From contig WRKO01000012.1 in NCBI GenBank assembly GCA_009782215.1, positions 1 through 64,000 on the forward strand: a DNA stretch of 64,000 bases, in the 5' to 3' direction. The translations under genes were made by a program, and so were the position numbers. Under the pieces are notes generated by a model that saw only the letters and a program-made list of their open reading frames with translations, did no database searches and was not told the origin of the DNA. Source of the stretch: Oscillospiraceae bacterium. GTDB taxonomy: Bacteria > Bacillota > Clostridia > Oscillospirales > UBA929. The stretch's first letter is position 1, and each line of letters begins with the position of its first letter. This document shows, one piece after another, positions 1 to 64,000 of the stretch.

Positions 1-777
1 CCGGGAGGGAAATCCAAGGCGCTCACGATGAGCTACGACGATGGGGTGCAAAGCGATAAAAGGCTCGTCGAAATTTTCAACAGATACGGGATTAAGGGGA
101 CATTTCATCTTAACGCCGGTTTGTTTGGGCTGGAATCGTGGCAGCGGTTGCCCGAAAGTGACATCAAAAAAACATACAAAGGTCACGAAATTTCCGCTCA
201 CGGCTACACGCACCAGTCGTTAGCCTCCATCCCCGACGAGGGAATCATCTCGGAAATCATGCGCGACAGGGAGAAACTGGAGGAAATCACCGGGCAGCCT
301 ATCCGCGGAATGTCTTACGCGATGGGTTCGGTGAGCAGTCATGTGGTTGATGTTCTGCATACGCTCGGAATGGAGTATGGCCGTGTCGTTCCGACGACCG
401 GCGAGTTCGGGCTTCCCGACGATTTTATGATGTGGCACGGCACCTGTCACCACAACGACAATCTGCTTGCCTATGCGGACAAGTTCCTGTCACAGCCTTG
501 GTTCCAACTCATGTATGTATGGGGTCACAGCTATGAGTTCGACAATGATAAGAACTGGAATCTGATGGAAGAATTTTGCGAAAAGGTAAGCGGGCGCAAT
601 GATATATGGTACGCCACCAACATCGAAATCCTCGACTATATAAAGGCGGTGCGCGGGCTGAAATTCACGGCAAAGCAAGACTTCGCATTGAACCAATCGG
701 CGACCGATGTGTGGGTTTCGGTTGACGGCAACCCGGTGGAAATCAAAGGCGGTCAGCTTGTACAAATAGGGAAGTAA
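1..777 (+). CDS. polysaccharide deacetylase family protein, 5' partial
   Basis: This is a NodB-type polysaccharide deacetylase, expected to remove acetyl groups from a cell-wall or extracellular glycan using a divalent metal. The frame is open to the first base, so the start lies outside the window. The ALTMSYDDG segment (bases 22-45) carries the Asp pair of family motif 1. AHGYTH (bases 196-213) supplies the two metal-binding histidines of the HxxxH motif. RGMSYAMG resembles motif 3, with Ala where Pro is usual. No signal peptide can be judged because the N-terminus is missing. It lies 15 bases ahead of a serine hydrolase on the same strand, probably in one operon. The substrate is unknown. 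Confidence 0.85.
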   Translation, partial: PGGKSKALTMSYDDGVQSDKRLVEIFNRYGIKGTFHLNAGLFGLESWQRLPESDIKKTYKGHEISAHGYTHQSLASIPDEGIISEIMRDREKLEEITGQPIRGMSYAMGSVSSHVVDVLHTLGMEYGRVVPTTGEFGLPDDFMMWHGTCHHNDNLLAYADKFLSQPWFQLMYVWGHSYEFDNDKNWNLMEEFCEKVSGRNDIWYATNIEILDYIKAVRGLKFTAKQDFALNQSATDVWVSVDGNPVEIKGGQLVQIGK

Positions 778-792
778 ACGGGGGATAGAGAA

Positions 793-1887
793 ATGAGTTG
801 TCGGGACATTCAAGAGAAAGTACAAAGCCTGCTGGACGAAACCGTGACAAGCGGCAGGGACATGGGGATGCAGCTCGCCGTGTATCGCAAGGGTGAGCTT
901 ATCGCAAACGCGTGGGCGGGCGTCGCCGACACGGATACCAAGGAGCCGGTCACCGAGCATACCATGTTTCCCTCTTTTTCCGTGACCAAGGGAATTGCCG
1001 CCACCTTGCTGCACAGTCTGGCCGATAAGGGCGCGTTGGATTATGAGCAGCGGATAGCCGAGATATGGCCCGGATTCGCAAAGCACGGCAAAGAAGACAT
1101 CCGTATCCGGCACGCGCTTACCCATACGTCCGGTCTCCCTCAAATGCCGGAGAATATCACGGCATCCGCGCTGAACGACTGGGACGATATGTGCGGCGTC
1201 ATGGAGGACATGAAGCCGCTCTGGGCGGCGGGAGAGCGTCTGGAGTACCATGCGCTTACCTACGGTTGGATTCTCGGCCGTGTGATAGAGCTGGTGAGCA
1301 AAAAGAGCTTTGCCGAATTTTTCCGTCAGGAAATCCTTGCGCCGTTGGGTTTGATACATATGTACATAGGGATACCAGAGAAAGTACAGGCAAACTCGTC
1401 CATAGCCAAAGTCTATGAGCCGGGGTTTGACAGGAAGAATATGAATACGACAGGCATTATTTCCATACCGGAATGTTGTATGCCGATGTGCGATTGGATT
1501 AACCGCGGCGACACCTTACAAGCCTGTATGCCTGCGGTCAACGGGATGTTCAACGCTCTTTCGCTGGCGCGTCATTACGCCGCGCTGCTGCCGGACGGCG
1601 TGGACGGGGTAAGGTTGCTGTCTGAGGAAACGGTAAAAAAGGCGACCGAGATAGCGCCAATCAATCTCAGCCCCGATGGCGCAGGCGGCTTTGGTTTGGG
1701 CTATTACGCCGGATTATATGAACAGAAAACGGCCTTCGGCGCGGCGGGGTACGGCGGTTCCGTCGCGTTCGCCGATGTGGAACATCGGTATTCATTGGCG
1801 CTGACAAAAAATCTCTTCCGTCAAGACGGCGCGGAAGTGGAGATAATCCGTGCTGTGCAAAAAATGTTAGACGTCCCCCGCGCTTGA
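793..1887 (+). CDS. serine hydrolase, beta-lactamase/class C PBP fold
   Basis: This 364-residue protein belongs to the beta-lactamase-related serine hydrolase family (esterases, D-aminopeptidases, PBP4*-like). The catalytic SxxK is S63-V-T-K66 in PSFSVTKG. The YHAL segment (Tyr about 152) fits the second motif. HALTHTSGL (about 108-115) is a strong family signature. GYGGS near the C-terminus occupies the usual HxG position. No signal peptide is visible, so it is probably cytoplasmic, and a role against beta-lactam drugs is unlikely. It is flanked by a deacetylase and an esterase in the same direction, suggesting a small hydrolase operon. The natural substrate cannot be told from sequence. Confidence 0.85.
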   Translation: MSCRDIQEKVQSLLDETVTSGRDMGMQLAVYRKGELIANAWAGVADTDTKEPVTEHTMFPSFSVTKGIAATLLHSLADKGALDYEQRIAEIWPGFAKHGKEDIRIRHALTHTSGLPQMPENITASALNDWDDMCGVMEDMKPLWAAGERLEYHALTYGWILGRVIELVSKKSFAEFFRQEILAPLGLIHMYIGIPEKVQANSSIAKVYEPGFDRKNMNTTGIISIPECCMPMCDWINRGDTLQACMPAVNGMFNALSLARHYAALLPDGVDGVRLLSEETVKKATEIAPINLSPDGAGGFGLGYYAGLYEQKTAFGAAGYGGSVAFADVEHRYSLALTKNLFRQDGAEVEIIRAVQKMLDVPRA

Positions 1888-1924
1888 TGGAAAGGATAGA
1901 ACATAGAGAGAGAGGGTATGCCGT

Positions 1925-2794
1925 ATGGACATCACAATAAATGAATATACGGGCAAAGCGTTCATAACACACGGTAAGATTGTCACTTTTGACATGGCTA
2001 TGGAAGCCTACCCCGACAAAAGAACGCGAACCATCCGCGTGTGGCTGCCGGAGAGCTACGACGGGAAACGCCGCTTCCCTGTTTTCTATATGCACGATGG
2101 CCAGAATCTATTTGACGGATTGGATGAACCTTGCGGATTTACCTATGGAAACTGGCGCATCAACAGAGAAATGGAAGACCTAGAGAAGGACGGCTTGCCC
2201 GCGATTATCGTCGGTGTGGACAACGGGCTGGAACGGTTCTCTGAGCTATGCCCCGACATACCCGTCAATCCTGACTTTTACCGGGTATTTAACATAACAG
2301 AGCCATTGACGCCCACGGGCAATCTGTACGCCGAGTTTATAACGTCCCGGCTAAAGCCCTTTGTGGATGAGCGGTTTATGACGCTTCCCGACGCGGCAAA
2401 CACAGCCATAGGCGGCGCGTCGATGGGCGGGCTTATATCGCTGTACATGATTCTAAAATATCCCGATATTTACAAAATGGCGATGGTATTCGCCCCGAAC
2501 TTCGTAACACACACGGAGGCTGAACTTCTGGGCGGCTTAGAAAGATATGATTACACCAAGCTGAAAGACAGCCGCATATTCATTTTCCACGGCGGGCAAG
2601 ACCTTGAAGCCATTAACTGGCCGTATGTGCGTGTTGTTTACGAAGCCATGAGGGATAAAGGCATGGACTGCACACATCTCGCACTGCTCTACGATTCCCG
2701 CCAACCGCACCATGAGCTTGCTTGGCAGAAATATTACGCCGAAGCATACCGTTTCCTGTTTCACAAAGAAAAAGGCGGTACTATCGGTGAGTAA
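1925..2794 (+). CDS. alpha/beta-hydrolase esterase (esterase D/Fes-like)
   Basis: A 289-residue putative esterase of the alpha/beta-hydrolase fold. The nucleophile elbow is GGASMGG with Ser about 166. FYMHDGQNLFDG (about 54-65) is the oxyanion-side motif typical of the esterase D/enterochelin esterase family, and a His near the C-terminus (QPHHELAW) can complete the triad. No signal peptide is seen. Its last 8 bases overlap the GTG start of the phosphorylase gene, so the two are translationally coupled. A deacylase acting on an acylated sugar or glycan would suit the neighbours, but that is inference. Confidence 0.82.
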   Translation: MDITINEYTGKAFITHGKIVTFDMAMEAYPDKRTRTIRVWLPESYDGKRRFPVFYMHDGQNLFDGLDEPCGFTYGNWRINREMEDLEKDGLPAIIVGVDNGLERFSELCPDIPVNPDFYRVFNITEPLTPTGNLYAEFITSRLKPFVDERFMTLPDAANTAIGGASMGGLISLYMILKYPDIYKMAMVFAPNFVTHTEAELLGGLERYDYTKLKDSRIFIFHGGQDLEAINWPYVRVVYEAMRDKGMDCTHLALLYDSRQPHHELAWQKYYAEAYRFLFHKEKGGTIGE

Positions 2795-5093
2795 TTTCAA
2801 AAGCCTCCTCGAAGCCGCGCTCAGGGGACAGGAAAACCATGTCTGCGACCTGTACGTTACCGTCAGTCAAACCGCGATGAAGAAGATTGAAGCTGTTTGG
2901 GGCATATCTTCTGCGAAAAAGGTATGCTATTTTTCCGCGGAGTTTTTAGTTGGCCGCGTGGTTTACAGCAATTTGCAGGCTTTGGGCGTACTGGAGGATA
3001 TGCGCGAGGTATTCCGAAAATACGGTCTTGACGCCAATCTGTTTGAGGATGTAGAGGATGCCGCTCTGGGCAACGGCGGTCTGGGGCGTTTAGCGGCGTG
3101 TTTCCTCGATTCCGCCGCGACAATGGGGCTTCGCATGGACGGTTATGGAATCCGCTACCGTTACGGACTGTTCAAGCAACATTTTCACGAAGGGTTTCAA
3201 AGGGAAACCGCCGACGACTGGACGCGTTTCGGCGACCCGTGGAGCATCCGCAGGGAGAAAGAACGGATACAGATAAACTTTGGCGACCAGTCGGTGTGGG
3301 CAATTCCGTATGACATGCCGGTAATCGGGTATGGCGGCAAAACCGTCAACACCCTGCGGCTTTGGCAGTCTGAACCCATGAACGGCTTTAATTTCTCTGA
3401 GTTCGACGAGCATACATACAACGACTCTTATGCAGTACGAAACGCCGCCGAAGCGATTTCCGGCGTCCTGTACCCAAATGACGATACCGACGAAGGTAAA
3501 CGCTTGCGCCTCAAGCAGCAGTATTTTTTTGCAAGCGCGTCCCTGCAAAGTATGCTGCGTGAATACAGGGCAGTGAACGGAAGCGACTACTCCAAGTTTT
3601 CGGAGCGTTACGCCATTCAGCTTAACGACACTCACCCCACGGTCGCCATCCCGGAGTTTCTGCGCCTGTTGATGGAGGACGGCGTATCTTTTGAGGACGC
3701 GTTTTCCATAGCCCTGCATACCTTTGCGTATACCAACCACACCGTCATGGCGGAGGCTCTGGAAAAATGGGATGTCAGTTTGTTCTGTTTTGTTGCGCCG
3801 GCGGTATACCCTTATGTCGTGATGATACAGAACAAGTTGACGCAGGATTTACACAATCGCGGCATCAACGGCGCAGACCAAATGCCTTACTACATAGTAG
3901 ACCCCGACCAACGCATTCACATGACCCGTATGGCTGTTTACGCGACACATTCCACAAACGGCGTCGCGGCATTGCATACCGAAATCCTGAAACACGATGT
4001 CCTGAAGGAGTGGCACGCCCTCTACCCGGAGCGGTTCAGCAATAAAACAAACGGGATTACGCAGCGCCGCTGGCTCTCCCTGTGCAATCCCAAGCTGGCG
4101 GGATTTATCACCGAACGTATTGGAGACGGCTGGATTACCGACCTTGACCAACTTGAACGCCTGCGGGATTATGAAAGAGACCATGACGCTCTGTGGGAGT
4201 TGGCCGATATAAAGCGGCATAACAAGCTCTGTCTGGCGGAGTATGTGTGTTCGCGTGAGCATGGGGTAAAACTCAATCCCGATTCCATCTTCGACATTCA
4301 AGTGAAACGGTTGCATGAATACAAACGGCAGTTACTCAACGCGTTCTCCATTCTGGACATTTATTTTCAACTCAAGGACGGCTGCTTATCGGACTTCTAT
4401 CCTATGACCTTTCTGTTTGGCGCGAAAGCGGCTCCCGGATACAGGCGGGCAAAGGCGATTATCAAGGTTATCAATGAGGTTGCGGAGTTGGTCAACCGCG
4501 ATTCCGCCGTCATGGATACGCTGAAGGTTGTATTTGTGCAGAATTATAACGTGAGCTACGCGGAAAAGCTCATTCCGGCGGCCGACATCTCCGAGCAGAT
4601 TTCCCCGGCAGGCACAGAAGCTAGCGGAACCGGCAACATGAAGTTTATGCTTAACGGCGCGGTTACGCTGGGTACTTACGACGGCGCAAATGTGGAAATT
4701 GCCCAGCAGGCAGGACATGAAAGCAATTATATCTTCGGCTCTCGTGTGGAGCAAATCCGCGAAATTAAGGACAGCTACCATCCTCGCGGATTATACGAGG
4801 CTAGTCCCGGAATCCGCAGAGTACTTGATACGCTGATAGACGGAACCCTCAACGATAACGGAACGGGGTTGTTCAGGGAGCTTTTTGATTCCCTCTTGCA
4901 CGGGCATAACCCGGATCAATACTATCTGCTGTTGGATTTTGAATCGTACATGGCAACAAAGCTACAAGCCAACCGAGACTACCGCGACAGGTTGGAATTC
5001 AGCCGTAAATGCTTGCATAACACATCCAGCGCCGGTATTTTTTCGAGCGACAGGACGATTCGGGAATATGCTGCAGATATTTGGCATTTGTGA
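2787..5093 (+). CDS. glgP: glycogen/alpha-glucan phosphorylase
   Basis: GT35 glycogen phosphorylase, 768 residues, releasing glucose-1-phosphate from alpha-1,4-glucans with pyridoxal phosphate. The PLP-binding Lys is about K619 in GTGNMKFMLNG, followed by GTYDGANVEI. EDAALGNGGLGRLAACFLDS near the N-terminus is the glucan and effector-site signature. I chose the GTG at 2787: AAAGGCGG lies 8-15 bases upstream and the following residues VSNFKSLLEAAL start like other family members. A longer frame from an ATG at 2712 would overlap the esterase by 83 bases. At 768 residues it is slightly short for the family, mainly at the N-terminus. No other glycogen gene is adjacent, which is unusual. Confidence 0.95.
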   Translation: MSNFKSLLEAALRGQENHVCDLYVTVSQTAMKKIEAVWGISSAKKVCYFSAEFLVGRVVYSNLQALGVLEDMREVFRKYGLDANLFEDVEDAALGNGGLGRLAACFLDSAATMGLRMDGYGIRYRYGLFKQHFHEGFQRETADDWTRFGDPWSIRREKERIQINFGDQSVWAIPYDMPVIGYGGKTVNTLRLWQSEPMNGFNFSEFDEHTYNDSYAVRNAAEAISGVLYPNDDTDEGKRLRLKQQYFFASASLQSMLREYRAVNGSDYSKFSERYAIQLNDTHPTVAIPEFLRLLMEDGVSFEDAFSIALHTFAYTNHTVMAEALEKWDVSLFCFVAPAVYPYVVMIQNKLTQDLHNRGINGADQMPYYIVDPDQRIHMTRMAVYATHSTNGVAALHTEILKHDVLKEWHALYPERFSNKTNGITQRRWLSLCNPKLAGFITERIGDGWITDLDQLERLRDYERDHDALWELADIKRHNKLCLAEYVCSREHGVKLNPDSIFDIQVKRLHEYKRQLLNAFSILDIYFQLKDGCLSDFYPMTFLFGAKAAPGYRRAKAIIKVINEVAELVNRDSAVMDTLKVVFVQNYNVSYAEKLIPAADISEQISPAGTEASGTGNMKFMLNGAVTLGTYDGANVEIAQQAGHESNYIFGSRVEQIREIKDSYHPRGLYEASPGIRRVLDTLIDGTLNDNGTGLFRELFDSLLHGHNPDQYYLLLDFESYMATKLQANRDYRDRLEFSRKCLHNTSSAGIFSSDRTIREYAADIWHL

Positions 5094-5130
5094 GTGACGG
5101 CTTGGAATTAACTCATATCTGCAAACTGAA

Positions 5131-5160
5131 GAGGGGGTACGCAAGTATGAGTACCCCCTC
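5131..5160 (+). terminator. hairpin after glgP, possible terminator
   Basis: A perfect 10-bp stem, GAGGGGGTAC pairing with GTACCCCCTC, encloses a 10-base loop 38 bases after the glgP stop. No T-run follows, so intrinsic termination is plausible but not certain. Confidence 0.5.
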
Positions 5161-5206
5161 CAATTGTAATCGATAAAAAAATATCCGGGAAAATTTCTAA
5201 AACCCC

Positions 5207-5235
5207 TTGACATTGCTAAAACCCTCCGCTATAAT
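5207..5235 (+). promoter_or_regulatory. consensus sigma-A promoter of the folded leader/ncRNA
   Basis: TTGACA at 5207-5212 and TATAAT at 5230-5235 are separated by 17 bases, matching the housekeeping consensus at every position. Transcription should start near 5242. The next credible coding start is at 5915, giving a leader or free RNA of more than 500 nt. Confidence 0.85.
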
Positions 5236-5241
5236 GGCATT

Positions 5242-5760
5242 ATTAGTAACAGCGATTTCTCATTTGAGAATCACAATATCAGAGTTTACACAGTGTCCAG
5301 AGGCTTGCTATGCCTTTGGGCGCTTTTTTTGCGCGCAAGCTACAACCACATCAGTCTCCTAAGCCGCCAGACTGAGGCGGCAGCGTACCCGGTCTTGCCA
5401 GACCGAGACGGGGAGAAAAAACTTAAAGAAAGTGAGGCATCCATCATGCAAAAGAACATCCGGCAAAACCATCCGTGCCGCGAGGGGCGCGGGTTATGGG
5501 TACAGTTTAGCCTCACCTCGAAGAAAGGCTTGTGGCGGAGCTTTTCAAACCGGCGCGAAGGTATATACCTTCGTTGGGCAGAGCCGGTTTATGTATCTCA
5601 AACCATTGGTCTCTCCACTGCCCGGGGAAGCCGAACAGCACCCGCAATCGTAGCCGGATATTCCGGTCGGTGCTTACCGTCGAGGGGTTTCCCCTCAGTC
5701 TTTTCAAAGTCAGTACGGAGTCTTACTGAACACAAAAAAACTAAATAACCCGGCTACTTA
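5242..5760 (+). ncRNA. candidate long structured RNA (unassigned)
   Basis: This fills most of the gene-free stretch 5098-5914. It begins just after a perfect promoter and is dense in stems: 5297-5304/5312-5319 (8 bp), 5320-5323/5331-5334, 5363-5368/5376-5381, 5391-5395/5400-5404, 5547-5554/5583-5590 (AAACCGGC with GCCGGTTT) enclosing the 18-base palindrome 5556-5573, 5654-5658/5662-5666, 5682-5687/5691-5696 (GAGGGG/CCCCTC) and 5711-5715/5724-5728. An open frame of 100 codons (5446-5748, ATG after GTGAGG) runs through it, but its Arg/Lys-rich product matches nothing I know and the stems would constrain it. It could be a large ornate RNA of the kind found in mobile elements, or a long regulatory leader for the recombinase. 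From 5761 to 5914 I see only the recombinase ribosome site. Confidence 0.5.
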
Positions 5761-5914
5761 ATTATGGAGACAGAGGTAAAAAAATTTCGCCGAAGTCCAC
5801 AATATCAACGGGTTTAGGCGTTTGTTAGTCGGAAATCAGCCGGAAACAGTCGGTTGTGTCAGTGGGATAGCTGCGCCTTTTGCGGATTGCGGGCATATAG
5901 AAAAGGAGATAAAT

Positions 5915-6526
5915 ATGTCAACAAACCACTATATAAACCTGCTCGCGCAAGCCGAAAAGCTGTACCGTCACAACCGGCAAGGGAGCTACAAAACCAAAGA
6001 GCGATATTTCGAGGCGTACAAGCGCAAGTTCGGCGGCATTGACAGAAGTTGGAGTCATGCTGAATTTAGCCGCATGATTGGTGAGTGCTGGAAAACAGGG
6101 CGGGGTGACTACGAAGCCTGTATCGTAATCGCCTATTACGCAGGGCTGAGATTACATGAGGTTATGCGAATCGAGTTTGAAAAGTTCCTCAGACTGACTT
6201 CGCCCGGACATAAACTGTTCGTTCCTCAAGGCAAGCAAACCCATATTGCCAAGACTGAGTTGCAAAACTTCATCAACAAGCACCGGAAGCTCGTACAAGA
6301 CCCCGGCTCCACAAAACCGATGACATATCACGGGCTGCGCCATACCTGCGCGGCAAACTGGTATCAGAAGATGATTGCCGAGGGCAAGACTGAGTATGAG
6401 GCGAGAAAACAGGTTTCCCAATGGCTTGGGCATGAGCGGGATGATGTGACCAGAATCTATCTTGCGAGCATCGAGAGTGGCAATCCGTCAGACTCAGATG
6501 GCAAAGGCGGTGACGGCAATGTTTGA
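5915..6526 (+). CDS. shortened tyrosine recombinase
   Basis: 203 residues with the full tyrosine-recombinase catalytic set: R79 (YAGLRLHEV), H139-G-L-R142, H173 (WLGHE) and Tyr182 (TRIYLASI). The ATG at 5915 follows AAAAGGAGAT, an excellent ribosome site. Family members are normally 280-400 residues. Here the N-terminal core-binding domain shrinks to about 40 residues, YFEAYKR running straight into KFGGIDRSW. The stretch between the Arg box and LFVPQG, which normally holds the catalytic Lys strand, is also very short. I read this as an enzyme with two in-frame internal deletions, probably inactive or only DNA-binding. Its last 8 bases overlap the next start. Confidence 0.75.
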   Translation: MSTNHYINLLAQAEKLYRHNRQGSYKTKERYFEAYKRKFGGIDRSWSHAEFSRMIGECWKTGRGDYEACIVIAYYAGLRLHEVMRIEFEKFLRLTSPGHKLFVPQGKQTHIAKTELQNFINKHRKLVQDPGSTKPMTYHGLRHTCAANWYQKMIAEGKTEYEARKQVSQWLGHERDDVTRIYLASIESGNPSDSDGKGGDGNV

Positions 6527-6758
6527 AAGCTACCCCGACGTCGTCACGGTCAAGGAGCTTTGCCAAATGCTCCAGATCGGAAAAAACACAGCGTATGAGC
6601 TGTTAAAAAACCGCAGTCTTAACTCAATCCGCATCGGGCGCAAATTTTTGATTCCCAAGCAGTCAGTCATAGATTTTTTAGGTGTCATGTGCTATAATGA
6701 GAACCGGATAATCAATGGCGGGCAAAACAATCAGTCATCGAAAGGAGCGCTATTATGA
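6519..6758 (+). CDS. excisionase-type helix-turn-helix DNA-binding protein
   Basis: 79 residues in the MerR-like/excisionase fold: VTVKELCQMLQIGKNTAYELLKN (about 9-31) is the helix-turn-helix and SIRIGRKFLIPKQSVIDFL the wing. Such proteins direct integrase towards excision or act as small regulators. The ATG at 6519 follows AAAGGCGG and overlaps the recombinase stop. The stop overlaps the integrase start as ATGA, giving the usual xis-int coupling of Tn916-like and phage modules. The Ser/Asn-rich tail after residue 55 is outside the domain. Confidence 0.82.
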   Translation: MFESYPDVVTVKELCQMLQIGKNTAYELLKNRSLNSIRIGRKFLIPKQSVIDFLGVMCYNENRIINGGQNNQSSKGALL

Positions 6759-7885
6759 CTGGAAGCCTGCAAATAAAAAGCGGCGTTTACTACGCCGTAC
6801 TCAATTTCAAAGACGAAACCGGCAAGCGGCGCCCTAAATGGGTCTGTACCAATCTCAAGGTCAAGGATAACAAGCGGAAAGCGGAGGCGTTTCTGAACAA
6901 ACTCCTGACGGAGTATGCGAACATGAGGACAACCTATAATAAGGATGTGTTGTTTTCGGAGTATATGCTGCTCTGGCTGGAGACAGCAGCTGGGTCGATT
7001 GAGCGAAACACATACGAATCATACCGAGCCATTATTAAACGCTACATCGAGCCGCACTTCTCCGCAAGAAAAATCAAGCTGCAAAACCTTGAACCGCAGC
7101 ACATCCAAACATTTTACAACGGTCAGGTAAAGAAGGGGTTAAGCCCGAACACCGTCATCAAGGTACACGCCAACATCCGAAAGGCATTACAGCACGCCGT
7201 CAAGATGAACATGATTCCCTACAACCCCGCCGACAGGGTGACGCTGCCGAAAAAGAAGGCGTATCATGCCAACTTCTATACAGCCGAGCAGGTGAATGAG
7301 CTTCTTACCATTTTCAAGAATGAGCCAATCTATCCTGCCGTTATGCTGGCAGCCTTTTACGGACTCAGACGGAGCGAGGTTCTTGGATTAAAGTGGTCGC
7401 ACATCGACTTCAAAGCCGATACGATTACGGTACAGGACACTGTTGTTCAGTATGACACCGTTATCGACAAGCCACGGATAAAGACAAAAGCCAGCCATCG
7501 GACGCTGCCGCTGATTCCGGCGATGAGGGGTTACCTCATACGCCTCAAAAGCCGACAGGCGGAAAATCAGCTTTTTCTTGGCCCTGTGTACATCCATAAC
7601 GACTATGTATGCAAACGCGATAACGGTGTGCCGTTCTCCCCGGACTACATAACCGGGCGGTTCCTAGGGGTTCTCCGAAAGAATCAGCTTCCACACATCC
7701 GGTTTCATGGCCTCAGACACAGCGCGGCCAGTATGCTCCTTGCCAACGGGTTTTCATTGAAAGAAATCCAAGAATGGCTCGGACACGGCACGCTGGCGAC
7801 GACGGCAAATATCTACGCCCATCTCCGATTTCAAGCCAAGCAGGATATGGCTGATTCACTGGGTAAAACCCTCGTCATCGGATAG
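6755..7885 (+). CDS. int: tyrosine-type site-specific integrase
   Basis: A full-length 376-residue integrase of the phage/ICE tyrosine recombinase family. An N-terminal AP2-like arm-binding region (about 1-55) is followed by a SAM-like core-binding domain (about 65-165) and the catalytic domain: R205 (YGLRRSEV), Lys243/245 in the TKASHRT strand, H318-G-L-R321, H344 (WLGHG) and the Tyr354 nucleophile (NIYAHL). It ends 108 bases from the 3' end of tRNA-Tyr, the usual place for an integrase whose attachment site lies in a tRNA gene. The start overlaps the excisionase stop and is served by AAAGGAG. Confidence 0.93.
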   Translation: MTGSLQIKSGVYYAVLNFKDETGKRRPKWVCTNLKVKDNKRKAEAFLNKLLTEYANMRTTYNKDVLFSEYMLLWLETAAGSIERNTYESYRAIIKRYIEPHFSARKIKLQNLEPQHIQTFYNGQVKKGLSPNTVIKVHANIRKALQHAVKMNMIPYNPADRVTLPKKKAYHANFYTAEQVNELLTIFKNEPIYPAVMLAAFYGLRRSEVLGLKWSHIDFKADTITVQDTVVQYDTVIDKPRIKTKASHRTLPLIPAMRGYLIRLKSRQAENQLFLGPVYIHNDYVCKRDNGVPFSPDYITGRFLGVLRKNQLPHIRFHGLRHSAASMLLANGFSLKEIQEWLGHGTLATTANIYAHLRFQAKQDMADSLGKTLVIG

Positions 7886-7952
7886 AGCGTTAGAAAACCG
7901 TTAGAAATCGCCTAGTAATTGGAAACCGCTCCTCTCCCGACGAAAAAACCCA

Positions 7953-7984
7953 AAACGCCCGCAACCTTACAGTCACAGGCGTTT
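7953..7984. terminator. hairpin between integrase and tRNA-Tyr
   Basis: AAACGCC (7953-7959) pairs with GGCGTTT (7978-7984) around an 18-base loop. T-runs are weak on either side, though A-rich sequence precedes the hairpin on the plus strand. It could end both the integrase and tRNA transcripts, or be part of the attachment region. Confidence 0.4.
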
Positions 7985-7992
7985 CGCGCTTA

Positions 7993-8077
7993 TGGTGGGG
8001 GAGGACGGATTCGAACCATCGAAGTCGTTGACAACAGATTTACAGTCTGCCCCCTTTGGCCGCTCGGGAACTCCCCC
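7993..8077 (-). tRNA. tRNA-Tyr (GTA)
   Basis: An 85-nt type II tRNA with long variable arm. The acceptor stem GGGGGAG/CTCCCCC, T-arm GGTTCGAATCC and encoded CCA (bases 7993-7995) are all present. The anticodon GTA corresponds to TAC at 8041-8043 on the plus strand, inside loop CTGTAAA. The 3' end faces the integrase and is the likely attachment site. Confidence 0.95.
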
Positions 8078-8127
8078 ATATGAAAGAGCCGCTTCGTCGC
8101 TCCGCAGCGGAGCGCGGCAGCTTCGTT

Positions 8128-8156
8128 AGTATAGCAAAGTCCCCCGCGTTTGTCAA
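8128..8156 (-). promoter_or_regulatory. promoter of tRNA-Tyr
   Basis: On the minus strand TTGACA (8156-8151) and TATACT (8133-8128) are 17 bases apart, about 50 bases upstream of the tRNA 5' end. Confidence 0.8.
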
Positions 8157-8169
8157 CCCTTTTTTATCT

Positions 8170-10164
8170 TTAATAGCGCAGCGCGTCGGCGGAGAGCAGC
8201 GCCGACAGCGCCGCCGGGTCGGTGAGCGGGGCGAGACAGGCGTTGTCCCGGCAGACATACGCCTTGGCGTCGCCGTCTCCGCCGGCGTCCAGCCGCACCG
8301 TCATAAACGGATGAAATCCGCGAAGGGCGGCGCGGAGCGCGGGCAAACCCTCGCCGGACGTCAGCGTCACGTCCGGGCCGCCGTTTGCCATATGCAGCAG
8401 CGCGGCCATCATCCATGTATGGGCCTCCGGGCCGGCGTCCAGTTTGTCGGACAAACTTTGAATCAGGCGCCGGACACATTCCTCCCAATACCCGTCGCCA
8501 GTCAGGCGCGACAAGCGCAGAAAGCCGTGCGCCGCGACCGATTGACCGGACGGTACCGCCCCGTCGTGCGCGTTGACGCCGCGCAGGGGCAAATCGTCCC
8601 TGCCGGACGCGGTGAAATAGAGCCGCCCGTTTTCACCGGAAAACAGCTCAAGAATCAGCCCGCCCAGCACCCGGGCTTCATCCAAATACCGCGGGTTGAG
8701 GGTGGAGTGATAGACCTCCAAAAGCGCCCATAGCAGATAGGCGCAGCCGTCCAGCGTGGCCGGGCTTCCGCCGCCGTATACCGCCGCGAGCCCCCGTCCG
8801 GCACGCATATGCTCTATGAAAAAATGGACGCTGTCTTCCGCATGGCGGGTGTAGACCGGCTCGTCCAGCGCCCGTCCGGCTTTGGCGAGCGCCGCCGCCA
8901 TCAGCGCGCCGGAGGAGAGCAAGACCTTTGTGTCCGTCAGGGGTGCGGGACGCTTTCGGCGCGCCTCCAGCAGCTTGGGCAGCACGATGGAGGCAAACGC
9001 CATATCGTCTCCGCCGACAGGCATTTTCACAAGGTTTGGGATGCTCATGCCCTCAAAATTGCCATTGGCGGTGATATCGTAGAGGAAACAGAAACGGGCG
9101 CCGTCCCGCTCTCCCAGCGCTTCCTTCACCTGCTCCGGCGTCCAGCAGTAGTATTTCCCCTCAACGCCCTCGCTTTCGGCGTCAATGGCGGTATAGAAGC
9201 CGCCGGAGGGCGCGGCCATGTCCCGCCGTACAAAATTGACGGTTTCGCGGATGATGTGTGCGAACTCGCCGGTTTTTTCATAGCACTCGGTATACGCCAT
9301 CGTCAGCAGGGCGTTGTCATACAGCATTTTTTCAAAGTGGGGGACAAGCCACATCGCGTCGGTGGAATACCGGCAGAAGCCGCCGCCCACATGGTCGCGC
9401 AGACCGCCCGCCGCCATCGCGGAAAGGGTATGCCTAGCGGCGCTCCAAGCGGGGCTGTCCATCGGCTCGTGCCGCGCGCCGCGCATGATAAACATCAAAT
9501 TGTGCGGGGAAGGAAACTTGGGCGCGGAGCGGGAAAACCCGCCCCAGCGGTGGTCGTACTGAGCCATGAGCAAAGCCGCCGCCTGCCCGGCGAGGTTGGC
9601 ACTCAGTGACGACGGATGGTAAAACGGCGTCCGCGGCCGGTCGGGAACCGCCCCCTCGTCAATATGCTCAAGGATTCTCTCCGCCGCGCGTTCCAGCTTT
9701 TTGCGGCGCTTTTCCCAACTGTCCGATATCCCCGCCAGCAGTGTGAGCAGCCCCGCCCGCCCGTCGCGGTCATGCTTGGGGTAATACGTTCCGGCGTAGA
9801 AGGGCTTTTTGTCCGGCGTCAAAAACACCGTCAGCGGCCAGCCCCCGCTCCCGGTCAGTGCCATACAGGCCAGCATATACAGATGGTCTACGTCCGGCCG
9901 CTCCTCACGGTCTACCTTGACGGCGATAAACCCTTCGTTGAGCGCCTCGGCAACATCGCCGTCCATAAACGATTCCCGCTCCATTACATGGCACCAATGG
10001 CAGGCCGAATAGCCCACCGAGAGAAAGACCGGCTTGTCCTCCGCCGCCGCGCGCTCAAAGGCCTCGTCCCCCCACGGATACCAATTCACGGGGTTGCGGG
10101 CGTGCTGGAGCAGGTAGGGGGATGCTTCATGGATTAGCCTGTTGGGGGTATCGGCAGAACTCAC
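8170..10164 (-). CDS. thioredoxin-domain protein, YyaL/Spata20 (DUF255) family
   Basis: 664 residues, normal for the YyaL/SPATA20 family. An N-terminal thioredoxin-like domain has C55-H-W-C58 inside [15 protein letters not shown] and opens with the signature [22 protein letters not shown] long (alpha/alpha)6-barrel region resembling N-acylglucosamine epimerase/cellobiose epimerase folds follows. The biochemical role is unsettled in the family. It is monocistronic and divergent from the ArsR regulator, with about 150 bases between the two starts. The ATG at 10164 is the only start that keeps the complete N-terminal signature. Confidence 0.92.
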
Positions 10165-10238
10165 CGGACGTCGCCTCCCTTTGTTGAGGGTATTATGCGC
10201 CCCGGCGGTCGCTTGTATTCGTTTTTTTCAAAAACCTG

Positions 10239-10297
10239 TTGACAAAATGGCGGCGGCGGATTATACTGAGAACAGACAGTTGAGCGACAGTTCAACT
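10239..10297 (+). promoter_or_regulatory. promoter and operator of the arsR-metal ATPase operon
   Basis: TTGACA (10239-10244) and TATACT (10262-10267) with a 17-base spacer form a near-consensus promoter. Just downstream, AGTTGA (10278-10283) and TCAACT (10292-10297) form an inverted repeat with 8 bases between. Position and type fit an ArsR/SmtB operator that blocks transcription until metal binds. A related TGAACATATGAACAA segment precedes the ATPase gene near 10708-10722. Confidence 0.7.
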
Positions 10298-10318
10298 ATT
10301 ACATCTGGAGGTGGTCAT

Positions 10319-10690
10319 ATGCCGGCGGAAAACGGCGGCGCTCCGCTTTTGCGCTGCGACTGCGAGGTCATCCACGAGGACGTGGTGAATCAGGTGCGCG
10401 GCAGGATGCCGCCGGGCAGTGAGTTTCACCGGCTCGCCGACCTCTACAAAATGTTCTCCGACCCCACGCGGGTCAAAATCCTCTGGGCGCTGCACTGCCA
10501 AGAAATGTGCGTCTGCGATTTGGCCGTCCTGCTGAACATGACGAAATCGGCCATTTCCCATCAGCTCAAATCCCTGCGCCTTTCCAACCTTGTCAAATTC
10601 CAGAAGCAGGGGAAGGTCGTGTACTATTCCCTCGCGGACGACCATGTCAAGGATATCTTTGAGCAGGGCTTCGCCCATATCCGCCATTGA
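10319..10690 (+). CDS. ArsR/SmtB-family metal-sensing repressor
   Basis: 123-residue winged-helix regulator. The recognition region is NMTKSAISHQLKSLR (about 73-87), preceded by the CVCDL motif (Cys64, Cys66) known from CadC/SmtB-type sensors. A CDC pair lies near the N-terminus (13, 15). The C-terminal DDHVKDIFEQGFAH resembles the alpha-5 metal site of SmtB/CzrA. Having both alpha-3N-type cysteines and alpha-5-type residues suggests Cd/Zn/Pb sensing. The ATG at 10319 follows CTGGAGGTGG and keeps the normal family length, rejecting an upstream extension. The metal ATPase follows 70 bases downstream, presumably the regulated target. Confidence 0.9.
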   Translation: MPAENGGAPLLRCDCEVIHEDVVNQVRGRMPPGSEFHRLADLYKMFSDPTRVKILWALHCQEMCVCDLAVLLNMTKSAISHQLKSLRLSNLVKFQKQGKVVYYSLADDHVKDIFEQGFAHIRH

Positions 10691-10760
10691 TTTTTTTACC
10701 CATACGATTGAACATATGAACAACTATACACTTATACATATAATATAGGAGGCGAACCCC

Positions 10761-12701
10761 ATGAAACTGTGCCATCCCGAGCATTCCTGCGCCTGCGGCG
10801 CGTCCGCGTCCCCATCCGCGCACAGCCACGGCCATTCCCACGGAGGCGGGAGCGGCAGGAAAAAAATCATACAGCTTGCGGCGGGCGCTCTGATATTCGC
10901 GGCGGGGCTTATCCTGAGTTTTTTGGACGTCCGCCCGTATCTCCCCGCCGCGCTGCTTGTCTCAAGCTATGCCGTTCTGGGCGGCGAGGTGGTGTTCCGC
11001 GCGCTGAGAAACATCGCGAAAGGACGCGTTTTTGACGAGAATTTTCTTATGAGCGCCGCCACCGTCGGCGCGTTCGCCATCGGCGAAATTGCCGAGGCCG
11101 CCGCCGTCATGCTGTTTTACCAGATAGGCGAGTTTTTTCAGGACGCGGCCGTCCGTAAATCCAAGAAATCCATCGCCGGCCTGATGGACATACGCCCCGA
11201 CTACGCCAATGTCTATATCGACGGAGAGCTTGTCAAGGCCGACCCCTATACAGTCAGGGTTGGGGAGCGGATTGTGGTGAAGCCCGGCGAGAAAATCCCG
11301 CTGGACGGGATTGTAACGGAGGGGGAGGGGATGCTGGACACAAAATCCCTCACCGGCGAATCCCTCCCCCGTCCGGTGGCTCCGGGCGACGCCGTCCTCT
11401 CCGGCTGCGTCAGCCAAAACGGCCTGCTCACCGTTGAGGTCGCCAAGCCGTTCGGGGAGTCCACCGTCGCCAAAATCATCAACTTGGTGGAAAACGCCGC
11501 CGACAGCAAGGCGCGGACGGAAAATTTCATCACAACCTTCTCGCGGGTTTACACGCCCGTCATCGTGTTGCTGGCCGCGCTGATTGCCGTCGTCCCGCCG
11601 CTGGCGGCGGGCGGCGATTGGTTCGGCTGGATTCACCGCGGACTGGTTTTCCTTGTAATATCCTGTCCCTGCGCGCTGGTCATCTCCATTCCGCTCGGCT
11701 TTTTCGGCGGCATAGGCGGCGCGTCGCGCAGGGGGATTCTGATTAAAGGCGGCAACTATTTGGAAGCCCTGAGCAACCTTGATATCGTCGTTTTCGACAA
11801 GACTGGGACGCTGACCAAGGGCGTCTTCGAGGTGGCCGGCATCCTGCCCGCCGACGGCTTCACGGAAGCGCGGGTGCTGGAGCTCGCCGCCTATGCCGAA
11901 AGCCGTTCCAACCACCCCATCGCCCTGTCCGTAGGGAAAGCGTACGGCAAAGCGATTGCCGGGGAGCGGCTCGGCGAGTACACGGAAATCGCGGGTCATG
12001 GGGTTCGGGCCATGCTGGACGGCAAGCCCGTCCTAGCCGGGAACCGTACATTGCTGAAGTCGGCCGATATTCCGACCGCCGAACCCGACGAAACGGGGAC
12101 GACCGTATACGTAGCGTTTGACGGCGTATACGCCGGGCGCATTGTGATATCGGATGAAGTCAAGCCGGACAGCCGCTCGGCGATTCAGAGCCTGAAAGCC
12201 ACGGGCGTGAGCAAAGCCGTCATGCTGACCGGAGACAGCAGCCATATCGCCGGGAAAATCGCGCGGGAGCTGTCGCTGGACGACGTATACTCACAGCTTC
12301 TGCCCCATGAAAAGGTGGAGATGCTGGAAACGCTGGACGCGGCCAAGCGCCCGAAAGGGAAGCTCGCGTTTGTGGGCGACGGCATCAACGACGCGCCCGT
12401 TCTCGCCAGAGCGGACGTCGGCGTCGCGATGGGCGGCCTTGGTTCTGACGCCGCGATAGAAGCCGCCGATGTGGTGCTGATGACCGACGAGCCTTCCAAG
12501 CTGGTTGAGGCGATTGACATTGCCCGCTTCACCAAGCGCGTCGTCTGGCAGAATATCATCTTCGCGCTGGGCGTCAAAGGGCTTTTTCTGCTGCTCGGCG
12601 CGTTCGGCCTCGCGTCTATGTGGGAGGCCGTCTTTGCCGACGTAGGCGTCGCGCTCCTCGCCATCCTCAACGCCATGCGCGTGCTGAGGGCGAAAGGATG
12701 A
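10761..12701 (+). CDS. cadA: heavy-metal P1B-type ATPase (Cd/Zn/Pb efflux)
   Basis: 646-residue P1B ATPase exporting soft divalent cations across the membrane. Motifs in order: a His/Cys-rich N-terminus (HSHGHSHGGG, about 21-30) in place of a ferredoxin-like metal domain, CPC at 302-304 in ISCPCALVIS, the phosphorylated Asp346 in DKTGTLTKG, SNHP, and GDGINDAP around Asp540. CPC marks the IB-1/IB-2 groups. The adjoining ArsR gene with CadC-like cysteines favours Cd/Zn/Pb over copper. AGGAGG precedes the ATG. The ATPase lacks the usual CxxC heavy-metal domain, so His residues may gather the metal. Confidence 0.92.
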   Translation: MKLCHPEHSCACGASASPSAHSHGHSHGGGSGRKKIIQLAAGALIFAAGLILSFLDVRPYLPAALLVSSYAVLGGEVVFRALRNIAKGRVFDENFLMSAATVGAFAIGEIAEAAAVMLFYQIGEFFQDAAVRKSKKSIAGLMDIRPDYANVYIDGELVKADPYTVRVGERIVVKPGEKIPLDGIVTEGEGMLDTKSLTGESLPRPVAPGDAVLSGCVSQNGLLTVEVAKPFGESTVAKIINLVENAADSKARTENFITTFSRVYTPVIVLLAALIAVVPPLAAGGDWFGWIHRGLVFLVISCPCALVISIPLGFFGGIGGASRRGILIKGGNYLEALSNLDIVVFDKTGTLTKGVFEVAGILPADGFTEARVLELAAYAESRSNHPIALSVGKAYGKAIAGERLGEYTEIAGHGVRAMLDGKPVLAGNRTLLKSADIPTAEPDETGTTVYVAFDGVYAGRIVISDEVKPDSRSAIQSLKATGVSKAVMLTGDSSHIAGKIARELSLDDVYSQLLPHEKVEMLETLDAAKRPKGKLAFVGDGINDAPVLARADVGVAMGGLGSDAAIEAADVVLMTDEPSKLVEAIDIARFTKRVVWQNIIFALGVKGLFLLLGAFGLASMWEAVFADVGVALLAILNAMRVLRAKG

Positions 12702-12723
12702 ATCCGCAGATAAAATCCCCCGC

Positions 12724-12752
12724 TTGCGCGAGCGTGAAATATTTGCTATACT
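12724..12752 (+). promoter_or_regulatory. promoter of the lipoprotein-flavoprotein operon
   Basis: TTGCGC (12724-12729), a 17-base spacer and TATACT (12747-12752) lie 31 bases before the lipoprotein start. Confidence 0.55.
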
Positions 12753-12782
12753 GGCTTCGTACATTGTTTCAGGGGGGTTCAT

Positions 12783-14471
12783 ATGGGCGTGGGGCGTTTG
12801 ACTGTTCTTTGCTTGGCAGCGCTGCTTTTGGCGGCTTGCGGCCCGGCGAGTCCGGCATTGCCGGATGTCCCCGCGGCGGAAACGCCGCCGGGGGCCGCCT
12901 CTCCCGCCCCTTCGCCGACGGCTTCTCCGTCGCCGCCTCCGCCGTCCCCCTCCCCGGACGCCGAGCCGTCTCCTGAGCCGACGCCGGAACCGGAGCCGGA
13001 TTACGCGGCGCTGTTCACGCCCTACGCCCTGCCGGAAACCGAGCCGGATTTCCACGGCATACGCTACGCCTCGGAGCCGGCGTGGGACGCCGGCGCGATT
13101 TCCTTCGGCTTTCCCGACACGTATACCTCTTTGGGAATCACAACCCTTCGCGGCAACAATTTCCGCGACAACGCCGCGTGGGGGACGGTGGAAGTCGAGG
13201 AAGAGAAGCTGGAGATTCTATACAGCTTCGGCATCGGGTACATCGACCGATGGACCGGCGTGGGCTGGAACGGTCAGCCGAGCATGGTGCAATGGGAGCC
13301 GGAGGTTCAGGCTCTGATGAACCTCAAGCCGGAAAAGAAGGACAAGGATGGGCTTGTCGAGGTTATCTACGGCACGATGGACGGAAAGATTTATTTTTTT
13401 GACCTAGACGACGGCGCGCCGACCCGCGACCCCATCAACCTCGGCCAGCCGATTAAAGGCAGCGTGACCGTTGACCCGCGCGGATATCCCATTCTGTATG
13501 TGGGCCAAGGCGTGACCTACGGAAACCGCTTCGGGTTTTACATCTACTCGCTCATCGACGGCCGCGAGATATATTTCATCAACGGCTGGGACAGCTTTGC
13601 CCCGAGGAGATGGGGCGCGTTTGACTCCAACCCCGTCTTTGATACCGCCAACGACGCCATGTTTCTGTGCGGTGAAAACGGCGTGGTCTACTCGGTCAAG
13701 CTGAACACCGACTTCAACCCGGAAACGGGAGAACTCGCGCTCGACCCAGAGGTTTCCCGCTACCGCTATACCAACAGGCGCGGGAGACTGGGCGTCGAAA
13801 GCTCCCCGGCGGCGTTTTCGCATTACCTCTTCTTCGGCGACAACGATGGCTATGTCCATTGTCTGGACTTGAAAACGCTCACGCCGGTGTGGACGCGGGA
13901 CGTCACCGACGACACCGACGCGTCGGTGGTGCTGTGCTGGGATGAGGAAGACAAAACGCTCAACCTGTATACCGGCTGCGAGATAGACCACCAAGCCGGC
14001 AACACCTGTTATCTCCGCAAGCTCAACGCCCTGAACGGCGACCTTTTGTGGGAGTATACCTACACCTGCCTGTACGACGAGGCCGTAAACGGCGGTTTGA
14101 TTGCCACCCCCGTCTCCGGCAGGGGCGATATCGCCGAGCATGTCATCTTTTTCGTATCCAAGCTGACAAGCGGGTACGGCGGCGGCGGCGCGCTGGTTTG
14201 CTTTGACAAAAAAACAGGGGACGTCGTCTGGGAAAACATCATGCCTTTCTACGGCTACAGCTCGCCGGTGGCGCTGTACACGGAGGAGGGAAAAAGCTAT
14301 CTCGTCGTCTCCGACTCGGCGGGCTTTATGTACCTCATCCGAGGAACGACCGGGGAGATACTTGACCGGATTTCGGTGGGGAGCAATGTGGAAGGCTCCG
14401 CGGCGGCGTTCGGCAGCAAGCTGGTGGTCGGCACGCGCGGTATGCGAATCTATGGCGTGGAGTTGAAATAA
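12783..14471 (+). CDS. lipoprotein with PQQ-like beta-propeller
   Basis: 562 residues. A lipoprotein signal peptide ends in the lipobox LLLAAC with Cys19. A Pro/Ser/Glu-rich spacer (about 24-75) follows, of the kind used to hold domains off the membrane. The rest is a PQQ/quinoprotein-like propeller with recurrent strands such as VEVIYGTMDGKIYFFDLDDG and YLFFGDNDGYVHCLDLKT. Such lipoproteins bind partners or sugars on the outer face, and no enzymatic residues stand out. The stop lies 4 bases ahead of a GltD-like gene, so the two are probably cotranscribed, though a functional link is not obvious. Confidence 0.85.
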   Translation: MGVGRLTVLCLAALLLAACGPASPALPDVPAAETPPGAASPAPSPTASPSPPPPSPSPDAEPSPEPTPEPEPDYAALFTPYALPETEPDFHGIRYASEPAWDAGAISFGFPDTYTSLGITTLRGNNFRDNAAWGTVEVEEEKLEILYSFGIGYIDRWTGVGWNGQPSMVQWEPEVQALMNLKPEKKDKDGLVEVIYGTMDGKIYFFDLDDGAPTRDPINLGQPIKGSVTVDPRGYPILYVGQGVTYGNRFGFYIYSLIDGREIYFINGWDSFAPRRWGAFDSNPVFDTANDAMFLCGENGVVYSVKLNTDFNPETGELALDPEVSRYRYTNRRGRLGVESSPAAFSHYLFFGDNDGYVHCLDLKTLTPVWTRDVTDDTDASVVLCWDEEDKTLNLYTGCEIDHQAGNTCYLRKLNALNGDLLWEYTYTCLYDEAVNGGLIATPVSGRGDIAEHVIFFVSKLTSGYGGGGALVCFDKKTGDVVWENIMPFYGYSSPVALYTEEGKSYLVVSDSAGFMYLIRGTTGEILDRISVGSNVEGSAAAFGSKLVVGTRGMRIYGVELK

Positions 14472-14475
14472 CGGT

Positions 14476-15687
14476 ATGACCAGACATATCATTGAGGACG
14501 CGAAGCGGTGCATCCAATGCAAAACCCCGCTGTGCAGCCAAGGGTGCCCCGTCCGCGCCCCCATCAAGGAAGCGATTGCCCTGCTGCTGGAAAGCAAGCT
14601 GCTGGAAGCGGGCAAGCTGCTTTTTGAAAACAACCCCCTCTCTCTGGTGTGCGGCCATGTCTGCACGCAGGAAAACCAATGCGAGGGACACTGCGTCATG
14701 GGCAAAAAGGGTACGCCTGTGTTCATCAGCGCCATTGAGCAGTATATCTCCGATTATTATCTCAACATCTATCACCCGTCGCCGTCGCGCAGAACCGGCG
14801 GCAAAACGGCCATCATCGGGTCGGGCCCAGCGGGGATTACCATCGCCTTTTTGCTGGCGGAGAAGGACTATGACGTCACCATTTTTGAAGGCTATGACCA
14901 AATCGGCGGCATCCTGCGCTACGGCATCCCCGATTTCCGCCTGCCAAGGAGCGTTGTTGACCGGCTGACGGAAAAGCTGATTGAAAAAGGCGTCCGGGTG
15001 CGCCCAAACACCATTGTCGGCGTCAACCTGACGATAGACGACCTCTTCCGGGACGGCTACCGCGCCGTCTTTATGGGAACAGGCACATGGCGCCCCCGCA
15101 AGCTGGGCGTCCGGGGTGAGAGCTTGGGCCATGTGCATTTCGCCGTTGAATATATGAAAAACCCGGCCGTATACCGTCTGGGTCGGTCGGTGCTGATTAT
15201 CGGCGGCGGCAATGTGGCGATGGACGTGGCGCGCACCGCTTTCCGTCACGGCAGCCGCGAGGTCACAATCGTTTGCCGCAGAGGGGAAACCTCGGCGCGG
15301 GAGCATGACGTGCAGTACGCCAAAATCGACGGCGCTTTGTTTGAGTTTGGCAAAACCCCGGTTGAAATCGTAGACCAAGGCGTTATCTTCGCCGATACCG
15401 GCGAGGACAGAAGGGCTGTCCCCGGCACAGAAAAGCTTTATCCCGCCGATTCGGTCATTATCGCGGCGGGGCAGGGTCCGCGCTCCATCATCGCGGCGTC
15501 AACCAAAGGGCTGAACTTGGGGGAAAGCGGTCTGGTCGCGGTGGACGGCTACGGGCATACCAGCCGTGAGGGTGTTTTCGCCGGCGGAGACGTGGTCACC
15601 GGGGCGAAAACGGTCATTGAGGCGGTCGTCGCGTCCAAACGCATCGCTCAGGCAATGGATGAATATATGTCGGGAAAATTTGCGTAA
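14476..15687 (+). CDS. FAD/NAD(P)-binding oxidoreductase, glutamate synthase small-subunit type
   Basis: 403 residues related to GltD and NfnB/dihydropyrimidine dehydrogenase N-termini. Two N-terminal cysteine clusters for [4Fe-4S] centres are present (C12, C15, C20, C24; C59, C63, C69, C73). An FAD motif GSGPAG (115-120) and an NAD(P)H motif around LIIGGGNVAMD (about 236-246) follow. GHTSREGVFAGGDVVTG near the C-terminus closes the FAD site. No gltB-like large subunit is adjacent, so it probably passes electrons to another partner. At 403 residues it is shorter than GltD (about 470). Confidence 0.88.
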   Translation: MTRHIIEDAKRCIQCKTPLCSQGCPVRAPIKEAIALLLESKLLEAGKLLFENNPLSLVCGHVCTQENQCEGHCVMGKKGTPVFISAIEQYISDYYLNIYHPSPSRRTGGKTAIIGSGPAGITIAFLLAEKDYDVTIFEGYDQIGGILRYGIPDFRLPRSVVDRLTEKLIEKGVRVRPNTIVGVNLTIDDLFRDGYRAVFMGTGTWRPRKLGVRGESLGHVHFAVEYMKNPAVYRLGRSVLIIGGGNVAMDVARTAFRHGSREVTIVCRRGETSAREHDVQYAKIDGALFEFGKTPVEIVDQGVIFADTGEDRRAVPGTEKLYPADSVIIAAGQGPRSIIAASTKGLNLGESGLVAVDGYGHTSREGVFAGGDVVTGAKTVIEAVVASKRIAQAMDEYMSGKFA

Positions 15688-15711
15688 GAACACGGAGCGG
15701 GAGTTGACATA

Positions 15712-16659
15712 GTGAGCCGATACATCGACCTTACCCGAGTAGAGTTTGTCATAACCAATGCTTGCAGCGGACGCTGCAGGCATTGTTCAAACGGCGAACG
15801 GTTGGACAAGAGCGGCAGTGTAAACGCAGACGCGGCTGTAACCGCCGTTAAGCGTCTTGCAGGGCGATATGCGATTGCGTCGATGATGACTTTCGGCGGC
15901 GAACCGCTGTTGTTTTCAGATACGGTTTGTAAAATCCATGCCGCCGCCCGCGATTGCGGGATTCCGAAACGGCAGCTTATCACAAACGGCTTTTTCTCGA
16001 AAGACAATCAAAAAATAGACGAAACGGCAAAAGCGCTCTGTAACGCAGGTGTGAACGATATCTTATTATCCGTTGATGCATTTCATCAAGAGTTCATTCC
16101 GATTGAGCCAGTCATACAATTCGCGGAAGCTCTATTGCGGTATAACGCTCCGTCTTTGAGAGTCCATCCGGCGTGGGTTGTGGATGAAGAAAACGAAAAT
16201 CCGTACAACACAGAGACAAGGCGATTATTAAAGTTGTTTGAGAATAAAGGCATCACCGTAAGCTCGGGCAACAACATTTTCCCGTCCGGCAACGCCTTGA
16301 AACACCTCTCCGAATATTTCGCACCGCCGGAAAAATTGGATTTATCCGTTCCGTGCGGTTCTGTTCCGTATACATCAAGGCTGGACGAATTGGATAGTAT
16401 CAGCATCAATCCGAACGGTGATATTGACGAATGTTCGGTAACGATGGGGAATATATACGCCGATGATGTGCTTGACATCATTGACAGATATGACCCATAC
16501 AGCAATCCCGCGTGGAGCGCCGTATTAAACGGCGGCGTGACTGAACTGCTGCGATATGCGGAAACGCAGAGTATAACGGTTGATATCAGCGATTGCCATA
16601 CCGCCTGCGGTGTTTGCAGAAAGGCAATGGCGGCAATGAAAGAGAGGGAACTGTTATGA
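15712..16659 (+). CDS. radical SAM protein with C-terminal cysteine cluster
   Basis: 315 residues starting at a GTG. The N-terminal CSGRCRHC (C18, C22, C25) is the CxxxCxxC motif that holds the SAM-cleaving [4Fe-4S] cluster, and FGGEP (about 64-68) is the SAM-binding GGE motif. SISINPNGDIDECSV resembles SPASM-type radical SAM proteins. A second CxxxCxxC (C295, C299, C302) near the C-terminus probably binds an auxiliary cluster. The stop overlaps the methyltransferase start as ATGA, implying cotranslation. DNA here is AT-richer than its neighbours. No precursor peptide gene is seen, so a peptide or small-molecule substrate is open. Confidence 0.82.
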   Translation: MSRYIDLTRVEFVITNACSGRCRHCSNGERLDKSGSVNADAAVTAVKRLAGRYAIASMMTFGGEPLLFSDTVCKIHAAARDCGIPKRQLITNGFFSKDNQKIDETAKALCNAGVNDILLSVDAFHQEFIPIEPVIQFAEALLRYNAPSLRVHPAWVVDEENENPYNTETRRLLKLFENKGITVSSGNNIFPSGNALKHLSEYFAPPEKLDLSVPCGSVPYTSRLDELDSISINPNGDIDECSVTMGNIYADDVLDIIDRYDPYSNPAWSAVLNGGVTELLRYAETQSITVDISDCHTACGVCRKAMAAMKERELL

Positions 16660-17483
16660 AAACCGGATGGGAACGCGAAAACAGGGTGCATTTTGATGCG
16701 ATTGTCGCAAACTACGACAAGATGCGCTGGGACTATCCCGCCGAATTATTCGCGGACATTTTTGAATATTTAGGAGCGGGGCATAAAACCGCTCTTGAAA
16801 TCGGCGCGGGAACGGGGAAAGCGACGACGCCTTTTCTCAAAGCGGGCTATGATGTAACCGCCGTTGAAATGGGCGCGAACATGACGGCGTTTCTTCTCGA
16901 TAAGTTTCAGGAGCAAGCAAACTTCAAGGTCATCAACGCCGCCTTTGAGGACGCCGAGCTGCCGAACGACAGTTACGATTTGGTATACGCGGCTTCCGCG
17001 TTCCATTGGGTAGACGCCCAAGTCGGGTGTCCCAAGGTTTTTCGGCTGCTGAAAAACGGCGGTGTCTTCGCCCTATTCCGAAACAATCCCGTTCAGAACG
17101 ACCGTAGCGAAACGCATGATGAAATTCAAGAGGTTTACGAAAAACATTATTACAGTCACTATAAAACGGACAAAAGACCGATAAAAATATCACAAATGCA
17201 GTATGAGGATTTTTTGAAGCCCGCCGAGATTTACAGGGGATTCCGCTTTGAGAGTTTAGAGCAGTATGGATTTACGGACATAGCAATGAAGCTGTACAAC
17301 GCTTCGCGGACATACGGCGCGGACGAATACATATCGCTTCTCGAAACCATGTCTGACCACCGGGCTATGTCGGAAGAAAGCAGGACGGTTTTGTACGCGG
17401 GGATAAAAGAAGTCATATTGAAGCATGGCGGACAGTTGAAGATAGACTATATTTTTCAACTATATATGGGGAGGAAACAATAA
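16656..17483 (+). CDS. class I SAM-dependent methyltransferase
   Basis: 275 residues. The SAM-binding motif I is ALEIGAGTGKATTPFL (about 45-60), followed by VTAVEMG and the post-motif YDLVYAASAFHWVD, which is characteristic of ubiE/trans-aconitate-type small-molecule methyltransferases. The ATG at 16656 overlaps the radical SAM stop (ATGA) and is preceded by AGAGAGGG, so an upstream in-frame ATG was not used. It shares the lower GC of the radical SAM gene, suggesting the two were acquired together. The substrate is unknown. Confidence 0.85.
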   Translation: MKTGWERENRVHFDAIVANYDKMRWDYPAELFADIFEYLGAGHKTALEIGAGTGKATTPFLKAGYDVTAVEMGANMTAFLLDKFQEQANFKVINAAFEDAELPNDSYDLVYAASAFHWVDAQVGCPKVFRLLKNGGVFALFRNNPVQNDRSETHDEIQEVYEKHYYSHYKTDKRPIKISQMQYEDFLKPAEIYRGFRFESLEQYGFTDIAMKLYNASRTYGADEYISLLETMSDHRAMSEESRTVLYAGIKEVILKHGGQLKIDYIFQLYMGRKQ

Positions 17484-17485
17484 AA

Positions 17486-18232
17486 ATGCACACAAAGCAA
17501 GACCTCATCAACGCGCTGGAAGCATTGGGCGTCAACCCCGGCGGCACTTTGATGGTTCATCTTTCCTATAAAGCCATCGGCGCGGTTGACGGGCGGGGGG
17601 ATACCGTGCTGGACGCGCTGGCGGAGTTTATGCGGCAAGGCCTGCTGGTGCTGCCCAGCCACACATGGAGCAATGTCGGCGCGGATAACCCGGTGATGGA
17701 CGTCCTGTATACCCCCACCTGCGTCGGCAAGCTGACCGAGCTGTTCCGCCGCCGCCCGGGCGTCATCCGTTCGTTTCACCCGACCCATTCCGTAGCCGCG
17801 CTCGGCGCGGACGCCGAAGCGTTTGTCTCCGGCGAGGAACATATTCAAACGCCCTGCGGCGAGGGCGGCGTGTACTATAAGCTATGGGAGCGCGACGCGC
17901 AGATTTTGCTCCTCGGCGTGAATTTCACCCGCAATACCTACATACACGGCGTTGAGGATTGGGACGGCGCCGAGGGAACTCTTTCCCGGGAAAGGACGGA
18001 TTTATACGTCATCATGCCGGAAGGAAAAAGGCTTTACACCCCTCAATACCGCCACTGCGCCCCGCTTGGCTCGGAGACGTTTTCCAAGCTCGAGCCGGAC
18101 GCGCTGCGGCAGGGCGTCATGGCCATCGGCCGTTTCGGCAGCGCCTCGGCCCGTCTCATGCGCGCAAAGCCCCTGCGCGAAATGACCGCCGCCCTGCTGA
18201 AAGAGGATTCTCGGTATTTGCTGCGGTATTAA
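17486..18232 (+). CDS. AAC(3)-family N-acetyltransferase
   Basis: 248 residues of the aminoglycoside 3-N-acetyltransferase/YokD fold, which transfers acetyl from acetyl-CoA to an amino group. Family features are LGVNPGGTLMVHLSYKAIG near the N-terminus, LLVLPSHTW, RSFHPTHSVAALG, the PCGEGGVYYKL segment with its catalytic-region residues, and LLLGVNFTRNTYIHGVE. The start lies 2 bases after the methyltransferase stop. GC is back to the high local value. Chromosomal members often do not confer drug resistance, so this is not a resistance call. Confidence 0.85.
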   Translation: MHTKQDLINALEALGVNPGGTLMVHLSYKAIGAVDGRGDTVLDALAEFMRQGLLVLPSHTWSNVGADNPVMDVLYTPTCVGKLTELFRRRPGVIRSFHPTHSVAALGADAEAFVSGEEHIQTPCGEGGVYYKLWERDAQILLLGVNFTRNTYIHGVEDWDGAEGTLSRERTDLYVIMPEGKRLYTPQYRHCAPLGSETFSKLEPDALRQGVMAIGRFGSASARLMRAKPLREMTAALLKEDSRYLLRY

Positions 18233-18235
18233 CGG

Positions 18236-18265
18236 TTGACACGGGGTATCCTTGTGTGGTAATAT
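18236..18265 (+). promoter_or_regulatory. promoter of tRNA-Thr
   Basis: TTGACA (18236-18241) and TAATAT (18260-18265), 18 bases apart, lie just upstream of the tRNA. Confidence 0.7.
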
Positions 18266-18297
18266 GAGTGTCGGCACGATATGCCGTCAAACAATAC

Positions 18298-18373
18298 GCT
18301 TCCGTAGCTCAGTTGGTAGAGCAGCGCATTCGTAATGCGCAGGTCGTCGGTTCGAGTCCGACCGGGAGCTCCA
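18298..18373 (+). tRNA. tRNA-Thr (CGT)
   Basis: 76 nt with acceptor stem GCTTCCG/CGGGAGC, D-arm AGCTCAGTTGGTAGAGC, anticodon CGT at 18331-18333 in loop TTCGTAA, T-arm GGTTCGAGTCC and encoded CCA. Confidence 0.95.
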
Positions 18374-18379
18374 CACCGG

Positions 18380-18415
18380 CCATAGGGTGAGACGTCGTCT
18401 CACCCTATGGTTTTT
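18380..18415 (+). terminator. intrinsic terminator after tRNA-Thr
   Basis: A perfect 15-bp stem (18380-18394 with 18396-18410) around a single central base is followed by five T. It is exceptionally strong and also faces the end of spoIVA from the other side. Confidence 0.9.
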
Positions 18416-18432
18416 ATGCCTTGGCGTTTTCG

Positions 18433-19911
18433 CTACAAGATAATGCAAATCAAGCCGCCGGAGCCTTCGTTGATGATGCGCTGCAAGGTTTCCTGCAATT
18501 TGCCGCGGGCGTCCTCGGGCATTTTTTTCAGCTTGTTGTTCAAGCCCTCGCTGACGAGGTCGTGCAGGCTTTTCCCAAAAATGTGGCTCTGCCAGATGGC
18601 TTCGGGTTGGTCGTCAAACTCGCTCAGCAGATAGCGGACAAGCTCCTCGCTCTGCCGTTCGGTGCCGACGATGGGGGAAACCTCCGTCTCGATGTCTGCG
18701 CGGAGCATATGGATGCTCGGGGCGCTGGCCCGCAGGCGAATCCCGTAACGCCCGCCCTGCTTCACAATCTCCGGCTGCTCCAGCTTCAGTTCGTCCGAAC
18801 CGGGCATGACGATGCCGTACCCCGTTTCGCGCACGTCGCGCAGCGCGTCCGCCACCTTGTCATACGAGCTTTTCACGCTTGCCAGCCCGCTTAACAAATC
18901 CATCAAATCGCCGTCGTCGGTGATGGCAAATCCGCTCTGCTCGCCCAAGGTGCGGTAAAACAGCTCGCGCGGCAGCTCAATCGCGGCCTCGGCGACGCCG
19001 GAACCCAAATGGATGGCGTCCTGCCTTACAGAAAGGATATCGGGGTGGCGTCCAAGGGCTTCCAGCACGCCCTCCACATCCCGGATGCGGTGCATATGCT
19101 CGGCGGCTTCCAGCATCGCGCCATACAGCGCGCTTTTGATAGGGTGGCCGTGCGGCAGCGCTTCGACCCAAGCGGGGAGGCGGACGCCCATCTCAACAAC
19201 GGGGAACTCAAACAGCACGCTCTTGATGATATGGGTCACGTCGGTTTCGTTCAGCTCGGCGCAGTTGACGGCGAAGCAGGTCACGCCATGCTTTGCGGTG
19301 ATGTCTTCGCATACCGTCTGCGCCAGAGGGGATTCGGGGTATTGGGAGTTGACGAGGATTAAAAAGGGCTTTCCCAAGGCTTTCAGTTCCTCAATGACCC
19401 GCTCCTCCGCTTCTACATACCCTTCACGGCTGAAATCGGTGGCGGTTCCGTCGGTGGTCAGCACAAGCCCGATGGTCGAGTGTTCCGCGATGACCTTGCG
19501 CGTCCCCAGTTCGGCGGCTTCGGTCATCGGTACCTCGTAGTCAAACCAAGGCGTGCGCACCATGCGCGGACGCCCGTCCTCGCTCTGCCCGATTGCGCCG
19601 TCAACCATATACCCCACACAGTCAATCAGCCGGACGCTCATTCTGGCGCTGCCCTCAAAGACGATTTCCACCGCTTCCTCCGGCACAAACTTCGGCTCCG
19701 CCGTCATAATGGTGCGGCCCGAACCCGCTTGCGGAAGCTCGTCGCGGGCGCGCTCGCGCTTGTAGTCGTTTTCGATGTTCGGGATGACGAGCGTTTCCAT
19801 AAAGCGTTTGATAAAGGTGGATTTGCCGGAGCGCACCGGCCCGACGACCCCAATATAGATATCGCCTTCGGTACGCTGGGCAATGTCCTCGTAAATCTTG
19901 CGGTTTTCCAT
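18433..19911 (-). CDS. spoIVA: stage IV sporulation protein A, spore coat ATPase
   Basis: 492 residues, the same length as Bacillus subtilis SpoIVA. It is the ATP-hydrolysing scaffold that polymerises on the outer forespore membrane as the base of the spore coat. The Walker A motif is GPVRSGKST (about 24-32) and the N-terminal signature YEDIAQRTEGDIYIGVVGPVRSG is diagnostic. The C-terminal region, which contacts SpoVM in Bacillus, is complete. The start follows AAAAGGAG, and the gene lies 4 bases after the SPOCS/LysM gene. The spoVM-SPOCS/LysM-spoIVA arrangement puts the anchor and the scaffold in one cluster. Confidence 0.97.
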   Translation of the reverse strand: MENRKIYEDIAQRTEGDIYIGVVGPVRSGKSTFIKRFMETLVIPNIENDYKRERARDELPQAGSGRTIMTAEPKFVPEEAVEIVFEGSARMSVRLIDCVGYMVDGAIGQSEDGRPRMVRTPWFDYEVPMTEAAELGTRKVIAEHSTIGLVLTTDGTATDFSREGYVEAEERVIEELKALGKPFLILVNSQYPESPLAQTVCEDITAKHGVTCFAVNCAELNETDVTHIIKSVLFEFPVVEMGVRLPAWVEALPHGHPIKSALYGAMLEAAEHMHRIRDVEGVLEALGRHPDILSVRQDAIHLGSGVAEAAIELPRELFYRTLGEQSGFAITDDGDLMDLLSGLASVKSSYDKVADALRDVRETGYGIVMPGSDELKLEQPEIVKQGGRYGIRLRASAPSIHMLRADIETEVSPIVGTERQSEELVRYLLSEFDDQPEAIWQSHIFGKSLHDLVSEGLNNKLKKMPEDARGKLQETLQRIINEGSGGLICIIL

Positions 19912-19915
19912 ATCA

Positions 19916-21409
19916 TCAGCTCCTTTTCTTGGGGATTAGAAGCAATTTCCCATCGGGCGCCGCTTCGCAGTCCTCTAAACCGTTTGCCAGACACAGCTCG
20001 CTGATTGTCGTGCAATACTGCTTGGCAATCTCCCATAAGCCTTCGCCCGGATGACAGCGGCGCAATACGACGCCGGGCCGCGCCGGACGTTCGCGCGCCT
20101 CCTCCTTCTGTACGCCGCCGACCGCCATCAAACGGGAGGTCTTTTTCAGCGACGTTGTGAAATCCACCGAAAACCTCAGCTCTATCCCCTCGGGGGAGGG
20201 CGCGGCGGCAATTTCACCCGCCTGACCGGCTGAGACGGAGACGTCCTCCGTGTCCAAGCCGGAGGGGACGGCGACCTTTTGGCGCAGGGAACGGAATTCG
20301 CCGTCTTCCGTCACATATAGAAGGCTGGCATACGCCTCACAGCCTATTTCGCCGCTTTCCAGCCGCGTAACGGGCCCCAGCGCGACAGACGTGTTGACGA
20401 TGCTCCGCGCGTCTCCGTCCGTTTCCAGCATTTCGCGCACCGGCTGCCTGCGGACGCCGCGCTCAACAAGCTCGGTCAGATGAATCGGCTCCATCAGGGG
20501 ACGGAGATTGTCCGCCGTGCTGTAGAGGTCTACAATGGCCTCGATTCGATACTCCGCGTGCGCCACCGCCTGCGCCTCCGCGTGCAGCGTGATGGAAACG
20601 CCGCGCCCGTCACCCCCAATGGCCCCGCCTATATCCAGCTCAACGCCGGTGACATGGAGCGCCAAGTCAATGGCCGCGCCGTCGCTCAAGCCGTCCATAT
20701 CTATAATCTGGGACAGGGGAAGCTCATGCTCCACGCTCACCGGCTCTCCGCCGCTTATGTAAAGGATGCGGATATGCGCGGCGCCCTTGAAGACCACCTT
20801 GCTGCCCACCGTTTTCACATCGCTGACCTCCAGCCGGGGCAGGGCGGCGACAATATCGTCCATCGGCGGGCGGGCAGGGGAGAAGCCCATCTCATCCGTC
20901 ACCGTAAAGTTTTTTGACTTCACAGAAACGGGCATATATGCCGCGCACGCTTGACGCTTGATTTCGCACGGCTCATCCACATCAAACGGAACCGACAGCT
21001 CCGCCGGGGCGTGTACAACGGCATGGATACTCAGGCGGGCAAGGACAGACACCTTGCGGGGATTGACGGCGCGCACGTCAACGTCGAGAAGGCGCGCGCC
21101 GCAATGCGCCTCGCTTCCCGGCGGGAAACGCCCGTCAAACACATGGTTGAAGGGAATCGATACGTCGAGCTTGCGTAAGCCATCCTCTCCTTCGGGCAGA
21201 TAAAGAACGCCGATACGCGCCATGCCGGTCAAATCCAGCCGGTCTTCGCGCAAAGCGGTTTCCTTTACACACGCCTGTCCGGTCGCGTCCGCGATATGAG
21301 CCATGTCGGGGTAGAGATCCGGCACAATCATATCTGCGCTAATCTCAGGCGCGCTCACCGCGTCCAGAACGGCTTGAAAATACCGGAGCGTTTGCTTTTT
21401 GAGTTCCAT
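19916..21409 (-). CDS. SPOCS (DUF3794) and LysM domain protein
   Basis: 497 residues. Repeated SPOCS/DUF3794 units (for example around KSKNFTVTDEMGFSPARPP) occupy most of the protein. A C-terminal LysM motif (RRCHPGEGLWEIAKQYCTT to LLLIPKKRS, about 450-497) binds peptidoglycan or chitin-like glycans. SPOCS proteins of this build sit next to spoIVA in many Clostridia and are considered spore-envelope components. There is no signal peptide, as expected for a mother-cell coat protein. GAGGAGGAGG precedes the ATG. Confidence 0.9.
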   Translation of the reverse strand: MELKKQTLRYFQAVLDAVSAPEISADMIVPDLYPDMAHIADATGQACVKETALREDRLDLTGMARIGVLYLPEGEDGLRKLDVSIPFNHVFDGRFPPGSEAHCGARLLDVDVRAVNPRKVSVLARLSIHAVVHAPAELSVPFDVDEPCEIKRQACAAYMPVSVKSKNFTVTDEMGFSPARPPMDDIVAALPRLEVSDVKTVGSKVVFKGAAHIRILYISGGEPVSVEHELPLSQIIDMDGLSDGAAIDLALHVTGVELDIGGAIGGDGRGVSITLHAEAQAVAHAEYRIEAIVDLYSTADNLRPLMEPIHLTELVERGVRRQPVREMLETDGDARSIVNTSVALGPVTRLESGEIGCEAYASLLYVTEDGEFRSLRQKVAVPSGLDTEDVSVSAGQAGEIAAAPSPEGIELRFSVDFTTSLKKTSRLMAVGGVQKEEARERPARPGVVLRRCHPGEGLWEIAKQYCTTISELCLANGLEDCEAAPDGKLLLIPKKRS

Positions 21410-21482
21410 GCTTCCTCCTCCTCATACTAAGGCTTGTTTCAATTCAGTATATTGCCCTCGGGTTGAGGATATGTCCGAAAAA

Positions 21483-21516
21483 CAAAAAGACCCCCCAGCC
21501 GTTTCAGACAGGGGGG
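21483..21516 (-). terminator. intrinsic terminator after spoVM
   Basis: On the minus strand CCCCCC (21516-21511) pairs with GGGGGG (21496-21491) and is followed by TCTTTTTG. It begins 11 bases after the spoVM stop. Confidence 0.8.
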
Positions 21517-21527
21517 ATATCCTTCCG

Positions 21528-21614
21528 TCAATACCGAACCGTTTTTTTGATTCCGAACAGACCCCGCAGGATACCGCGCAGGAACCTCGGAGAGTTCCAA
21601 ACCACAATTTTCAT
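21528..21614 (-). CDS. spoVM: stage V sporulation protein M (28 residues)
   Basis: A 28-residue peptide beginning MKIVVWNSPRFLRG and ending GIKKTVRY. It lines up with Bacillus subtilis SpoVM (26 residues): Met-Lys start, Pro at position 9, an amphipathic helix with regularly spaced hydrophobics and Arg/Lys, and a basic tail. SpoVM recognises the convex forespore membrane and recruits SpoIVA. The ribosome site AAAGGAGG (21632-21625) is perfect at 10-base spacing and an intrinsic terminator follows directly. It lies downstream of thiN exactly as in B. subtilis and next to its partner spoIVA. It is too short for ordinary gene finders. Confidence 0.88.
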   Translation of the reverse strand: MKIVVWNSPRFLRGILRGLFGIKKTVRY

Positions 21615-21669
21615 GAGCGCACTGCCTCCTTTCAAAGCATTCAACGCGTTCGCAGCCGCCCGCGGCGGC

Positions 21670-21852
21670 TCACCTCCACCAGCAGAAGAAGTATAACCCC
21701 AGCAGCGCCAGAAGCGCGCCCAGCATCAGCATGATAAATCCCCACGGGAAAAGAAGAGCCAAGAGAAGCCCCGCCGCGATAAAAGCGAGCAGCAAGGAGG
21801 GCCTGACCCTCCGATACCGCCTCTCCCACCACCATTTACGACGCTTGCCCAT
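21670..21852 (-). CDS. small membrane protein, function unknown
   Basis: 60 residues. A very basic, Trp/Arg-rich start (KRRKWWWERRYRRVRPS) is followed by about 40 strongly hydrophobic residues able to form one or two membrane helices, ending FFCWWR. A GGGGGCGG stretch precedes the ATG. It lies between thiN and spoVM on the same strand. The composition is typical of a real membrane peptide rather than a shadow frame. I do not recognise the family; a sporulation role is only suggested by position. Confidence 0.55.
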   Translation of the reverse strand: MGKRRKWWWERRYRRVRPSLLLAFIAAGLLLALLFPWGFIMLMLGALLALLGLYFFCWWR

Positions 21853-21919
21853 TTACAGCCGCCCCCAAAAAAACTACCGCATACCACAGTATACGGCAGT
21901 TGACTGAATAGGTGCGCGT

Positions 21920-22516
21920 TCAGCCGCGTTTCCCGCTCAAAATCAGCAGAGCCTTTCCGGTTTTGACGCTGACGGTGAAGGGCTTGCCCTCAAGCGGCTC
22001 GTTGCTGACGCCCAGCGTGGCGGCGCGGCGCAGGACGGCGTTTTGAAGCGGGTATTTTGCCCCGGCGATGCTAACGCCGCTGACCGTTTCATCCAGCGGC
22101 ACGAGGGAAACATAGCGGTAGGGAATAGGAGGTGCAAGGGTGAGGGAGTCGGTAAGTAGATGAATTTCATGGTGTTTATCCAACATAAACGCTCGGCCCC
22201 CGGCCCTTTCCAGCAGGCCGAGATTGCCCAGAAAATGATCCAGCCGCCCGCCGGTCGCGCCCAGCAGGGCGATTGACTCAAAGCCGGCCTCCAGCGCGTA
22301 GTCAAGGCAGGCTTCCATATCAGTCATGTCCTTCTCGGCGGACAGCGTTATGTCGGCGGACAGGCCGGAGTCGCAGTCCCCGATACCCATATCCGGTTTC
22401 AAGCCGAGGGCAAGCGCGCTACGCGCCCCTCCGTCGGCGCATAAGACGAAATCGGGGCTGCGCCGCCCGTCCCAAAACGCCTCCGGCGACGCGCCGACAA
22501 TGACGCAAAGCCTCAT
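21920..22516 (-). CDS. thiN: thiamine diphosphokinase
   Basis: 198 residues transferring pyrophosphate from ATP to thiamine to make thiamine diphosphate. The family landmarks are VLCADGGARSALALGLKPDMGIGDCDS, the acidic EKDMTDMEACLDYAL and LLGATGGRLDHFLGNL. The ATG at 22516 overlaps the rsgA stop as ATGA. An upstream open extension, Arg/Gly-rich and lying inside rsgA, was rejected. Bacillus has rpe between rsgA and thiN; here they are directly joined. Confidence 0.93.
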   Translation of the reverse strand: MRLCVIVGASPEAFWDGRRSPDFVLCADGGARSALALGLKPDMGIGDCDSGLSADITLSAEKDMTDMEACLDYALEAGFESIALLGATGGRLDHFLGNLGLLERAGGRAFMLDKHHEIHLLTDSLTLAPPIPYRYVSLVPLDETVSGVSIAGAKYPLQNAVLRRAATLGVSNEPLEGKPFTVSVKTGKALLILSGKRG

Positions 22517-23370
22517 CCCGTCCCCTCCAGCATCCGCAGATAGCTCTCGTAACGGCCCGCGCGGACGAGCCCGTCTGCCACGGCGTCCCGCACGGCACAG
22601 TCCTTTTGCCCTTCCGCGTGCAGGCATCCGGCGAAGCGGCACCCGTCTAAAAACGGGCGGAAGTCAAGAAAACAGCTCGCCAGCTCGGAGGAGGGGATTG
22701 GCTCCAGCGCGTCCAGCGCGGCGAAACCGGGTGTGTCTGCGGCCAGCACGTTGCGCGGCAGCCTGAACAGCTCCACATGGCGGGTGGTGTGCCGCCCCCG
22801 TCCCAACCGCTCGCTGACCTCGCCGGTCTCGTGTTCGCCGCCGCCCTCCAGCGCGTTGAGCAGGGCGCTCTTGCCAACGCCCGAATTGCCCGCTAGGGCA
22901 ATGCAGCGGCCTTCAATCAGCGGCCATATGTCCATCAGACCGTCGCCGGTCAGGGCGCTGACGCGCAGAATCGGAAACCCGACCGTCCTGTAGTTCTCAT
23001 ACAGCGCGTCGCCCGGGTCAATATCTGTTTTGTTGAGAATCAAAATCACGTCGATAGAGCGGTACGCGGCCATCGCGGTCATCTTGTCGATGATAAACAT
23101 ATCGGTTCGCGGCGTCGCCTCGCTGATAAGGATGACCAGCTTGTCTATGTTGCAAACGGGCGGGCGGACCAGCGCGTTGCGCCGCTCCGCCACTTCAAGA
23201 ATCGAGCCGGTGCCGTCCGGGAGCATTTCAACCGTTACAAAATCGCCGGCAAGCGGCGTAACGCCCTTGAGCCGGAAGATGCCGCGCGCGCGGCAAACCA
23301 CTTCCCCCGCGTCGTGCCGCACCGTGTAAAACCCGCTGACCGAGCGAACCAGCCGTCCCGTTAAAGTCAT
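22513..23370 (-). CDS. rsgA: ribosome small subunit-dependent GTPase A
   Basis: 285-residue circularly permuted GTPase aiding late 30S maturation. An N-terminal OB-fold (RLVRSVSGFYTVR) precedes the permuted G motifs: LILNKTDI (G4) comes first, then GNSGVGKSALLNAL (G1) and DTPGFAALD (G3). A C-terminal zinc-binding cluster is visible as CRFAGCLHAEGQKDC. The start overlaps the prkC stop by 4 bases and the stop overlaps the thiN start, so kinase, GTPase and thiN are translationally linked. It is slightly short but complete. Confidence 0.95.
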   Translation of the reverse strand: MTLTGRLVRSVSGFYTVRHDAGEVVCRARGIFRLKGVTPLAGDFVTVEMLPDGTGSILEVAERRNALVRPPVCNIDKLVILISEATPRTDMFIIDKMTAMAAYRSIDVILILNKTDIDPGDALYENYRTVGFPILRVSALTGDGLMDIWPLIEGRCIALAGNSGVGKSALLNALEGGGEHETGEVSERLGRGRHTTRHVELFRLPRNVLAADTPGFAALDALEPIPSSELASCFLDFRPFLDGCRFAGCLHAEGQKDCAVRDAVADGLVRAGRYESYLRMLEGTG

Positions 23371-25475
23371 TGCTGGACTTGCAGCATGGCGGCTATAGAC
23401 AGGCTGTAGCTAAGCGCCCCGTCAAAATAAATGGAGATAAGGTCGTCCGGGTAGCCTTCGATGATGACTTCAATAATCCCCAAGTCGGCATTGATTTGCT
23501 GCTCGTAGTATTTCACGCCGTTTTTCTCAATCATCAGCCAAGTGCTTCCGACCGTCCCTTCCGGGACGCGGATGTTCTGCCGGAAAGTGACGGGCTCGTC
23601 CGGCGACGGTATCGGGTCGGGTGGCTCGACAGGGCCGTCGCCATCGCTCGGCGACGGGTCGGGCGGGTCAACGAAGGGGCCGTCGCCGTCGCTTGGCGAC
23701 GGGTCGGGTGGGTCAACGAAGGCAGGCCCGGTGCTTATCCGAACGAATATCTCCGTGTTTTCCAGCACCGTATCAAGCGGCGTCACGCTCTGCCAGAAGA
23801 CTTCTCCCTCCGGCGCGTCGTTTTCCTCATAAACAACCGGCTCGCCCAGCATGAGGTTATGCTGCGACAGGATGGTTCTGACGCGCTGCTCGGTTTCACC
23901 GAACAGGGAAGGCATGGTGACCTCCTTGGCGTCGGGGCCGGTGCTGTAGTATAGAATAATCAGGTCGCCCTTAAAGACCTGCTCATCCATCCCCGGATTG
24001 GTTCGGATGACATGGTTGCGCGGGATGGTATCGCTCTTTTCGGAGATATTCGCGGTCTGGTCATACCGCAAATCATTGTTCAAAAGCCATACCTGCGCCG
24101 CGTCCAGAGACATCCCGGAGAGGTCAATCAGCGCCACCGGCTCGCGCCCTGTGCTGACCTTCAGGATAATCAGCGTTCCCTCGGGCTGCGGCCGGACGGG
24201 CAGGGGGTCTTGGTCAAAGATTGTATTCGCCGCGTGTATCGACGAGGACTCCCAGTCCGCGTCAAAACGCAGATTCGGAAACTCCAGATATAAATCATCC
24301 ATCGAGGTAAAAGAGCGCCCCCGGAGGTCGGGCACGTCCACCATAATAACCTCCTCCGGGGTGATAAAGTCGCCAATCATCCTGATGACGACAAAGGCCA
24401 AAACGGCGATAAACGCCAGAACGCCCAGAATGGCCGACAGCGTCGCGATGAAATTCCCGGATTTGCGCGTTTTGTGGTTTTCCTCCTCCAGCATCTCCTT
24501 ACGGATGCGCTTGCGCTCCTCGGCTTCGCGCTTGGGGTCAAGCTGAAGCCCCTTTCCCTTTGCGCCGCCCGGCAGATTGCGCGTCGGCTCGTCAACGTCC
24601 TCGTCGGCCGCCGTTTTCAGCTCGGCGACATCGTATTCAAAGGAAATGGCCGGGTTTTTGCGAAATTCCTCCAAATCGCGCAGCATATCCTCGGCGGCTT
24701 TATAGCGCCGCGTGAGCTTTGGCGCCATCGCCTTGAGGATGATAATCTCCATCGCCTCGGGGATGTCGGGGTTGATTTCCCGGGGGGAGAGCGGCAGCGA
24801 GCTGATATGCTGCAAGGCGACGGCGACAGGGGAGTCTCCCTCGAACGGCAGGCGCTCGGTCAGCATTTCATACAGCACCACACCGACGGAATAGAGGTCG
24901 CTCCGCGCGTCGATATAGCTCCCGCGCGCCTGTTCGGGCGAGATATAATGCACCGAACCCAGCGCCTCTTGCGTCAAGGTGTTCTGCTTGTTGGCGAAGC
25001 GCGCGATACCGAAGTCGGCGACCTTAACGCTGCCGTCGCGCAGAATCATAATGTTGTGCGGCTTTATGTCGCGGTGGATGATGCCCCGGTTATGGGCATG
25101 GCTCAGCGCCTTGACAATTTGAATGACAAAATGAAGCGCCTCGCGCCAGCTTAGCGTGCCTTTCCTCTGCATATACTGCTTGAGCGTGATGCCGTCAATG
25201 AGTTCCATCACAATATACTCCAGCTCCTTGGAGCGGGAGACGTCGTGGACGGCCATGATATTGGGATGGTTGAGCATAGCGACCGCTTGGCTCTCGGCAT
25301 GGAAACGCCTGCGGAAATCAGCGTCTCTGGCGTACTCCTCCTTGAGGATTTTCACCGCCACCAGACGGTTGAGGGAATGACAGCGGGCCTTGTAGACATA
25401 CGCCATGCCGCCAATCCCCATAATCTCAAGGATTTCATATCGGTTGTCAAGCATTTTCCCGATGTAATTATCCAT
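23367..25475 (-). CDS. prkC: PASTA-domain Ser/Thr protein kinase
   Basis: 702-residue membrane kinase that senses muropeptides and phosphorylates growth and dormancy targets. The N-terminal Hanks kinase has IMGIGGMAYVYKAR, AVKILKEE and the catalytic loop IIHRDIKPHNIM. One membrane helix follows (about 345-365, LSAILGVLAFIAVLAFVVIRMI). Three extracellular PASTA-like units start at VPDLRGRSF, LIDLSGMSL and MPSLFGETE. After them comes a Pro/Asp/Ser/Gly-rich linker with a duplicated 15-residue unit and a final domain of about 75 residues of no family I recognise. GGAGG precedes the ATG. The cognate phosphatase is 21 bases upstream. Confidence 0.95.
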   Translation of the reverse strand: MDNYIGKMLDNRYEILEIMGIGGMAYVYKARCHSLNRLVAVKILKEEYARDADFRRRFHAESQAVAMLNHPNIMAVHDVSRSKELEYIVMELIDGITLKQYMQRKGTLSWREALHFVIQIVKALSHAHNRGIIHRDIKPHNIMILRDGSVKVADFGIARFANKQNTLTQEALGSVHYISPEQARGSYIDARSDLYSVGVVLYEMLTERLPFEGDSPVAVALQHISSLPLSPREINPDIPEAMEIIILKAMAPKLTRRYKAAEDMLRDLEEFRKNPAISFEYDVAELKTAADEDVDEPTRNLPGGAKGKGLQLDPKREAEERKRIRKEMLEEENHKTRKSGNFIATLSAILGVLAFIAVLAFVVIRMIGDFITPEEVIMVDVPDLRGRSFTSMDDLYLEFPNLRFDADWESSSIHAANTIFDQDPLPVRPQPEGTLIILKVSTGREPVALIDLSGMSLDAAQVWLLNNDLRYDQTANISEKSDTIPRNHVIRTNPGMDEQVFKGDLIILYYSTGPDAKEVTMPSLFGETEQRVRTILSQHNLMLGEPVVYEENDAPEGEVFWQSVTPLDTVLENTEIFVRISTGPAFVDPPDPSPSDGDGPFVDPPDPSPSDGDGPVEPPDPIPSPDEPVTFRQNIRVPEGTVGSTWLMIEKNGVKYYEQQINADLGIIEVIIEGYPDDLISIYFDGALSYSLSIAAMLQVQQ
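23632..23721. repeat. two tandem 45-bp units inside prkC
   Basis: Bases 23632-23676 and 23677-23721 are nearly identical and encode two copies of FVDPPDPSPSDGDGP in the kinase's extracellular linker; a third, diverged unit adjoins. Unit number is likely to vary between strains. Confidence 0.8.
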
Positions 25476-25496
25476 ACATTCCTCCGTACCGACGCG

Positions 25497-26231
25497 CTAT
25501 ATGTGAATCAAAACAATGGTGGTGTTGTCCGGGCCGCCCCGCGAATTGGCCATGCTGACAAGCCTTTCGCAGGCAAGGGAAGGGTCGCCGCCGTGCAAAA
25601 CCTCAAAGAGGATTTCCATGTCCTCCACAACATTGGTCAAGCCGTCCGTACACAGCAGGAGAAAATCCCCCTCCGCCATTTCCCGGATGAAAAGGTCGGG
25701 CGCGACAATCCCGTCTGTGCCCAAGGCGCGCGTAATGAGGTTCTTGCTCGGATGGTGCTTGGCTTCCTCGCGGCTTAGTTCCCCGCGATGCATCAGGTCT
25801 TCGACAAGGGAGTGGTCGCGCGATACCTGCGTGATGCCGTCGCCGCTGATGTGGTAGGCGCGGCTGTCGCCGACATTGGCCATCACGGCGTATTCCGGCG
25901 TCACAACGGCGCCGATGAGGGTAGTCCCCATGCCGTAGTACGCCGCGTTTGTCCGCGCTTTTTCAAAAACTTGGGCGTTTGCGGCAGAGACGGCCGCCGC
26001 CAGCGCTGTTTTGAGGCTTTTATGGCTCATTCCGGGCTTCACCTGAAGAAGCAAATCGGTGATAAAGGCGTCCGCGGCGACGCGGCTGGCAACATTGCCC
26101 GACCGCATACCGCCCATGCCGTCGCACACAACACAGACGGCAAGGCCGGTGGCGTGAGAAAGCTCAAGATGGTAAAAATCCTGATTTTCCCGTCTCGCCA
26201 CACCCGTATCGGTTATCGCCCAACCTAGCAT
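25497..26231 (-). CDS. prpC: PP2C-family Ser/Thr phosphatase
   Basis: 244 residues, Stp1/IreP family. Metal-binding aspartates are in VCDGMGGMRSGNVAS, NVGDSRAY and CTDGLTNV, with GGPDNTTIVLI at the C-terminus. It reverses phosphorylation by the adjacent PASTA kinase. The start overlaps the rlmN stop by 7 bases and GGAG lies 6 bases upstream. The initial AITDTGVARRENQD is the standard family opening, which fixes the start. Confidence 0.95.
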   Translation of the reverse strand: MLGWAITDTGVARRENQDFYHLELSHATGLAVCVVCDGMGGMRSGNVASRVAADAFITDLLLQVKPGMSHKSLKTALAAAVSAANAQVFEKARTNAAYYGMGTTLIGAVVTPEYAVMANVGDSRAYHISGDGITQVSRDHSLVEDLMHRGELSREEAKHHPSKNLITRALGTDGIVAPDLFIREMAEGDFLLLCTDGLTNVVEDMEILFEVLHGGDPSLACERLVSMANSRGGPDNTTIVLIHI

Positions 26232-27223
26232 TTTCTACTCCTTAACTGTCCGCAAGCGGCGTCAATGTCGGAACCCAGCGTTCTCCGCGCCGTTACCCGC
26301 AAACCGTCTAATTCCCGCATAAACCGCCGCGCGGCGTCCGCGCCCGGCGGGGCAAAGGGCTTGCCCGCAACGGGATTGCAGGGAATGATGTTGATGTGCG
26401 CGGGCTTCCCCCTGAGCAGGGCTTTAAGCCGCCGCGCGTGTCCGGGGGAGTCGTTCAACCCGTTTATTATAACATACTCATAGCTAATCCGTCGACCCGT
26501 TTTCATAAAATATTTCCCGCAAGCCTCCATAAGCATGGATATGGGATACTTGCGGTTCATCGGCATGAGCCGGCTGCGCGTCTCGTCGTCCGGCGCGTGC
26601 AGGGAAACCGACAGCGTCACCGGCAGACCCGAATCGGCGAGCTTGAGGATACCGGGGACGTTCCCGCAGGTTGACAGGGAGATATGCCGGGGGCTGAGTC
26701 CGCGCCCTTCTGGGTGGCTGATAAGCCTGATGAAACGGACGGTCTGCTCAAAATTGTCCAGCGGCTCGCCGGTGCCCATCAGCACGACATGATTGACGCT
26801 TTCACCGCAGTACAGCGCTTGGCTTACCATCTCCCCGGCGGAGAGGTCGCGTGAAAAGCCGTGCGCGCCCGACGCGCAAAAGGCGCAGCCCATACGGCAA
26901 CCCGCCTGTGTGGACAGGCAGACGGATACGCCGTGCTTATAACGCATCAGCGCCGTCTCCACCATTTCCCCGTCCGTCAGCCGCCATAGGATTTTTTGCG
27001 TGCCGTCGGCGGAGGCTTGCCGCTCCGTTTCCCGCGGCAAATCCAACGCGTACCGTTCCGCCAATTCCGCCCTAAGAGCCTTGGAAAGATTGGTCATTTC
27101 ATCAAACGATTGAACCGTATGCTGATGAAGCCACGAAAAGACCTGCTTTCGGCGGTAAGCGGGCGATAAGTCCATCTCCTCCGGGAAGAGGGAGAGTATG
27201 TTCAGTTTTTTGTCATCCTGCAT
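26225..27223 (-). CDS. rlmN: dual-specificity RNA methyltransferase RlmN
   Basis: 332-residue radical SAM enzyme that methylates C2 of A2503 in 23S rRNA and A37 in some tRNAs. The radical cluster motif C109-R-M-G-C113-A-F-C116 is present, and the enzyme's second cysteine lies near the C-terminus in DIDAACGQL. GEPLDNF and SLHAPDDETRSRLMP are further signatures. The start overlaps the rsmB end by 22 bases, in keeping with the compact operon. Confidence 0.95.
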   Translation of the reverse strand: MQDDKKLNILSLFPEEMDLSPAYRRKQVFSWLHQHTVQSFDEMTNLSKALRAELAERYALDLPRETERQASADGTQKILWRLTDGEMVETALMRYKHGVSVCLSTQAGCRMGCAFCASGAHGFSRDLSAGEMVSQALYCGESVNHVVLMGTGEPLDNFEQTVRFIRLISHPEGRGLSPRHISLSTCGNVPGILKLADSGLPVTLSVSLHAPDDETRSRLMPMNRKYPISMLMEACGKYFMKTGRRISYEYVIINGLNDSPGHARRLKALLRGKPAHINIIPCNPVAGKPFAPPGADAARRFMRELDGLRVTARRTLGSDIDAACGQLRSRKC

Positions 27224-28332
27224 ATGAAAAAACCATCCGTCTCCTGTTTATGGGGCCATAATGTCTCCATGCTCTCCACGGTAAAGCCGCCGGTCATAAA
27301 CGCCCGTATAACGTCTTCGTTTTCCTCGGGGAACAGGGTGCAGGTGCAGTAAACCAGCGTTCCGCCGGGGCGGACGGCGGCGGCGGCGTTGCGTAAAATA
27401 GAGCCTTGCAGGGCAGGGAAGTGGGCGACCTCCGTGCGGTAGCGGATATCGGGCTTTTTGCGCAGAACGCCGAAGCCGGAGCATGGCACGTCGCACAAAA
27501 CGGCGTCAAACAGCCCGTCGGGCCGGTAAGCAGCGGCGTCGGCCTGCTTGACCTCGGCGATGGTCAGCCCGCAGCGGCCGAGCGTTTCCGTTATCAGCGG
27601 CAGCTTGCGCGCGTCCTTGTCGGTGGCCAGTATCCGGCCTTGGTTTCGCATGGCGAAAGCCGACATCGCCGTTTTGCCGCCCGGCGCGGCGCACGCGTCC
27701 CACAGACTTGACCCCGGCTCGGGGCCGAGAACGTCCACGGCGCGTTTCGCCGCCGGGTCTGCCACAACGCCCCGGCCGCTTTTCAAGAGGCCGTCCAGCT
27801 CGGACGGGTCTTCGAGAGCAAACCCCTCCGGCTGGATATAGATGGGCGGAACCGCGTTGCAGCTTATGAAAAACGGCTCCAGCTCGTCGGGCGGGAGGAT
27901 GGACGCCATTTTGTCGCAAAACCATCGCGGCAGACTGTACCGTATCGCCAAGTCGTCCGTTTTCGGAGGCTCGTCCGGCAAACGCCGCAAAATCGCGTTG
28001 ACCATGCCCGCCGCGTGCGGGGCGGTCTTCTTGCACAAGCGCACCGCCTCGTCGGTTATGGCATGGCGGGGGACGCGGTCGAGGAACCAAAGCTGGTAAG
28101 CGCCGAGACGCAGGATATCCAAGACCTGAGGCTGCGGGTTCTTGGCAAGGCCCTTCAGCGCGAGGTCAATGAGGGCGTGCGTTTGCGTCACGCCGAAGCA
28201 CAGACGGGCCGCCAGCGCCGCGTCGCGGGAGGACAGGCCCTTGGACGCCTCCGCCAGCGCCGCGTCCAGACGGACGCCGTTCCGCCGCCTGCTTATGAGG
28301 GCCTTGAGCGCCGCATCCCGCGCCGTGTTCAC
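27202..28332 (-). CDS. rsmB: 16S rRNA cytosine-967 methyltransferase
   Basis: 376 residues. An N-terminal NusB-like RNA-binding domain (about 1-130) is followed by the Rossmann methyltransferase: SLWDACAAPGGKTAM, VLCDVPCSGFGVL with one active-site Cys, and YCTCTLFPEEN with the second. The start is a GTG overlapping the protease stop as GTGA. It is shorter than the usual 430-450 residues, mostly in the linker between domains, but all catalytic elements are intact. Confidence 0.94.
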   Translation of the reverse strand: MNTARDAALKALISRRRNGVRLDAALAEASKGLSSRDAALAARLCFGVTQTHALIDLALKGLAKNPQPQVLDILRLGAYQLWFLDRVPRHAITDEAVRLCKKTAPHAAGMVNAILRRLPDEPPKTDDLAIRYSLPRWFCDKMASILPPDELEPFFISCNAVPPIYIQPEGFALEDPSELDGLLKSGRGVVADPAAKRAVDVLGPEPGSSLWDACAAPGGKTAMSAFAMRNQGRILATDKDARKLPLITETLGRCGLTIAEVKQADAAAYRPDGLFDAVLCDVPCSGFGVLRKKPDIRYRTEVAHFPALQGSILRNAAAAVRPGGTLVYCTCTLFPEENEDVIRAFMTGGFTVESMETLWPHKQETDGFFICRMTKN

Positions 28333-29027
28333 CGGCGGCGGCCTCTGGCGACCAGCATAAGGCGTATCAGTTGCATCAGCGATACCGCCATCGCGGCGAC
28401 ATAGGTCATCGCGGCGGCGGAGAGAACCTTTTTCGCGCCCCTCAGCTCATCCGCGTCCAGCATATTGCCCGATTCCAGCGCCCTGAGCGCCCTGCGGGAG
28501 GCGTTGAACTCCACCGGCAGGGTGAGGATTTGGAAAAAGACCGCCAGCGAGAAGAGCGCGATACCGGCATTGACCAAAAAGGGCATGGTTTCAAAAACAA
28601 AACCGGCGATAATCAGCGGCATGGCCAGCATCGAGCCGAACCGCGTGACGGGAAGGATGGCGGAGCGCAGCTTGATGGGGCCGTAGCCGTGCGCATACTG
28701 CGCGGCGTGCCCCGCCTCATGCGCGGCGACCCCCGCCGCGGCCACGGACGCTTCGCCGTATACGCTCTGGGAAAGGCCGATGGAATTGTCCTTGGGGTTG
28801 AAATGGTCAGTCAGATGGCCGCCCACCGCCCTTACGGGGACGTTTTGCGTCCCAGTGAGACGGCAAACCTGCGCCGCAATCTGTTCGCCGGTGACGCCGC
28901 GCCGCGTCCGTACCCGCGAATACTTCTTAAAGGTGGACGACACCTTGAATTGGCAGAACAGGGACAGCAATACCGCCGGAACGACCAGCGCGATATAGTA
29001 AACGTCAAACGGGCTGTAATAGAGCAT
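28329..29027 (-). CDS. zinc metallopeptidase, YugP type
   Basis: 232-residue membrane protease of the YugP/DUF family. The zinc motif HEAGH lies in AAGVAAHEAGHAAQYAHGYGP, with LPVEFNASRRAL downstream, a strong family signature. An N-terminal helix (YYIALVVPAVLLSLF) and at least two later helices anchor it. It starts 1 base into the fmt stop and runs into rsmB. It is not at this locus in Bacillus but occurs here in many Clostridia. The substrate is unknown. Confidence 0.92.
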   Translation of the reverse strand: MLYYSPFDVYYIALVVPAVLLSLFCQFKVSSTFKKYSRVRTRRGVTGEQIAAQVCRLTGTQNVPVRAVGGHLTDHFNPKDNSIGLSQSVYGEASVAAAGVAAHEAGHAAQYAHGYGPIKLRSAILPVTRFGSMLAMPLIIAGFVFETMPFLVNAGIALFSLAVFFQILTLPVEFNASRRALRALESGNMLDADELRGAKKVLSAAAMTYVAAMAVSLMQLIRLMLVARGRRR

Positions 29028-29890
29028 TAGTGTACCCCCCTGAAATAATCTTCGGCTTTCATGCGTTTTTTCCCCGGAGCTTGTACCTCAAGCAATTCCA
29101 GTATACCGCCGTCGCCGCAGACGACAAACCGCGGGCCGCCGCCGCTTGCGGCCAAACGGGCCTTGTGGATTTTCAGCCCGTCCAGCGACGCGCCGGGCCA
29201 CGGCATCATTGCCCGGATCAGACGCTCGATTTCGGCGGCGGGGCGGCTGAGGTCGATGGCCCCGTCCTCCTTGCGCAGTATCGGCGCGAAGGTCGCTTTC
29301 GCGTGGTCTTGCGGCTTCGGTGCGACCGTGCCGTTGGCCAGAGCGCGGACGGTCTCCTGTAAAAGCGCGGCGCCCATGCCGCGCAGGCGGTCATGCAGGG
29401 AAACGGCGTCGTCATTTTCCCCTATCGGGGTGGATTTCATCAGTAAAATATCCCCCGCGTCGCATTCCTCGGCCATCCTCTGCGTCGTGACGCCGGTTTC
29501 GGCAAGCCCCCGCGCAATGGCCCATTGTATCGGCGCCGCGCCCCGCAACTCCGGCAGCAGGGACGCGTGGACGTTGACGCAACCCAGCGGCGGCAGCGCA
29601 AGCATCTCGCGGGGCAAGAGCCGCCCATACGCAACCACAGAGATAAGGTCTGGCTTGAGTTCCCGAAGCTGACCAAGCGCCGTGCCGTCACGCATCTTAG
29701 CCGGTTGAAAAACGGGAACTCCATACTGTGAAGCCAACGCCTTGACAGGGGAGGGCAGTACCGCCATTCCGCGTCCGGACGCCCTGTCGGGCTGTGTAAA
29801 CACCCCGGTGACGGTATGCTCCGGCATATCCAACAAGGCTTGCAGGGACGCCCGCGCAAAGTCCGGGGTTCCCATAAAGACAATTCTCAT
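29027..29890 (-). CDS. fmt: methionyl-tRNA formyltransferase
   Basis: 287 residues; formylates initiator Met-tRNA using 10-formyl-tetrahydrofolate. The catalytic region NVHASLLPELRGAAPIQWAI is present, preceded by FMGTPDFA at the start and followed by GDILL. A C-terminal OB-like domain recognises the tRNA but is shorter than in E. coli. The start overlaps the def stop as ATGA, giving the conserved def-fmt pair. Confidence 0.96.
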   Translation of the reverse strand: MRIVFMGTPDFARASLQALLDMPEHTVTGVFTQPDRASGRGMAVLPSPVKALASQYGVPVFQPAKMRDGTALGQLRELKPDLISVVAYGRLLPREMLALPPLGCVNVHASLLPELRGAAPIQWAIARGLAETGVTTQRMAEECDAGDILLMKSTPIGENDDAVSLHDRLRGMGAALLQETVRALANGTVAPKPQDHAKATFAPILRKEDGAIDLSRPAAEIERLIRAMMPWPGASLDGLKIHKARLAASGGGPRFVVCGDGGILELLEVQAPGKKRMKAEDYFRGVH

Positions 29891-30366
29891 TCCTCTTTTT
29901 CCAACTCCGCAATCTCCTCCACCGTCAAGAAACGATCCATAATATCAGTATAAAGGATTCCGTTCAAATGGTCAAGCTCGTGGCAGAACGCCCGGGCCAA
30001 AAGTCCCTCTCCCTCGACTGTAAAGGTTTTTCCATGCCGGTCTTGCGCCTCCAGCGTCACGTGGTCTGGGCGGGTGACAAACCCCAGCTTGCCGGGGATA
30101 GATAAGCAGCCCTCCGAGCCCTCCTGTTCCCCGTCAGAGCAGGCGATGCGCGGGTTGACCAGCTCAATCAGCCCGTCGATATTGACGACAAACACCCGCC
30201 GCAGCACCCCCACCTGCGGAGCGGCAAGCCCCGCGCCGTTGGCGTCCTCCAGCGTTTCGGCAAGGTCGTCCAGCAGGGTATGCAGGCGGCGGTCGAAATT
30301 GGTGACCTCGCGGCTCCGCTTGCGGAGCGCCGGGTCGTCGTCTGTTAAAATGGTGCGTAAAGCCAT
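29887..30366 (-). CDS. def: peptide deformylase
   Basis: 159 residues; removes the N-formyl group from nascent proteins. The three motifs are GAGLAAPQVG, EGCLSIPG with the metal-binding Cys, and CHELDHLNG with the two metal-binding His. The ATG at 30366 has AAAGGAG at proper spacing, so a 12-residue longer reading was rejected. Instead of directly following priA, it is separated from it by an AT-rich membrane-protein gene. Confidence 0.96.
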   Translation of the reverse strand: MALRTILTDDDPALRKRSREVTNFDRRLHTLLDDLAETLEDANGAGLAAPQVGVLRRVFVVNIDGLIELVNPRIACSDGEQEGSEGCLSIPGKLGFVTRPDHVTLEAQDRHGKTFTVEGEGLLARAFCHELDHLNGILYTDIMDRFLTVEEIAELEKEE

Positions 30367-30402
30367 AGCGATGCTCCTTTCTGATAGGTTAAACCCCCGC
30401 AA

Positions 30403-31113
30403 TCAAATGCTCTTTTTCTTTAGCTTGCGGTCAATTAGATAAAATCCGTGTCCAGCGATAAGAATAACTGCCAATATTACACCGACATAAGCCAAAACCA
30501 TCATTCCAACTTCATCAAAGTCAAGGAAAAAATACGGCGCGCGTCTTGGTGCAAGATAACCTTGAACTGCATCAGCGTTAATGTAATTCGTCACGACAAA
30601 TCGGTTGCCATAGTCATACCCCGCAACCCCCAACACAGTTACAAAAACGAAGTAAAACAACGGGAAAATGCAAGTGAAATATACATCTTTGTACTTTAAC
30701 CGTCCGGCTTCATAAAATAATATGTAATCAGCGAAGCACAACAGCGGCGCTATTACATGGATGGAGAGATTGCTAAATGACAGCAAATAAAACGTCGGAA
30801 GATTCGGTGCGAGCAGCGCCCAGAAAACAATAAAGGTCAGCAGCAGATTGACCGAGCATATCATGCGCAGGCGAGTAAACCACGCCGCGCGGCAATGCGG
30901 GTTTTCTCGAAGCCCTTTTACAGTGCGTACAACAAGAATGGCGAACATAACGACCGCCAGTAGGTTGCTTTGGATGGTGTAATACTTAAACATATCGAAA
31001 TCTACGGTATTACGGAAGACCCCAAGCTCTCTTACAAATCCGATTGAAATAATGATGAAGGCAATCAGCCGAAATACAAGAGCAAACCTTATGTTTTTAA
31101 GCAAAATAAGCAC
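30403..31113 (-). CDS. Pr6Pr-family membrane protein
   Basis: 236 residues with about six membrane helices. YYTIQSNLL and the FADYILFYE segment are typical of the Pr6Pr/FAR-17a-AIG1-like family, whose activity in bacteria is not established. The start is uncertain: GTG at 31113 has no good ribosome site, while TTG at 31104 has GAGGTG 6 bases upstream. DNA here and in the upstream 100 bases is clearly AT-richer than the array, with a TATAAT at 31163-31168 (minus strand). It splits priA from def and looks like a later insertion. Confidence 0.8.
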   Translation of the reverse strand: MLILLKNIRFALVFRLIAFIIISIGFVRELGVFRNTVDFDMFKYYTIQSNLLAVVMFAILVVRTVKGLRENPHCRAAWFTRLRMICSVNLLLTFIVFWALLAPNLPTFYLLSFSNLSIHVIAPLLCFADYILFYEAGRLKYKDVYFTCIFPLFYFVFVTVLGVAGYDYGNRFVVTNYINADAVQGYLAPRRAPYFFLDFDEVGMMVLAYVGVILAVILIAGHGFYLIDRKLKKKSI

Positions 31114-31215
31114 CTCACAATATATATTTTCTACATCATAAACACATAATACACATTCTGCTATTATATCCCTATCAATAACCTTTCTTGCCCGGCGGTT
31201 GGGGCGGTATGTTTC

Positions 31216-33462
31216 TCAGGGCATACCGTCGGCGAAGATGCCCACGCCTTTGTTTCGTTTATCGCCGGGGAAGGCGGTCAGGATGCCTTGCACCATACGG
31301 CGGACGGTGGTGTTGTTCTCATGCAGTAATAGTATGTGGTAACGCCATCGGGTATTCAGCCGCGCCACACGGTCTGGCGCGGGGCCAAGCACGCGGTTCA
31401 GCCCCTCGCATTTGGATTTCTCAATCCAATCCAGCACGCGCAGCCCGGCGCGCATGACGTCGTCCTGCTTGTGGGAAAACAGCGTCAGCCGCGTCATGGC
31501 GGCGAAGGGGGGATAGCCCTGTATCTGCCGTATGGCGGCCTCTTCTTCATAAAAGCGGTCGTAATCCTGCGCCGCCGCCGCCAAAATGACCGGGTGATCC
31601 GGGGCATAGGTCTGAATGACGGCGCGTCCGGGGCTTTCACCCCTCCCGGCACGCCCCACCACCTGCGTAATCAGCGAAAAAGCCCGCTCACCGGCGCGGA
31701 AATCGTCGATGTGAAGCGCGGCGTCGGCGCAAAGCACACCCACCAGCGTGACATTGGGAAAGTCCAGCCCCTTGGCGACCATCTGCGTTCCGAGCAGGAT
31801 GGGAACCCGCTGCTTGCGGAAACGGTCGAGCAGCTTTTCATGCGCGCCGCGCGTCCCCGTGGTATCCGTATCCATGCGGAGAACCTCGATATCCGGGAAA
31901 AGCCCGGCAAGCTCTTCCGCCACGCGCTGCGTACCCGCGCCGAGAGGGATAAGCCCGGAGGCACATTCGGCGCACTCGCCGCCGTATTTGGACGAGTAAC
32001 CGCAATAGTGGCACATCAGGCGCCCGTTTGCCGAATGGTGTGCCAGCGGGACGCTGCACCGCGGGCATCCGGGGCTTTGCCCGCAGTCCGGGCAGATAAC
32101 CATTTTATGATGTCCCCGCCGGTTGAGCAATAAGATGGTTTGCTCGCCCTTTTGCAGGTTGTCGGTTATTTCCGAGTGCAAAAGCCTGCTGATGGTGGTG
32201 CCGTTGCCAAACCTGCGCTCGTCGCGCAGATTGACGACGGTCACCTCCGGCATCGCTCTCCGGTTATACCTCTCGCCCAGCCGGCAACGGAAATACAAGC
32301 CGTCCGCCGCCGCCCGGAAGCTCTCAAGCGAAGGGGTAGCGCTTCCGAGCAAAAGGGTCGCGCCCTGCTGCACACAGCGGTATTTGGCCACCTCGCGGGC
32401 GTGATAGCGCGGGGATTCGGCGGATTTATACGACCCCTCCTGCTCCTCGTCCAGCACAATCAGCCGCAATCCGCTCACAGGCGCGAACACCGCACTGCGT
32501 GTCCCCAGAACGACGGTCGCAAGCCCCTCGCGAATCCGTTTCCACTCGTTCAGCCGCTCGCCCATAGACAGGGCGCTGTGCAGCAGGGCGGCCTTTTCCC
32601 CGAAGTGGGCGGAAAAGAGCGAAAGAAGCTGCGGCGTGAGGGCGATTTCGGGAACCAGCACAATCGCCCCGCCGCCCTCGCTCAAAACCTTATCCACAAG
32701 ACGTATGTATACATTGGTTTTCCCGCTGCCGGTCACACCGTAGAGCAAACCGCACGCGGGCCGGCGCGTATCCAAAGCCTCCGAGCAGCAATCAAACGCC
32801 GTCTGCTGCTCCGCGTTGAGAACCGTCCGCTCCGCCGGTGCGGCGGCGCGGGGCGGCTTATAGACGGGAACCTCAAAAAGGGTAATCAGCCCTTTGCTTT
32901 CAAGAGAATTTAAGGTGCGCCGGCTTGTGCCGGTCAGATAGTAAATATCGCGCGCCGTGGCGCTCCCGACCTCGGAAAGAAGCTCCAAAACCTCGCGCTG
33001 GGCCGGCGACGGACGCCCCATCTCAAACGAAAGCGCCTCCTCGGCCGATACCGACAGCTCGGCGCAAAGGGCGGTCTTATCTCCCATACGGCGCTTCGCG
33101 CCGACGCCGACCTCCCAGTCGTACCACAGCCCCGACGGGAGACAGGCCAAGAGCGCTTCGTAGGACGCGCAAAAAAACCTATCGCGCATCCAAAGAGCCA
33201 GCTTGAGCTGCGCGGCGTCTAAAACAGGCTCGCCGTCAAGCAGGGAAGCGATATCCTTGACAGCCTTGCCCTTGTGCGGAAAATCCTCGGCAAAGCCCAA
33301 TATAAACCCTTCCCGCTTGCGGTTGCCCCCGCCGAACGGCACGGTCGCCCTCATCCCCGGCCGGACGGCGCCGCGCAGGGAAGGCGGCACACGGTATGTA
33401 TACGGCTTATCCGCCGAATACGGCACGCGCCGCACCGCGATATGGACGTACTGCTCTTTCAT
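31216..33462 (-). CDS. priA: primosomal replication-restart helicase PriA
   Basis: 748-residue DEAH-type 3'-5' helicase reloading the replisome at stalled forks. An N-terminal DNA-binding domain (about 1-200) precedes Walker A GVTGSGKTNVY, the Walker B-like LDEEQEGSYKS, and paired zinc-binding cysteines in CPDCGQSPGCPRCS and CHYCGYSSKYGGECAEC. A long C-terminal domain completes it. The ATG lies directly after the rpoZ stop with no gap, giving rpoZ-priA as in Bacillus. Confidence 0.96.
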   Translation of the reverse strand: MKEQYVHIAVRRVPYSADKPYTYRVPPSLRGAVRPGMRATVPFGGGNRKREGFILGFAEDFPHKGKAVKDIASLLDGEPVLDAAQLKLALWMRDRFFCASYEALLACLPSGLWYDWEVGVGAKRRMGDKTALCAELSVSAEEALSFEMGRPSPAQREVLELLSEVGSATARDIYYLTGTSRRTLNSLESKGLITLFEVPVYKPPRAAAPAERTVLNAEQQTAFDCCSEALDTRRPACGLLYGVTGSGKTNVYIRLVDKVLSEGGGAIVLVPEIALTPQLLSLFSAHFGEKAALLHSALSMGERLNEWKRIREGLATVVLGTRSAVFAPVSGLRLIVLDEEQEGSYKSAESPRYHAREVAKYRCVQQGATLLLGSATPSLESFRAAADGLYFRCRLGERYNRRAMPEVTVVNLRDERRFGNGTTISRLLHSEITDNLQKGEQTILLLNRRGHHKMVICPDCGQSPGCPRCSVPLAHHSANGRLMCHYCGYSSKYGGECAECASGLIPLGAGTQRVAEELAGLFPDIEVLRMDTDTTGTRGAHEKLLDRFRKQRVPILLGTQMVAKGLDFPNVTLVGVLCADAALHIDDFRAGERAFSLITQVVGRAGRGESPGRAVIQTYAPDHPVILAAAAQDYDRFYEEEAAIRQIQGYPPFAAMTRLTLFSHKQDDVMRAGLRVLDWIEKSKCEGLNRVLGPAPDRVARLNTRWRYHILLLHENNTTVRRMVQGILTAFPGDKRNKGVGIFADGMP

Positions 33463-33678
33463 CTAGTCCAGTTTATAATTGTACTCTCTTTTAACGGCGC
33501 CTACCAGCGCGCCGTTGGCAATCTCGTTGATGGCGAGCTTCACAGGCTTCTCGTTCAGCCTAATCTCCTGCCGTTCCGCCGTCTCGGCAATCTCTCTGGC
33601 GCGGCGGGCCGTGACGTTGACCAAAAGATAGCGGCTGGGGATGTTTTGCATCAGTTCGCTGATGGATGGTGAAAGCAT
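33463..33678 (-). CDS. rpoZ: RNA polymerase omega subunit
   Basis: 71 residues assisting assembly of the beta-prime subunit. It matches the Bacillota omega pattern: SRYLLVNVTARRAREIAE, then KPVKLAINEIANG, the conserved helix pair. GGAGGAAA precedes the ATG. It lies between remA and priA; gmk, which normally separates remA and rpoZ, is missing. Confidence 0.93.
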   Translation of the reverse strand: MLSPSISELMQNIPSRYLLVNVTARRAREIAETAERQEIRLNEKPVKLAINEIANGALVGAVKREYNYKLD

Positions 33679-33713
33679 GACGGGTTTCCTCCTTCAAAAT
33701 ATTGATTGCGGGC

Positions 33714-33989
33714 TTACTCTCCGATAAAATCCTCCTCGGACATCGGCGGCGCTTCGCCGCCGCGCAAGCGGGCGGCCACGGTTTCAGGAAGCACGGACGA
33801 CAGCACCACATGGTCCGAATCCATAATCAGCACGGCGCGGGTGCGCCGCCCCAGCGTCGCGTCAATCAGCTTTTCCCGGTCGCGCGCCTCCTGAATGATG
33901 CGCTTCATCGGGGCGGAGTCCGGCGTGACGACGGCCACCAGCCTCGCGGCCGACACCATATTGCCAAAGCCGATGTTAATCAGTTTCAT
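33714..33989 (-). CDS. remA: RemA/DUF370 DNA-binding regulator
   Basis: 91 residues beginning [12 protein letters not shown], the fixed opening of RemA (YlzA), a DNA-binding activator of matrix genes in Bacillus that forms oligomeric rings. Conserved pieces include [19 protein letters not shown] and [16 protein letters not shown]. The ATG at 33989 with GGGAGGAAG upstream gives the family length, so the longer in-frame extension was rejected. It follows yicC as in Bacillus. Confidence 0.93.
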
Positions 33990-34037
33990 GCTCTTCCTCC
34001 CGGTACATCCCGCAGGGGCGGGCCGTATTCGCCCGCA

Positions 34038-34054
34038 GACGGCCAAAGGCCGTC
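34038..34054. repeat. intergenic hairpin between yicC and remA
   Basis: GACGGCC (34038-34044), AAA, GGCCGTC (34048-34054) forms a perfect 7-bp stem in a GC-rich 76-base gap (33990-34065). No T-run follows. It looks like a dispersed intergenic palindrome, but only one copy of this exact sequence was noticed here. Confidence 0.45.
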
Positions 34055-34065
34055 CCTACGCGGAA

Positions 34066-34932
34066 TTACTCAATATTCTGCACCTGCTCGCGTATTTTTT
34101 CAATCTCGCTTTTCAAATCGACGACATACCTGACCGTCTCCGTATCGCTGCATTTGCTGCCGATGGTGTTGGCTTCACGCATGAACTCTTGCACCAAGAA
34201 GTCCATTTTACGCCCGATGGCGCCCGTTTGGTTCAGCATCCCGCGCAGGGCGGCGATATGGATTTTGAGCCGCACAAGCTCCTCGTCGGCGCAGACACGG
34301 TCGGCGTAGACGGCGGCTTCGGTCAGGATACGGGCTTCGTCAAACGCTTGCTTATCCAGTATCTCGGTGATTTTCAGCCGCAGCCGCTCACGGTAGGCGG
34401 CCACGTTTTCGGGCATACGGGCTTCGATTAAGGCCGTCTGGCGTTCGATGCCGTCCAGCTTGACCGCAATGTCCTCCGCCAGTCTCGCCCCTTCGCGCGC
34501 CCGCGCCGCGTTGAAATCCGCAAACGCGGCTTCCGCCGTCTCCAGCGCCAGCGCCGTCATCGTCTTCGTTTCCGGCTCCTGCCGCGCCGCCGCCATCACA
34601 TCCGGGAAACGCAGCGCCGCCGAGGCGCGGATGTCGTTTGCGACGCCGTATTCCTCTTCAATCAAGCGAGCCGCCTCAAGATAGCTCTCCAGCACCGGGC
34701 GGTTGAGCGAGACCTTCACCGTCTCCGCGGCGAGGTTGTCAATGACGACGCCAATCTCCAGCTTACCTCTGGCGGCGTGCTTGGCGGCAAACGTCTTGAG
34801 CGGCTCTTCCAAAAAGGCGCAGCTTCTGGGCGTGCGTACCGAGACGTCAAGGTAGCGGTGGTTGACCGCGCGCACCTCCACCGTCAGCGCGTCCTTGACC
34901 GCGCGCCCGTAGCCGGTCATACTCTTTATCAT
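34066..34932 (-). CDS. YicC/YloC-family endoribonuclease
   Basis: 288 residues, normal for the YicC family of RNases. The opening [11 protein letters not shown] and the motif EVRAVNHRYLDVSVR are diagnostic, and the C-terminal half has the conserved MDFLVQEFMREANTIGSK. I set the start at the ATG 34932, preceded by GAGGTG and fused to the J-protein stop as TGATG. An N-terminal extension of 24 residues is not family-like. Confidence 0.93.
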   Translation of the reverse strand: MIKSMTGYGRAVKDALTVEVRAVNHRYLDVSVRTPRSCAFLEEPLKTFAAKHAARGKLEIGVVIDNLAAETVKVSLNRPVLESYLEAARLIEEEYGVANDIRASAALRFPDVMAAARQEPETKTMTALALETAEAAFADFNAARAREGARLAEDIAVKLDGIERQTALIEARMPENVAAYRERLRLKITEILDKQAFDEARILTEAAVYADRVCADEELVRLKIHIAALRGMLNQTGAIGRKMDFLVQEFMREANTIGSKCSDTETVRYVVDLKSEIEKIREQVQNIE

Positions 34933-35315
34933 CAGCAGCACCTCAATCCTGAGCATAAGCAATCCGCGCACAGCGCCGCCGCGCAGCATTCGCAGCACGA
35001 GCATCCGCTGCCGCCGCCCCGGGGCGGCTGTCCGTACGGGTTGGGGCCGTATGGGCCATACGGGCCGTGCGACCCGTACGGGGGAGGCTGGCCTTGCCCG
35101 TACCCCCCGCCGGCGCCTGCGCGGCTGTCATACCCTCGCATAATGGCGTCGTAGGCTTCATTGATGGCTTTCATCTTTTCCTGCGCCAAGTCGGCAAGCT
35201 CGTTGCCCGCGTATTTGTCGGGGTGGTATTTCCCCGCAAGCTCACGGTAGCGTTTTTTTACCTCGTCCTGCGTCGCGCCGCGCGGGACGCCCAGAACTTC
35301 ATATGGGTCTCTCAA
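34932..35315 (-). CDS. J-domain protein with Cys-rich tail
   Basis: 127 residues from a TTG start. The N-terminal J domain (about 1-65) has [14 protein letters not shown], the HPD loop in KYHPDKY and [11 protein letters not shown], so it should stimulate a DnaK-type ATPase. A Gly/Pro/Tyr repeat ([15 protein letters not shown]) and a tail with ten cysteines among its last 25 residues follow, possibly for metal binding or membrane attachment. The TTG at 35315 has GGAAAGGGG just upstream and removes an implausible Cys/Trp-rich extension. It overlaps the DUF5685 gene by 17 bases. Confidence 0.8.
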
Positions 35316-36123
35316 CGGCAGCGCCCCTTTCCTTTGTATATACTTGGTGTCCGCGGGCTTGCAGGCCCAAAGACAGGATATTGCGTGTAATCTCGGACAT
35401 TTCGTTCTCCGGAAGCAAATCCAGCGCGGCAAGCGCCTGCTCCTGTTCGCGCCCCATCAGGGCGAACGCGTCCTCCCGCTCAAGCCCGGACGCCGCAATC
35501 GCGTTGTATGCCCCGCGCCTTGCGTCCCGCTCCAAATCGTCGGCGGCGTCCGCGAGGGCAATCCAGCGGCCTAAGTGAAACAACAGGCTGCGCGCCGCTT
35601 TTCTGTCGTCTCCGTCGCCGTAAAAGCCGCTCAAACAGGCAAGCATATCGCCGAACGCCTCGGACGCGTCCGCGCCCGCTCTCTCCAGCCGCCAAAGCTC
35701 TTTCATCCGTTCGGCGCACGCCGCCGACTCGTCCGGCAGCCTCTCCGCCGCCCTGAGGAAGGCCTTGCGGTAGAAAAGGCGCATCAAGCGGGAGAGGAAG
35801 GCCAGCCTTGAGTCATGCGCGGCGTCCCGCAGCTTCCAGTCTGTAAAGAGCATCAAAGCGTCCGCCGCGTAGTCGAAGGCGGGGCTTTCGCACAAATGGC
35901 AATGACCCCGGAGGGGATGCTTGACACAGCGCCTTTTCAGCGTTTTGCCCGCGCCCTGCCAAAAGAGCAGAACCAAAAGGACAAAGTCGTAGTTGACCAG
36001 AAGTCTGGTTCTTGCCCCGTACCGCTTTGACAGCGTATGGCATAAGCCGCAGTATGCGGCGCGGTACAGCGTCATTTCCCGCAGTCTCAGCTCCGGCTGA
36101 AACGGCTTAATGTATCCGAACAT
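35299..36123 (-). CDS. DUF5685 family protein
   Basis: 274 residues. The opening [22 protein letters not shown] followed by YCGLCHTL, then C and CHLC, defines this uncharacterised Clostridia family. The N-terminal cysteines could bind metal. The rest is helical, including repeated [13 protein letters not shown]-like stretches that resemble prenyl-synthase-type Asp-rich helices, though no function is established. It begins directly after the RseC-like stop and overlaps the J-protein start, so the two are likely coexpressed. Confidence 0.85.
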
Positions 36124-36513
36124 CTACCGCGCGCCGCCCTTCTCAACAATGGCGATGATTCTGGCCGACACGCCGCCCCTGTCCTGAAGAAAACGGTTGA
36201 CCGCCATCACCCCGGCGGCCCCGAGCAGAACGCCGACGGCGCCCGCAATCGGGTGGATAAGCCAGCCGATAAAGAAAAGGACAATCGGAGCCAGATACAC
36301 CAGCGCCGCCAGCAACAGTGTCCGGCTGCCCTCAATCAAAACCCTGTCGCCCGGAGCGGCGCCCTCGGTATTGATGGCCAGCACATCCACATCAGGCGTT
36401 TCGCAAAGATTGGAACAGGAAACACAGTTCTCGCCGCAGGCCGCCGTGCGCCGCACGCGCACCTCGCAAAGCCCCGGCCCGCATATCCTCACAACAACCG
36501 CCGTCTGCGTCAT
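36124..36513 (-). CDS. RseC/MucC-like membrane protein
   Basis: 129 residues of the SoxR-reducing/RseC family. An N-terminal soluble part carries four cysteines in the CGENCVSCSNLC cluster. Two membrane helices (LLLAALVYLAPIVLFFIGWLI and a second before the C-terminus) follow. Relatives modulate Rnf-linked redox systems or sigma-E. It lies right after cdaR, overlapping its stop by 1 base, in the position where Bacillus has glmM. Confidence 0.85.
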   Translation of the reverse strand: MTQTAVVVRICGPGLCEVRVRRTAACGENCVSCSNLCETPDVDVLAINTEGAAPGDRVLIEGSRTLLLAALVYLAPIVLFFIGWLIHPIAGAVGVLLGAAGVMAVNRFLQDRGGVSARIIAIVEKGGAR

Positions 36514-37754
36514 TACGGCTCTTCTTCGACCGGCACAACCTCAATGGTGACTTCATACCCCATGTCAATGGCTCCGAGCGAGTCGAAACCGTCAATGACA
36601 ATCTGGGCGTTCCGCCTCTGCCGCCCGGCCGCCGTAATTTCCACGCCCGTGAAATCCACCGTGGCGCGGACATTGTTCGGCTCAATCCGGCTGAGATCCT
36701 CCTCCGGCCCGCGCAGGGTGACGGAAAGGGAGGTTGTGATCAGGTTGTGCGTATGATCCTCCGGGAGAACCAGCCCCTGAATGATGATATTGGTCGCAAG
36801 AATCTCCTTTTTGGGCGCTCTGCTGACGACGGATACCCGCGCCTCGTCTATATAGTCAAGATTCTTCACGCCGTCCGGGTACGGAATCACAACCGATTCG
36901 GCAAACTCATCAAGCATCGGCGCGAGGTTGATTTGGGCAATCTGAATCTGATTGATCCACTCCAGCAGAGCCGGGTCTCCGGCAATCAGTACGCTCCGCG
37001 GCTCTATGTCAACGTCCACAAGGGCCTCCGTAAGGCCGCCGCCCTCGATGAAATCAACGACCAGCGGCACGGTCTTGACCATGTTGACCGGCAGGGTGAG
37101 CCACACGTTGGCGGAGTCCTTGGAGATGTGGACGCTTTCTATATGCCGTCCGTCCTCGGCGTACAGGGCGTAGTCAAAGGGAGCGTCGATGACGCTGCGG
37201 CTGAGCGGGTCGGGCGGTTCATACCTCACCACGGCCTCATGGACGGCGTCAATCTCCTTGGAGGGGCCGGAAACCTGAATCCGGGCCGGGTTGAACTCCG
37301 CCGGGTCGAGCATAAACCCTTCGGAAACCTCGCCGGCAAAGTCCAGCCGCACATCCACAAACTTGCTCGCCCGTCTGTCCGTCGTCACCGTGACGACGCT
37401 CTGCAAAGGATTGACCGAGGTTAGGAAGGGAATCACCGCGCCCTCTAAAACAAACGTCATCGAGGTCTCCCCGGCGGTGGTAACGTTTCTGAGGTCAACA
37501 ACAGCCGTCACCGTATCTCTGCTGACGTTCGCCAGATTCTGAATCTTGCCGATAAACAGGACGTCAACCGTCGCGTCGCCGCCGCCCACCAGCATCAAAT
37601 CGCGCTGGGTCAGCGCGCCCTCGTTTCTAAACTCGACGGGAATCCCCGACACCCGCTTGTCGCCCTCCGGGTTGACGTAGAACGCCACATAGCCCCACAG
37701 GACAAGCGCGATGACGAGAGACAGCGCCCATATCAAGATATTTCCCTTCTTCAA
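36513..37754 (-). CDS. cdaR: CdaR-like YbbR-domain protein
   Basis: 413 residues. One N-terminal membrane helix (NILIWALSLVIALVLWGYVAF) is followed by about four YbbR repeats, each with a Y/VxVxGPxxxI-like segment such as IQVSGPSKEIDAV. CdaR is the extracytoplasmic regulator of the diadenylate cyclase CdaA and binds the same membrane face. It starts 3 bases after cdaA. glmM does not follow within the window. Confidence 0.93.
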   Translation of the reverse strand: MKKGNILIWALSLVIALVLWGYVAFYVNPEGDKRVSGIPVEFRNEGALTQRDLMLVGGGDATVDVLFIGKIQNLANVSRDTVTAVVDLRNVTTAGETSMTFVLEGAVIPFLTSVNPLQSVVTVTTDRRASKFVDVRLDFAGEVSEGFMLDPAEFNPARIQVSGPSKEIDAVHEAVVRYEPPDPLSRSVIDAPFDYALYAEDGRHIESVHISKDSANVWLTLPVNMVKTVPLVVDFIEGGGLTEALVDVDIEPRSVLIAGDPALLEWINQIQIAQINLAPMLDEFAESVVIPYPDGVKNLDYIDEARVSVVSRAPKKEILATNIIIQGLVLPEDHTHNLITTSLSVTLRGPEEDLSRIEPNNVRATVDFTGVEITAAGRQRRNAQIVIDGFDSLGAIDMGYEVTIEVVPVEEEP

Positions 37755-37757
37755 ACG

Positions 37758-38669
37758 CTATCCCCCCTTCTTCCAAATCCGCTTGGTCACGGAGCCGAAC
37801 CCCTTTTTACCGTCCTTCTGCTCCGCGGGCAGCAGCTCCAAACGGAGGAGCTTGTCAAGCGTCTCCGGCGCGAGGTGGCGCTTGAGCATACCGCCTATCG
37901 CGACGGACAAAGACCCCGTTTCCTCGCTCACGATAACCACCACCGCGTCGGAATGTTCGCTCATGCCAACACCCGCGCGGTGCCTCATGCCGAGGTCGCG
38001 GCTCAAATGCGTGCCGGTCGTGAGCGGGAGCATACAGCCCGCCCCGGTGATACGCCCGTTTTGGATAATCACCGCGCCGTCGTGCAGCGGAGCCTTGGGG
38101 TAAAATATATTCTTCAAAAGCTCCGCCGTCACCGCCGCGTCAATGGCCGTCCCGGTCTCCGCGATATCGGTGAGCAGGACGCGGCGCTCAAAGGCAATCA
38201 GCGCGCCCTGCCGCTCCCAAGAAAGCGCGCGGCAGGTCTCCACCGTCGCCGCGATGCACTTTTCTATGTTTCCCGCGCCGCCGCGCCCCGCCGAAAGATT
38301 CGTCGAGCCGACCTGCCCCAGCATCTTGCGAAGCTCCGGCTGGAACAGCACGATGACCGCCAGCACGCCGACCTGCAAGGTCGTGTACAGCAGAAAATTC
38401 AGCGCGTGCAGGTTGAATATCGCCGACAGCGCCAGCACCAAAACCAGCAGGAAAACGCCCCGCATGACAAATATCGCGTTGCTCCGCCGCAAAAGCTGTA
38501 TCGCGAAGTATATCACAACCGTCACCAGCAGAATGTCCACCGCGTCCGACAGCCCGAACACGGAAATATACGCCGACAGGCGGTCGCCCATGTCCGCTAA
38601 AAAATCCCTCAGTATCTGCAGCGCCGTCACCGCCAGCACACCCGCCTTTGCCCTAAAATGCGTACCCAC
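37758..38669 (-). CDS. cdaA: diadenylate cyclase CdaA (c-di-AMP synthase)
   Basis: 303 residues making c-di-AMP from two ATP. Three N-terminal membrane helices (about 43-110) precede the DAC domain, which carries the catalytic DGA (197-199, in PLHDGAVII) and RHRAG (229-233). The GTG at 38669 is the first start. An internal GTG near residue 14 with AAGGCGGG upstream would remove the atypical first residues, so the true N-terminus is uncertain. It heads the minus-strand core array. Confidence 0.95.
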   Translation of the reverse strand: MGTHFRAKAGVLAVTALQILRDFLADMGDRLSAYISVFGLSDAVDILLVTVVIYFAIQLLRRSNAIFVMRGVFLLVLVLALSAIFNLHALNFLLYTTLQVGVLAVIVLFQPELRKMLGQVGSTNLSAGRGGAGNIEKCIAATVETCRALSWERQGALIAFERRVLLTDIAETGTAIDAAVTAELLKNIFYPKAPLHDGAVIIQNGRITGAGCMLPLTTGTHLSRDLGMRHRAGVGMSEHSDAVVVIVSEETGSLSVAIGGMLKRHLAPETLDKLLRLELLPAEQKDGKKGFGSVTKRIWKKGG

Positions 38670-38728
38670 TCATTCTACCACACTCCGCCCCCCCCTGTAA
38701 AGCCCGATTTTGCGCGGGGACGCGCCCG

Positions 38729-39043
38729 TTACGCCGACTGGTAAATGATTTCGCCCGTTTTGACGACGTGTGCCACAAAGCCGCTTGGGTCGTGACTCGG
38801 ATCCAGCAGGTGCGGCTCGATGATTTCGTCAAAAGTCCACGCCAATGCGTATAATTCAGCCGAAATGTTCAGCCAGTCACCGTCAAACCCATCAATCAGC
38901 ACCGCTACGTCAATGTCGCTCCACTCATGGGGGACGCCGTTGACATGCGAGCCAAACAGAATAATCTTGTCCGGGGTAAACGCCTTTACGACCGTATTCG
39001 CATATTTATGGGCTATTTCCCTAGCTTTTCCTTTATCCAGCAC
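38729..39043 (-). CDS. MNT-type minimal nucleotidyltransferase (antitoxin-like)
   Basis: 104 residues. The nucleotidyltransferase signature is ILFGSHVNGVPHEWSDIDVAV: GS, then the acidic pair in SDID that binds Mg-ATP. The C-terminal HLLDPSHDPSGFVAHV completes a minimal NTase. GTG start with GGAGGCG upstream. It overlaps the HEPN gene by 31 bases; such HEPN-MNT pairs act as toxin-antitoxin modules in which MNT AMPylates HEPN. Confidence 0.87.
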   Translation of the reverse strand: MLDKGKAREIAHKYANTVVKAFTPDKIILFGSHVNGVPHEWSDIDVAVLIDGFDGDWLNISAELYALAWTFDEIIEPHLLDPSHDPSGFVAHVVKTGEIIYQSA

Positions 39044-39405
39044 AAAAACGCCTCCGTTTCATCCAAAATCTTGCCGCATTTTTCAAAGCTCAGCGACTTC
39101 GCTATCTGCTCCCTGTATTCCGCATACCGCCCCTCCACGTGCAGCGGCATCAGCACCCTCAGCAGCGCGACCTGCTCCGCCGACAGCGCGCCGTATATCC
39201 CGCCTTTGACCGCCAGCGTCCTTAAATCATGTATCTTCGGCGGCGCTTCCCCGGTGACGCTCTCAACCACAGCTTTCAGCGCCTTCTCCACTATCAGGTG
39301 GCAGATGAAGCCCGCCCAGAGATAATGCCGCCCCTTTAACATCGATTTCGCCGCGCCCACATCGCCCTCCGCCATGTCCAGCCAATATGCAGCCCTATCC
39401 GTCAT
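39013..39405 (-). CDS. HEPN-domain protein (toxin-like partner of MNT)
   Basis: 130 residues with the HEPN four-helix pattern: YWLDMAEGDVGAAKSMLKGRHYLWAGFICHLIVEKALKA is the first helix pair, with KIHDLRTLA after it. I see no unambiguous RxxxxH RNase motif, so it may be a binding rather than cleaving HEPN. The ATG at 39405 has GAGGTGG upstream and gives the typical length. Relatives share the gene order HEPN then MNT seen here. Confidence 0.85.
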   Translation of the reverse strand: MTDRAAYWLDMAEGDVGAAKSMLKGRHYLWAGFICHLIVEKALKAVVESVTGEAPPKIHDLRTLAVKGGIYGALSAEQVALLRVLMPLHVEGRYAEYREQIAKSLSFEKCGKILDETEAFLCWIKEKLGK

Positions 39406-39505
39406 GCCAAAAACCACCTCCCACTCAGTATACACCATCCCCCCAAAAAAATCAACCGCCCCCGCCGCACACACCCCCTACAGCCACCCCCGCAACATTT
39501 CCCCG

Positions 39506-39535
39506 TAGACAAACCACCCCTTGCTGTGGTATAAT
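39506..39535 (+). promoter_or_regulatory. promoter of the S-layer repeat protein
   Basis: TAGACA (39506-39511), 18-base spacer, TATAAT (39530-39535), 37 bases before the start codon. Confidence 0.7.
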
Positions 39536-39572
39536 ACCCCCGATTCTACACCATACTGGAGGAACGAACCAC

Positions 39573-42500
39573 ATGAACTCACTCAAAAAACTCGCCTCTT
39601 TTGCCCTCGCGGCGGCGCTGGTACTGTCACTTTGCACAAATATGGGGGGGGGCTTTGTGCAGGTTGCACAAGCGGCTGACGCTACTTGGAACAGCGGAAC
39701 CCCGCCCGCCGTCACGGACGGGGACACCGTCACCCTCGCGGACAACGCAAGCGGGGAGCTCGTCGTTCCAGCGGGGGCGACTGTCACCATTGTCGGCGGC
39801 GACCCGGGCGCCCCCGTCGAGGGCGGCACACTCACTTTTGATATCGCGGCGGACGCAAAGGTTGTTTGGGCAGCCTATTATGAGACCAATGATACGGCTC
39901 TTATAAACGTAACGGACGGCGTGTTTGAGATTGCGGAGGGCGTGGCGCTGACCATACCTGCGGGGGTTACGCTGACCAACAACGGGACAATTGTCAACAA
40001 CGGCTGGCTCCTCAACCTCGGCACGTTCACCGACGACGGCGTGTTTGACGGCAACGCGCCGGTAAACATCGACCTTGTCCTTGACCTAGCCGATGTGCAG
40101 CAGGTTGCCGGCATTGATTTGAGGGACCCCGGCATCATCAATGTGGACGGCTCGGGTATCGGGTCTGTCCTCATTACCGGGAAAGACGACAACACGCCCT
40201 ATTGCATTTGGGTCACGGGCGCGGCGGTCACGCATATTTTCCTCGCCCCACACACCAAAATCCACGGCGCTGTCACCGACGAAACAGTGTCCAACGCCGG
40301 TACCCTGCACGGTCTGAACATTTCCCGCAGCGTGACGCTGGTCGGGCTGGGACCCGGCATCACCATCAGCGGCGGCGCGAGTGCCAACGGCAACGGTCAC
40401 GGGATACTTATATCGTCCGGCGACTTTACGGTCGCCGGTACGATTGAAAGCATCAGCGGCGGCAGCGGCGCGAGTAGCGGCGGAGCCGCAATCAACGGCA
40501 GCAACAGCGGCTCCGGTGATGTGACGGTCTCGGGCACGATCGGCAGCATCACCGGCGGCGACAGCGGCGGCAGCAGCGGCGGCGGAAGAGGCATTTCCAG
40601 TTACGGCGGCAACATCATCATCAGCGGCGTTGTAGGGGACATCACCGGCGGCAGCAGCGTTGGCAGTGACGGCGGCGACGCCCTATACTCCGATAACAGC
40701 AGCGGCAGCAGCATCACCATCAGCGGCACAACGGGGAACATTACCGGGGGAGACGGCGGTCGGCTGGGCGGAAACGGCATACGCGCAAACGACAGCTTCG
40801 GGGGTTCTTTTATCACCATCAGCGGCGAAACGGGCAATATTTCCGGCGGCAAAAGCCACTACGCCCCCGGCGAGTCCGTTCCATCACGAATCGAACACAG
40901 CACGGGCATCCTCGTCCGCGGCGACGTCACCATCAGCGGCACAACGGGGGATATCACCGGGGGGGACGGCACGCGAGGCGGTCTCGGCATCTGTGCGGGC
41001 AACCCCAACAATCTCACCCTTCCGGCGCAAATCACCATCAGCGGCACTGTAGGGGACATCACCGGCGGCAACGGAAGCAGCTCCGCCGACGGCGGCGACG
41101 CCCTATACGCCGTAAGCGGGATTACCATCGGCATCGGCGGCAAAACGGGGGACATCACCGCCGGCTCGCCGGGCTGCAGCGGCATGAGCGGGGCTGCCGT
41201 CACCATCAGCGGCGTTGTAGGGGACATCACCGGCGGCGCGGACGTCGGCGAGCGCCGAGGCATGGGCTGGGGCATAAATGCCGTCGGCGATATTCACATT
41301 ACCGCCACAGGCAAAACGGGGGATATCACCGGCGGGGGCGGCGGCCCGGCCTTGGACTCCGGCAACCACCTTACGATTGAAGGCGAGACGGGCGACCTGA
41401 CCGGCGGTCCGCGCGGCAACGCCATATCGACCTTCAGCCTCACCATCACCGGCGAGACCGGCGCGATTACCGGCGGCGCGGAAGACACCAGAAGCATGGC
41501 CGGCGGCATATGCTTCAACGCCTACATCGGCGGTCCCGCGCAGACCCTTTCGATTACGGGCACGACCGGCTTGGTCTCGGGGGGGCGCGAGGGCAGCCCT
41601 TCCTATTATCTGTTAGCTGTCGCCAATCTCATTCTGACGGACAACCTGACGCTTAAGGACGGGGAATCCATGCTTCTCCGCGAGGATTCTGTTAATTCAC
41701 GCGCCGCCGCTCTGGTTATCCAAGGGGGCGCGGCGCTGACCGTCGCGGAGGGCGCTGCCATCATCAACCGAGGCACGCTGACCGTCGCGGAGGACGCGGA
41801 AATCATCAACCACGGCACGATTACCAACGAGGAGGGTTCTTTCGGCTTTTTCATCAATAACGGCGAGATTACCAACGAGGGGACGCTCACCAACAACGGC
41901 GATTTCACCAACGAGGGCGAAATCACCAACAACGGCAGGATTACCAACGGGGGCGATTTCATCAACAACGGCGAGATTACCAACGAGGGGACGCTCAACA
42001 ACAACGGCGAGCTCACCAACGAGGGCGACCTCACCAACAATGGCGCAATCACCAACGAGGGCGACCTCATCAACAACGGCGAAATTACCAACAAAGGCAG
42101 AATTGACAGCCGGGACGGCGGCGTGACGGGCACGGGCGACCTCATAGGAAAGCCGGTGGAATACCCCGTTTTCTTCTTCGGCGGCGGCACAACAACCGAA
42201 CCCGAACCGCTCCAAGCCGTGAATACGTTCGAGCATGGCACGATTACGCTAAGCGATGACGTTCTGGCCATGCTGGCGGAGCTTGGCGGAGAGGTTCGCA
42301 TTGTGCTGGAGCTGGTTGAGTTGGACGGTCTACTGGCGGCGGTGACGAAGGGTTATGAGCTGGTAGTCAACATCGCGGTCTTCGTGGACGATGTGAAGAT
42401 TGACGTCCCGCTGACGGTGAGTTTGCCGTACACACTGAAAGACGGCGAGGTTGCCAAGGGCGTAAACGTCTGGTACTTAGCCGAAAACGGCAAGCTGACC

Positions 42501-43175
42501 AACCTGAGCGGCGTGTTCGACGACGGCGCGATTACGTTCACGATAACGCACCAAAGCTACTTCGTCGTGGGTTACGACGAAGCTCTTGCAGCATGGGACG
42601 GAAGATGGACGGACGTGGACGGGAATGAGTATTTTGAAGCGATTGCGTTTATTGCTTGGTACTTGACGGAGCTTGAGGAAACGCTCTTCGCGGGAACTGG
42701 CGGGACACGCTTCAGCCCCGACATGATGATGACACGCGGGCAGTTTATGACGGTACTTCACAAGCTCGCAAACCGTCCCGAACACGCAGACGGCGACGGC
42801 TTTGACGACGTAGCCGAGGACGCGTGGTATTACGACGCGGTGCTGTGGGGCTTTGAGACAGGCATCGTGGCCGGCGTCGGCGGGAATTTGTTCGCGCCGG
42901 ACGAGGAGCTGTCGCGGGAGCAGATGGCTGTGATTTTGAGCAAGTATGCGGTTTACGCGGGGCTAGAGCTTGCGGAACTGCGCGAGCTGCCGGAGGAATT
43001 GGAGTTTAGCGACTGGGCGGACGAGGATGGGTATATTACGGGCTTGGCTGGGGCCGGTTTGCTGACCAGCGGCGGGCTGGATTTGACGGAATCGGCACCC
43101 CGCGCGGAGATTGCGCTGATGTTTAGGGAGTTTGTGAAGCTGGCTCTAGCGCAGCCAGACGCCGCCCCGGAATAG
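39573..43175 (+). CDS. SLH-anchored surface repeat protein
   Basis: 1200 residues. A classical signal peptide (LASFALAAALVLSLC, cleaved near AQAAD) precedes a low-complexity beta-solenoid-like body. Repeats of the TGDITGGxG type (about residues 270-670) are followed by short NEGxITNNG units (about 750-850), both typical of right-handed beta-helical surface adhesins. The C-terminus (about 1010-1195) holds three SLH motifs, including FAPDEELSREQMAVILSKYA, which bind the pyruvylated wall polymer. The ATG at 39573 has TGGAGG upstream. The last 30 bases overlap the convergent sugar-kinase gene. The ligand is unknown. Confidence 0.9.
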   Translation: MNSLKKLASFALAAALVLSLCTNMGGGFVQVAQAADATWNSGTPPAVTDGDTVTLADNASGELVVPAGATVTIVGGDPGAPVEGGTLTFDIAADAKVVWAAYYETNDTALINVTDGVFEIAEGVALTIPAGVTLTNNGTIVNNGWLLNLGTFTDDGVFDGNAPVNIDLVLDLADVQQVAGIDLRDPGIINVDGSGIGSVLITGKDDNTPYCIWVTGAAVTHIFLAPHTKIHGAVTDETVSNAGTLHGLNISRSVTLVGLGPGITISGGASANGNGHGILISSGDFTVAGTIESISGGSGASSGGAAINGSNSGSGDVTVSGTIGSITGGDSGGSSGGGRGISSYGGNIIISGVVGDITGGSSVGSDGGDALYSDNSSGSSITISGTTGNITGGDGGRLGGNGIRANDSFGGSFITISGETGNISGGKSHYAPGESVPSRIEHSTGILVRGDVTISGTTGDITGGDGTRGGLGICAGNPNNLTLPAQITISGTVGDITGGNGSSSADGGDALYAVSGITIGIGGKTGDITAGSPGCSGMSGAAVTISGVVGDITGGADVGERRGMGWGINAVGDIHITATGKTGDITGGGGGPALDSGNHLTIEGETGDLTGGPRGNAISTFSLTITGETGAITGGAEDTRSMAGGICFNAYIGGPAQTLSITGTTGLVSGGREGSPSYYLLAVANLILTDNLTLKDGESMLLREDSVNSRAAALVIQGGAALTVAEGAAIINRGTLTVAEDAEIINHGTITNEEGSFGFFINNGEITNEGTLTNNGDFTNEGEITNNGRITNGGDFINNGEITNEGTLNNNGELTNEGDLTNNGAITNEGDLINNGEITNKGRIDSRDGGVTGTGDLIGKPVEYPVFFFGGGTTTEPEPLQAVNTFEHGTITLSDDVLAMLAELGGEVRIVLELVELDGLLAAVTKGYELVVNIAVFVDDVKIDVPLTVSLPYTLKDGEVAKGVNVWYLAENGKLTNLSGVFDDGAITFTITHQSYFVVGYDEALAAWDGRWTDVDGNEYFEAIAFIAWYLTELEETLFAGTGGTRFSPDMMMTRGQFMTVLHKLANRPEHADGDGFDDVAEDAWYYDAVLWGFETGIVAGVGGNLFAPDEELSREQMAVILSKYAVYAGLELAELRELPEELEFSDWADEDGYITGLAGAGLLTSGGLDLTESAPRAEIALMFREFVKLALAQPDAAPE
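41840..42115. repeat. short imperfect tandem repeats in the surface protein gene
   Basis: Units of 24-30 bases built on ATTACCAACGAGGG and AACAACGGCGA recur more than ten times and encode the NEG/NNG ladder. They follow the protein frame, so they are coding repeats prone to slippage or recombination. Confidence 0.8.
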
Positions 43176-44147
43176 CCGCAGGACATTGTCTCGGCGGTTT
43201 TCGACGCCCAGCTCGCTCAGCGCCCACAGGACGGCGCCCGCGACATTGGGGATGTCGAGCTTATGAAAAATCAAATCACGGGCGGGGAAGCGCTTGGTCA
43301 GCAGCTTCTCCGCCGTTTTTCTGGCGAGGTCACTGTCCGCCTTGGTAAACAGCGACCCGGCAAAAACAATTTCAATCGGCTCCCCGGCCGGGAACGACAG
43401 CGCGCCGATGGCCCCGGCGATACCCCCCGCGTAGCTCTCGCCCGACTCCTCCAAAATCTGCCGCGCGGCCTCGTCCCCCTCCTCCGCGGTGATGTGGAGG
43501 ATACGGCACAGCTCGTATGTGGTTTGGGTATAATCCCGATGAAGCCGGTCTGTCAGCAGATTGATAAATTCGCCCCTGTCCGTAATATCCAGCCAGCGAA
43601 ACACCGCCGTTGTCAGCGCGGTAAACGGCTTTTCGCGGAAAAGCTGGTCATGCACCCGCCCCACGGCGCGCGGCACCAGCACACTGCTCCCGCCGTAATC
43701 GCCCGTATACGCCCCCAGCCCGCCGACCTGCACGCGGTTCCCGGCGGCGTCCATCCCGGTGATACAGCTTCCCGTGCCGCTGATGGCGCAAACGCCGCAG
43801 CCGCTGGCGCTCCCGGCTTTGATGCCCAAGTACGCGTCATTGCACAGGACAAACCGCGCCATCCCCAAATCGGTCAGGATGCCGCTGATAACGCGGTGCT
43901 GCTCCTCCGTATCCACCCCCGCCAGCCCCAGCACACCCATTTCAATGTCCCGCATGGTGATATTGTTGCGAACCAACAACCCGCGCAGCATCCCGCGCAG
44001 GACGCTTGGCAACTCGTCAAGGCCGCCGGCCATCCCCTCATGGTTTGTCGGCCCGTACGGCAGCAAATCCAGCCGTCCGGCGTCGGCGTCGTAGAGCGCG
44101 CAGTGGGTTTTCGTCCCGCCGCCGTCCACCCCCAAAACATAACGCAT
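43146..44147 (-). CDS. N-acetylglucosamine kinase-like (BadF/BadG ATPase family)
   Basis: 333 residues of the ASKHA BadF/BadG/BcrA family. The phosphate-1 loop LGVDGGGTKTHCALYD (about 4-20) and the second glycine-rich motif in ISGTGSCITGMDAAG mark an actin-like sugar kinase, closest in style to GlcNAc kinases. It is last in the GH operon, 53 bases after the GH4 gene, and likely phosphorylates a released sugar. The end overlaps the convergent S-layer gene by 30 bases. A hairpin (CCGCC/GGCGG at 44182-44194) precedes it. Confidence 0.85.
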   Translation of the reverse strand: MRYVLGVDGGGTKTHCALYDADAGRLDLLPYGPTNHEGMAGGLDELPSVLRGMLRGLLVRNNITMRDIEMGVLGLAGVDTEEQHRVISGILTDLGMARFVLCNDAYLGIKAGSASGCGVCAISGTGSCITGMDAAGNRVQVGGLGAYTGDYGGSSVLVPRAVGRVHDQLFREKPFTALTTAVFRWLDITDRGEFINLLTDRLHRDYTQTTYELCRILHITAEEGDEAARQILEESGESYAGGIAGAIGALSFPAGEPIEIVFAGSLFTKADSDLARKTAEKLLTKRFPARDLIFHKLDIPNVAGAVLWALSELGVENRRDNVLRLFRGGVWLR

Positions 44148-44200
44148 AGAACCGTTCCTCTCTTAACATACGGTGTTTTCCCCGCCTGCGGCGGAAAAAA

Positions 44201-45481
44201 CTACTTAAACAATGGCAAATACGCCTTGTTTGCTTCCAGCATTTCATCCAGCATCGGCTTGGCTTTGGCGTGGTCTAGGACTAGCGGGTGGGTCATCAGC
44301 GCCGCCAGCGCCGTCTTCCGGCAGCCGGTCACGGCGGCCTTGACGGCCAAACGCTCATAGGCCTTGACCGCCTGCGTCAGCCCGATGATGTGATGGCTCA
44401 CCTCCGCCTTGGGCGGTACGGGGATAGGCCCGTTTTTGCCCACAACGCACTTGATTTCGATGACGTCGTCGTCAGCCATGAAAGGAAGCGCGCCTTTGTT
44501 GGCGGTGTTGACGACATGGTGTTCTCCCTTGTCGTTTTCAATCGCGTCCACCAGCGAGGCCGCTGCCTCCGAGTACAATGCGCCGCCGCGCTTCTCAAGC
44601 TCCGCCGGTTTGACGCGGAGCGTCTCATCGCGGTATTTTTTCAGCAGCTCCGCCTCAATCTCCACGCACTGCTCGCCCCGCGACTTTTCGGCTTCCATGA
44701 GCTTTGCCAGCGCGCCGGATTGGTTGTAATAGTAGTTGAGGTAATGGCAGGGGAACGCGCCCGCGGCGGCCAAAACACCGTCGCCGCCGAAATGCCCGTC
44801 ATGCCGCCCGCCCAGCTCCGGCCCCGCCAGCCAAGCCGGGAGGACGTTTTCGCCGCCGGCGTACACCGCCGTGACCCATGAGAGGTGGTTCAGCCCCACA
44901 TAGTCGTAATCGAAGGCCTTCGCGCCGGGGGGCAGCAGCCCTTTCAGCTCCTTGAGCATATTGACGGCGTTGTTGCACAGCCCGGCCATGCGGACGTCCG
45001 TATGCTCCAAAAGCGCCTGCGCCGCCATGCCGGACGGATTGGAGAAGTTAATCAGCCACGCCCCCTTTCGGGCGCGCTTCTCCATCTCCCGCGCCACGTT
45101 CAGGATGACCGGGATGGTACGCAAGCCCTTGAGCATCCCGCCCGCGCCCGTCGTCTCCTGACCCAGCATCCCGTACTTGGGCGGTATTTTCTCATCCAGT
45201 ATGCGGCAGGCAAGCCCGCCGACGCGCACCTGCCCCAGCACATAGTCCGCGCCCTCCACCGCCTCCTCAAGGCTGACGGTCGGCACGACGCGGATTTTCG
45301 CGCCCGCCTCGCGCACCATCCGCTCCGCGAGGGCGGACACCACCCCGTTTTTGTCCGCGTTGATGTCCATCAAATACAGCGATTCGACGCGCAGACTGTC
45401 TCCGCGCTTCAAAAAGCCTTCAATCAGCTCCGGCGTGTAGGTACTGCCCGAGCCAATCACCGCGATTTTGAGGTTACTCAT
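44201..45481 (-). CDS. GH4 6-phospho-beta-glucosidase-like
   Basis: 426 residues, glycoside hydrolase family 4, which needs NAD and Mn. The dinucleotide motif is GSGSTYTPELIEGF at the N-terminus. The metal site includes Cys in GLCNNAVN and His in GLNHLSW. The CN pattern (rather than CHS) favours the phospho-beta-glucosidase branch. Phosphoglycosides would need a PTS or the kinase next door; no PTS gene is seen. The start overlaps the upstream serine hydrolase stop by 4 bases. Confidence 0.9.
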   Translation of the reverse strand: MSNLKIAVIGSGSTYTPELIEGFLKRGDSLRVESLYLMDINADKNGVVSALAERMVREAGAKIRVVPTVSLEEAVEGADYVLGQVRVGGLACRILDEKIPPKYGMLGQETTGAGGMLKGLRTIPVILNVAREMEKRARKGAWLINFSNPSGMAAQALLEHTDVRMAGLCNNAVNMLKELKGLLPPGAKAFDYDYVGLNHLSWVTAVYAGGENVLPAWLAGPELGGRHDGHFGGDGVLAAAGAFPCHYLNYYYNQSGALAKLMEAEKSRGEQCVEIEAELLKKYRDETLRVKPAELEKRGGALYSEAAASLVDAIENDKGEHHVVNTANKGALPFMADDDVIEIKCVVGKNGPIPVPPKAEVSHHIIGLTQAVKAYERLAVKAAVTGCRKTALAALMTHPLVLDHAKAKPMLDEMLEANKAYLPLFK

Positions 45482-46485
45482 ACAAACAACTCCTTATACG
45501 TTATCGTTTCGTTTTCTAAAAGCGCCCGGCGGAATCTGCGCTGCCATTCCGTCTCACGCGCCGGCGCGCCGAGCACGGTCTCAAACGGCACGTCGCCGTC
45601 CAGCGCGGGAATAAGCTCGTCTGAAATCACGTCCATCATCCCGCTCATGTCGTGGCTGCCGGAGTTCATCGCCACGACCAGCCTCCGGCGGGGGAGTACG
45701 AGGCAAAACTGCCCGAACGCGCCGTCGGCGCGGTATCCCCCGGCGCGGTTCATCCAAAATTGATAGCCGTAGCCGCTCGTGGTGTGGTTTCCGGGGTCGC
45801 CGGGCTGGATGATTTGCGGGCTTGCCGCCTCGCGGATATACGCCGCGTCCAAAAGCCGCTTGCCGCCGTAAACCCCCTCAAAGAGCAGAAAATTCCCGAA
45901 TTTGAGAATATCCCGCGTCCCCAGATGCAGCCCCACGCCCGTCATACAAACGCCGTCGGGGTGCCTGTCCCAAATCCACGCGCGGAACCCCAGCGACTCA
46001 AACAGACGCGGACGCAAAAAACCCTCAACCGAAACGCCGCTCGCTTTTTCAACAATATACCCCAGCAAATGGCTCCCGGCGGTGTTGTAGAGAAAACCCC
46101 CGCCCGGCTCGGCGTTGACGCGCGAGCGCAGGAACGAATCAAGCGGCGCCCGCTCGTCCGGCCAGAAATACGGCTCTTCGGTATGCCCCGTCGCCATCAT
46201 CAGCAGGTGGCGCACGGTGATTTTCGCCATGTTGGGGCAAAGCGGGGAGGGCAGCCTGTCCGGGAAAAACGACACAGCCCTGTCGTCAAGGCTCAAAAGC
46301 CCCTCCTGAACGCAAAACCCAATCGCCACAGAGACAAAGCTCTTGGTCAGCGAGTTTAGCGTGTGCGGCCTGTCAAGGCTGTACGGCTGAACCACCGCCT
46401 CCGCCACGGTTTCGCCGTCCCGCGCCGCAACCATCCCGTGCATCCCAAAGTCACGCAGCTTTTCCAATACCGCCGGAAAACTCAT
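45478..46485 (-). CDS. serine hydrolase, beta-lactamase fold
   Basis: 335 residues. The catalytic SxxK is S-L-T-K in LNSLTKSFVSV, about residues 43-46. YNTAGSHLLGYI provides the YxN-type motif. It lacks a signal peptide. Embedded by 4-base overlaps on both sides within the GH operon, it may deacylate or de-esterify a sugar substrate rather than act on drugs. It is a second serine hydrolase of this fold in the window, not closely similar to the one at 793. Confidence 0.87.
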   Translation of the reverse strand: MSFPAVLEKLRDFGMHGMVAARDGETVAEAVVQPYSLDRPHTLNSLTKSFVSVAIGFCVQEGLLSLDDRAVSFFPDRLPSPLCPNMAKITVRHLLMMATGHTEEPYFWPDERAPLDSFLRSRVNAEPGGGFLYNTAGSHLLGYIVEKASGVSVEGFLRPRLFESLGFRAWIWDRHPDGVCMTGVGLHLGTRDILKFGNFLLFEGVYGGKRLLDAAYIREAASPQIIQPGDPGNHTTSGYGYQFWMNRAGGYRADGAFGQFCLVLPRRRLVVAMNSGSHDMSGMMDVISDELIPALDGDVPFETVLGAPARETEWQRRFRRALLENETITYKELFV

Positions 46486-47324
46486 GCGTTTTCACCGCCA
46501 AACTCTATCGCGTCAAACACGCACAAATCAGCATATCCGATTTTGCGGTATATCCCGCAGGAGGTTGGATTTGCCGCGTCGGCGAACAGGCAACAGAACT
46601 TGTGACCGCGATTGAGCATCTCGCGGGACAGCTTTGCCACGTTTGACAAGGCATAGCCTTTGCCGCGATAGTGCGGCGGGGTGTAGACCCAGTTAACCAC
46701 AGCGCCGTTTTGCGTGTTTCTCGTGTTTGCCACCATCGAAACAGGATGCCCGTCCTCCCAAACATAGAACAACGCTTCTTTCATCCAAGCCTTGAGCCGC
46801 TCCGCGTTTGTCTGGATGTCGTCCACCTCAACATGGCACTCCTCGGCAAAGGCCCGCAACCAATAGGGCAGATAGAAAAAGTCGTCCGCCCGCATCAAAC
46901 GGGCGGCGCCGGGCGCTTTGGCGGTGTCGCTAACGGCGTCCAGCCGCATGATGTTCATCGACATATGGAGATGGTACTTATCCGTCCAAGTCTCCGCGAA
47001 GCGTTTGGCAAGCCCCTGTTCGACGAGGACGCCGGGGAATGTATAGCCCAACGCCTTCAAGCCGTCCGCCAGAACCGTCAGCGCCGCGCCGTTGGGCTTG
47101 TTGCCCGTCTCATACAGCACGATGTTGAACGGAAGCCCCGTCCACACGGCGGACAGAACCACGCTCCCCGCGCCGTCCTTGACCGTTGCGAACAGCCAAC
47201 CCGTCTTGTCGCCATCCCGCAGGATGAAGCTGACCAGCAGGTTGTTCTGCACCTCGTTTTCCAGCAGAAGCTCCAGCGTATCCGCGCCGAACGCCTCGGC
47301 TGTATCATATTTGACAAATCTCAT
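46482..47324 (-). CDS. GNAT N-acetyltransferase
   Basis: 280 residues with a C-terminal GNAT fold. The acetyl-CoA loop is in VYTPPHYRGKGYALSNVAKLS (about 215-235), with FCCLFADAANPTSCGIYRKIGY after it. The N-terminal half is a second, degenerate GNAT-like part, as in two-domain members. It sits inside the sugar operon with 4-base overlaps. The acceptor is unknown; an amino sugar is possible. Confidence 0.85.
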   Translation of the reverse strand: MRFVKYDTAEAFGADTLELLLENEVQNNLLVSFILRDGDKTGWLFATVKDGAGSVVLSAVWTGLPFNIVLYETGNKPNGAALTVLADGLKALGYTFPGVLVEQGLAKRFAETWTDKYHLHMSMNIMRLDAVSDTAKAPGAARLMRADDFFYLPYWLRAFAEECHVEVDDIQTNAERLKAWMKEALFYVWEDGHPVSMVANTRNTQNGAVVNWVYTPPHYRGKGYALSNVAKLSREMLNRGHKFCCLFADAANPTSCGIYRKIGYADLCVFDAIEFGGENA

Positions 47325-49522
47325 TTTTGTACCTCAAACTTGATTCCCGGCGCGTCGCCGTCCACGGTAAACGTCACGTCGCCGCCGGAGGCGCGGCCCG
47401 TTACGGTGGCGCGGAGCTTGCCGGCTTTATCGTAAAGCTCAATGGTCTGCTCGGTCAGGCGGTAGGCGCGGACGGTGACGTTCTCGTGGTAGTCGTATTC
47501 GGCGCAGTCGTCCCGCCCCATCGCAATCAAGGTGTTCTCAGGAACGAAGACCGGCATCGTCATGTAGTTGTATTTGCCCCGAATCAGCCGTCCACCCTGC
47601 ACCACCTCGCCGGTGAAGAAATTGGTAAACATCCCGTCGGGCAGGTAGACGTCGCAGTGGCCGTTTTCATGGAAGACCGGCGCCACCAGCAGGGAATCGC
47701 CCAGCATATACTGCTTATCCAGCGTATGGCAGAGCGGGTCGTCCGGGTATTCCATCACCATCGGGCGCATGACCGGGACGCCGGTTTGGGTCGCCTTGAC
47801 CGACTGGGCGAACAGATAGGGCATCAGCGAGTGCTTGATTTTGGTGAACCGGCGCAGCACGTCCACCGCCTCGTCGTCGAAGAGCCACGGCACACGGTAG
47901 CTGTGGCTGCCGTGCAGGCGGGAGTGGGTGGAAAACAGCCCAAAGGCCACCCAGCGCTTATAGAGGTCGGGCGTCGCCGTCGCCTCAAAGCCGGAGATAT
48001 CGTGGCTCCAAAACGCAAAGCCGCCCAGCGCCAGCGAAAGCCCGCCGCGCAGCGTCTCGGCCATCGCGGCGTACGTCGCCTCGCAGTCGCCGCCCCAGTG
48101 AACCGGGAACTGCTGTCCGCCGGTGGTCGCGCTCCGCGCGAACAGGGTCGCGCCGCCCTTGCCTTTCTTGCGCTCCAGCAGGTCAAAGACGCATTTGTTG
48201 TACAGGAAGGTGTAGTAATTGTGCATCTTCTCCGGGTCGCCGCCGTCAAACCACGCCACATCCTCGGTCGGGATGCGCTCGCCGAAGTCGGTCTTGAAGC
48301 AGTCCACACCCATGTCCACCAGCGCCTCCAACTTGCCCGCGTACCACTTGCAAGCGTCGGGGTTGGTGAAGTCCACCAGTCCCATCTGGGGCTGCCAGCG
48401 GTCCCACTGCCAAACGGTTCCGTCGGTCTTTTTCAGCAAAAAGCCCCGCTCCGCCGCCTCGTCAAACAGCGGCGACTTCTGGCCGATGTAGGAGTTAATC
48501 CATACGCATACGCGCAGCCCCTTGTCGCGCAGACGCCGGAGCATGGACGCCGGTTCAGGGAACATGGCCTCATCCCACGCGAAATTGCACCACTCGTATT
48601 CCTTCATCCAGAAGCAGTCGTAATGGAAGACCGTGAGGGGTATCCCGCGCTCCTCCATGCCGTCGATAAAGCTGTTGACCGTCTGCTCGTCGTAATTGGT
48701 GGTAAACGACGTGGACAGCCACAGCCCGAACGACCACGCGGGCGGCAGGGGAGGCATCCCGGTCAGGGCGCAGTAATTGGCGACGGCGGCCTTGACGCTG
48801 CCCCCTCCGACGACGTAGTAATTCAATTCCTCGCCGGGAACGGAGAACTGCACGCGGGACGCCGCCTCGCTGGCGATTTCATAGCTGACGCGCTCCGGGT
48901 GGTTGGCGAAGACGCCGTAGCCCTTGCTGGAGACGTAGAACGGGATGTTTTTGTAGGCAATATCGGAGGCGGTACCACCGTCCTCGTTCCATATGTCAAC
49001 GCTTTGGCCGTTTTTGACAAACGGGGTGAACCGCTCGCCCAGACCGTAGACGTATTCGTCCACCCCAAGGTCGAGCCGTTCGCGGACATACGGGCCGTCG
49101 GGCGTAGTGAGGTAGGCCGCCTGACGGAAAATCGACTGCGTGAGCGGCTTGCCGTCATAGGTAAACGCCATCGTAAACCGGGCCTTGAGCAAGGTCGCGG
49201 CCATCTTCCCGGCACGGACGACGTAGGCCGTCTCCGTCTCCTCAAGCTCAAGGGCTTGCGGCTCGCAAAACAGCCCAAAGGCCGGCGATTTGGGCATGGC
49301 GTTCTTGTAATGATACATCCTCACGCCCAGAATGTCGGGGCGGGGCGCGTCGATTTCCAGCGTCAGCAGCGGGCCGTTCATTGTCTGCCCCCTGTGGGTC
49401 ACATGGAAGGGGCTGACGAAGAATGTGACCTTCTCCGCCGACGTCTGCACGTCCCGAATCTCGGCGCAGCCGTGTACGGTGACGCCGGGCTTGCTCATCC
49501 AATAACCGTCTGTGAATTTCAT
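47321..49522 (-). CDS. GH31 alpha-xylosidase/alpha-glucosidase
   Basis: 733 residues of glycoside hydrolase family 31. The nucleophile Asp412 is in CFKTDFGERIP, and the acid/base region is WSHDISGFEA. KTDFGE with this length and N-terminal domain resembles YicI-type alpha-xylosidases, which release xylose from isoprimeverose/xyloglucan oligosaccharides. No signal peptide, so the enzyme is intracellular and oligosaccharides must be imported. It starts 60 bases after the GH3 stop and couples by 4 bases to the GNAT gene. Confidence 0.92.
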   Translation of the reverse strand: MKFTDGYWMSKPGVTVHGCAEIRDVQTSAEKVTFFVSPFHVTHRGQTMNGPLLTLEIDAPRPDILGVRMYHYKNAMPKSPAFGLFCEPQALELEETETAYVVRAGKMAATLLKARFTMAFTYDGKPLTQSIFRQAAYLTTPDGPYVRERLDLGVDEYVYGLGERFTPFVKNGQSVDIWNEDGGTASDIAYKNIPFYVSSKGYGVFANHPERVSYEIASEAASRVQFSVPGEELNYYVVGGGSVKAAVANYCALTGMPPLPPAWSFGLWLSTSFTTNYDEQTVNSFIDGMEERGIPLTVFHYDCFWMKEYEWCNFAWDEAMFPEPASMLRRLRDKGLRVCVWINSYIGQKSPLFDEAAERGFLLKKTDGTVWQWDRWQPQMGLVDFTNPDACKWYAGKLEALVDMGVDCFKTDFGERIPTEDVAWFDGGDPEKMHNYYTFLYNKCVFDLLERKKGKGGATLFARSATTGGQQFPVHWGGDCEATYAAMAETLRGGLSLALGGFAFWSHDISGFEATATPDLYKRWVAFGLFSTHSRLHGSHSYRVPWLFDDEAVDVLRRFTKIKHSLMPYLFAQSVKATQTGVPVMRPMVMEYPDDPLCHTLDKQYMLGDSLLVAPVFHENGHCDVYLPDGMFTNFFTGEVVQGGRLIRGKYNYMTMPVFVPENTLIAMGRDDCAEYDYHENVTVRAYRLTEQTIELYDKAGKLRATVTGRASGGDVTFTVDGDAPGIKFEVQK

Positions 49523-49581
49523 CTTTTCTTCACCCTTCTGATTTGTTATTGTTTTCCCGCCGAAGGCGGGGAAGCGGGGGG

Positions 49582-51990
49582 TTAGGAAAGGGGGATTCTT
49601 GTTTGGAGCGCTGTGTTTGCGCTTGAGGCGCCGACGGAGAAGGTAACGGCTTGAGGGAGGATGGAAAACGAGTTTGCCTTTTCGTCAAAGAGGGTCAGCT
49701 CCTCCAGCGGGACATGGAACGTCACCGTCTCCGTCCCGCCGGCCGCCAGCGGGATACGCTCAAACCCCACTAGCTGCCGGATTGGAGCCTTTACAGGCAC
49801 GCCCTCGTATGAAGCGTAAAGCTGCACCACCTCGTCGCCCACCCGCTTGCCGTCGTTGCGCAGCGAACAGGTCACGGTAAAGCCGGCCTCCGTCCGCTCG
49901 GCGGCCAGCGCGGTGTAGGTAAACTCCGTGTAGCTCAGGCCGTGCCCGAACGGGAATTGCACGTGCTTGTCAAAGTAGAGATATGTACGCGGGCTGTTGA
50001 CGATGTCGTAGTCGTTGATGTCGGGCAAATCGTTCTGCGAGAGATACCATGTCATCGACAGCCGCCCGGCCGGGTTGATTTTTCCAAACAGCGCGTCGGC
50101 GACGGCCGTTCCGATATATTGCTCCCCATGCGACGCGTACAGCGCGGCGCGCACAGACTTCGCTTCCTTCTCAAACGCGTAAGGGTATCCGGCAATCAAA
50201 GCCAAGACAATATTGGGATTGACCGCGCTCATCCGCTCCAGCAGCCGCGTCCAGCGCGCCGGGAAGGTGATGTCGGGGCGGTCGAAGCATTCGCGCCCGT
50301 TGACCAGCGGGTGGTTGCCCGTCACGAAAATCACCGTGTCGCACCTCGCCGCCGCGTCCACGGCGCGGGAAAGGCCGTCGGTCAGCAGCTCGCGCCGCAG
50401 GGCTTTCATCAGGGCGTCAACCTTTTCTTTGTTCTCCTCGGAAAGCCCGTCGCGGAAGGTTTCTCCGTGCGGGATGAAACGCCCGGTGTCCTCCTCGCGG
50501 AAGAACAGCTCGTAGGTAAACCAGCCCCACAGGCCGCCGGAGGTACACGTCAGCGCGCCGTCGCCGTTCACGGCGAGGAATTTCCCGCTCCGCACCTCGC
50601 GGTAGGCCGCCGAGGTGAAGCCGTAGTCAAACTCCTCAAAGACCGAACGAGTCGTCTCGTCGCCGTCATAGACGACCGTTCCATCTTGCTCAACGCGGGC
50701 GTACCCGCCTGCGCCATCGTTGAAGATGACGCACAAGTCCCGCGTTTCAACGGTTTCAACAGCCCCCTCCGGCAGCGCGTCCCGTATCGCCTGAAGCGGC
50801 GTCACCGTCTGGGGCGGCAAGCCGGAGTACCAGTCCGGCATGGTCACGTCGGCGAGGTCGCCCACCACCAGCACCTTCCCGCAGGTTTGGGGGTCAAGCG
50901 GCAGAATACCGTCGTTTTGCAGCAATACGACCGATTTTTGCGCCGCCTCCAGCGCCACTTCCGAATGTTCGGCACAGCACAGGCGGTCTTGCGGAATGGC
51001 GGCGTAGGGGCACAGCCCGTCGGGGTCAAACTGCCCCATGCGGAACCGCACCTTGAAGATGTTGAACAGGGCGGCGTCAATGTCGGCCTCGCGAATCAGC
51101 CCCTGCTTGAGCGCGTCGGTCGCCGCATCAATGACAAGCCCGTCCTTATCGGTAAAGCAGTCGATGCCCGCTTTGAGCGAGAGGGCGATTGATTCGGCGT
51201 GCGTCTCGCAGTAATGGTGGTGGGTGACCGTTTGCGCGAAGTCGCCGCCGTCGCAGACGATGAAGCCCTCGCAGCCCCACTCGCCCTTGACGACGCGGTT
51301 GACCTCGTCGTTGACGATGCAGGGAACGCTGTTGATTTCGTTATACGCCGTCATCAGCGACAGCGCCCCGCCCTCGGTAAAGGCGTATTTGAAGACGCGC
51401 AGATAGTATTCTCGCTTGACGCGCTCACTCAAATCGGTGGAGACGGAGGCGCGGTCTTTTTCCACGTTGTTGCCGTAGAAGTGCTTGGGGGCGCAGGTGG
51501 TCTTGACGTAGAAAGCATCGCCGCCCTGCGCGCCGCGAATCAGCGCCGCGGCCAGCCTGCCCGCGAGATACGGATCCTCGCCGTACGCCTCCTCGGTGCG
51601 TCCCCAGCGCGGGTCGCGCTCCATGTCGATGGTGGGAAACCACAGCGTCAGCCAGCGGCCGCGCCCGTCGCGGTTGTAGTAAACGCGGCTTTCGGTGCCG
51701 ATAACGTCCCCGACGCGCGCCATCAAAGCCTTGTCCCATGTGGACGAAAGCCCGATGGGCTGCGGGAAGACGGTGGCCTGTCCGGTCGGCGTCTGCGCGC
51801 CCATGCCGCGCACCACAAGCCCATGCGCTCCCTCGCCGCCAACCGAGTAAGCCGGGACGCCCAAACGCGGGACGGCCCGCTGGCGGGTGGGGAGAAGCCC
51901 GATTTTTTCCTCGGCCGTCATGCGCGAAATCAAGTCGGCGACGCGCTCCTCCAGCGGGCGGGACGGGATTAAGTAGGTGGGTTTCGACAT
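49582..51990 (-). CDS. GH3 beta-glucosidase
   Basis: 802 residues, glycoside hydrolase family 3, first gene of the operon. The nucleophile Asp247 is in GFIVCDGGDF, and the N-terminal barrel shows SVGGEGAHGLV and FPTIDMERDPRWGRTEEAYGEDP. The second, alpha/beta domain includes VLVVGDLADV. A C-terminal fibronectin III-like domain follows. Between the two lies an insert of about 95 residues (KFLAVNGDGALTCTS and neighbours) resembling a fascin/PA14-type carbohydrate module. The start at ATG 51990 excludes an open extension running into the promoter region. Confidence 0.93.
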   Translation of the reverse strand: MSKPTYLIPSRPLEERVADLISRMTAEEKIGLLPTRQRAVPRLGVPAYSVGGEGAHGLVVRGMGAQTPTGQATVFPQPIGLSSTWDKALMARVGDVIGTESRVYYNRDGRGRWLTLWFPTIDMERDPRWGRTEEAYGEDPYLAGRLAAALIRGAQGGDAFYVKTTCAPKHFYGNNVEKDRASVSTDLSERVKREYYLRVFKYAFTEGGALSLMTAYNEINSVPCIVNDEVNRVVKGEWGCEGFIVCDGGDFAQTVTHHHYCETHAESIALSLKAGIDCFTDKDGLVIDAATDALKQGLIREADIDAALFNIFKVRFRMGQFDPDGLCPYAAIPQDRLCCAEHSEVALEAAQKSVVLLQNDGILPLDPQTCGKVLVVGDLADVTMPDWYSGLPPQTVTPLQAIRDALPEGAVETVETRDLCVIFNDGAGGYARVEQDGTVVYDGDETTRSVFEEFDYGFTSAAYREVRSGKFLAVNGDGALTCTSGGLWGWFTYELFFREEDTGRFIPHGETFRDGLSEENKEKVDALMKALRRELLTDGLSRAVDAAARCDTVIFVTGNHPLVNGRECFDRPDITFPARWTRLLERMSAVNPNIVLALIAGYPYAFEKEAKSVRAALYASHGEQYIGTAVADALFGKINPAGRLSMTWYLSQNDLPDINDYDIVNSPRTYLYFDKHVQFPFGHGLSYTEFTYTALAAERTEAGFTVTCSLRNDGKRVGDEVVQLYASYEGVPVKAPIRQLVGFERIPLAAGGTETVTFHVPLEELTLFDEKANSFSILPQAVTFSVGASSANTALQTRIPLS

Positions 51991-52007
51991 AACTGCGCCC
52001 CCATATC

Positions 52008-52036
52008 TTGTATTTTGCCGCGGAGTGTTGTATAAT
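52008..52036 (+). promoter_or_regulatory. promoter towards the ABC transporter
   Basis: TTGTAT (52008-52013), 17-base spacer, TATAAT (52031-52036). The transcript would include the inverted repeat at 52111-52194 in its 190-base leader. Confidence 0.6.
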
Positions 52037-52050
52037 ACCCGCGTACCGTT

Positions 52051-52078
52051 ATTATAACATACTTGGCTTTTATTACAA
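52051..52078 (-). promoter_or_regulatory. promoter of the GH operon
   Basis: On the minus strand TTGTAA (52078-52073), 16-base spacer, TATAAT (52056-52051), about 60 bases before the GH3 start. It faces the ABC-transporter promoter with overlapping regions. Confidence 0.6.
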
Positions 52079-52110
52079 TCGGTAGACGCAAAGATTTTTT
52101 GGCCGTTTGG

Positions 52111-52194
52111 CCTTTCCACCGCCTTCGGCGGGGGAAAGCGGAAAACCCGCAAAAATAGGCTGCCGGCCTTTCCCCGCCGAAGGCGGTGGAAAGG
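52111..52194. repeat. large inverted repeat in the intergenic region
   Basis: Bases 52111-52138 and 52168-52194 are complementary over about 27 bases with one extra G. Each arm itself holds the short palindrome CCGCCTTCGGCGG or its complement CCGCCGAAGGCGG. Related small palindromes lie at 44182-44194 and 49556-49570. It may be a non-coding repeat element or a strong hairpin in the ABC-gene leader. Confidence 0.7.
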
Positions 52195-52226
52195 CGGAAC
52201 CCCAGTAAAAAGGGAGGACATTTTTT

Positions 52227-53945
52227 GTGAAACTGCTTTGGCGTTTGGCGCGGGAAGCGTCCCGTTTCAAAGGGCTGTACACCGTTTCCATTCTGTCCAC
52301 GCTGCTGCTGACCGGGCTGCATGTGGGCGCGCCCATGCTGCTGCGGGAGATGACGCGGCTGGTGGAGGAAAAGACGGAGGATTTTTCGCAAATCGGGCGG
52401 ATTGCCGTCATTTTGCTGGCAGTCTACCTTATTCAGACGTTCTTCCGCTTCATCGCCTACTACTCCGCCCATGTGGCGGCGTGGAATCTGGTGGAGGATA
52501 TGCGCGTCCGTATCTACAATAAAATCCAGTCCCTCTCCATGCGGTACTTCCACGACAAGCAGACCGGCGACCTGATGAGCCGCGTCGTCAACGACACCGC
52601 CAATTTTGAGCAGCTCTACGCCCACATCATCCCGGAAATGATTGCCGACGTCCTCACCGCGGGGGGCGTCATCACCATCCTGCTCCTCCTCAACGCGCGG
52701 CTGGCGCTGCTGACCTGTATCCCGATTCCCTTTATCATTTTCGGAGGGTGGGTTTTCTCCAAAAAAATACGGCCGCATTTCCGCGAGGCGCAGAAGGCCG
52801 TCGCGGGCGTCAACGCGAAGTTGCAGGACAATTTCTCCGGCATCGCCGAAATTCAGGCGTTCGGGCGTGAGCGCGACGAGTCGGCGGCGGTGCGGGAGCA
52901 GGCGGGCGGCTATACCAAAGCCATCCTGCGCGCCCTCAAGCTGGCCAACTTCTTCCATCCGGTGGTGCAGTTTTTCTCCTCGGCGGGAACGGTCATCGTC
53001 GTGGGGTTCGGCGGCTGGCTGGCATACCGCAATCAACTCTCGGTGGCGGACATTGTGGCGTTTCTGCTCTATCTGGGGCTGTTTTACGCCCCTATATCCA
53101 GACTGGCGCAGATGCTGGAGAATATGCAGTCGGCGTACGCCGGGGCGGAGCGCGTCGTGGCGGTGCTGGACGCGGAGCAGGACATCAAGGACGCGCCCGG
53201 GGCAAAGGACATCGCGCCGGCGGAAGGCGCCGTCGCCTTCCACAACGTCTCCTTCCGCTACGAGGAGGATATCCCCGTGCTGAAAAACGTCAGCTTTTCC
53301 TGCAAGCCGGGGCAGATGGTGGCGCTGGTAGGGCCGACCGGGGTGGGGAAAACCACGCTGACGCAGCTTGTGGGCCGTTTTTACGACCCGGACGAAGGCT
53401 TTGTGACGCTGGACGGAACGGACATCAGAACGGTCAAGGTCGCGTCCGTCCGCGAGCATATAGCGCCGGTGCTGCAAGACACCTTCCTCTTCAACGGCAC
53501 GCTGGCCCAAAATATCGCGTATTCCAAGCCCGGCGCGGCGACGGAGGAAATCATCGAAGCCGCCAAAGCCGCCAACATCCACGAAACCATCCTCGAAATG
53601 CCGGACGGCTACGAAACGCTGGTAGGGGAGCGCGGCCTGCGCCTGTCGGGCGGGCAGAAGCAGCGCGTCGCCATCGCCCGCGCCATCCTGCGCAAGGCGC
53701 CCGTCATCATCCTTGACGAAGCCACGGCGTCGGTGGATACCGAGACGGAAAAAGAGATACAGGCCGCCATCGCAGGCCTGCACAACCGCCACACCATCAT
53801 CGCCATCGCCCACCGCCTCTCCACCATCCGCCGCGCCGACCTGATTCTAGTGCTGGAAAACGGCGAAATCGTCCAGCGGGGAACGCATGACGAGCTCATG
53901 GCTGAGGACGGGCTGTACAGGCGGCTGTCAAAGATTCAGGGGTAA
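52227..53945 (+). CDS. ABC exporter, fused membrane and ATPase domains
   Basis: 572 residues, half-size exporter of the MsbA/MdlB type. Six membrane helices (about 1-310) precede the ATPase: Walker A GPTGVGKTT (from about 369), signature LSGGQKQR (from about 473) and Walker B VIILDEATA, then the H-loop in IAIAHRLST. It works as a homodimer or with a partner, but no second half-transporter is adjacent. The GTG at 52227 has AGGGAGGA upstream. The substrate is unknown. Confidence 0.93.
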   Translation: MKLLWRLAREASRFKGLYTVSILSTLLLTGLHVGAPMLLREMTRLVEEKTEDFSQIGRIAVILLAVYLIQTFFRFIAYYSAHVAAWNLVEDMRVRIYNKIQSLSMRYFHDKQTGDLMSRVVNDTANFEQLYAHIIPEMIADVLTAGGVITILLLLNARLALLTCIPIPFIIFGGWVFSKKIRPHFREAQKAVAGVNAKLQDNFSGIAEIQAFGRERDESAAVREQAGGYTKAILRALKLANFFHPVVQFFSSAGTVIVVGFGGWLAYRNQLSVADIVAFLLYLGLFYAPISRLAQMLENMQSAYAGAERVVAVLDAEQDIKDAPGAKDIAPAEGAVAFHNVSFRYEEDIPVLKNVSFSCKPGQMVALVGPTGVGKTTLTQLVGRFYDPDEGFVTLDGTDIRTVKVASVREHIAPVLQDTFLFNGTLAQNIAYSKPGAATEEIIEAAKAANIHETILEMPDGYETLVGERGLRLSGGQKQRVAIARAILRKAPVIILDEATASVDTETEKEIQAAIAGLHNRHTIIAIAHRLSTIRRADLILVLENGEIVQRGTHDELMAEDGLYRRLSKIQG

Positions 53946-53977
53946 CGAAATTTTCATCAGACGGAGGCTCCGCAAAC

Positions 53978-55135
53978 ATGAAATTCTTCAAACAAAAGCT
54001 GTATTCATGGCGCTTTTACGGGCTCGGACGGGAAGCGTACCAACGCTGTATGGAGAAATCCTTCGCGAACAACCTTCTGAGCCTGCGGCAGGCCAACACG
54101 GTTCTCGCGATTTTGGCGTTCTGCTTTTCGGCCTTTCCGATGTTTGTTGAAAACAACTTCCCCAAGGCGGGCATTTACTTCGGCGTGGCCGCCATCGCCG
54201 TGTTCCACGATTTGGTCGCCCGCTATATGGATAGGCGGGAAACGCCGGTCAGCCGCCGGAAGATTTGCGCGCAGATAGGCTTATACTATACAAACGTCAT
54301 GCTGTTCGGCATCTATTTGGGCGTGTGGTCAAACCCCGAGGCTCTGGCCGCGACGTTTATGGGCATCCTTGTCGTCGCGCTGCTCCTCTTCATCACCCCG
54401 CCCACATTCAACCTATCCCTCTCCGTATGCGCGCTCATCATTTTCGCGGTCTCCACCTTTTTGGTCAAGGACCCCCGGCACTGGATTTTTGACATTGTAA
54501 ACGCGCTGATTGCCTGCCTGCTGAGCCTGATTTTCGGCTGGAGGATGAACACGTACAGGCTGTCGGCGGTGCTGTTCTCGCTCGAGCTGGAGGAGGAGCG
54601 CAACAAATATTACAGCCAAAGCACAGTAGACGAGCTGACGCAGCTCCATAACCGCCGGTTTTTCATGCAGACCTTCCAGCGGTATCTGACAAGCCACCGA
54701 GACACGGACGAATGGCTCTGCCTCGCCATGCTGGATGTGGATTATTTTAAGAAATACAATGACGCCTACGGCCATCCCAAGGGAGACGAGGTCTTGCGGG
54801 CGCTGGGCGGCGTGCTGAACGGGATCCAAGACGGCATGGGTGTTTTTGCCGCGAGGATAGGCGGGGAGGAATTCGCCCTGCTCTGGTTTGAAAAAGACTT
54901 GGACGGCGGCGGAAAGCCCGTTGCCCATTTGCTGAAACAGGTTGAGGAGCTGAATATTCCGCATATGGAATCAGACGTGGCCCCGCGCGTAACCGTCAGC
55001 GTCGGCGTCTATATCTCGCGATGCGGCGCGCCCAACGCTCTGGGCGACATTTACAGCGCCGCCGATAAGGCGCTTTACGAGGCAAAGCAAACCGGACGCA
55101 ACCGCGTCGTCGTCCGCGGCGGTTTGACAGACTGA
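53978..55135 (+). CDS. membrane diguanylate cyclase (GGDEF)
   Basis: 385 residues. About five membrane helices (about 40-190) precede a GGDEF domain. The active-site motif is RIGGEEF (GGEEF, 295-299), with the substrate and metal features in LDVDYFKKYND and GHPKGDEVLR. Product is cyclic di-GMP. No RxxD inhibitory site appears before GGEEF, so feedback may be absent. It starts 32 bases after the ABC gene with ACGGAGG upstream. Confidence 0.92.
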   Translation: MKFFKQKLYSWRFYGLGREAYQRCMEKSFANNLLSLRQANTVLAILAFCFSAFPMFVENNFPKAGIYFGVAAIAVFHDLVARYMDRRETPVSRRKICAQIGLYYTNVMLFGIYLGVWSNPEALAATFMGILVVALLLFITPPTFNLSLSVCALIIFAVSTFLVKDPRHWIFDIVNALIACLLSLIFGWRMNTYRLSAVLFSLELEEERNKYYSQSTVDELTQLHNRRFFMQTFQRYLTSHRDTDEWLCLAMLDVDYFKKYNDAYGHPKGDEVLRALGGVLNGIQDGMGVFAARIGGEEFALLWFEKDLDGGGKPVAHLLKQVEELNIPHMESDVAPRVTVSVGVYISRCGAPNALGDIYSAADKALYEAKQTGRNRVVVRGGLTD

Positions 55136-55168
55136 CACAATACGGGTCGGGAGGGGAGATGGCCGGGC

Positions 55169-55672
55169 ATGGGACGGCGGCAAATCAAATGCCACGGGGA
55201 CGAAGCCAGATTTGAGGCCGTGGCGGAGTATATCGCCCGGCGTTTCGGCGGCGGCGTTACCTACATTGCCGACGTTGCCGGCGGGCAGGGGCTTCTCAGC
55301 CGCATCCTTTGCAAGAAATACAACTATCAGGCCGAGGTCGTAGACCCCAGAGGCTATGTCTTAAAGGGCGTTCCGTCAAGGAAGATTGAGTATACCCCCG
55401 AGCTGGCAAGCTACTATGACTTAATTGTCGGGCTTCACCCCGACGGCGCGACGAGGGCGGTCGCCGAAAGCGCGGTATACCGCCCCGTGCTGCTGATACC
55501 CTGCTGCAACGAATGGGATCAAACGCAAAAACTGGGCTCGCGGGAGCTGGTGCAGGCCATCGTTGCATATTTTGACGGCAAAGGGATTCCGCATGAAACC
55601 GTGGAATTTGACTTCAAAAAGCCGAAAAACATAGGACTCATCACGGGGCGGCCGCCCCATGCGGGGAGGTGA
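55169..55672 (+). CDS. small SAM-binding-like protein, function unknown
   Basis: 167 residues. VTYIADVAGGQGLLSRILCKKY (about 31-52) looks like a glycine-rich SAM-binding motif of a Rossmann methyltransferase, followed by an Asp-Pro turn at VVDPRGYV. LIPCCNEWDQTQKL and the tail are otherwise unlike named families. I cannot assign a substrate. GGGAGGGGAG precedes the ATG. It ends 4 bases before a decayed GNAT gene. Confidence 0.7.
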   Translation: MGRRQIKCHGDEARFEAVAEYIARRFGGGVTYIADVAGGQGLLSRILCKKYNYQAEVVDPRGYVLKGVPSRKIEYTPELASYYDLIVGLHPDGATRAVAESAVYRPVLLIPCCNEWDQTQKLGSRELVQAIVAYFDGKGIPHETVEFDFKKPKNIGLITGRPPHAGR

Positions 55673-55676
55673 CAAG

Positions 55677-56130
55677 ATGTATATTGAAACTCAAAGGCTG
55701 GTCATCCGCGACTTTGATGAAAAAGACGCGGCGGCATTGCTCGAAATCAAGTACGACCCGCAGGTGATGGAATACAACCCGACGCAAATACGCCGGGAAA
55801 GGGTATGCCTCGGAGGCGGGCGCGGCGGCGTCCGATTATCTGCTGGAGGTGTTGTCACTGGACTATATGGCTGTAGTGATGGATGTGGATAACCCCGCCT
55901 CATTCCGAACGGCGCAGAAGAGCGGGTTCAGGCTGTTTGAGAAACGTGTGCCGTATGATTATCATTACAGCGATTGTGACGCCGGGGATTTTCACGCGAT
56001 AGGGGAGCATTTCTGCAAAAAACAAAGCGCGGTCGGCTCATGCTACTACTATTTCCGTAAGTTCAATCAAAACAGCGGGACAACGAGCCGCTTCTACGGC
56101 GACACGGTATATGACGGCAGATTCTCCTGA
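55677..56130 (+). pseudogene. broken GNAT acetyltransferase
   Basis: The first part (55677-55800) reads as the start of a GNAT: YIETQRLVIRDFDEKDAAALLEI. The following frame changes: from about 55800, in another frame, comes GYASEAGAAASDYLLEVLSLDYMAVV and then NPASFRTAQKSGFRLFEKR, the acetyl-CoA and C-terminal parts. A middle segment is missing and the frame is shifted, so no intact protein is made. The ATG at 55677 still has GGGGAGGTG upstream. Confidence 0.82.
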
Positions 56131-56202
56131 CGCGCGCCTCCGGGTTATTTTTTCTTGCAAAGCCATATACTGTATAGTATACTGTTCGGGAAGGATGATG
56201 GT

Positions 56203-56940
56203 ATGCGGATAGACGGCATAGACGTGCATGAGACGGTCATGGGCAGCGGGCCGCCCCTGTTGTTCCTGCACGGCTGGGGGGTTGGGCATGAGAGTTATCT
56301 GCCGCTGCTGAACCGGCTCGCCGTGACGCACACCGTCTACGCGCCCGATATGCCGGGGTTCGGCAAGACGCCGGAGCCGGAGACGGCGTGGGGCGCGGAC
56401 GGGTATGCCGACTTTGTTTCGGCGTATTGCGCGGCGAAGGGCTTGACCGCGCCGGTGTGCGTGGCCCATTCCAACGGAGGACGCGTCCTGCTACGGCTTT
56501 TATCGCGGGACGAACCGGGCGTCGCGCCGCCCCGCGTGGTTTTGTTCGACGCGGCGGGGCTGAGGCCGAAACGCGGGTTAAAGCGTACCGCCAAGGTCTA
56601 TACTTACAAAGCGGGAAAAATCCTGCTCAAACCTTTTCCCAAGGCGCTGGAGCGCTACCGCGCGGGCAAAGGCTCCGCCGATTACCGCGCCGCGTCTCCG
56701 CTGATGAAGGCGGTGATGAGCAAGCTGCTCGCCGTCGATTTGTCGGGCGGCCTGCCGAACATCAAAGCGCCGATCCTTTTGGTTTGGGGCGAGGACGACA
56801 CCGCGACGCCGCTTGCCGACGGGCGGAGGATGGAGCGGCTGATTCCGGGCGCGGGACTGGCGGTGTTGCCGGGGGGCCATTGGGCGTTTATGGAGCGCCT
56901 ACCGCATACGATGCGGATTTTAGACAGTTTTTTGCGCTGA
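56203..56940 (+). CDS. alpha/beta-hydrolase
   Basis: 245 residues. The nucleophile Ser is in AHSNGG, Asp in WGEDDTATP and His in GGHWAF, a complete triad. FLHGWGVG is the oxyanion motif. The broad family includes esterases, haloperoxidases and C-C hydrolases, and the substrate is undetermined. The ATG at 56203 follows GGGAAGG; a 16-residue extension was rejected. The gene's stop is the first base before the parS palindrome. Confidence 0.88.
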   Translation: MRIDGIDVHETVMGSGPPLLFLHGWGVGHESYLPLLNRLAVTHTVYAPDMPGFGKTPEPETAWGADGYADFVSAYCAAKGLTAPVCVAHSNGGRVLLRLLSRDEPGVAPPRVVLFDAAGLRPKRGLKRTAKVYTYKAGKILLKPFPKALERYRAGKGSADYRAASPLMKAVMSKLLAVDLSGGLPNIKAPILLVWGEDDTATPLADGRRMERLIPGAGLAVLPGGHWAFMERLPHTMRILDSFLR

Positions 56941-56962
56941 AATGTTTCACGTGAAACATTTC
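56939..56962. promoter_or_regulatory. parS centromere site (ParB/Spo0J binding)
   Basis: TGTTTCACGTGAAACA at 56943-56958 is a perfect 16-bp parS, the consensus bound by chromosomal ParB/Spo0J. The symmetry extends to 24 bp (56939-56962). In other bacteria parS sites cluster near the replication origin. It lies between an alpha/beta-hydrolase stop and a Mur ligase start. No parA or parB is in the window. Confidence 0.93.
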
Positions 56963-57003
56963 GCAGGGAAATTCAGAACAAAATACAAGATATGGAGGCT
57001 GCG

Positions 57004-58473
57004 ATGGGGGCGATTATTCTATATGTTGTTTTCGGGGTGTTCACGCTCCTCATCACAGTCCGGTTTATGCATATGTTTCAGCTCGCCTCCTACCAGTTTC
57101 CCGGCTATCGGCGCTGGATGAAAAGCGAGGGATGGAGGTTCCCGGTAAATTACATTCCGTTATATCCGCACGGCAAGGCGAAAACCCCTCTCAAACACAC
57201 AAGCAGGGTCATTCGGATAGAGCTTACACATGGATTATTACTATTCGTAATCATGGTTTCGGCATGGTTTACCGGCGGCTTGGCTCAATATATCATCCTC
57301 GCGGCCATGTTTATCGGTGCGCCCTTTCTCCTCCCGCTCGCAAACCTTTTGCTCTCGCCGGTGCAGAAGGCGGTCAACGATTGGTATATCCGCGACGCGC
57401 AGCGGATGATGCGGAAAGACCTGATTGTCGTCGGCGTCACGGGCAGCTACGGAAAAACCTCGGTCAAGACATACATCGCGCAGCTTTTGTCGGTCAAATA
57501 CAACGTCTTGGCCACGCCCGCCAGCTACAATACCCCGATGGGCGTCGTACGCGCCATCCGCGAGAATTTGCTGCCCAGCCATCAGGTCTTTGTCTGCGAA
57601 ATGGGCGCGCGGCATACCGGCAACATCAAAGAGCTGTGCGGCATCGCCCGCCCCCTGCACGGGGTGCTGACCGCCATCGGCCCGCAGCATCTGGAAACCT
57701 TCAAGACGATTGAAAACATTGCCAAGACGAAGTTTGAGCTGATTGACTCGCTCCCCCCGGAGGGCACAGCCTTCCTCTGCTGGAACAACCCCGTCATCCG
57801 CGAACACGCCAAAGACCGCCGCGCGGTACGATACGCCGTTTTAGACGCCGGCATCGGCACAGATGGGCTGGATATTTACGCGGAGAATCTGGCGGCGGAC
57901 GCGGGGGGCGTATCGTTTGATATCGTCACCGGAGCGGGGGAGCGGGAGCGGTTTACCTGCGGCCTGCTGGGACGCCACAACGTCCAAAACGTCACCGCCG
58001 CCGCCGCCGTCGCGTTGCATTTGGGCGTCCCTCTGCGCGACATGGTTCCGGTCGTGCGCGCCCTCAAGCCCGCCAGACACCGCTTGGAGCTGCTCCCCAA
58101 GGGACAGGGGCTGACCGTCATCGACGACGCGTATAACGCCAATCCCGCCGGGGCCGCCGCCGCGCTGGAAGCGCTCTCGCTTTTCGGCGGCGTGAAAATC
58201 ATCGTCACGCCCGGCATGGTGGAGCTGGGAGCGCTGGAGGAAGCCGAAAACCGCGCGCTTGGCGAAAAAATCGCCAAGGTGTGCGATTACGCGGCGCTGG
58301 TGGGGGAGAAGCAGGCCCTGCCTATCGCGGAAGGCTTGCGCGCCGCGGGGTATCCCGCCGAACGAATGGGGATATTCGATTCATTCGACAACGCATATCA
58401 ATGGGCGGCCGGCATCGAAGCGGAGGAAAAGGTCATCCTCCTTGAAAATGATTTGCCGGACAACTACAGATAG
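57004..58473 (+). CDS. membrane-tethered Mur ligase, MurF-like
   Basis: 489 residues. Two or three N-terminal membrane helices (about 1-110) precede a Mur ligase core: ATP loop VGVTGSYGKTSVK (about 143-155), GHAR-like central motifs and DDAYNANPAGAAAAL, the MurF-type segment. MurF joins UDP-MurNAc-tripeptide to D-Ala-D-Ala, which fits the ddl gene immediately downstream. A membrane-bound form is common in Clostridia. I chose the ATG at 57004 because GGAGG is 5 bases upstream. Confidence 0.88.
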   Translation: MGAIILYVVFGVFTLLITVRFMHMFQLASYQFPGYRRWMKSEGWRFPVNYIPLYPHGKAKTPLKHTSRVIRIELTHGLLLFVIMVSAWFTGGLAQYIILAAMFIGAPFLLPLANLLLSPVQKAVNDWYIRDAQRMMRKDLIVVGVTGSYGKTSVKTYIAQLLSVKYNVLATPASYNTPMGVVRAIRENLLPSHQVFVCEMGARHTGNIKELCGIARPLHGVLTAIGPQHLETFKTIENIAKTKFELIDSLPPEGTAFLCWNNPVIREHAKDRRAVRYAVLDAGIGTDGLDIYAENLAADAGGVSFDIVTGAGERERFTCGLLGRHNVQNVTAAAAVALHLGVPLRDMVPVVRALKPARHRLELLPKGQGLTVIDDAYNANPAGAAAALEALSLFGGVKIIVTPGMVELGALEEAENRALGEKIAKVCDYAALVGEKQALPIAEGLRAAGYPAERMGIFDSFDNAYQWAAGIEAEEKVILLENDLPDNYR

Positions 58474-58521
58474 AAATGTCCCTCCGGGCCACGGGGGACG
58501 ACACAGAAAGGAAGTGCGCGT

Positions 58522-59691
58522 ATGAAAATGAGGGTTGGCGTATTCTTTGGCGGCAGGAGTGTCGAGCATGAGGTTTCGGTCATTACCGCGATGCAGGCGG
58601 CGGCGGCGCTCAACAGGGAGACCTATGAGGCCGTGCCCGTCTATCTGACCAAGGACGGCGGGATGTTCACCGGGCCGGGCTTTGAAACGCTGAAAAGCTA
58701 TCAAAACATCCCCGCCCTGCTTGAAAGCGGGCGTCAGGTCTGTTTGGCGCGGACGGACGGGCGGCCGGCGCTGCAAGCCTGCTCCAAAAAGCTCTTCGGC
58801 GACAAGCCCGTCTTCCTCGACGCCGCGCTGCCCGTGGCGCACGGCACGTTCGGCGAGGACGGATGCCTGCAAGGGCTGTTTGAGATGACGGAGCTTCCGT
58901 ATGCGGGCTGCGACGTTCTCTCAAGCGCCATTTGCATGGATAAGCCGTCGTCCAAAGCCCTGCTGCGGGCGTCCGGCCTGCGGGTTCTGGACGATTTGGT
59001 GCTGGAAGCCGACCGCTACAACAAAAGCCCCGAGGTTGTGCTGAACGCGCTTGAAACCCATTATCCCTACCCGGTGATGGTCAAGCCCGCCAACCTCGGC
59101 TCCTCCGTGGGCATCAACAGGGCCGACAACCGCGACCGCCTGCAAGCGGCCCTTGAGCTGGCGTTTTCCTTCTCGCCGAGGGCGCTGATTGAAACGGCGC
59201 TGATTCATATGCGCGAAATCAACTGCGCCGTCCTCGGCGACGGCTCAAAGGCGCGGGCCTCCGTATGCGAGGAGCCGGTGATGACGGAAAACTACCTCAG
59301 CTACCGCGACAAATACCAGTCGGGCGGCAAGAGCGGCAAGCAAAGCGGGCTGTCGGGGCAGAAGCGCGTCATCCCCGCCGACATCCCGGAGGAAATGGCG
59401 GCGGAGATTCAAAGGCTGGCCGTGAAAGCGTTTCAAAGCCTTGGCTGCTCCGGCGTGGCGCGGATTGATTTCCTGTGGGATACGCTGCATGACATTCTCT
59501 ACATCAACGAGCTGAACACCATCCCCGGTTCGCTGGCGTTCTATCTTTGGGAAAAGTCCGGGCTGCCCTTCGATAAGCTGCTGGATGAACTGATTGAGCT
59601 GGCTTTCGCGCGCCAGCGCCGCCGCGCCGGGCTTACCTATAGCTGCGACGTGAATATCCTTCAAAACGCAGAATTAAAGGGAAAGGAATGA
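58522..59691 (+). CDS. ddl: D-alanine--D-alanine ligase
   Basis: 389-residue ATP-grasp ligase making D-Ala-D-Ala for the peptidoglycan stem. GVFFGGRSVEHEVSV opens the protein; LPVAHGTFGEDGCLQGLFEM and KPANLGSSVGI are the ATP-grasp core, and FLWDTLHDILYINELNTIPG closes the active site. It is not recognisably a D-Lac or D-Ser ligase. Pairs naturally with the MurF-like gene upstream. Longer than E. coli Ddl, with an insert near 245-275. Confidence 0.92.
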   Translation: MKMRVGVFFGGRSVEHEVSVITAMQAAAALNRETYEAVPVYLTKDGGMFTGPGFETLKSYQNIPALLESGRQVCLARTDGRPALQACSKKLFGDKPVFLDAALPVAHGTFGEDGCLQGLFEMTELPYAGCDVLSSAICMDKPSSKALLRASGLRVLDDLVLEADRYNKSPEVVLNALETHYPYPVMVKPANLGSSVGINRADNRDRLQAALELAFSFSPRALIETALIHMREINCAVLGDGSKARASVCEEPVMTENYLSYRDKYQSGGKSGKQSGLSGQKRVIPADIPEEMAAEIQRLAVKAFQSLGCSGVARIDFLWDTLHDILYINELNTIPGSLAFYLWEKSGLPFDKLLDELIELAFARQRRRAGLTYSCDVNILQNAELKGKE

Positions 59692-59696
59692 CACGA

Positions 59697-61388
59697 ATGA
59701 AATTTTCCGAAGTGACCTACAAGCGCCCCATACTGGAGGAGGTCAAAGCCGAGCTGACCCGTCTGCTTGAGGCGTTCAAGGCGGCCAAAACGCCGGAAGA
59801 GGCGTTTGCCGTCTACAAGCGCTGCGACGAATACGGCAACAGCGTTTCCGCGATGGGCGCGGTGGCGTACATCCGCAACTCGATGGACACCACCGACGAG
59901 TTCTACAACAAGGAAAAAGCCTACTTCGACGAGGTCGGGCCGGAAATTCAGGAATACGGCCAGAAGCTCAACCTCGCGCTGGTCGAGTCGCCCCACCGCG
60001 CCGCGATGGAAAAAGAATTCGGCAAGCTGATGTTCCTCAACACCGAGATGGAGCTGAAAACCTTCTCGCCGGAGATTATTGCCGATTTGCAGGAGGAAAA
60101 CAGGCTCTGCACCGAATACGACAAGCTCCTCGCCAGCGCGCAGATTGAGTTTCGCGGCAAGACCTACACCCTCGCCCAAATGGGGCCGTTCCACGAAGAC
60201 ACCGACCGCGCCACGCGCAAGGAAGCCCGCGCCGCCGCCACCGCATGGTTCATGGAGCAGCGCGAGGCACTCGACCGCATCTTCGACGAGCTGGTGCGCC
60301 TGCGCGATACGATGGCAAAAAAGCTGGGGTACGCGTCGTTTACCGAGCTGGGGTATTACCGCATGACGCGCAACTGCTACGACGAAACTATGGTGGACGT
60401 CTTCCGTCAGCAGATTCAAAAGCACATCGTCCCCGTTTCCGAACGGCTCAAGGCCGAAAAAGCCAAGCGCATCGGCGTGGAGCGCGTCACCGTTTACGAC
60501 GACGCGCTGGATTTCCTCTCCGGCAACGCCAAGCCGCAGGGCACGCCGGACGACATCTTCGCCCACGGGAAGAAGATGTACACCGAGCTGTCGCCCGAAA
60601 CGGCGGAGTTCTTCGATTACATGCTGGAGTGCGACCTGTTTGACGTGCTGACCCGCAAGGGCAAGTCGCCCGGCGGGTACTGCTACTCCATCGGGGCGCT
60701 CAAGATGCCGTTCATCTTCGCCAATTTCAACGGCACCTCGGGCGATATCGACGTCCTGACGCACGAGGCGGGCCACGCCTTCGCGGGCTACAACGCGTTT
60801 GACATTTACCCGTCGGCGTTGCAGGACTATTCCAGCGAGACGGCCGAGGTTCACTCGATGAGCATGGAGTTTTTCACATGGCCGTGGATGGAGGGCTTTT
60901 TCGGGGCGCAGACCGGCAAATACCGCTACGCACACCTCGCCGGGGCGCTGACCTTCCTGCCGTACGGCACGATGGTGGACGAATTCCAGCACCACATCTA
61001 CGCCAACCCCGGCTGGACGCCCGCCCGCCGCAACGAGTGCTGGCTGGAGCTGGAAGCCAAGTACCGCCCGTACCTTGACTTGGATTTTGACTTCTACCGT
61101 GAGGGACGCCGCTGGCAGGCGCAGGCACACATCTACGAGCGCCCGTTTTACTACATCGACTACTGCCTCGCCCAGACAATGGCGCTGGCGTTCTGGGCGG
61201 AAGCGCAGAAGGACTTCAAGGCGGCATGGGCGAAATACCTGCAATTCCTCAAGCTGGCCGGGACGAAAACCTTCACCGACTTGGTCGCCGGAGCCAACCT
61301 CCCAAGCCCATTTGCCGAGGGCTGCCTGAACACCGTAGCGTCCGCCGCCGCAAAATGGCTGGACGAAAACCCCGTGGAGGATCAATAG
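59697..61388 (+). CDS. M3-family oligoendopeptidase
   Basis: 563 residues, PepF/oligopeptidase type. The zinc motif is H356-E-A-G-H360 in LTHEAGHAFAGY, with the second Glu ahead in SSETAEVHS. It degrades imported peptides in the cytosol. I set the start at 59697 (MKFSEVTYKRP), the family opening, 9 bases after AAAGGA; an ATG at 59688 overlapping the ddl stop is less likely. It ends before a strong terminator. Confidence 0.93.
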   Translation: MKFSEVTYKRPILEEVKAELTRLLEAFKAAKTPEEAFAVYKRCDEYGNSVSAMGAVAYIRNSMDTTDEFYNKEKAYFDEVGPEIQEYGQKLNLALVESPHRAAMEKEFGKLMFLNTEMELKTFSPEIIADLQEENRLCTEYDKLLASAQIEFRGKTYTLAQMGPFHEDTDRATRKEARAAATAWFMEQREALDRIFDELVRLRDTMAKKLGYASFTELGYYRMTRNCYDETMVDVFRQQIQKHIVPVSERLKAEKAKRIGVERVTVYDDALDFLSGNAKPQGTPDDIFAHGKKMYTELSPETAEFFDYMLECDLFDVLTRKGKSPGGYCYSIGALKMPFIFANFNGTSGDIDVLTHEAGHAFAGYNAFDIYPSALQDYSSETAEVHSMSMEFFTWPWMEGFFGAQTGKYRYAHLAGALTFLPYGTMVDEFQHHIYANPGWTPARRNECWLELEAKYRPYLDLDFDFYREGRRWQAQAHIYERPFYYIDYCLAQTMALAFWAEAQKDFKAAWAKYLQFLKLAGTKTFTDLVAGANLPSPFAEGCLNTVASAAAKWLDENPVEDQ

Positions 61389-61395
61389 GGAAGAA

Positions 61396-61425
61396 GGGGC
61401 GGCGGAAAAACTCCGCCGCCCCTTT
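61396..61425 (+). terminator. intrinsic terminator after the M3 peptidase
   Basis: GGGGCGGCGGA (61396-61406) pairs with TCCGCCGCCCC (61412-61422) around AAAAC, followed by three T. Confidence 0.75.
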
Positions 61426-61449
61426 GCGTAAAACTGAATTTTTTTCGGC

Positions 61450-61466
61450 GGCAACCGATAGTTGCC
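61450..61466. promoter_or_regulatory. possible operator before the XRE gene
   Basis: GGCAAC (61450-61455) and GTTGCC (61461-61466) form an inverted repeat with CGATA between, about 60 bases before the regulator gene. Autoregulation is plausible. Confidence 0.45.
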
Positions 61467-61526
61467 GGATAGTTGGTAGACCGCAACCGCTTTTTCCGTT
61501 ACAATCGGCTCAAGGAGGTGTTCAGC

Positions 61527-62384
61527 ATGACACTCGGAGAACGAATCAAGCGTCAAAGAAACAAACTCGGCTATTCCCAAGAAAAAATCGCGGAGCTGGT
61601 CGGGACAAGCCGCCAAGCCGTGACCAAATGGGAGAGCGGCCAATCGGTTCCGTGCATGGAAAACTTAATGGCGCTGGCGGAGATATTCGGCATCCCGCTC
61701 AACGAATTGTCAAGCGGAATCCATGAGGAAGGGTTACGTGAGGACGGAAACGGGACAAGCACGCAGGATGTTAGGAAAAGACCTCTGCTGATATGGGACG
61801 CCACCGCCGGAATCGCGGTTGTGTTTGCCGTGTGGGGCGTTCTCAGAATGCCGGCGCTTATAGGCTATTCCTATATGGGCTATTTCTCAATCCTCCTGCA
61901 GATAGCCGCCGTCCTCTATATCCCGATTTATCTCTTCCTGATACGTCCCCGTCAAAAAAAGCATATCCCCGCAAAAGCGCCGGCGGGTAAGGCGGTTCTG
62001 CTGAACAGGGTCTATTGGGCCTTCGGGGCCATGGCGGTGTTGTGCGGTTGCTACACCTTGTGCGGGTATGCGGCGTATGAGCTGCACGGCAACAGGGATT
62101 GGTCTCTTGTGCTGTTTGTGTTCGGGTTGCTTGTAATCGGCGCCGCCGTCTGTTTCAACGCCCTAAAGGTGATGGTTTGCGCCGTCGCGGGCTATACGGC
62201 CGGTTGTGCGGCGGGACTGCTGTTCAACCGCGACTACGCGGGGCCGGGCGATTACGGCGGCGCCATGTCGTACAGCAACTGGTGGATTATTTGGACGGTT
62301 GTGTTTCTCGCCGTCATAGCGGCGGGGTTGGTTTGGGAGATACTCAGCCGGGTATGCGGCAATAAAAGCGGGGCGGCTGTGTAA
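61527..62384 (+). CDS. XRE-family regulator with membrane domain
   Basis: 285 residues. An N-terminal helix-turn-helix (TLGERIKRQRNKLGYSQEKIAELVGTSRQAVTKWESG) is followed by five or six membrane helices. Such regulators sense an envelope signal and act on a nearby gene. AAGGAGGTG precedes the ATG; an 18-residue extension was rejected. No obvious partner lies beside it; the next gene is convergent. Confidence 0.88.
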   Translation: MTLGERIKRQRNKLGYSQEKIAELVGTSRQAVTKWESGQSVPCMENLMALAEIFGIPLNELSSGIHEEGLREDGNGTSTQDVRKRPLLIWDATAGIAVVFAVWGVLRMPALIGYSYMGYFSILLQIAAVLYIPIYLFLIRPRQKKHIPAKAPAGKAVLLNRVYWAFGAMAVLCGCYTLCGYAAYELHGNRDWSLVLFVFGLLVIGAAVCFNALKVMVCAVAGYTAGCAAGLLFNRDYAGPGDYGGAMSYSNWWIIWTVVFLAVIAAGLVWEILSRVCGNKSGAAV

Positions 62385-62400
62385 GCCGCCCCTTGTTTGC

Positions 62401-63213
62401 TTAATCCGCGCGTTTTCGGTGAATATACACGTCTTTTCCGAAACTGCCGATGTAGTGAATTTCTTCCCAGCCGCGTTTTGTCAATTCCGGCTGCGGTGAT
62501 AGGTCGCCGACCGCATCGCCGGGACAGTTCAGCAGCCAGCCGCCGTATTTGCACACTCTTGAAAATTCAGCTAATTCTGCATCCCAATCTTCACCAAAAA
62601 CATGCCCGGACATCACGATGTCAAATGTGCCGTCAGGGAACGGCAATTCGGTGACAAGGCCATCCAGTACGCGGACGTTTTTAATGTTTTCCCGAGCGAT
62701 TTTTTCGCGCATAAATTCACGCATTGTTCCAACAGGTTCGCTCGCGTAAACCCACGCGGCTTTTTCGGCGGCGGCGAAAGCCAAACGCCCTGAACCCGCA
62801 CCAACATCAAGCACGGTTTTGCTTGTCAAGTCTGTAAGACTGAACAAACGCTCCTTATTCCATCCACGAATGAAGTCGCAGTTTGCCGCCATTTTTTCTG
62901 GCGTCGTGTAAATGGTAAAGTCCTCAACGCTTACCAGCGCATAAACCTCCGCCTTGCGGATTTCCGCCGCGTCTGTCAGCGCCGGCGCGTTAGCCGCGAT
63001 TTCGTCGACCAGCGCCGCACATTCGGGGCAGCGCCGCTTCAGATACCACTTGACAGCAGGGTTTGCGTTCAGCGCGACGCCCATGCTGTATCGCCATTCG
63101 GCCTTATCGTTGCGCCAACCGCCCGAGTTCATCATAGAGCGGATTTGAAACCGCTCCAAGAGCAGAAAACTGTTGAAGGAATACTCCTCCGGGTTGATCC
63201 AATTCAATGACAT
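62401..63213 (-). CDS. class I SAM-dependent methyltransferase
   Basis: 270 residues. SAM motif I is VLDVGAGSGRLAFA (about 133-146), followed by ASEPVGT and the post-motif FDIVMSGHVFGEDW. An N-terminal part with RRCPECAALVDEI could bind metal through its Cys pair. The substrate is not clear; a small molecule or protein is possible. It lies behind a 17-codon leader and an SD-masking stem (63219-63259), so its translation may be regulated. GGAGG precedes the ATG. Confidence 0.85.
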   Translation of the reverse strand: MSLNWINPEEYSFNSFLLLERFQIRSMMNSGGWRNDKAEWRYSMGVALNANPAVKWYLKRRCPECAALVDEIAANAPALTDAAEIRKAEVYALVSVEDFTIYTTPEKMAANCDFIRGWNKERLFSLTDLTSKTVLDVGAGSGRLAFAAAEKAAWVYASEPVGTMREFMREKIARENIKNVRVLDGLVTELPFPDGTFDIVMSGHVFGEDWDAELAEFSRVCKYGGWLLNCPGDAVGDLSPQPELTKRGWEEIHYIGSFGKDVYIHRKRAD

Positions 63214-63218
63214 ATTGT

Positions 63219-63259
63219 CCTCCTGAATATTAGGAGGGCTAAAGTATCGTCACCCTCCT
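63219..63259 (-). promoter_or_regulatory. possible anti-Shine-Dalgarno attenuator
   Basis: On the minus strand three segments can pair alternately: AGGAGGG (63259-63253, inside the leader frame), CCCTCCT (63238-63232) and the methyltransferase ribosome site AGGAGG (63224-63219). The middle segment may pair with either flank. If a ribosome occupies the first, the middle is free to mask the ribosome site. The arrangement resembles translational attenuators of resistance methyltransferases, but with repressing polarity as drawn. Confidence 0.45.
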
Positions 63260-63292
63260 TGTTTTTGTGGAAGCGATGACTGTGTATTTCAT
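63239..63292 (-). CDS. 17-residue leader peptide candidate
   Basis: MKYTVIASTKTRRVTIL, encoded 25 bases ahead of the methyltransferase start. GAAAGGGTG precedes its ATG at suitable spacing. Its Arg-Arg-Val codons lie on the 5' arm of the attenuator hairpin, so ribosome position could alter the fold. There is no family match I know of. Confidence 0.4.
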   Translation of the reverse strand: MKYTVIASTKTRRVTIL

Positions 63293-63363
63293 GTTTGACA
63301 CCCTTTCGTTATGGATTTATCGCATCGCGGCGCAAACCGCGCTACAACCGGGGGAAACGCCTT

Positions 63364-64000
63364 TCACTCACTCGCGTAATTGTCAAAATACCCCTTGACC
63401 AGCACCACCGGGGTGCCTTTGTCGCCGCTGCCGCTGGCGAGGTCGCAGAGGCTGCCGACCAAGTCGGAGAGGTAGCGGGGGGTGGTGCCGAGGCTGTCGG
63501 ACTTGCCCATAAGCTGGGCGTGTTTTTTTTGTATGCGCTCGACGACAGCGCGGCGGGCTTCTTCGCCCTGTTTGTCGCCAAACTCGTTGTCGGCAATCAT
63601 TTTGAGCTTGATTTCGTTGGGCAGACCGGCCAAGCCGTCGGTGAAAGCGGGGGAGACGACCGGGTCGGCAAGCTCCCAAATGCCGCCGACGGGGTCTTTG
63701 AACGCGCCGTCGCCGTAAATCAGAACCTCCACATGCGCGCCGGTTTTTTCCCGGAGCAGCTTCTGAACGGTTTCAACAAACTCCACGCAGGAATGGGGGA
63801 AGAGCTTGACGCGGTCTTCGTCGGTTTTGTTGTGGCCCAGCAGCCCGTATTGCTCGTTGTAACCGCTGCCGTTGACGCTGTGATTGAGCAAATCGTCCAA
63901 GCCGATGGGCGAAGCCGCGCCAAGGGAGCGCAGACGGCGCTTGGTCTGCTCACGGGAATGGATATCGGCGGCGATGACGTTCTGGGCATGTTTCAAAATC
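63364..64000 (-). CDS. coenzyme F420-0 ligase (CofE)-like protein, 5' partial
   Basis: At least 211 residues; the frame continues past the end of the window, so the N-terminus is missing. NGSGYNEQYGLLGHNKTDEDRVKLFPHS and YGDGAFKDPVGGIWELADP are typical of the F420-0:L-glutamate ligase-like family found in Clostridia, usually without other F420 genes. Real CofE adds glutamates to F420; these relatives may use another acceptor. No F420 genes are visible here. A stop lies just before the AT-rich gap 63214-63363. Confidence 0.8.
   Translation of the reverse strand, partial: ILKHAQNVIAADIHSREQTKRRLRSLGAASPIGLDDLLNHSVNGSGYNEQYGLLGHNKTDEDRVKLFPHSCVEFVETVQKLLREKTGAHVEVLIYGDGAFKDPVGGIWELADPVVSPAFTDGLAGLPNEIKLKMIADNEFGDKQGEEARRAVVERIQKKHAQLMGKSDSLGTTPRYLSDLVGSLCDLASGSGDKGTPVVLVKGYFDNYASE

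Follow-up and report, generated by a model that had tools for sequence, protein, structure and literature searches.

To our knowledge, little is known about how tRNA-integrated mobile elements in gut Clostridia control the expression of their recombinases. The 64,000-nucleotide stretch of contig WRKO01000012.1 from an Oscillospiraceae bacterium analysed here (the window) raises this question at one locus, where a consensus sigma-A promoter is followed by a long folded region before the next credible gene, next to a recombinase gene and a tRNA-borne integrase gene within a mobile element. The earlier note saw in this region a long, apparently non-coding transcript recalling ROOL, GOLLD and similar large ornate RNAs. 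What, then, does the region encode, and what would it do for the genes behind it?

Promoter, candidate attenuator and coding potential of the leader

The promoter matched the consensus at all 12 positions, versus 9/12 (chance level) for the other promoter-like sites within 4000–8000, and the next credible start was the recombinase ATG at 5915, ~680 nt 3' of it and behind AAGGAG, in agreement with the earlier note (Table 1). Promoters scoring 10–12/12 were also present in the relatives L004, L030, L040, L054, and L064, at 599–822 nt upstream of the RNA described below, and such a promoter with a distal leader part is common among the relatives.

Table 1. Features of the leader and the adjoining genes (positions in the window).
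Feature	Position	Strand	Evidence
Sigma-A promoter TTGACA-17-TATAAT	5207–5235	+	12/12 match; like promoters in relatives
Intrinsic-terminator-like hairpin with T7, candidate attenuator	5292–5331	+	13 pairs; z −3.9 for 5242–5331
Promoter-proximal motif copy (weak), inside the attenuator hairpin	5294–5315	+	PWM z 3.0
Nested hairpin P0	5548–5589	+	Arms co-vary in L004, L048, L054, L064; outside the Rfam model
Divergent xerDC RNA (RF03062), tail UACUGAAC at 5724	5608–5731	+	42 bits; E 3.5e-5, 2.3e-5 over the genome
GAGACAG block	5767–5773	+	Nearly invariant in ~45 loci; outside the Rfam model
GGAAATCAGCCGGAAAC block (GGAAA..GCCGGAAAC, 5831)	5831–5847	+	Conserved; outside the Rfam model
RBS-proximal motif TGTCAGTGGGATAGCTGCGCCT (family consensus TGCCAATGGGCGAACTGCGCCC)	5857–5878	+	Comparison of relatives
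Ribosome-binding site (RBS) AAGGAG	5903–5908	+	Sequence
XerDC-type tyrosine recombinase, 203 aa, two in-frame deletions	5915–6526	+	PF00589, E 1.7e-7; alignment
Excisionase-like HTH_17 protein; frame overlaps both neighbours (recombinase end, integrase start)	6519–6758	+	Domain search
Tyrosine integrase beside tRNA-Tyr	6755–7885	+	PF00589, PF14659
tRNA-Tyr	7993–8077	−	tRNA match

Analysis of the leader (5242–5914) bore out that it is strongly folded, with z = −3.6 against dinucleotide shuffles, versus −0.3 and −0.6 for two coding stretches of the window used as control. The excess was confined to the 5' and middle parts (5242–5735); 5736–5914 alone showed none (z = +0.45), and no consensus structure of the 3' part was found across the window's length class or in the R2-R3 block. 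A small GGGYG/YGCCC hairpin was present in the leader 3' part of other length classes. The nested hairpin previously pointed out at 5547–5590 proved real: in P0, AACCGGC (5548–5554) pairs with GCCGGTT (5583–5589) and encloses GAAGGTATATACCTTC (5557–5572), and this hairpin, upstream of the Rfam model, is kept in the closest relatives.

Directly 3' of the promoter, the hairpin with its T-run resembles an intrinsic terminator, so that a full-length leader RNA would need read-through. The earlier reading of a folded, non-coding RNA stands; this hairpin, which it missed, qualifies the long transcript proposed there. The attenuator sequence showed no conservation, and many relatives have no simple terminator at that spot. 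In locus L003, outside the recombinase-leader context, a similar hairpin with T-run forms an attenuator-like unit (1455–1560) akin to window 5273–5328, lying 3' of a promoter-like sequence in unrelated surroundings, a likeness that suggests a mobile promoter–attenuator cassette. In addition, tandem repeats of GGTAAGCAGTTAA were found right after the leader promoter in L060 (900–420 nt before the RNA tail) and L062 (643–310 nt before it), whereas L030 and L054 showed instead two GGTTTGA motifs around a hairpin and then a terminator; the 5' sensor part of the leader seems to be exchangeable between loci.

The only sizeable frame of the leader (5446–5748, 100 codons) has no Pfam domain, as expected from the earlier reading, and makes up the 3' portion of an open frame that begins further upstream, at GTG 5293. 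Compared with G004, the genome of a sister species, its changes by codon position were 38:38:48, versus 73:44:153 for the integrase when these two genomes are compared. Summed over 27 pairs of related leaders, the counts were 406:426:461, with many 1-nt indels, versus 835:552:1949 for the recombinase across related pairs; some sequences recur in several pairs, which are thus not fully independent, although the contrast is still clear. The check for selection on this frame proposed in the earlier note, carried out in substance by these counts, gave no sign of purifying selection. A protein gene at 5446–5748 or from 5293 was rejected, as it has no domain, flat codon-position changes, and indels that are not multiples of three: the leader encodes no protein.

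Match to xerDC RNA and covariation of its helices

At default (gathering) thresholds, Rfam returned only two tRNAs for the window stretch. A permissive scan of 871 nt revealed a match to RF03062 (xerDC) spanning model positions 1–126 end to end, which was also the sole RF03062 match in a genome-wide search. Matches to this family were found in 6/394 genomes of the order and in 0/14 control genomes. The gathering cut-off of RF03062 is 72.5 bits, about 30 bits above the score of the window RNA, which does not formally belong to the family in Rfam terms and is, for that reason, called here a divergent homologue. Within its own subfamily, intermediate scores bridged the gap (L054 72.5, L004 64.1, and L048 55.1 bits), and 10 other Oscillospiraceae loci (L023, L028, L029, L030, L037, L038, L040, L042, L043, and L068) scored 77–100 bits. 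The RNA occupies the 5' region of the gene for a XerDC-type recombinase, though an internally deleted one, and its tail is near-identical to that of RF03062 (UACUGACC). The window RNA differs from the Rfam family, besides its score, by the distinct tail and P7 loop of its subfamily, by conserved parts flanking the 126-nt model on both sides, and by an attenuator at the leader start.

The xerDC helices map in the window to 5637–5642/5669–5674, 5654–5658/5662–5666, 5677–5680/5715–5718, 5682–5685/5693–5696, and 5698–5702/5707–5711. Six helices (P0, P2, P4, P5, P6, and P7) were listed in eight subfamily members, with the arms picked by eye at near-constant offsets from the RNA tail. Standard pairs made up 222 of the 227 cells, and double changes occurred at 20 pair positions compared with 6.1 ± 1.9 in 2000 shuffles, none of which was as high, a contrast that is somewhat generous because of the choice of arms by eye. 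The Rfam model tests this structure independently; compensatory changes were found in P2, P4, P5, P6, and P7, while P1 was seen by eye only. Helix P7, for example, appears as GCCUU/AAGGC, GGUUU/AAACC, GGCUC/GAGCC, and AACUU/AAGUU. In the window, five of the six counted helices are fully paired, P7 contains one U-U mismatch, and P1 also has a mismatch. The compensatory changes whose absence would have spoken against a structured RNA are thus present, and homology of the window RNA to the xerDC class is supported.

The kinship with ROOL or GOLLD did not hold. Neither matched at gathering thresholds or in the permissive scan, and both were rejected, as was any other Rfam family for the leader. 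GOLLD and ROOL are, like the RNA described here, large folded RNAs on mobile elements, but the window RNA sits in an mRNA-leader position and has a known core of only 126 nt. A free-standing large RNA is likewise unsupported, as RF03062 is typed Cis-reg and lies directly upstream of the recombinase in most relatives. BLAST searches of plasmid and phage collections with the leader gave no match; among viral contigs, a single short DNA pattern matched 7 times, 0/7 with an Rfam match at gathering, and no recombinase relatives were found there. As a separate observation, L040 carries two tandem xerDC RNAs ~1 kb apart (1146–1288 and 2171–2312), both above the Rfam cut-off, with a gap too small for a full recombinase. 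In the literature searched, no paper on the xerDC motif was found, and in the candidate-RNA paper of 2010 (PMC2864571) XerDC comes up only in connection with the STAXI motif.

Conserved blocks and a repeated motif beyond the Rfam model

A protein search with the downstream recombinase yielded 65 loci, most of which showed xerDC RNA immediately ahead of the XerDC-type recombinase gene, in the same orientation. The common order was xerDC core, tail UACURAMC, GAGACAG block, GGAAAnnnnGCCGGAAAC block, TGYCAAxGGGnnAACUGCGCCC block, ribosome site, and recombinase; the Rfam model takes in only the core and tail of this conserved leader. The spacing between GAGACAG and GGAAA fell into four classes ~11 nt apart (63–66, 75–77, 87–89, and 97–99 nt) in ~45 loci (L004, L017–L073), and the sequence between these blocks is poorly conserved despite the narrow classes; phylogeny may account for part of this pattern. 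Pairing of GAGACAG with an upstream or downstream CUGUCUC was considered and rejected, since no consistent partner was found in the clostridial loci.

Some loci depart from this organization. Upstream of the related recombinases of Bacilli and Vallitalea (plasmids L082, L083, L084, and L086, and L071) there are long near-perfect hairpins, those of L082, L086, and L071 including CTGTCTC/GAGACAG, and in the plasmid loci L082–L086, 1.0–1.5 kb without a listed gene precede the recombinase. The G004 leader has an insert of 150 nt (L004, ~1040–1197) with ATACTAATCCTCGATTGA as its inverted ends, like a miniature mobile element. In Sporobacter termitidis (L045, 3935–4144) the xerDC core abuts the recombinase N-terminus and the middle of the leader is absent; the frame is broken, making it a decayed copy.

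In addition to these blocks, a motif next to the ribosome site recurs near the promoter. Its 15-nt core is palindromic (GGGCRNASTNYGCCC), with C or G at the centre, and good copies were found near the promoter in 13 of 30 representative loci (0.35 expected), compared with none in 30 recombinase stretches of 550 nt. The promoter-proximal copy of the window was equalled by 1/60 shuffles and falls short of the core score of 10.8 attained in 19/30 loci. The 5' copies are flanked by complementary stems of differing sequence (mean 4.18 vs 3.36 ± 0.20 bp), whereas the 3' copies have no such stems; in L022, L030, and the window, the 5' copy lies within a hairpin followed by a T-run. GCUAU (5307–5311) of the window is the exact reverse complement of AUAGC (5867–5871), and L049 has the two exchanged. 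A loop–loop contact between the leader ends is possible, as a lead and not a result, given that several loci (L022 and L069 among them) misfit and that the motif is partly self-complementary.

The recombination operon and competing readings of its leader

Two segments of full-length relatives are missing from the recombinase of the window, the core-binding domain and a stretch that includes the VKGKGG motif, and in G004 only ~46 of its codons are left. The two genomes are 76% identical in the RNA block and 71% in xis-int; their nucleotide homology is limited to 5624–6003 and 6537–7923, the cargo differs, and the element targets tRNA-Arg in G004 versus tRNA-Tyr in the window, from which the module would appear to have been exchanged between tRNA sites. 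In other loci, the integrase behind the recombinase is of the tyrosine or of the serine type. GC falls from ~60% to 51% on the left side of tRNA-Tyr, and the low-GC stretch, inside which the contig begins, is taken to be the integrated element. Since RNA and integrase are kept while the recombinase is deleted here and nearly gone in G004, the leader probably works for the entire operon rather than just for the recombinase.

Taken together, the sequence comparisons make it reasonably probable that 5242–5914 is the 5' leader of a recombinase–xis–integrase operon at the tRNA end of the element, carrying a divergent xerDC cis-regulatory RNA. Anatomy and conservation are what the data show; attenuation plus translational control is the most likely role. 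Transcription would start near 5242 and often stop at the attenuator, and read-through would give the structured leader, in which the xerDC domain and the RBS-proximal motif could gate translation of the coupled genes, so that recombinase and integrase would be kept off until a signal arrives.

A different reading takes the conserved blocks as DNA, that is, as sites that the recombinase would bind or resolve in front of its own gene, perhaps folded as single strands. In Tn4430, the IRS resolution site precedes the tyrosine recombinase gene tnpI, and the window shares with it conserved non-coding DNA directly upstream of such a gene. The ~11-nt steps of the GAGACAG–GGAAA spacing, the palindromic motif core, and the palindromes before the recombinase in Bacilli plasmid and chromosomal relatives, several with CTGTCTC/GAGACAG, would all suit DNA sites. 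Nevertheless, we hold this reading to be unlikely: short-looped helices with internal junctions vary compensatorily on one strand, which sets the window apart from Tn4430, the matching Rfam family is curated as cis-regulatory, the conserved block stops beside the ribosome-binding site, no core site with flanking repeats was identified in the window, and G004 keeps the RNA though the recombinase that would use the site is gone. Similarly improbable is a compact RNA of ~600 nt, its ends joined by the promoter-/RBS-proximal loop–loop contact, acting as a structural or ribonucleoprotein part of the recombination machinery with cis-regulation as a secondary role. The motif copies at both leader ends, with the GCUAU/AUAGC complementarity and its exchange in L049, the conserved blocks along the leader, and the gene-free stretches before the recombinase of Bacilli plasmids point in that direction, but complementarity between copies of a palindromic motif is partly built in, and the misfitting loci count against it.

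Finally, the locus could be a decayed remnant, with an inactive recombinase, a drifting leader, and only residual folding. The two in-frame recombinase deletions, the low xerDC score, and the P7 mismatch agree with decay, but we give this very little credence in view of the perfect promoter, the almost intact pairing of the counted helices, an RNA block whose identity with G004 is comparable to that of the intact xis-int, and two downstream genes that are both open. A more far-reaching reading, in which xerDC is the best-conserved piece of a 500–800 nt promoter-to-RBS RNA, its end motifs possibly touching, acting as a recombination switch across clostridial elements and perhaps Bacilli plasmids, is rather doubtful.

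In conclusion, the core of the leader is of an already known kind, xerDC; as far as the Rfam model and the literature searched show, the following appear to be new: a subfamily that diverges from it, a conserved leader that extends past the model, a motif that is repeated, and an RNA that is kept where the recombinase has been lost. The candidate motif xerDC thereby gains an extended architecture and, from loci with a decayed recombinase, a first hint that it acts on the recombination operon as a whole. Placed in front of the recombinase, excisionase, and integrase genes, a conserved leader RNA would be a concrete candidate for the switch, one that probably controls when the mobile element makes its DNA-cutting enzymes.

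Follow-up and report, generated by a model that had tools for sequence, protein, structure and literature searches.

The window, by which we mean the whole 64-kb stretch of DNA that was analysed, comes from a draft assembly referred to here as G000 (2.355 Mb, 54 contigs, 93% complete), which together with its congeners G001-G005 makes up a genus set of six genomes. A parS core lies in the gap that separates an alpha/beta-hydrolase gene from murF-ddl (Table 1) and ends 45 bp before the likely start of murF, an ATG at 57004 which is preceded by GGAGG at 56994-56998. The description of this region as a cell-wall gene neighbourhood, given in an earlier note on the same DNA, is borne out by the domain assignments of murF and ddl; the note had also described the site as an exact 16-bp ParB/Spo0J consensus that extends to a 24-bp palindrome, and the match and the symmetry are both perfect over the intervals listed.

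Table 1. Features at and around the parS site, with positions in the window.
Feature	Position	Strand	Remarks
ABC transporter	52227..53945	+	Upstream, within the same conserved neighbourhood
Alpha/beta hydrolase gene	56155..56940	+	PF00561; stop TGA 56938-56940 touches the palindrome
Perfect 24-bp palindrome	56939..56962	.	GAAATGTTTCACGTGAAACATTTC; encloses the core; extension not kept in relatives
parS core	56943..56958	.	TGTTTCACGTGAAACA; exact 16-bp consensus; kept in place in 5/6 genus genomes
murF-type Mur ligase	56992..58473	+	TIGR01143, PF08245
ddl, D-alanine--D-alanine ligase	58522..59691	+	TIGR01205
M3-family oligoendopeptidase	59688..61388	+	TIGR02289; orthologue in G007 8 kb from parS

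Under a first-order Markov model of the window, the parS 16-mer is expected 9e-6 times per 64 kb and 3e-4 times per genome. A count of parS over the full genome, which the earlier note had proposed, gave four exact copies in the whole 2.355-Mb draft, and a scan of the same assembly for sites with one or two mismatches gave none. As the extra 4 bp on each side of the window site are not common to the other copies, the signal is confined to the 16-bp core.

Comparison of the hydrolase-murF gap across the six genomes found an exact parS in G000, G002 and G005 and TGTTTCATGTGAAACA in G001 and G003, the single change being identical in both; the gap of G004 is without parS. Over the five genomes that carry the site, the core is on average 96% identical between pairs, vs. 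28% and 31% for the 30-bp flanks on either side, which is chance level, and the simplest reading of this contrast is that selection acts on the site itself. The second G000 site, downstream of fhs (formate-tetrahydrofolate ligase), is kept in G000, G001, G002, G003, and G005, and the third, which lies inside tsaB and encodes MFHVKQ, is kept in G000, G001, and G003; the fourth, on contig C28, was seen in G000 only. Placement beside murF is a feature at the level of the genus, since no parS was found there at any murF locus fetched from outside the genus, nor at 80 loci from Clostridia more distantly related. All three conserved parS of G003 (C102:4459, C111:6490, and C112:2503) read TGTTTCATGTGAAACA, leaving that genome no canonical parS, and the same variant is restricted to the murF site in G001.

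An inverted repeat which directly follows a stop codon could also be a chance palindrome or an intrinsic terminator with no role for ParB. However, the tiny chance expectation and the limitation of conservation to the core speak against this, conservation in place already contradicts it, and we give it practically no weight; a terminator was rejected specifically because the site has no T-tract and no terminator was called there.

The family has no closed genome, so contigs were linked through orthologues, and for the murF locus the links to the origin were drawn from several fragmented genomes. Contig C5 of G001 carries dnaA and noc alongside orthologues of G000 C28; contig C6 of G004 carries spo0J, soj, and parS, with fhs-locus orthologues approximately 24 kb off and a tsaB-locus orthologue approximately 41 kb off. 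The soj gene adjoins rpiB-argS genes of G000 C5 in G002 C88, and noc adjoins the right end of G000 C23 in both G005 C123 and G002 C8. Contig C7 of G022 joins the murF locus itself to a block collinear with G000 C5 and to genes from both C28 and the G001 dnaA contig; the G007 contig on which the M3 peptidase orthologue lies 8 kb from parS also contains dnaA, spo0J, and noc. In G009, an orthologue of the gene directly upstream of the G004 hydrolase-murF pair lies 1.2 kb from parS. Linkage in relatives to dnaA, noc, and soj-spo0J therefore points to an origin-domain location for all four G000 sites, with the murF-locus parS assigned there indirectly. A probable location near oriC, as first suggested for the window, is thus upheld by comparative linkage of the murF neighbourhood, albeit indirectly for this site; the GC skew of the window is weak and gives no position for oriC. 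Sequence alone can in this way mark the origin domain for a genus of uncultured Clostridia.

Chromosomal parS normally adjoins parAB. For the soj-spo0J operons of G001 (C35), G002 (C88), and G003 (C18), the contig has no parS even when three mismatches are allowed; a parS does adjoin soj in G004 and, outside the genus, in relatives that include G007 and G009. The genus is mostly without a parAB-adjacent parS, and its sites sit upstream of murF, downstream of fhs, and inside tsaB, an arrangement which is mildly unusual; a search of the literature on parS placement in Clostridia with tsaB found nothing relevant. These genomes show how parS sites move in evolution, as individual genes retain their sites while the parAB-adjacent copy is lost. 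For specialists, the leads offered are this loss, which affects most of the genus, and the one-base change common to all conserved sites of G003.

No ParB gene lies inside the 64-kb window, and the original remark that no parAB is present is true of the window; elsewhere in the genome soj was found on contig C52, and the congeners carry soj-spo0J. The G000 Soj (C52:2235-2999, L293) is 69-73% identical to the Soj of G001-G003, with 69% to that of G001, the latter three being 82-87% identical among themselves. The next gene on C52 is not spo0J and looks, from its sequence, like a HAD phosphatase, and the place of the G002 spo0J-soj genes is taken in G000 (C5:3604-5008) by others that resemble genes for a sigma factor and its partner. 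Contamination as the origin of C52 was not supported, the contig having the composition usual in this genome, though the divergence of its Soj exceeds expectation. An SMC gene is present on contig C5.

Specificity in the ParB/Noc family is set by four residue positions (PMC7383237), and proteins with R173...G201 were taken as Spo0J-type ParB. The Spo0J of four congeners have R-A-A-G, R-A-S-G, or R-T-S-G at these positions; in the Spo0J of both G001 and G003 the sequence GQAR takes the place of the GH of G002 and G004. The 93%-complete G000 assembly yielded no Spo0J-type ParB; its sole ParB_N protein is Noc-type and lies on contig C19. As four exact sites, one of them observed in G000 only, would be unexpected without an active parS-binding ParB, we infer that Spo0J is probably located in the unassembled part of this genome.

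Being the only ParB-family protein assembled, in a genome whose assembled soj has no spo0J neighbour, the Noc-type protein might instead be the binder of these parS sites. However, it has Q-K-R-R at the four positions, close to the NBS-binding set QKKR (PMC7383237), and the congeners have Noc and Spo0J both. Separate NBS-like sites are also present, as G000 matches the Noc site TATTTCCCGGGAAATA within three mismatches at 29 places vs. three for a reversed control, an enrichment which is as expected if Noc has sites of its own. NBS (ATTTCCCGGGAAAT), which is bound by the ParB paralogue Noc, is a palindrome similar to parS, but at the two positions that discriminate between them the window site carries the parS bases, and it does not match the ATTTCCCGGGAAAT core. 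Binding by Noc was rejected on the specificity residues and the separate NBS-like sites, and we consider it very improbable.

The reading we favour, with a probability of roughly 0.9, is that this is a functional chromosomal parS and that the origin domain of the chromosome, which belongs to an uncultured member of the Clostridia, contains at least four such sites. Because related bacteria retain the site at this same origin-proximal position, the copy upstream of murF is almost certainly a real, if ordinary, chromosome-segregation site. The 16-bp palindrome is identical to the Spo0J parS of B. subtilis (consensus TGTTNCACGTGAAACA), and G000 resembles ParABS systems in having few copies, clustered in the origin domain, together with Soj and SMC, with Spo0J present in the congeners; it differs from them in that most of the genus has no exact site next to soj-spo0J and that Spo0J is absent from the G000 assembly. 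By extension from known ParABS biology, a dimer of a Spo0J-type ParB would load at the parS upstream of murF, close as a CTP clamp and slide onto the adjacent DNA, and the resulting ParB cluster would be moved by Soj and recruit SMC, so that sister origins separate.

A regulatory role has also to be weighed, in which a co-opted parS would let ParB, on binding to the murF leader, repress murF-ddl expression or set its timing and so couple cell-wall precursor synthesis to origin segregation. The site is intergenic and directly upstream of murF in five genomes, and in G001 a promoter-like TTGATA-N17-TACAAT lies just upstream of it on the murF strand. In P. aeruginosa, the intergenic parS3 and parS4 repress PA0011 and PA0013 (PMC7022226); the window site resembles them in being intergenic, in the origin domain and immediately ahead of a gene, and in P. 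aeruginosa repression of that gene was shown. By this analogy ParB may possibly regulate murF. However, the spacing from site to murF start differs among genomes, and in the window no promoter-like sequence close to the site is directed into murF. Since the further sites kept in place are found after fhs and within tsaB, retention of parS requires no promoter, and in B. subtilis the loss of Spo0J has no effect on parS-adjacent genes (PMC7022226). Local control of murF by ParB thus seems unlikely.

A wider proposal is that the genus has for the most part lost parS beside parAB and fixed it at distant conserved spots, that the murF site serves in addition as a switch by which the synthesis of cell-wall precursors is linked to origin segregation, and that one lineage shows a joint shift of ParB (H-to-Q next to G201) and parS (CACGTG to CATGTG, at all its sites); this we regard as a speculative combination which is quite unlikely to hold as a whole. 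The pairs of parS and Spo0J in the congeners nevertheless provide a natural test of joint change in ParB and parS.

Two further observations concern genomes outside the genus. Clostridia-like murF genes were found on public-MAG contigs labelled Synergistaceae or Alistipes (L117, L128, and L182), which are possibly mislabelled or misbinned. The G014 genome (1.2 Mb, 64% complete), from another genus of the same family, contains 35 exact parS (L042, L276-L286), and its two congeners have one each. Many of the G014 copies lie within a dispersed repeat (AAAATGTTTCACGTGAAACATTTT...GGGTGCGACATTT...GACATCGGCGCG) present on many contigs; five are inside one repetitive ORF, and eight are arrayed beside spo0J at a spacing of mostly ~48 bp.
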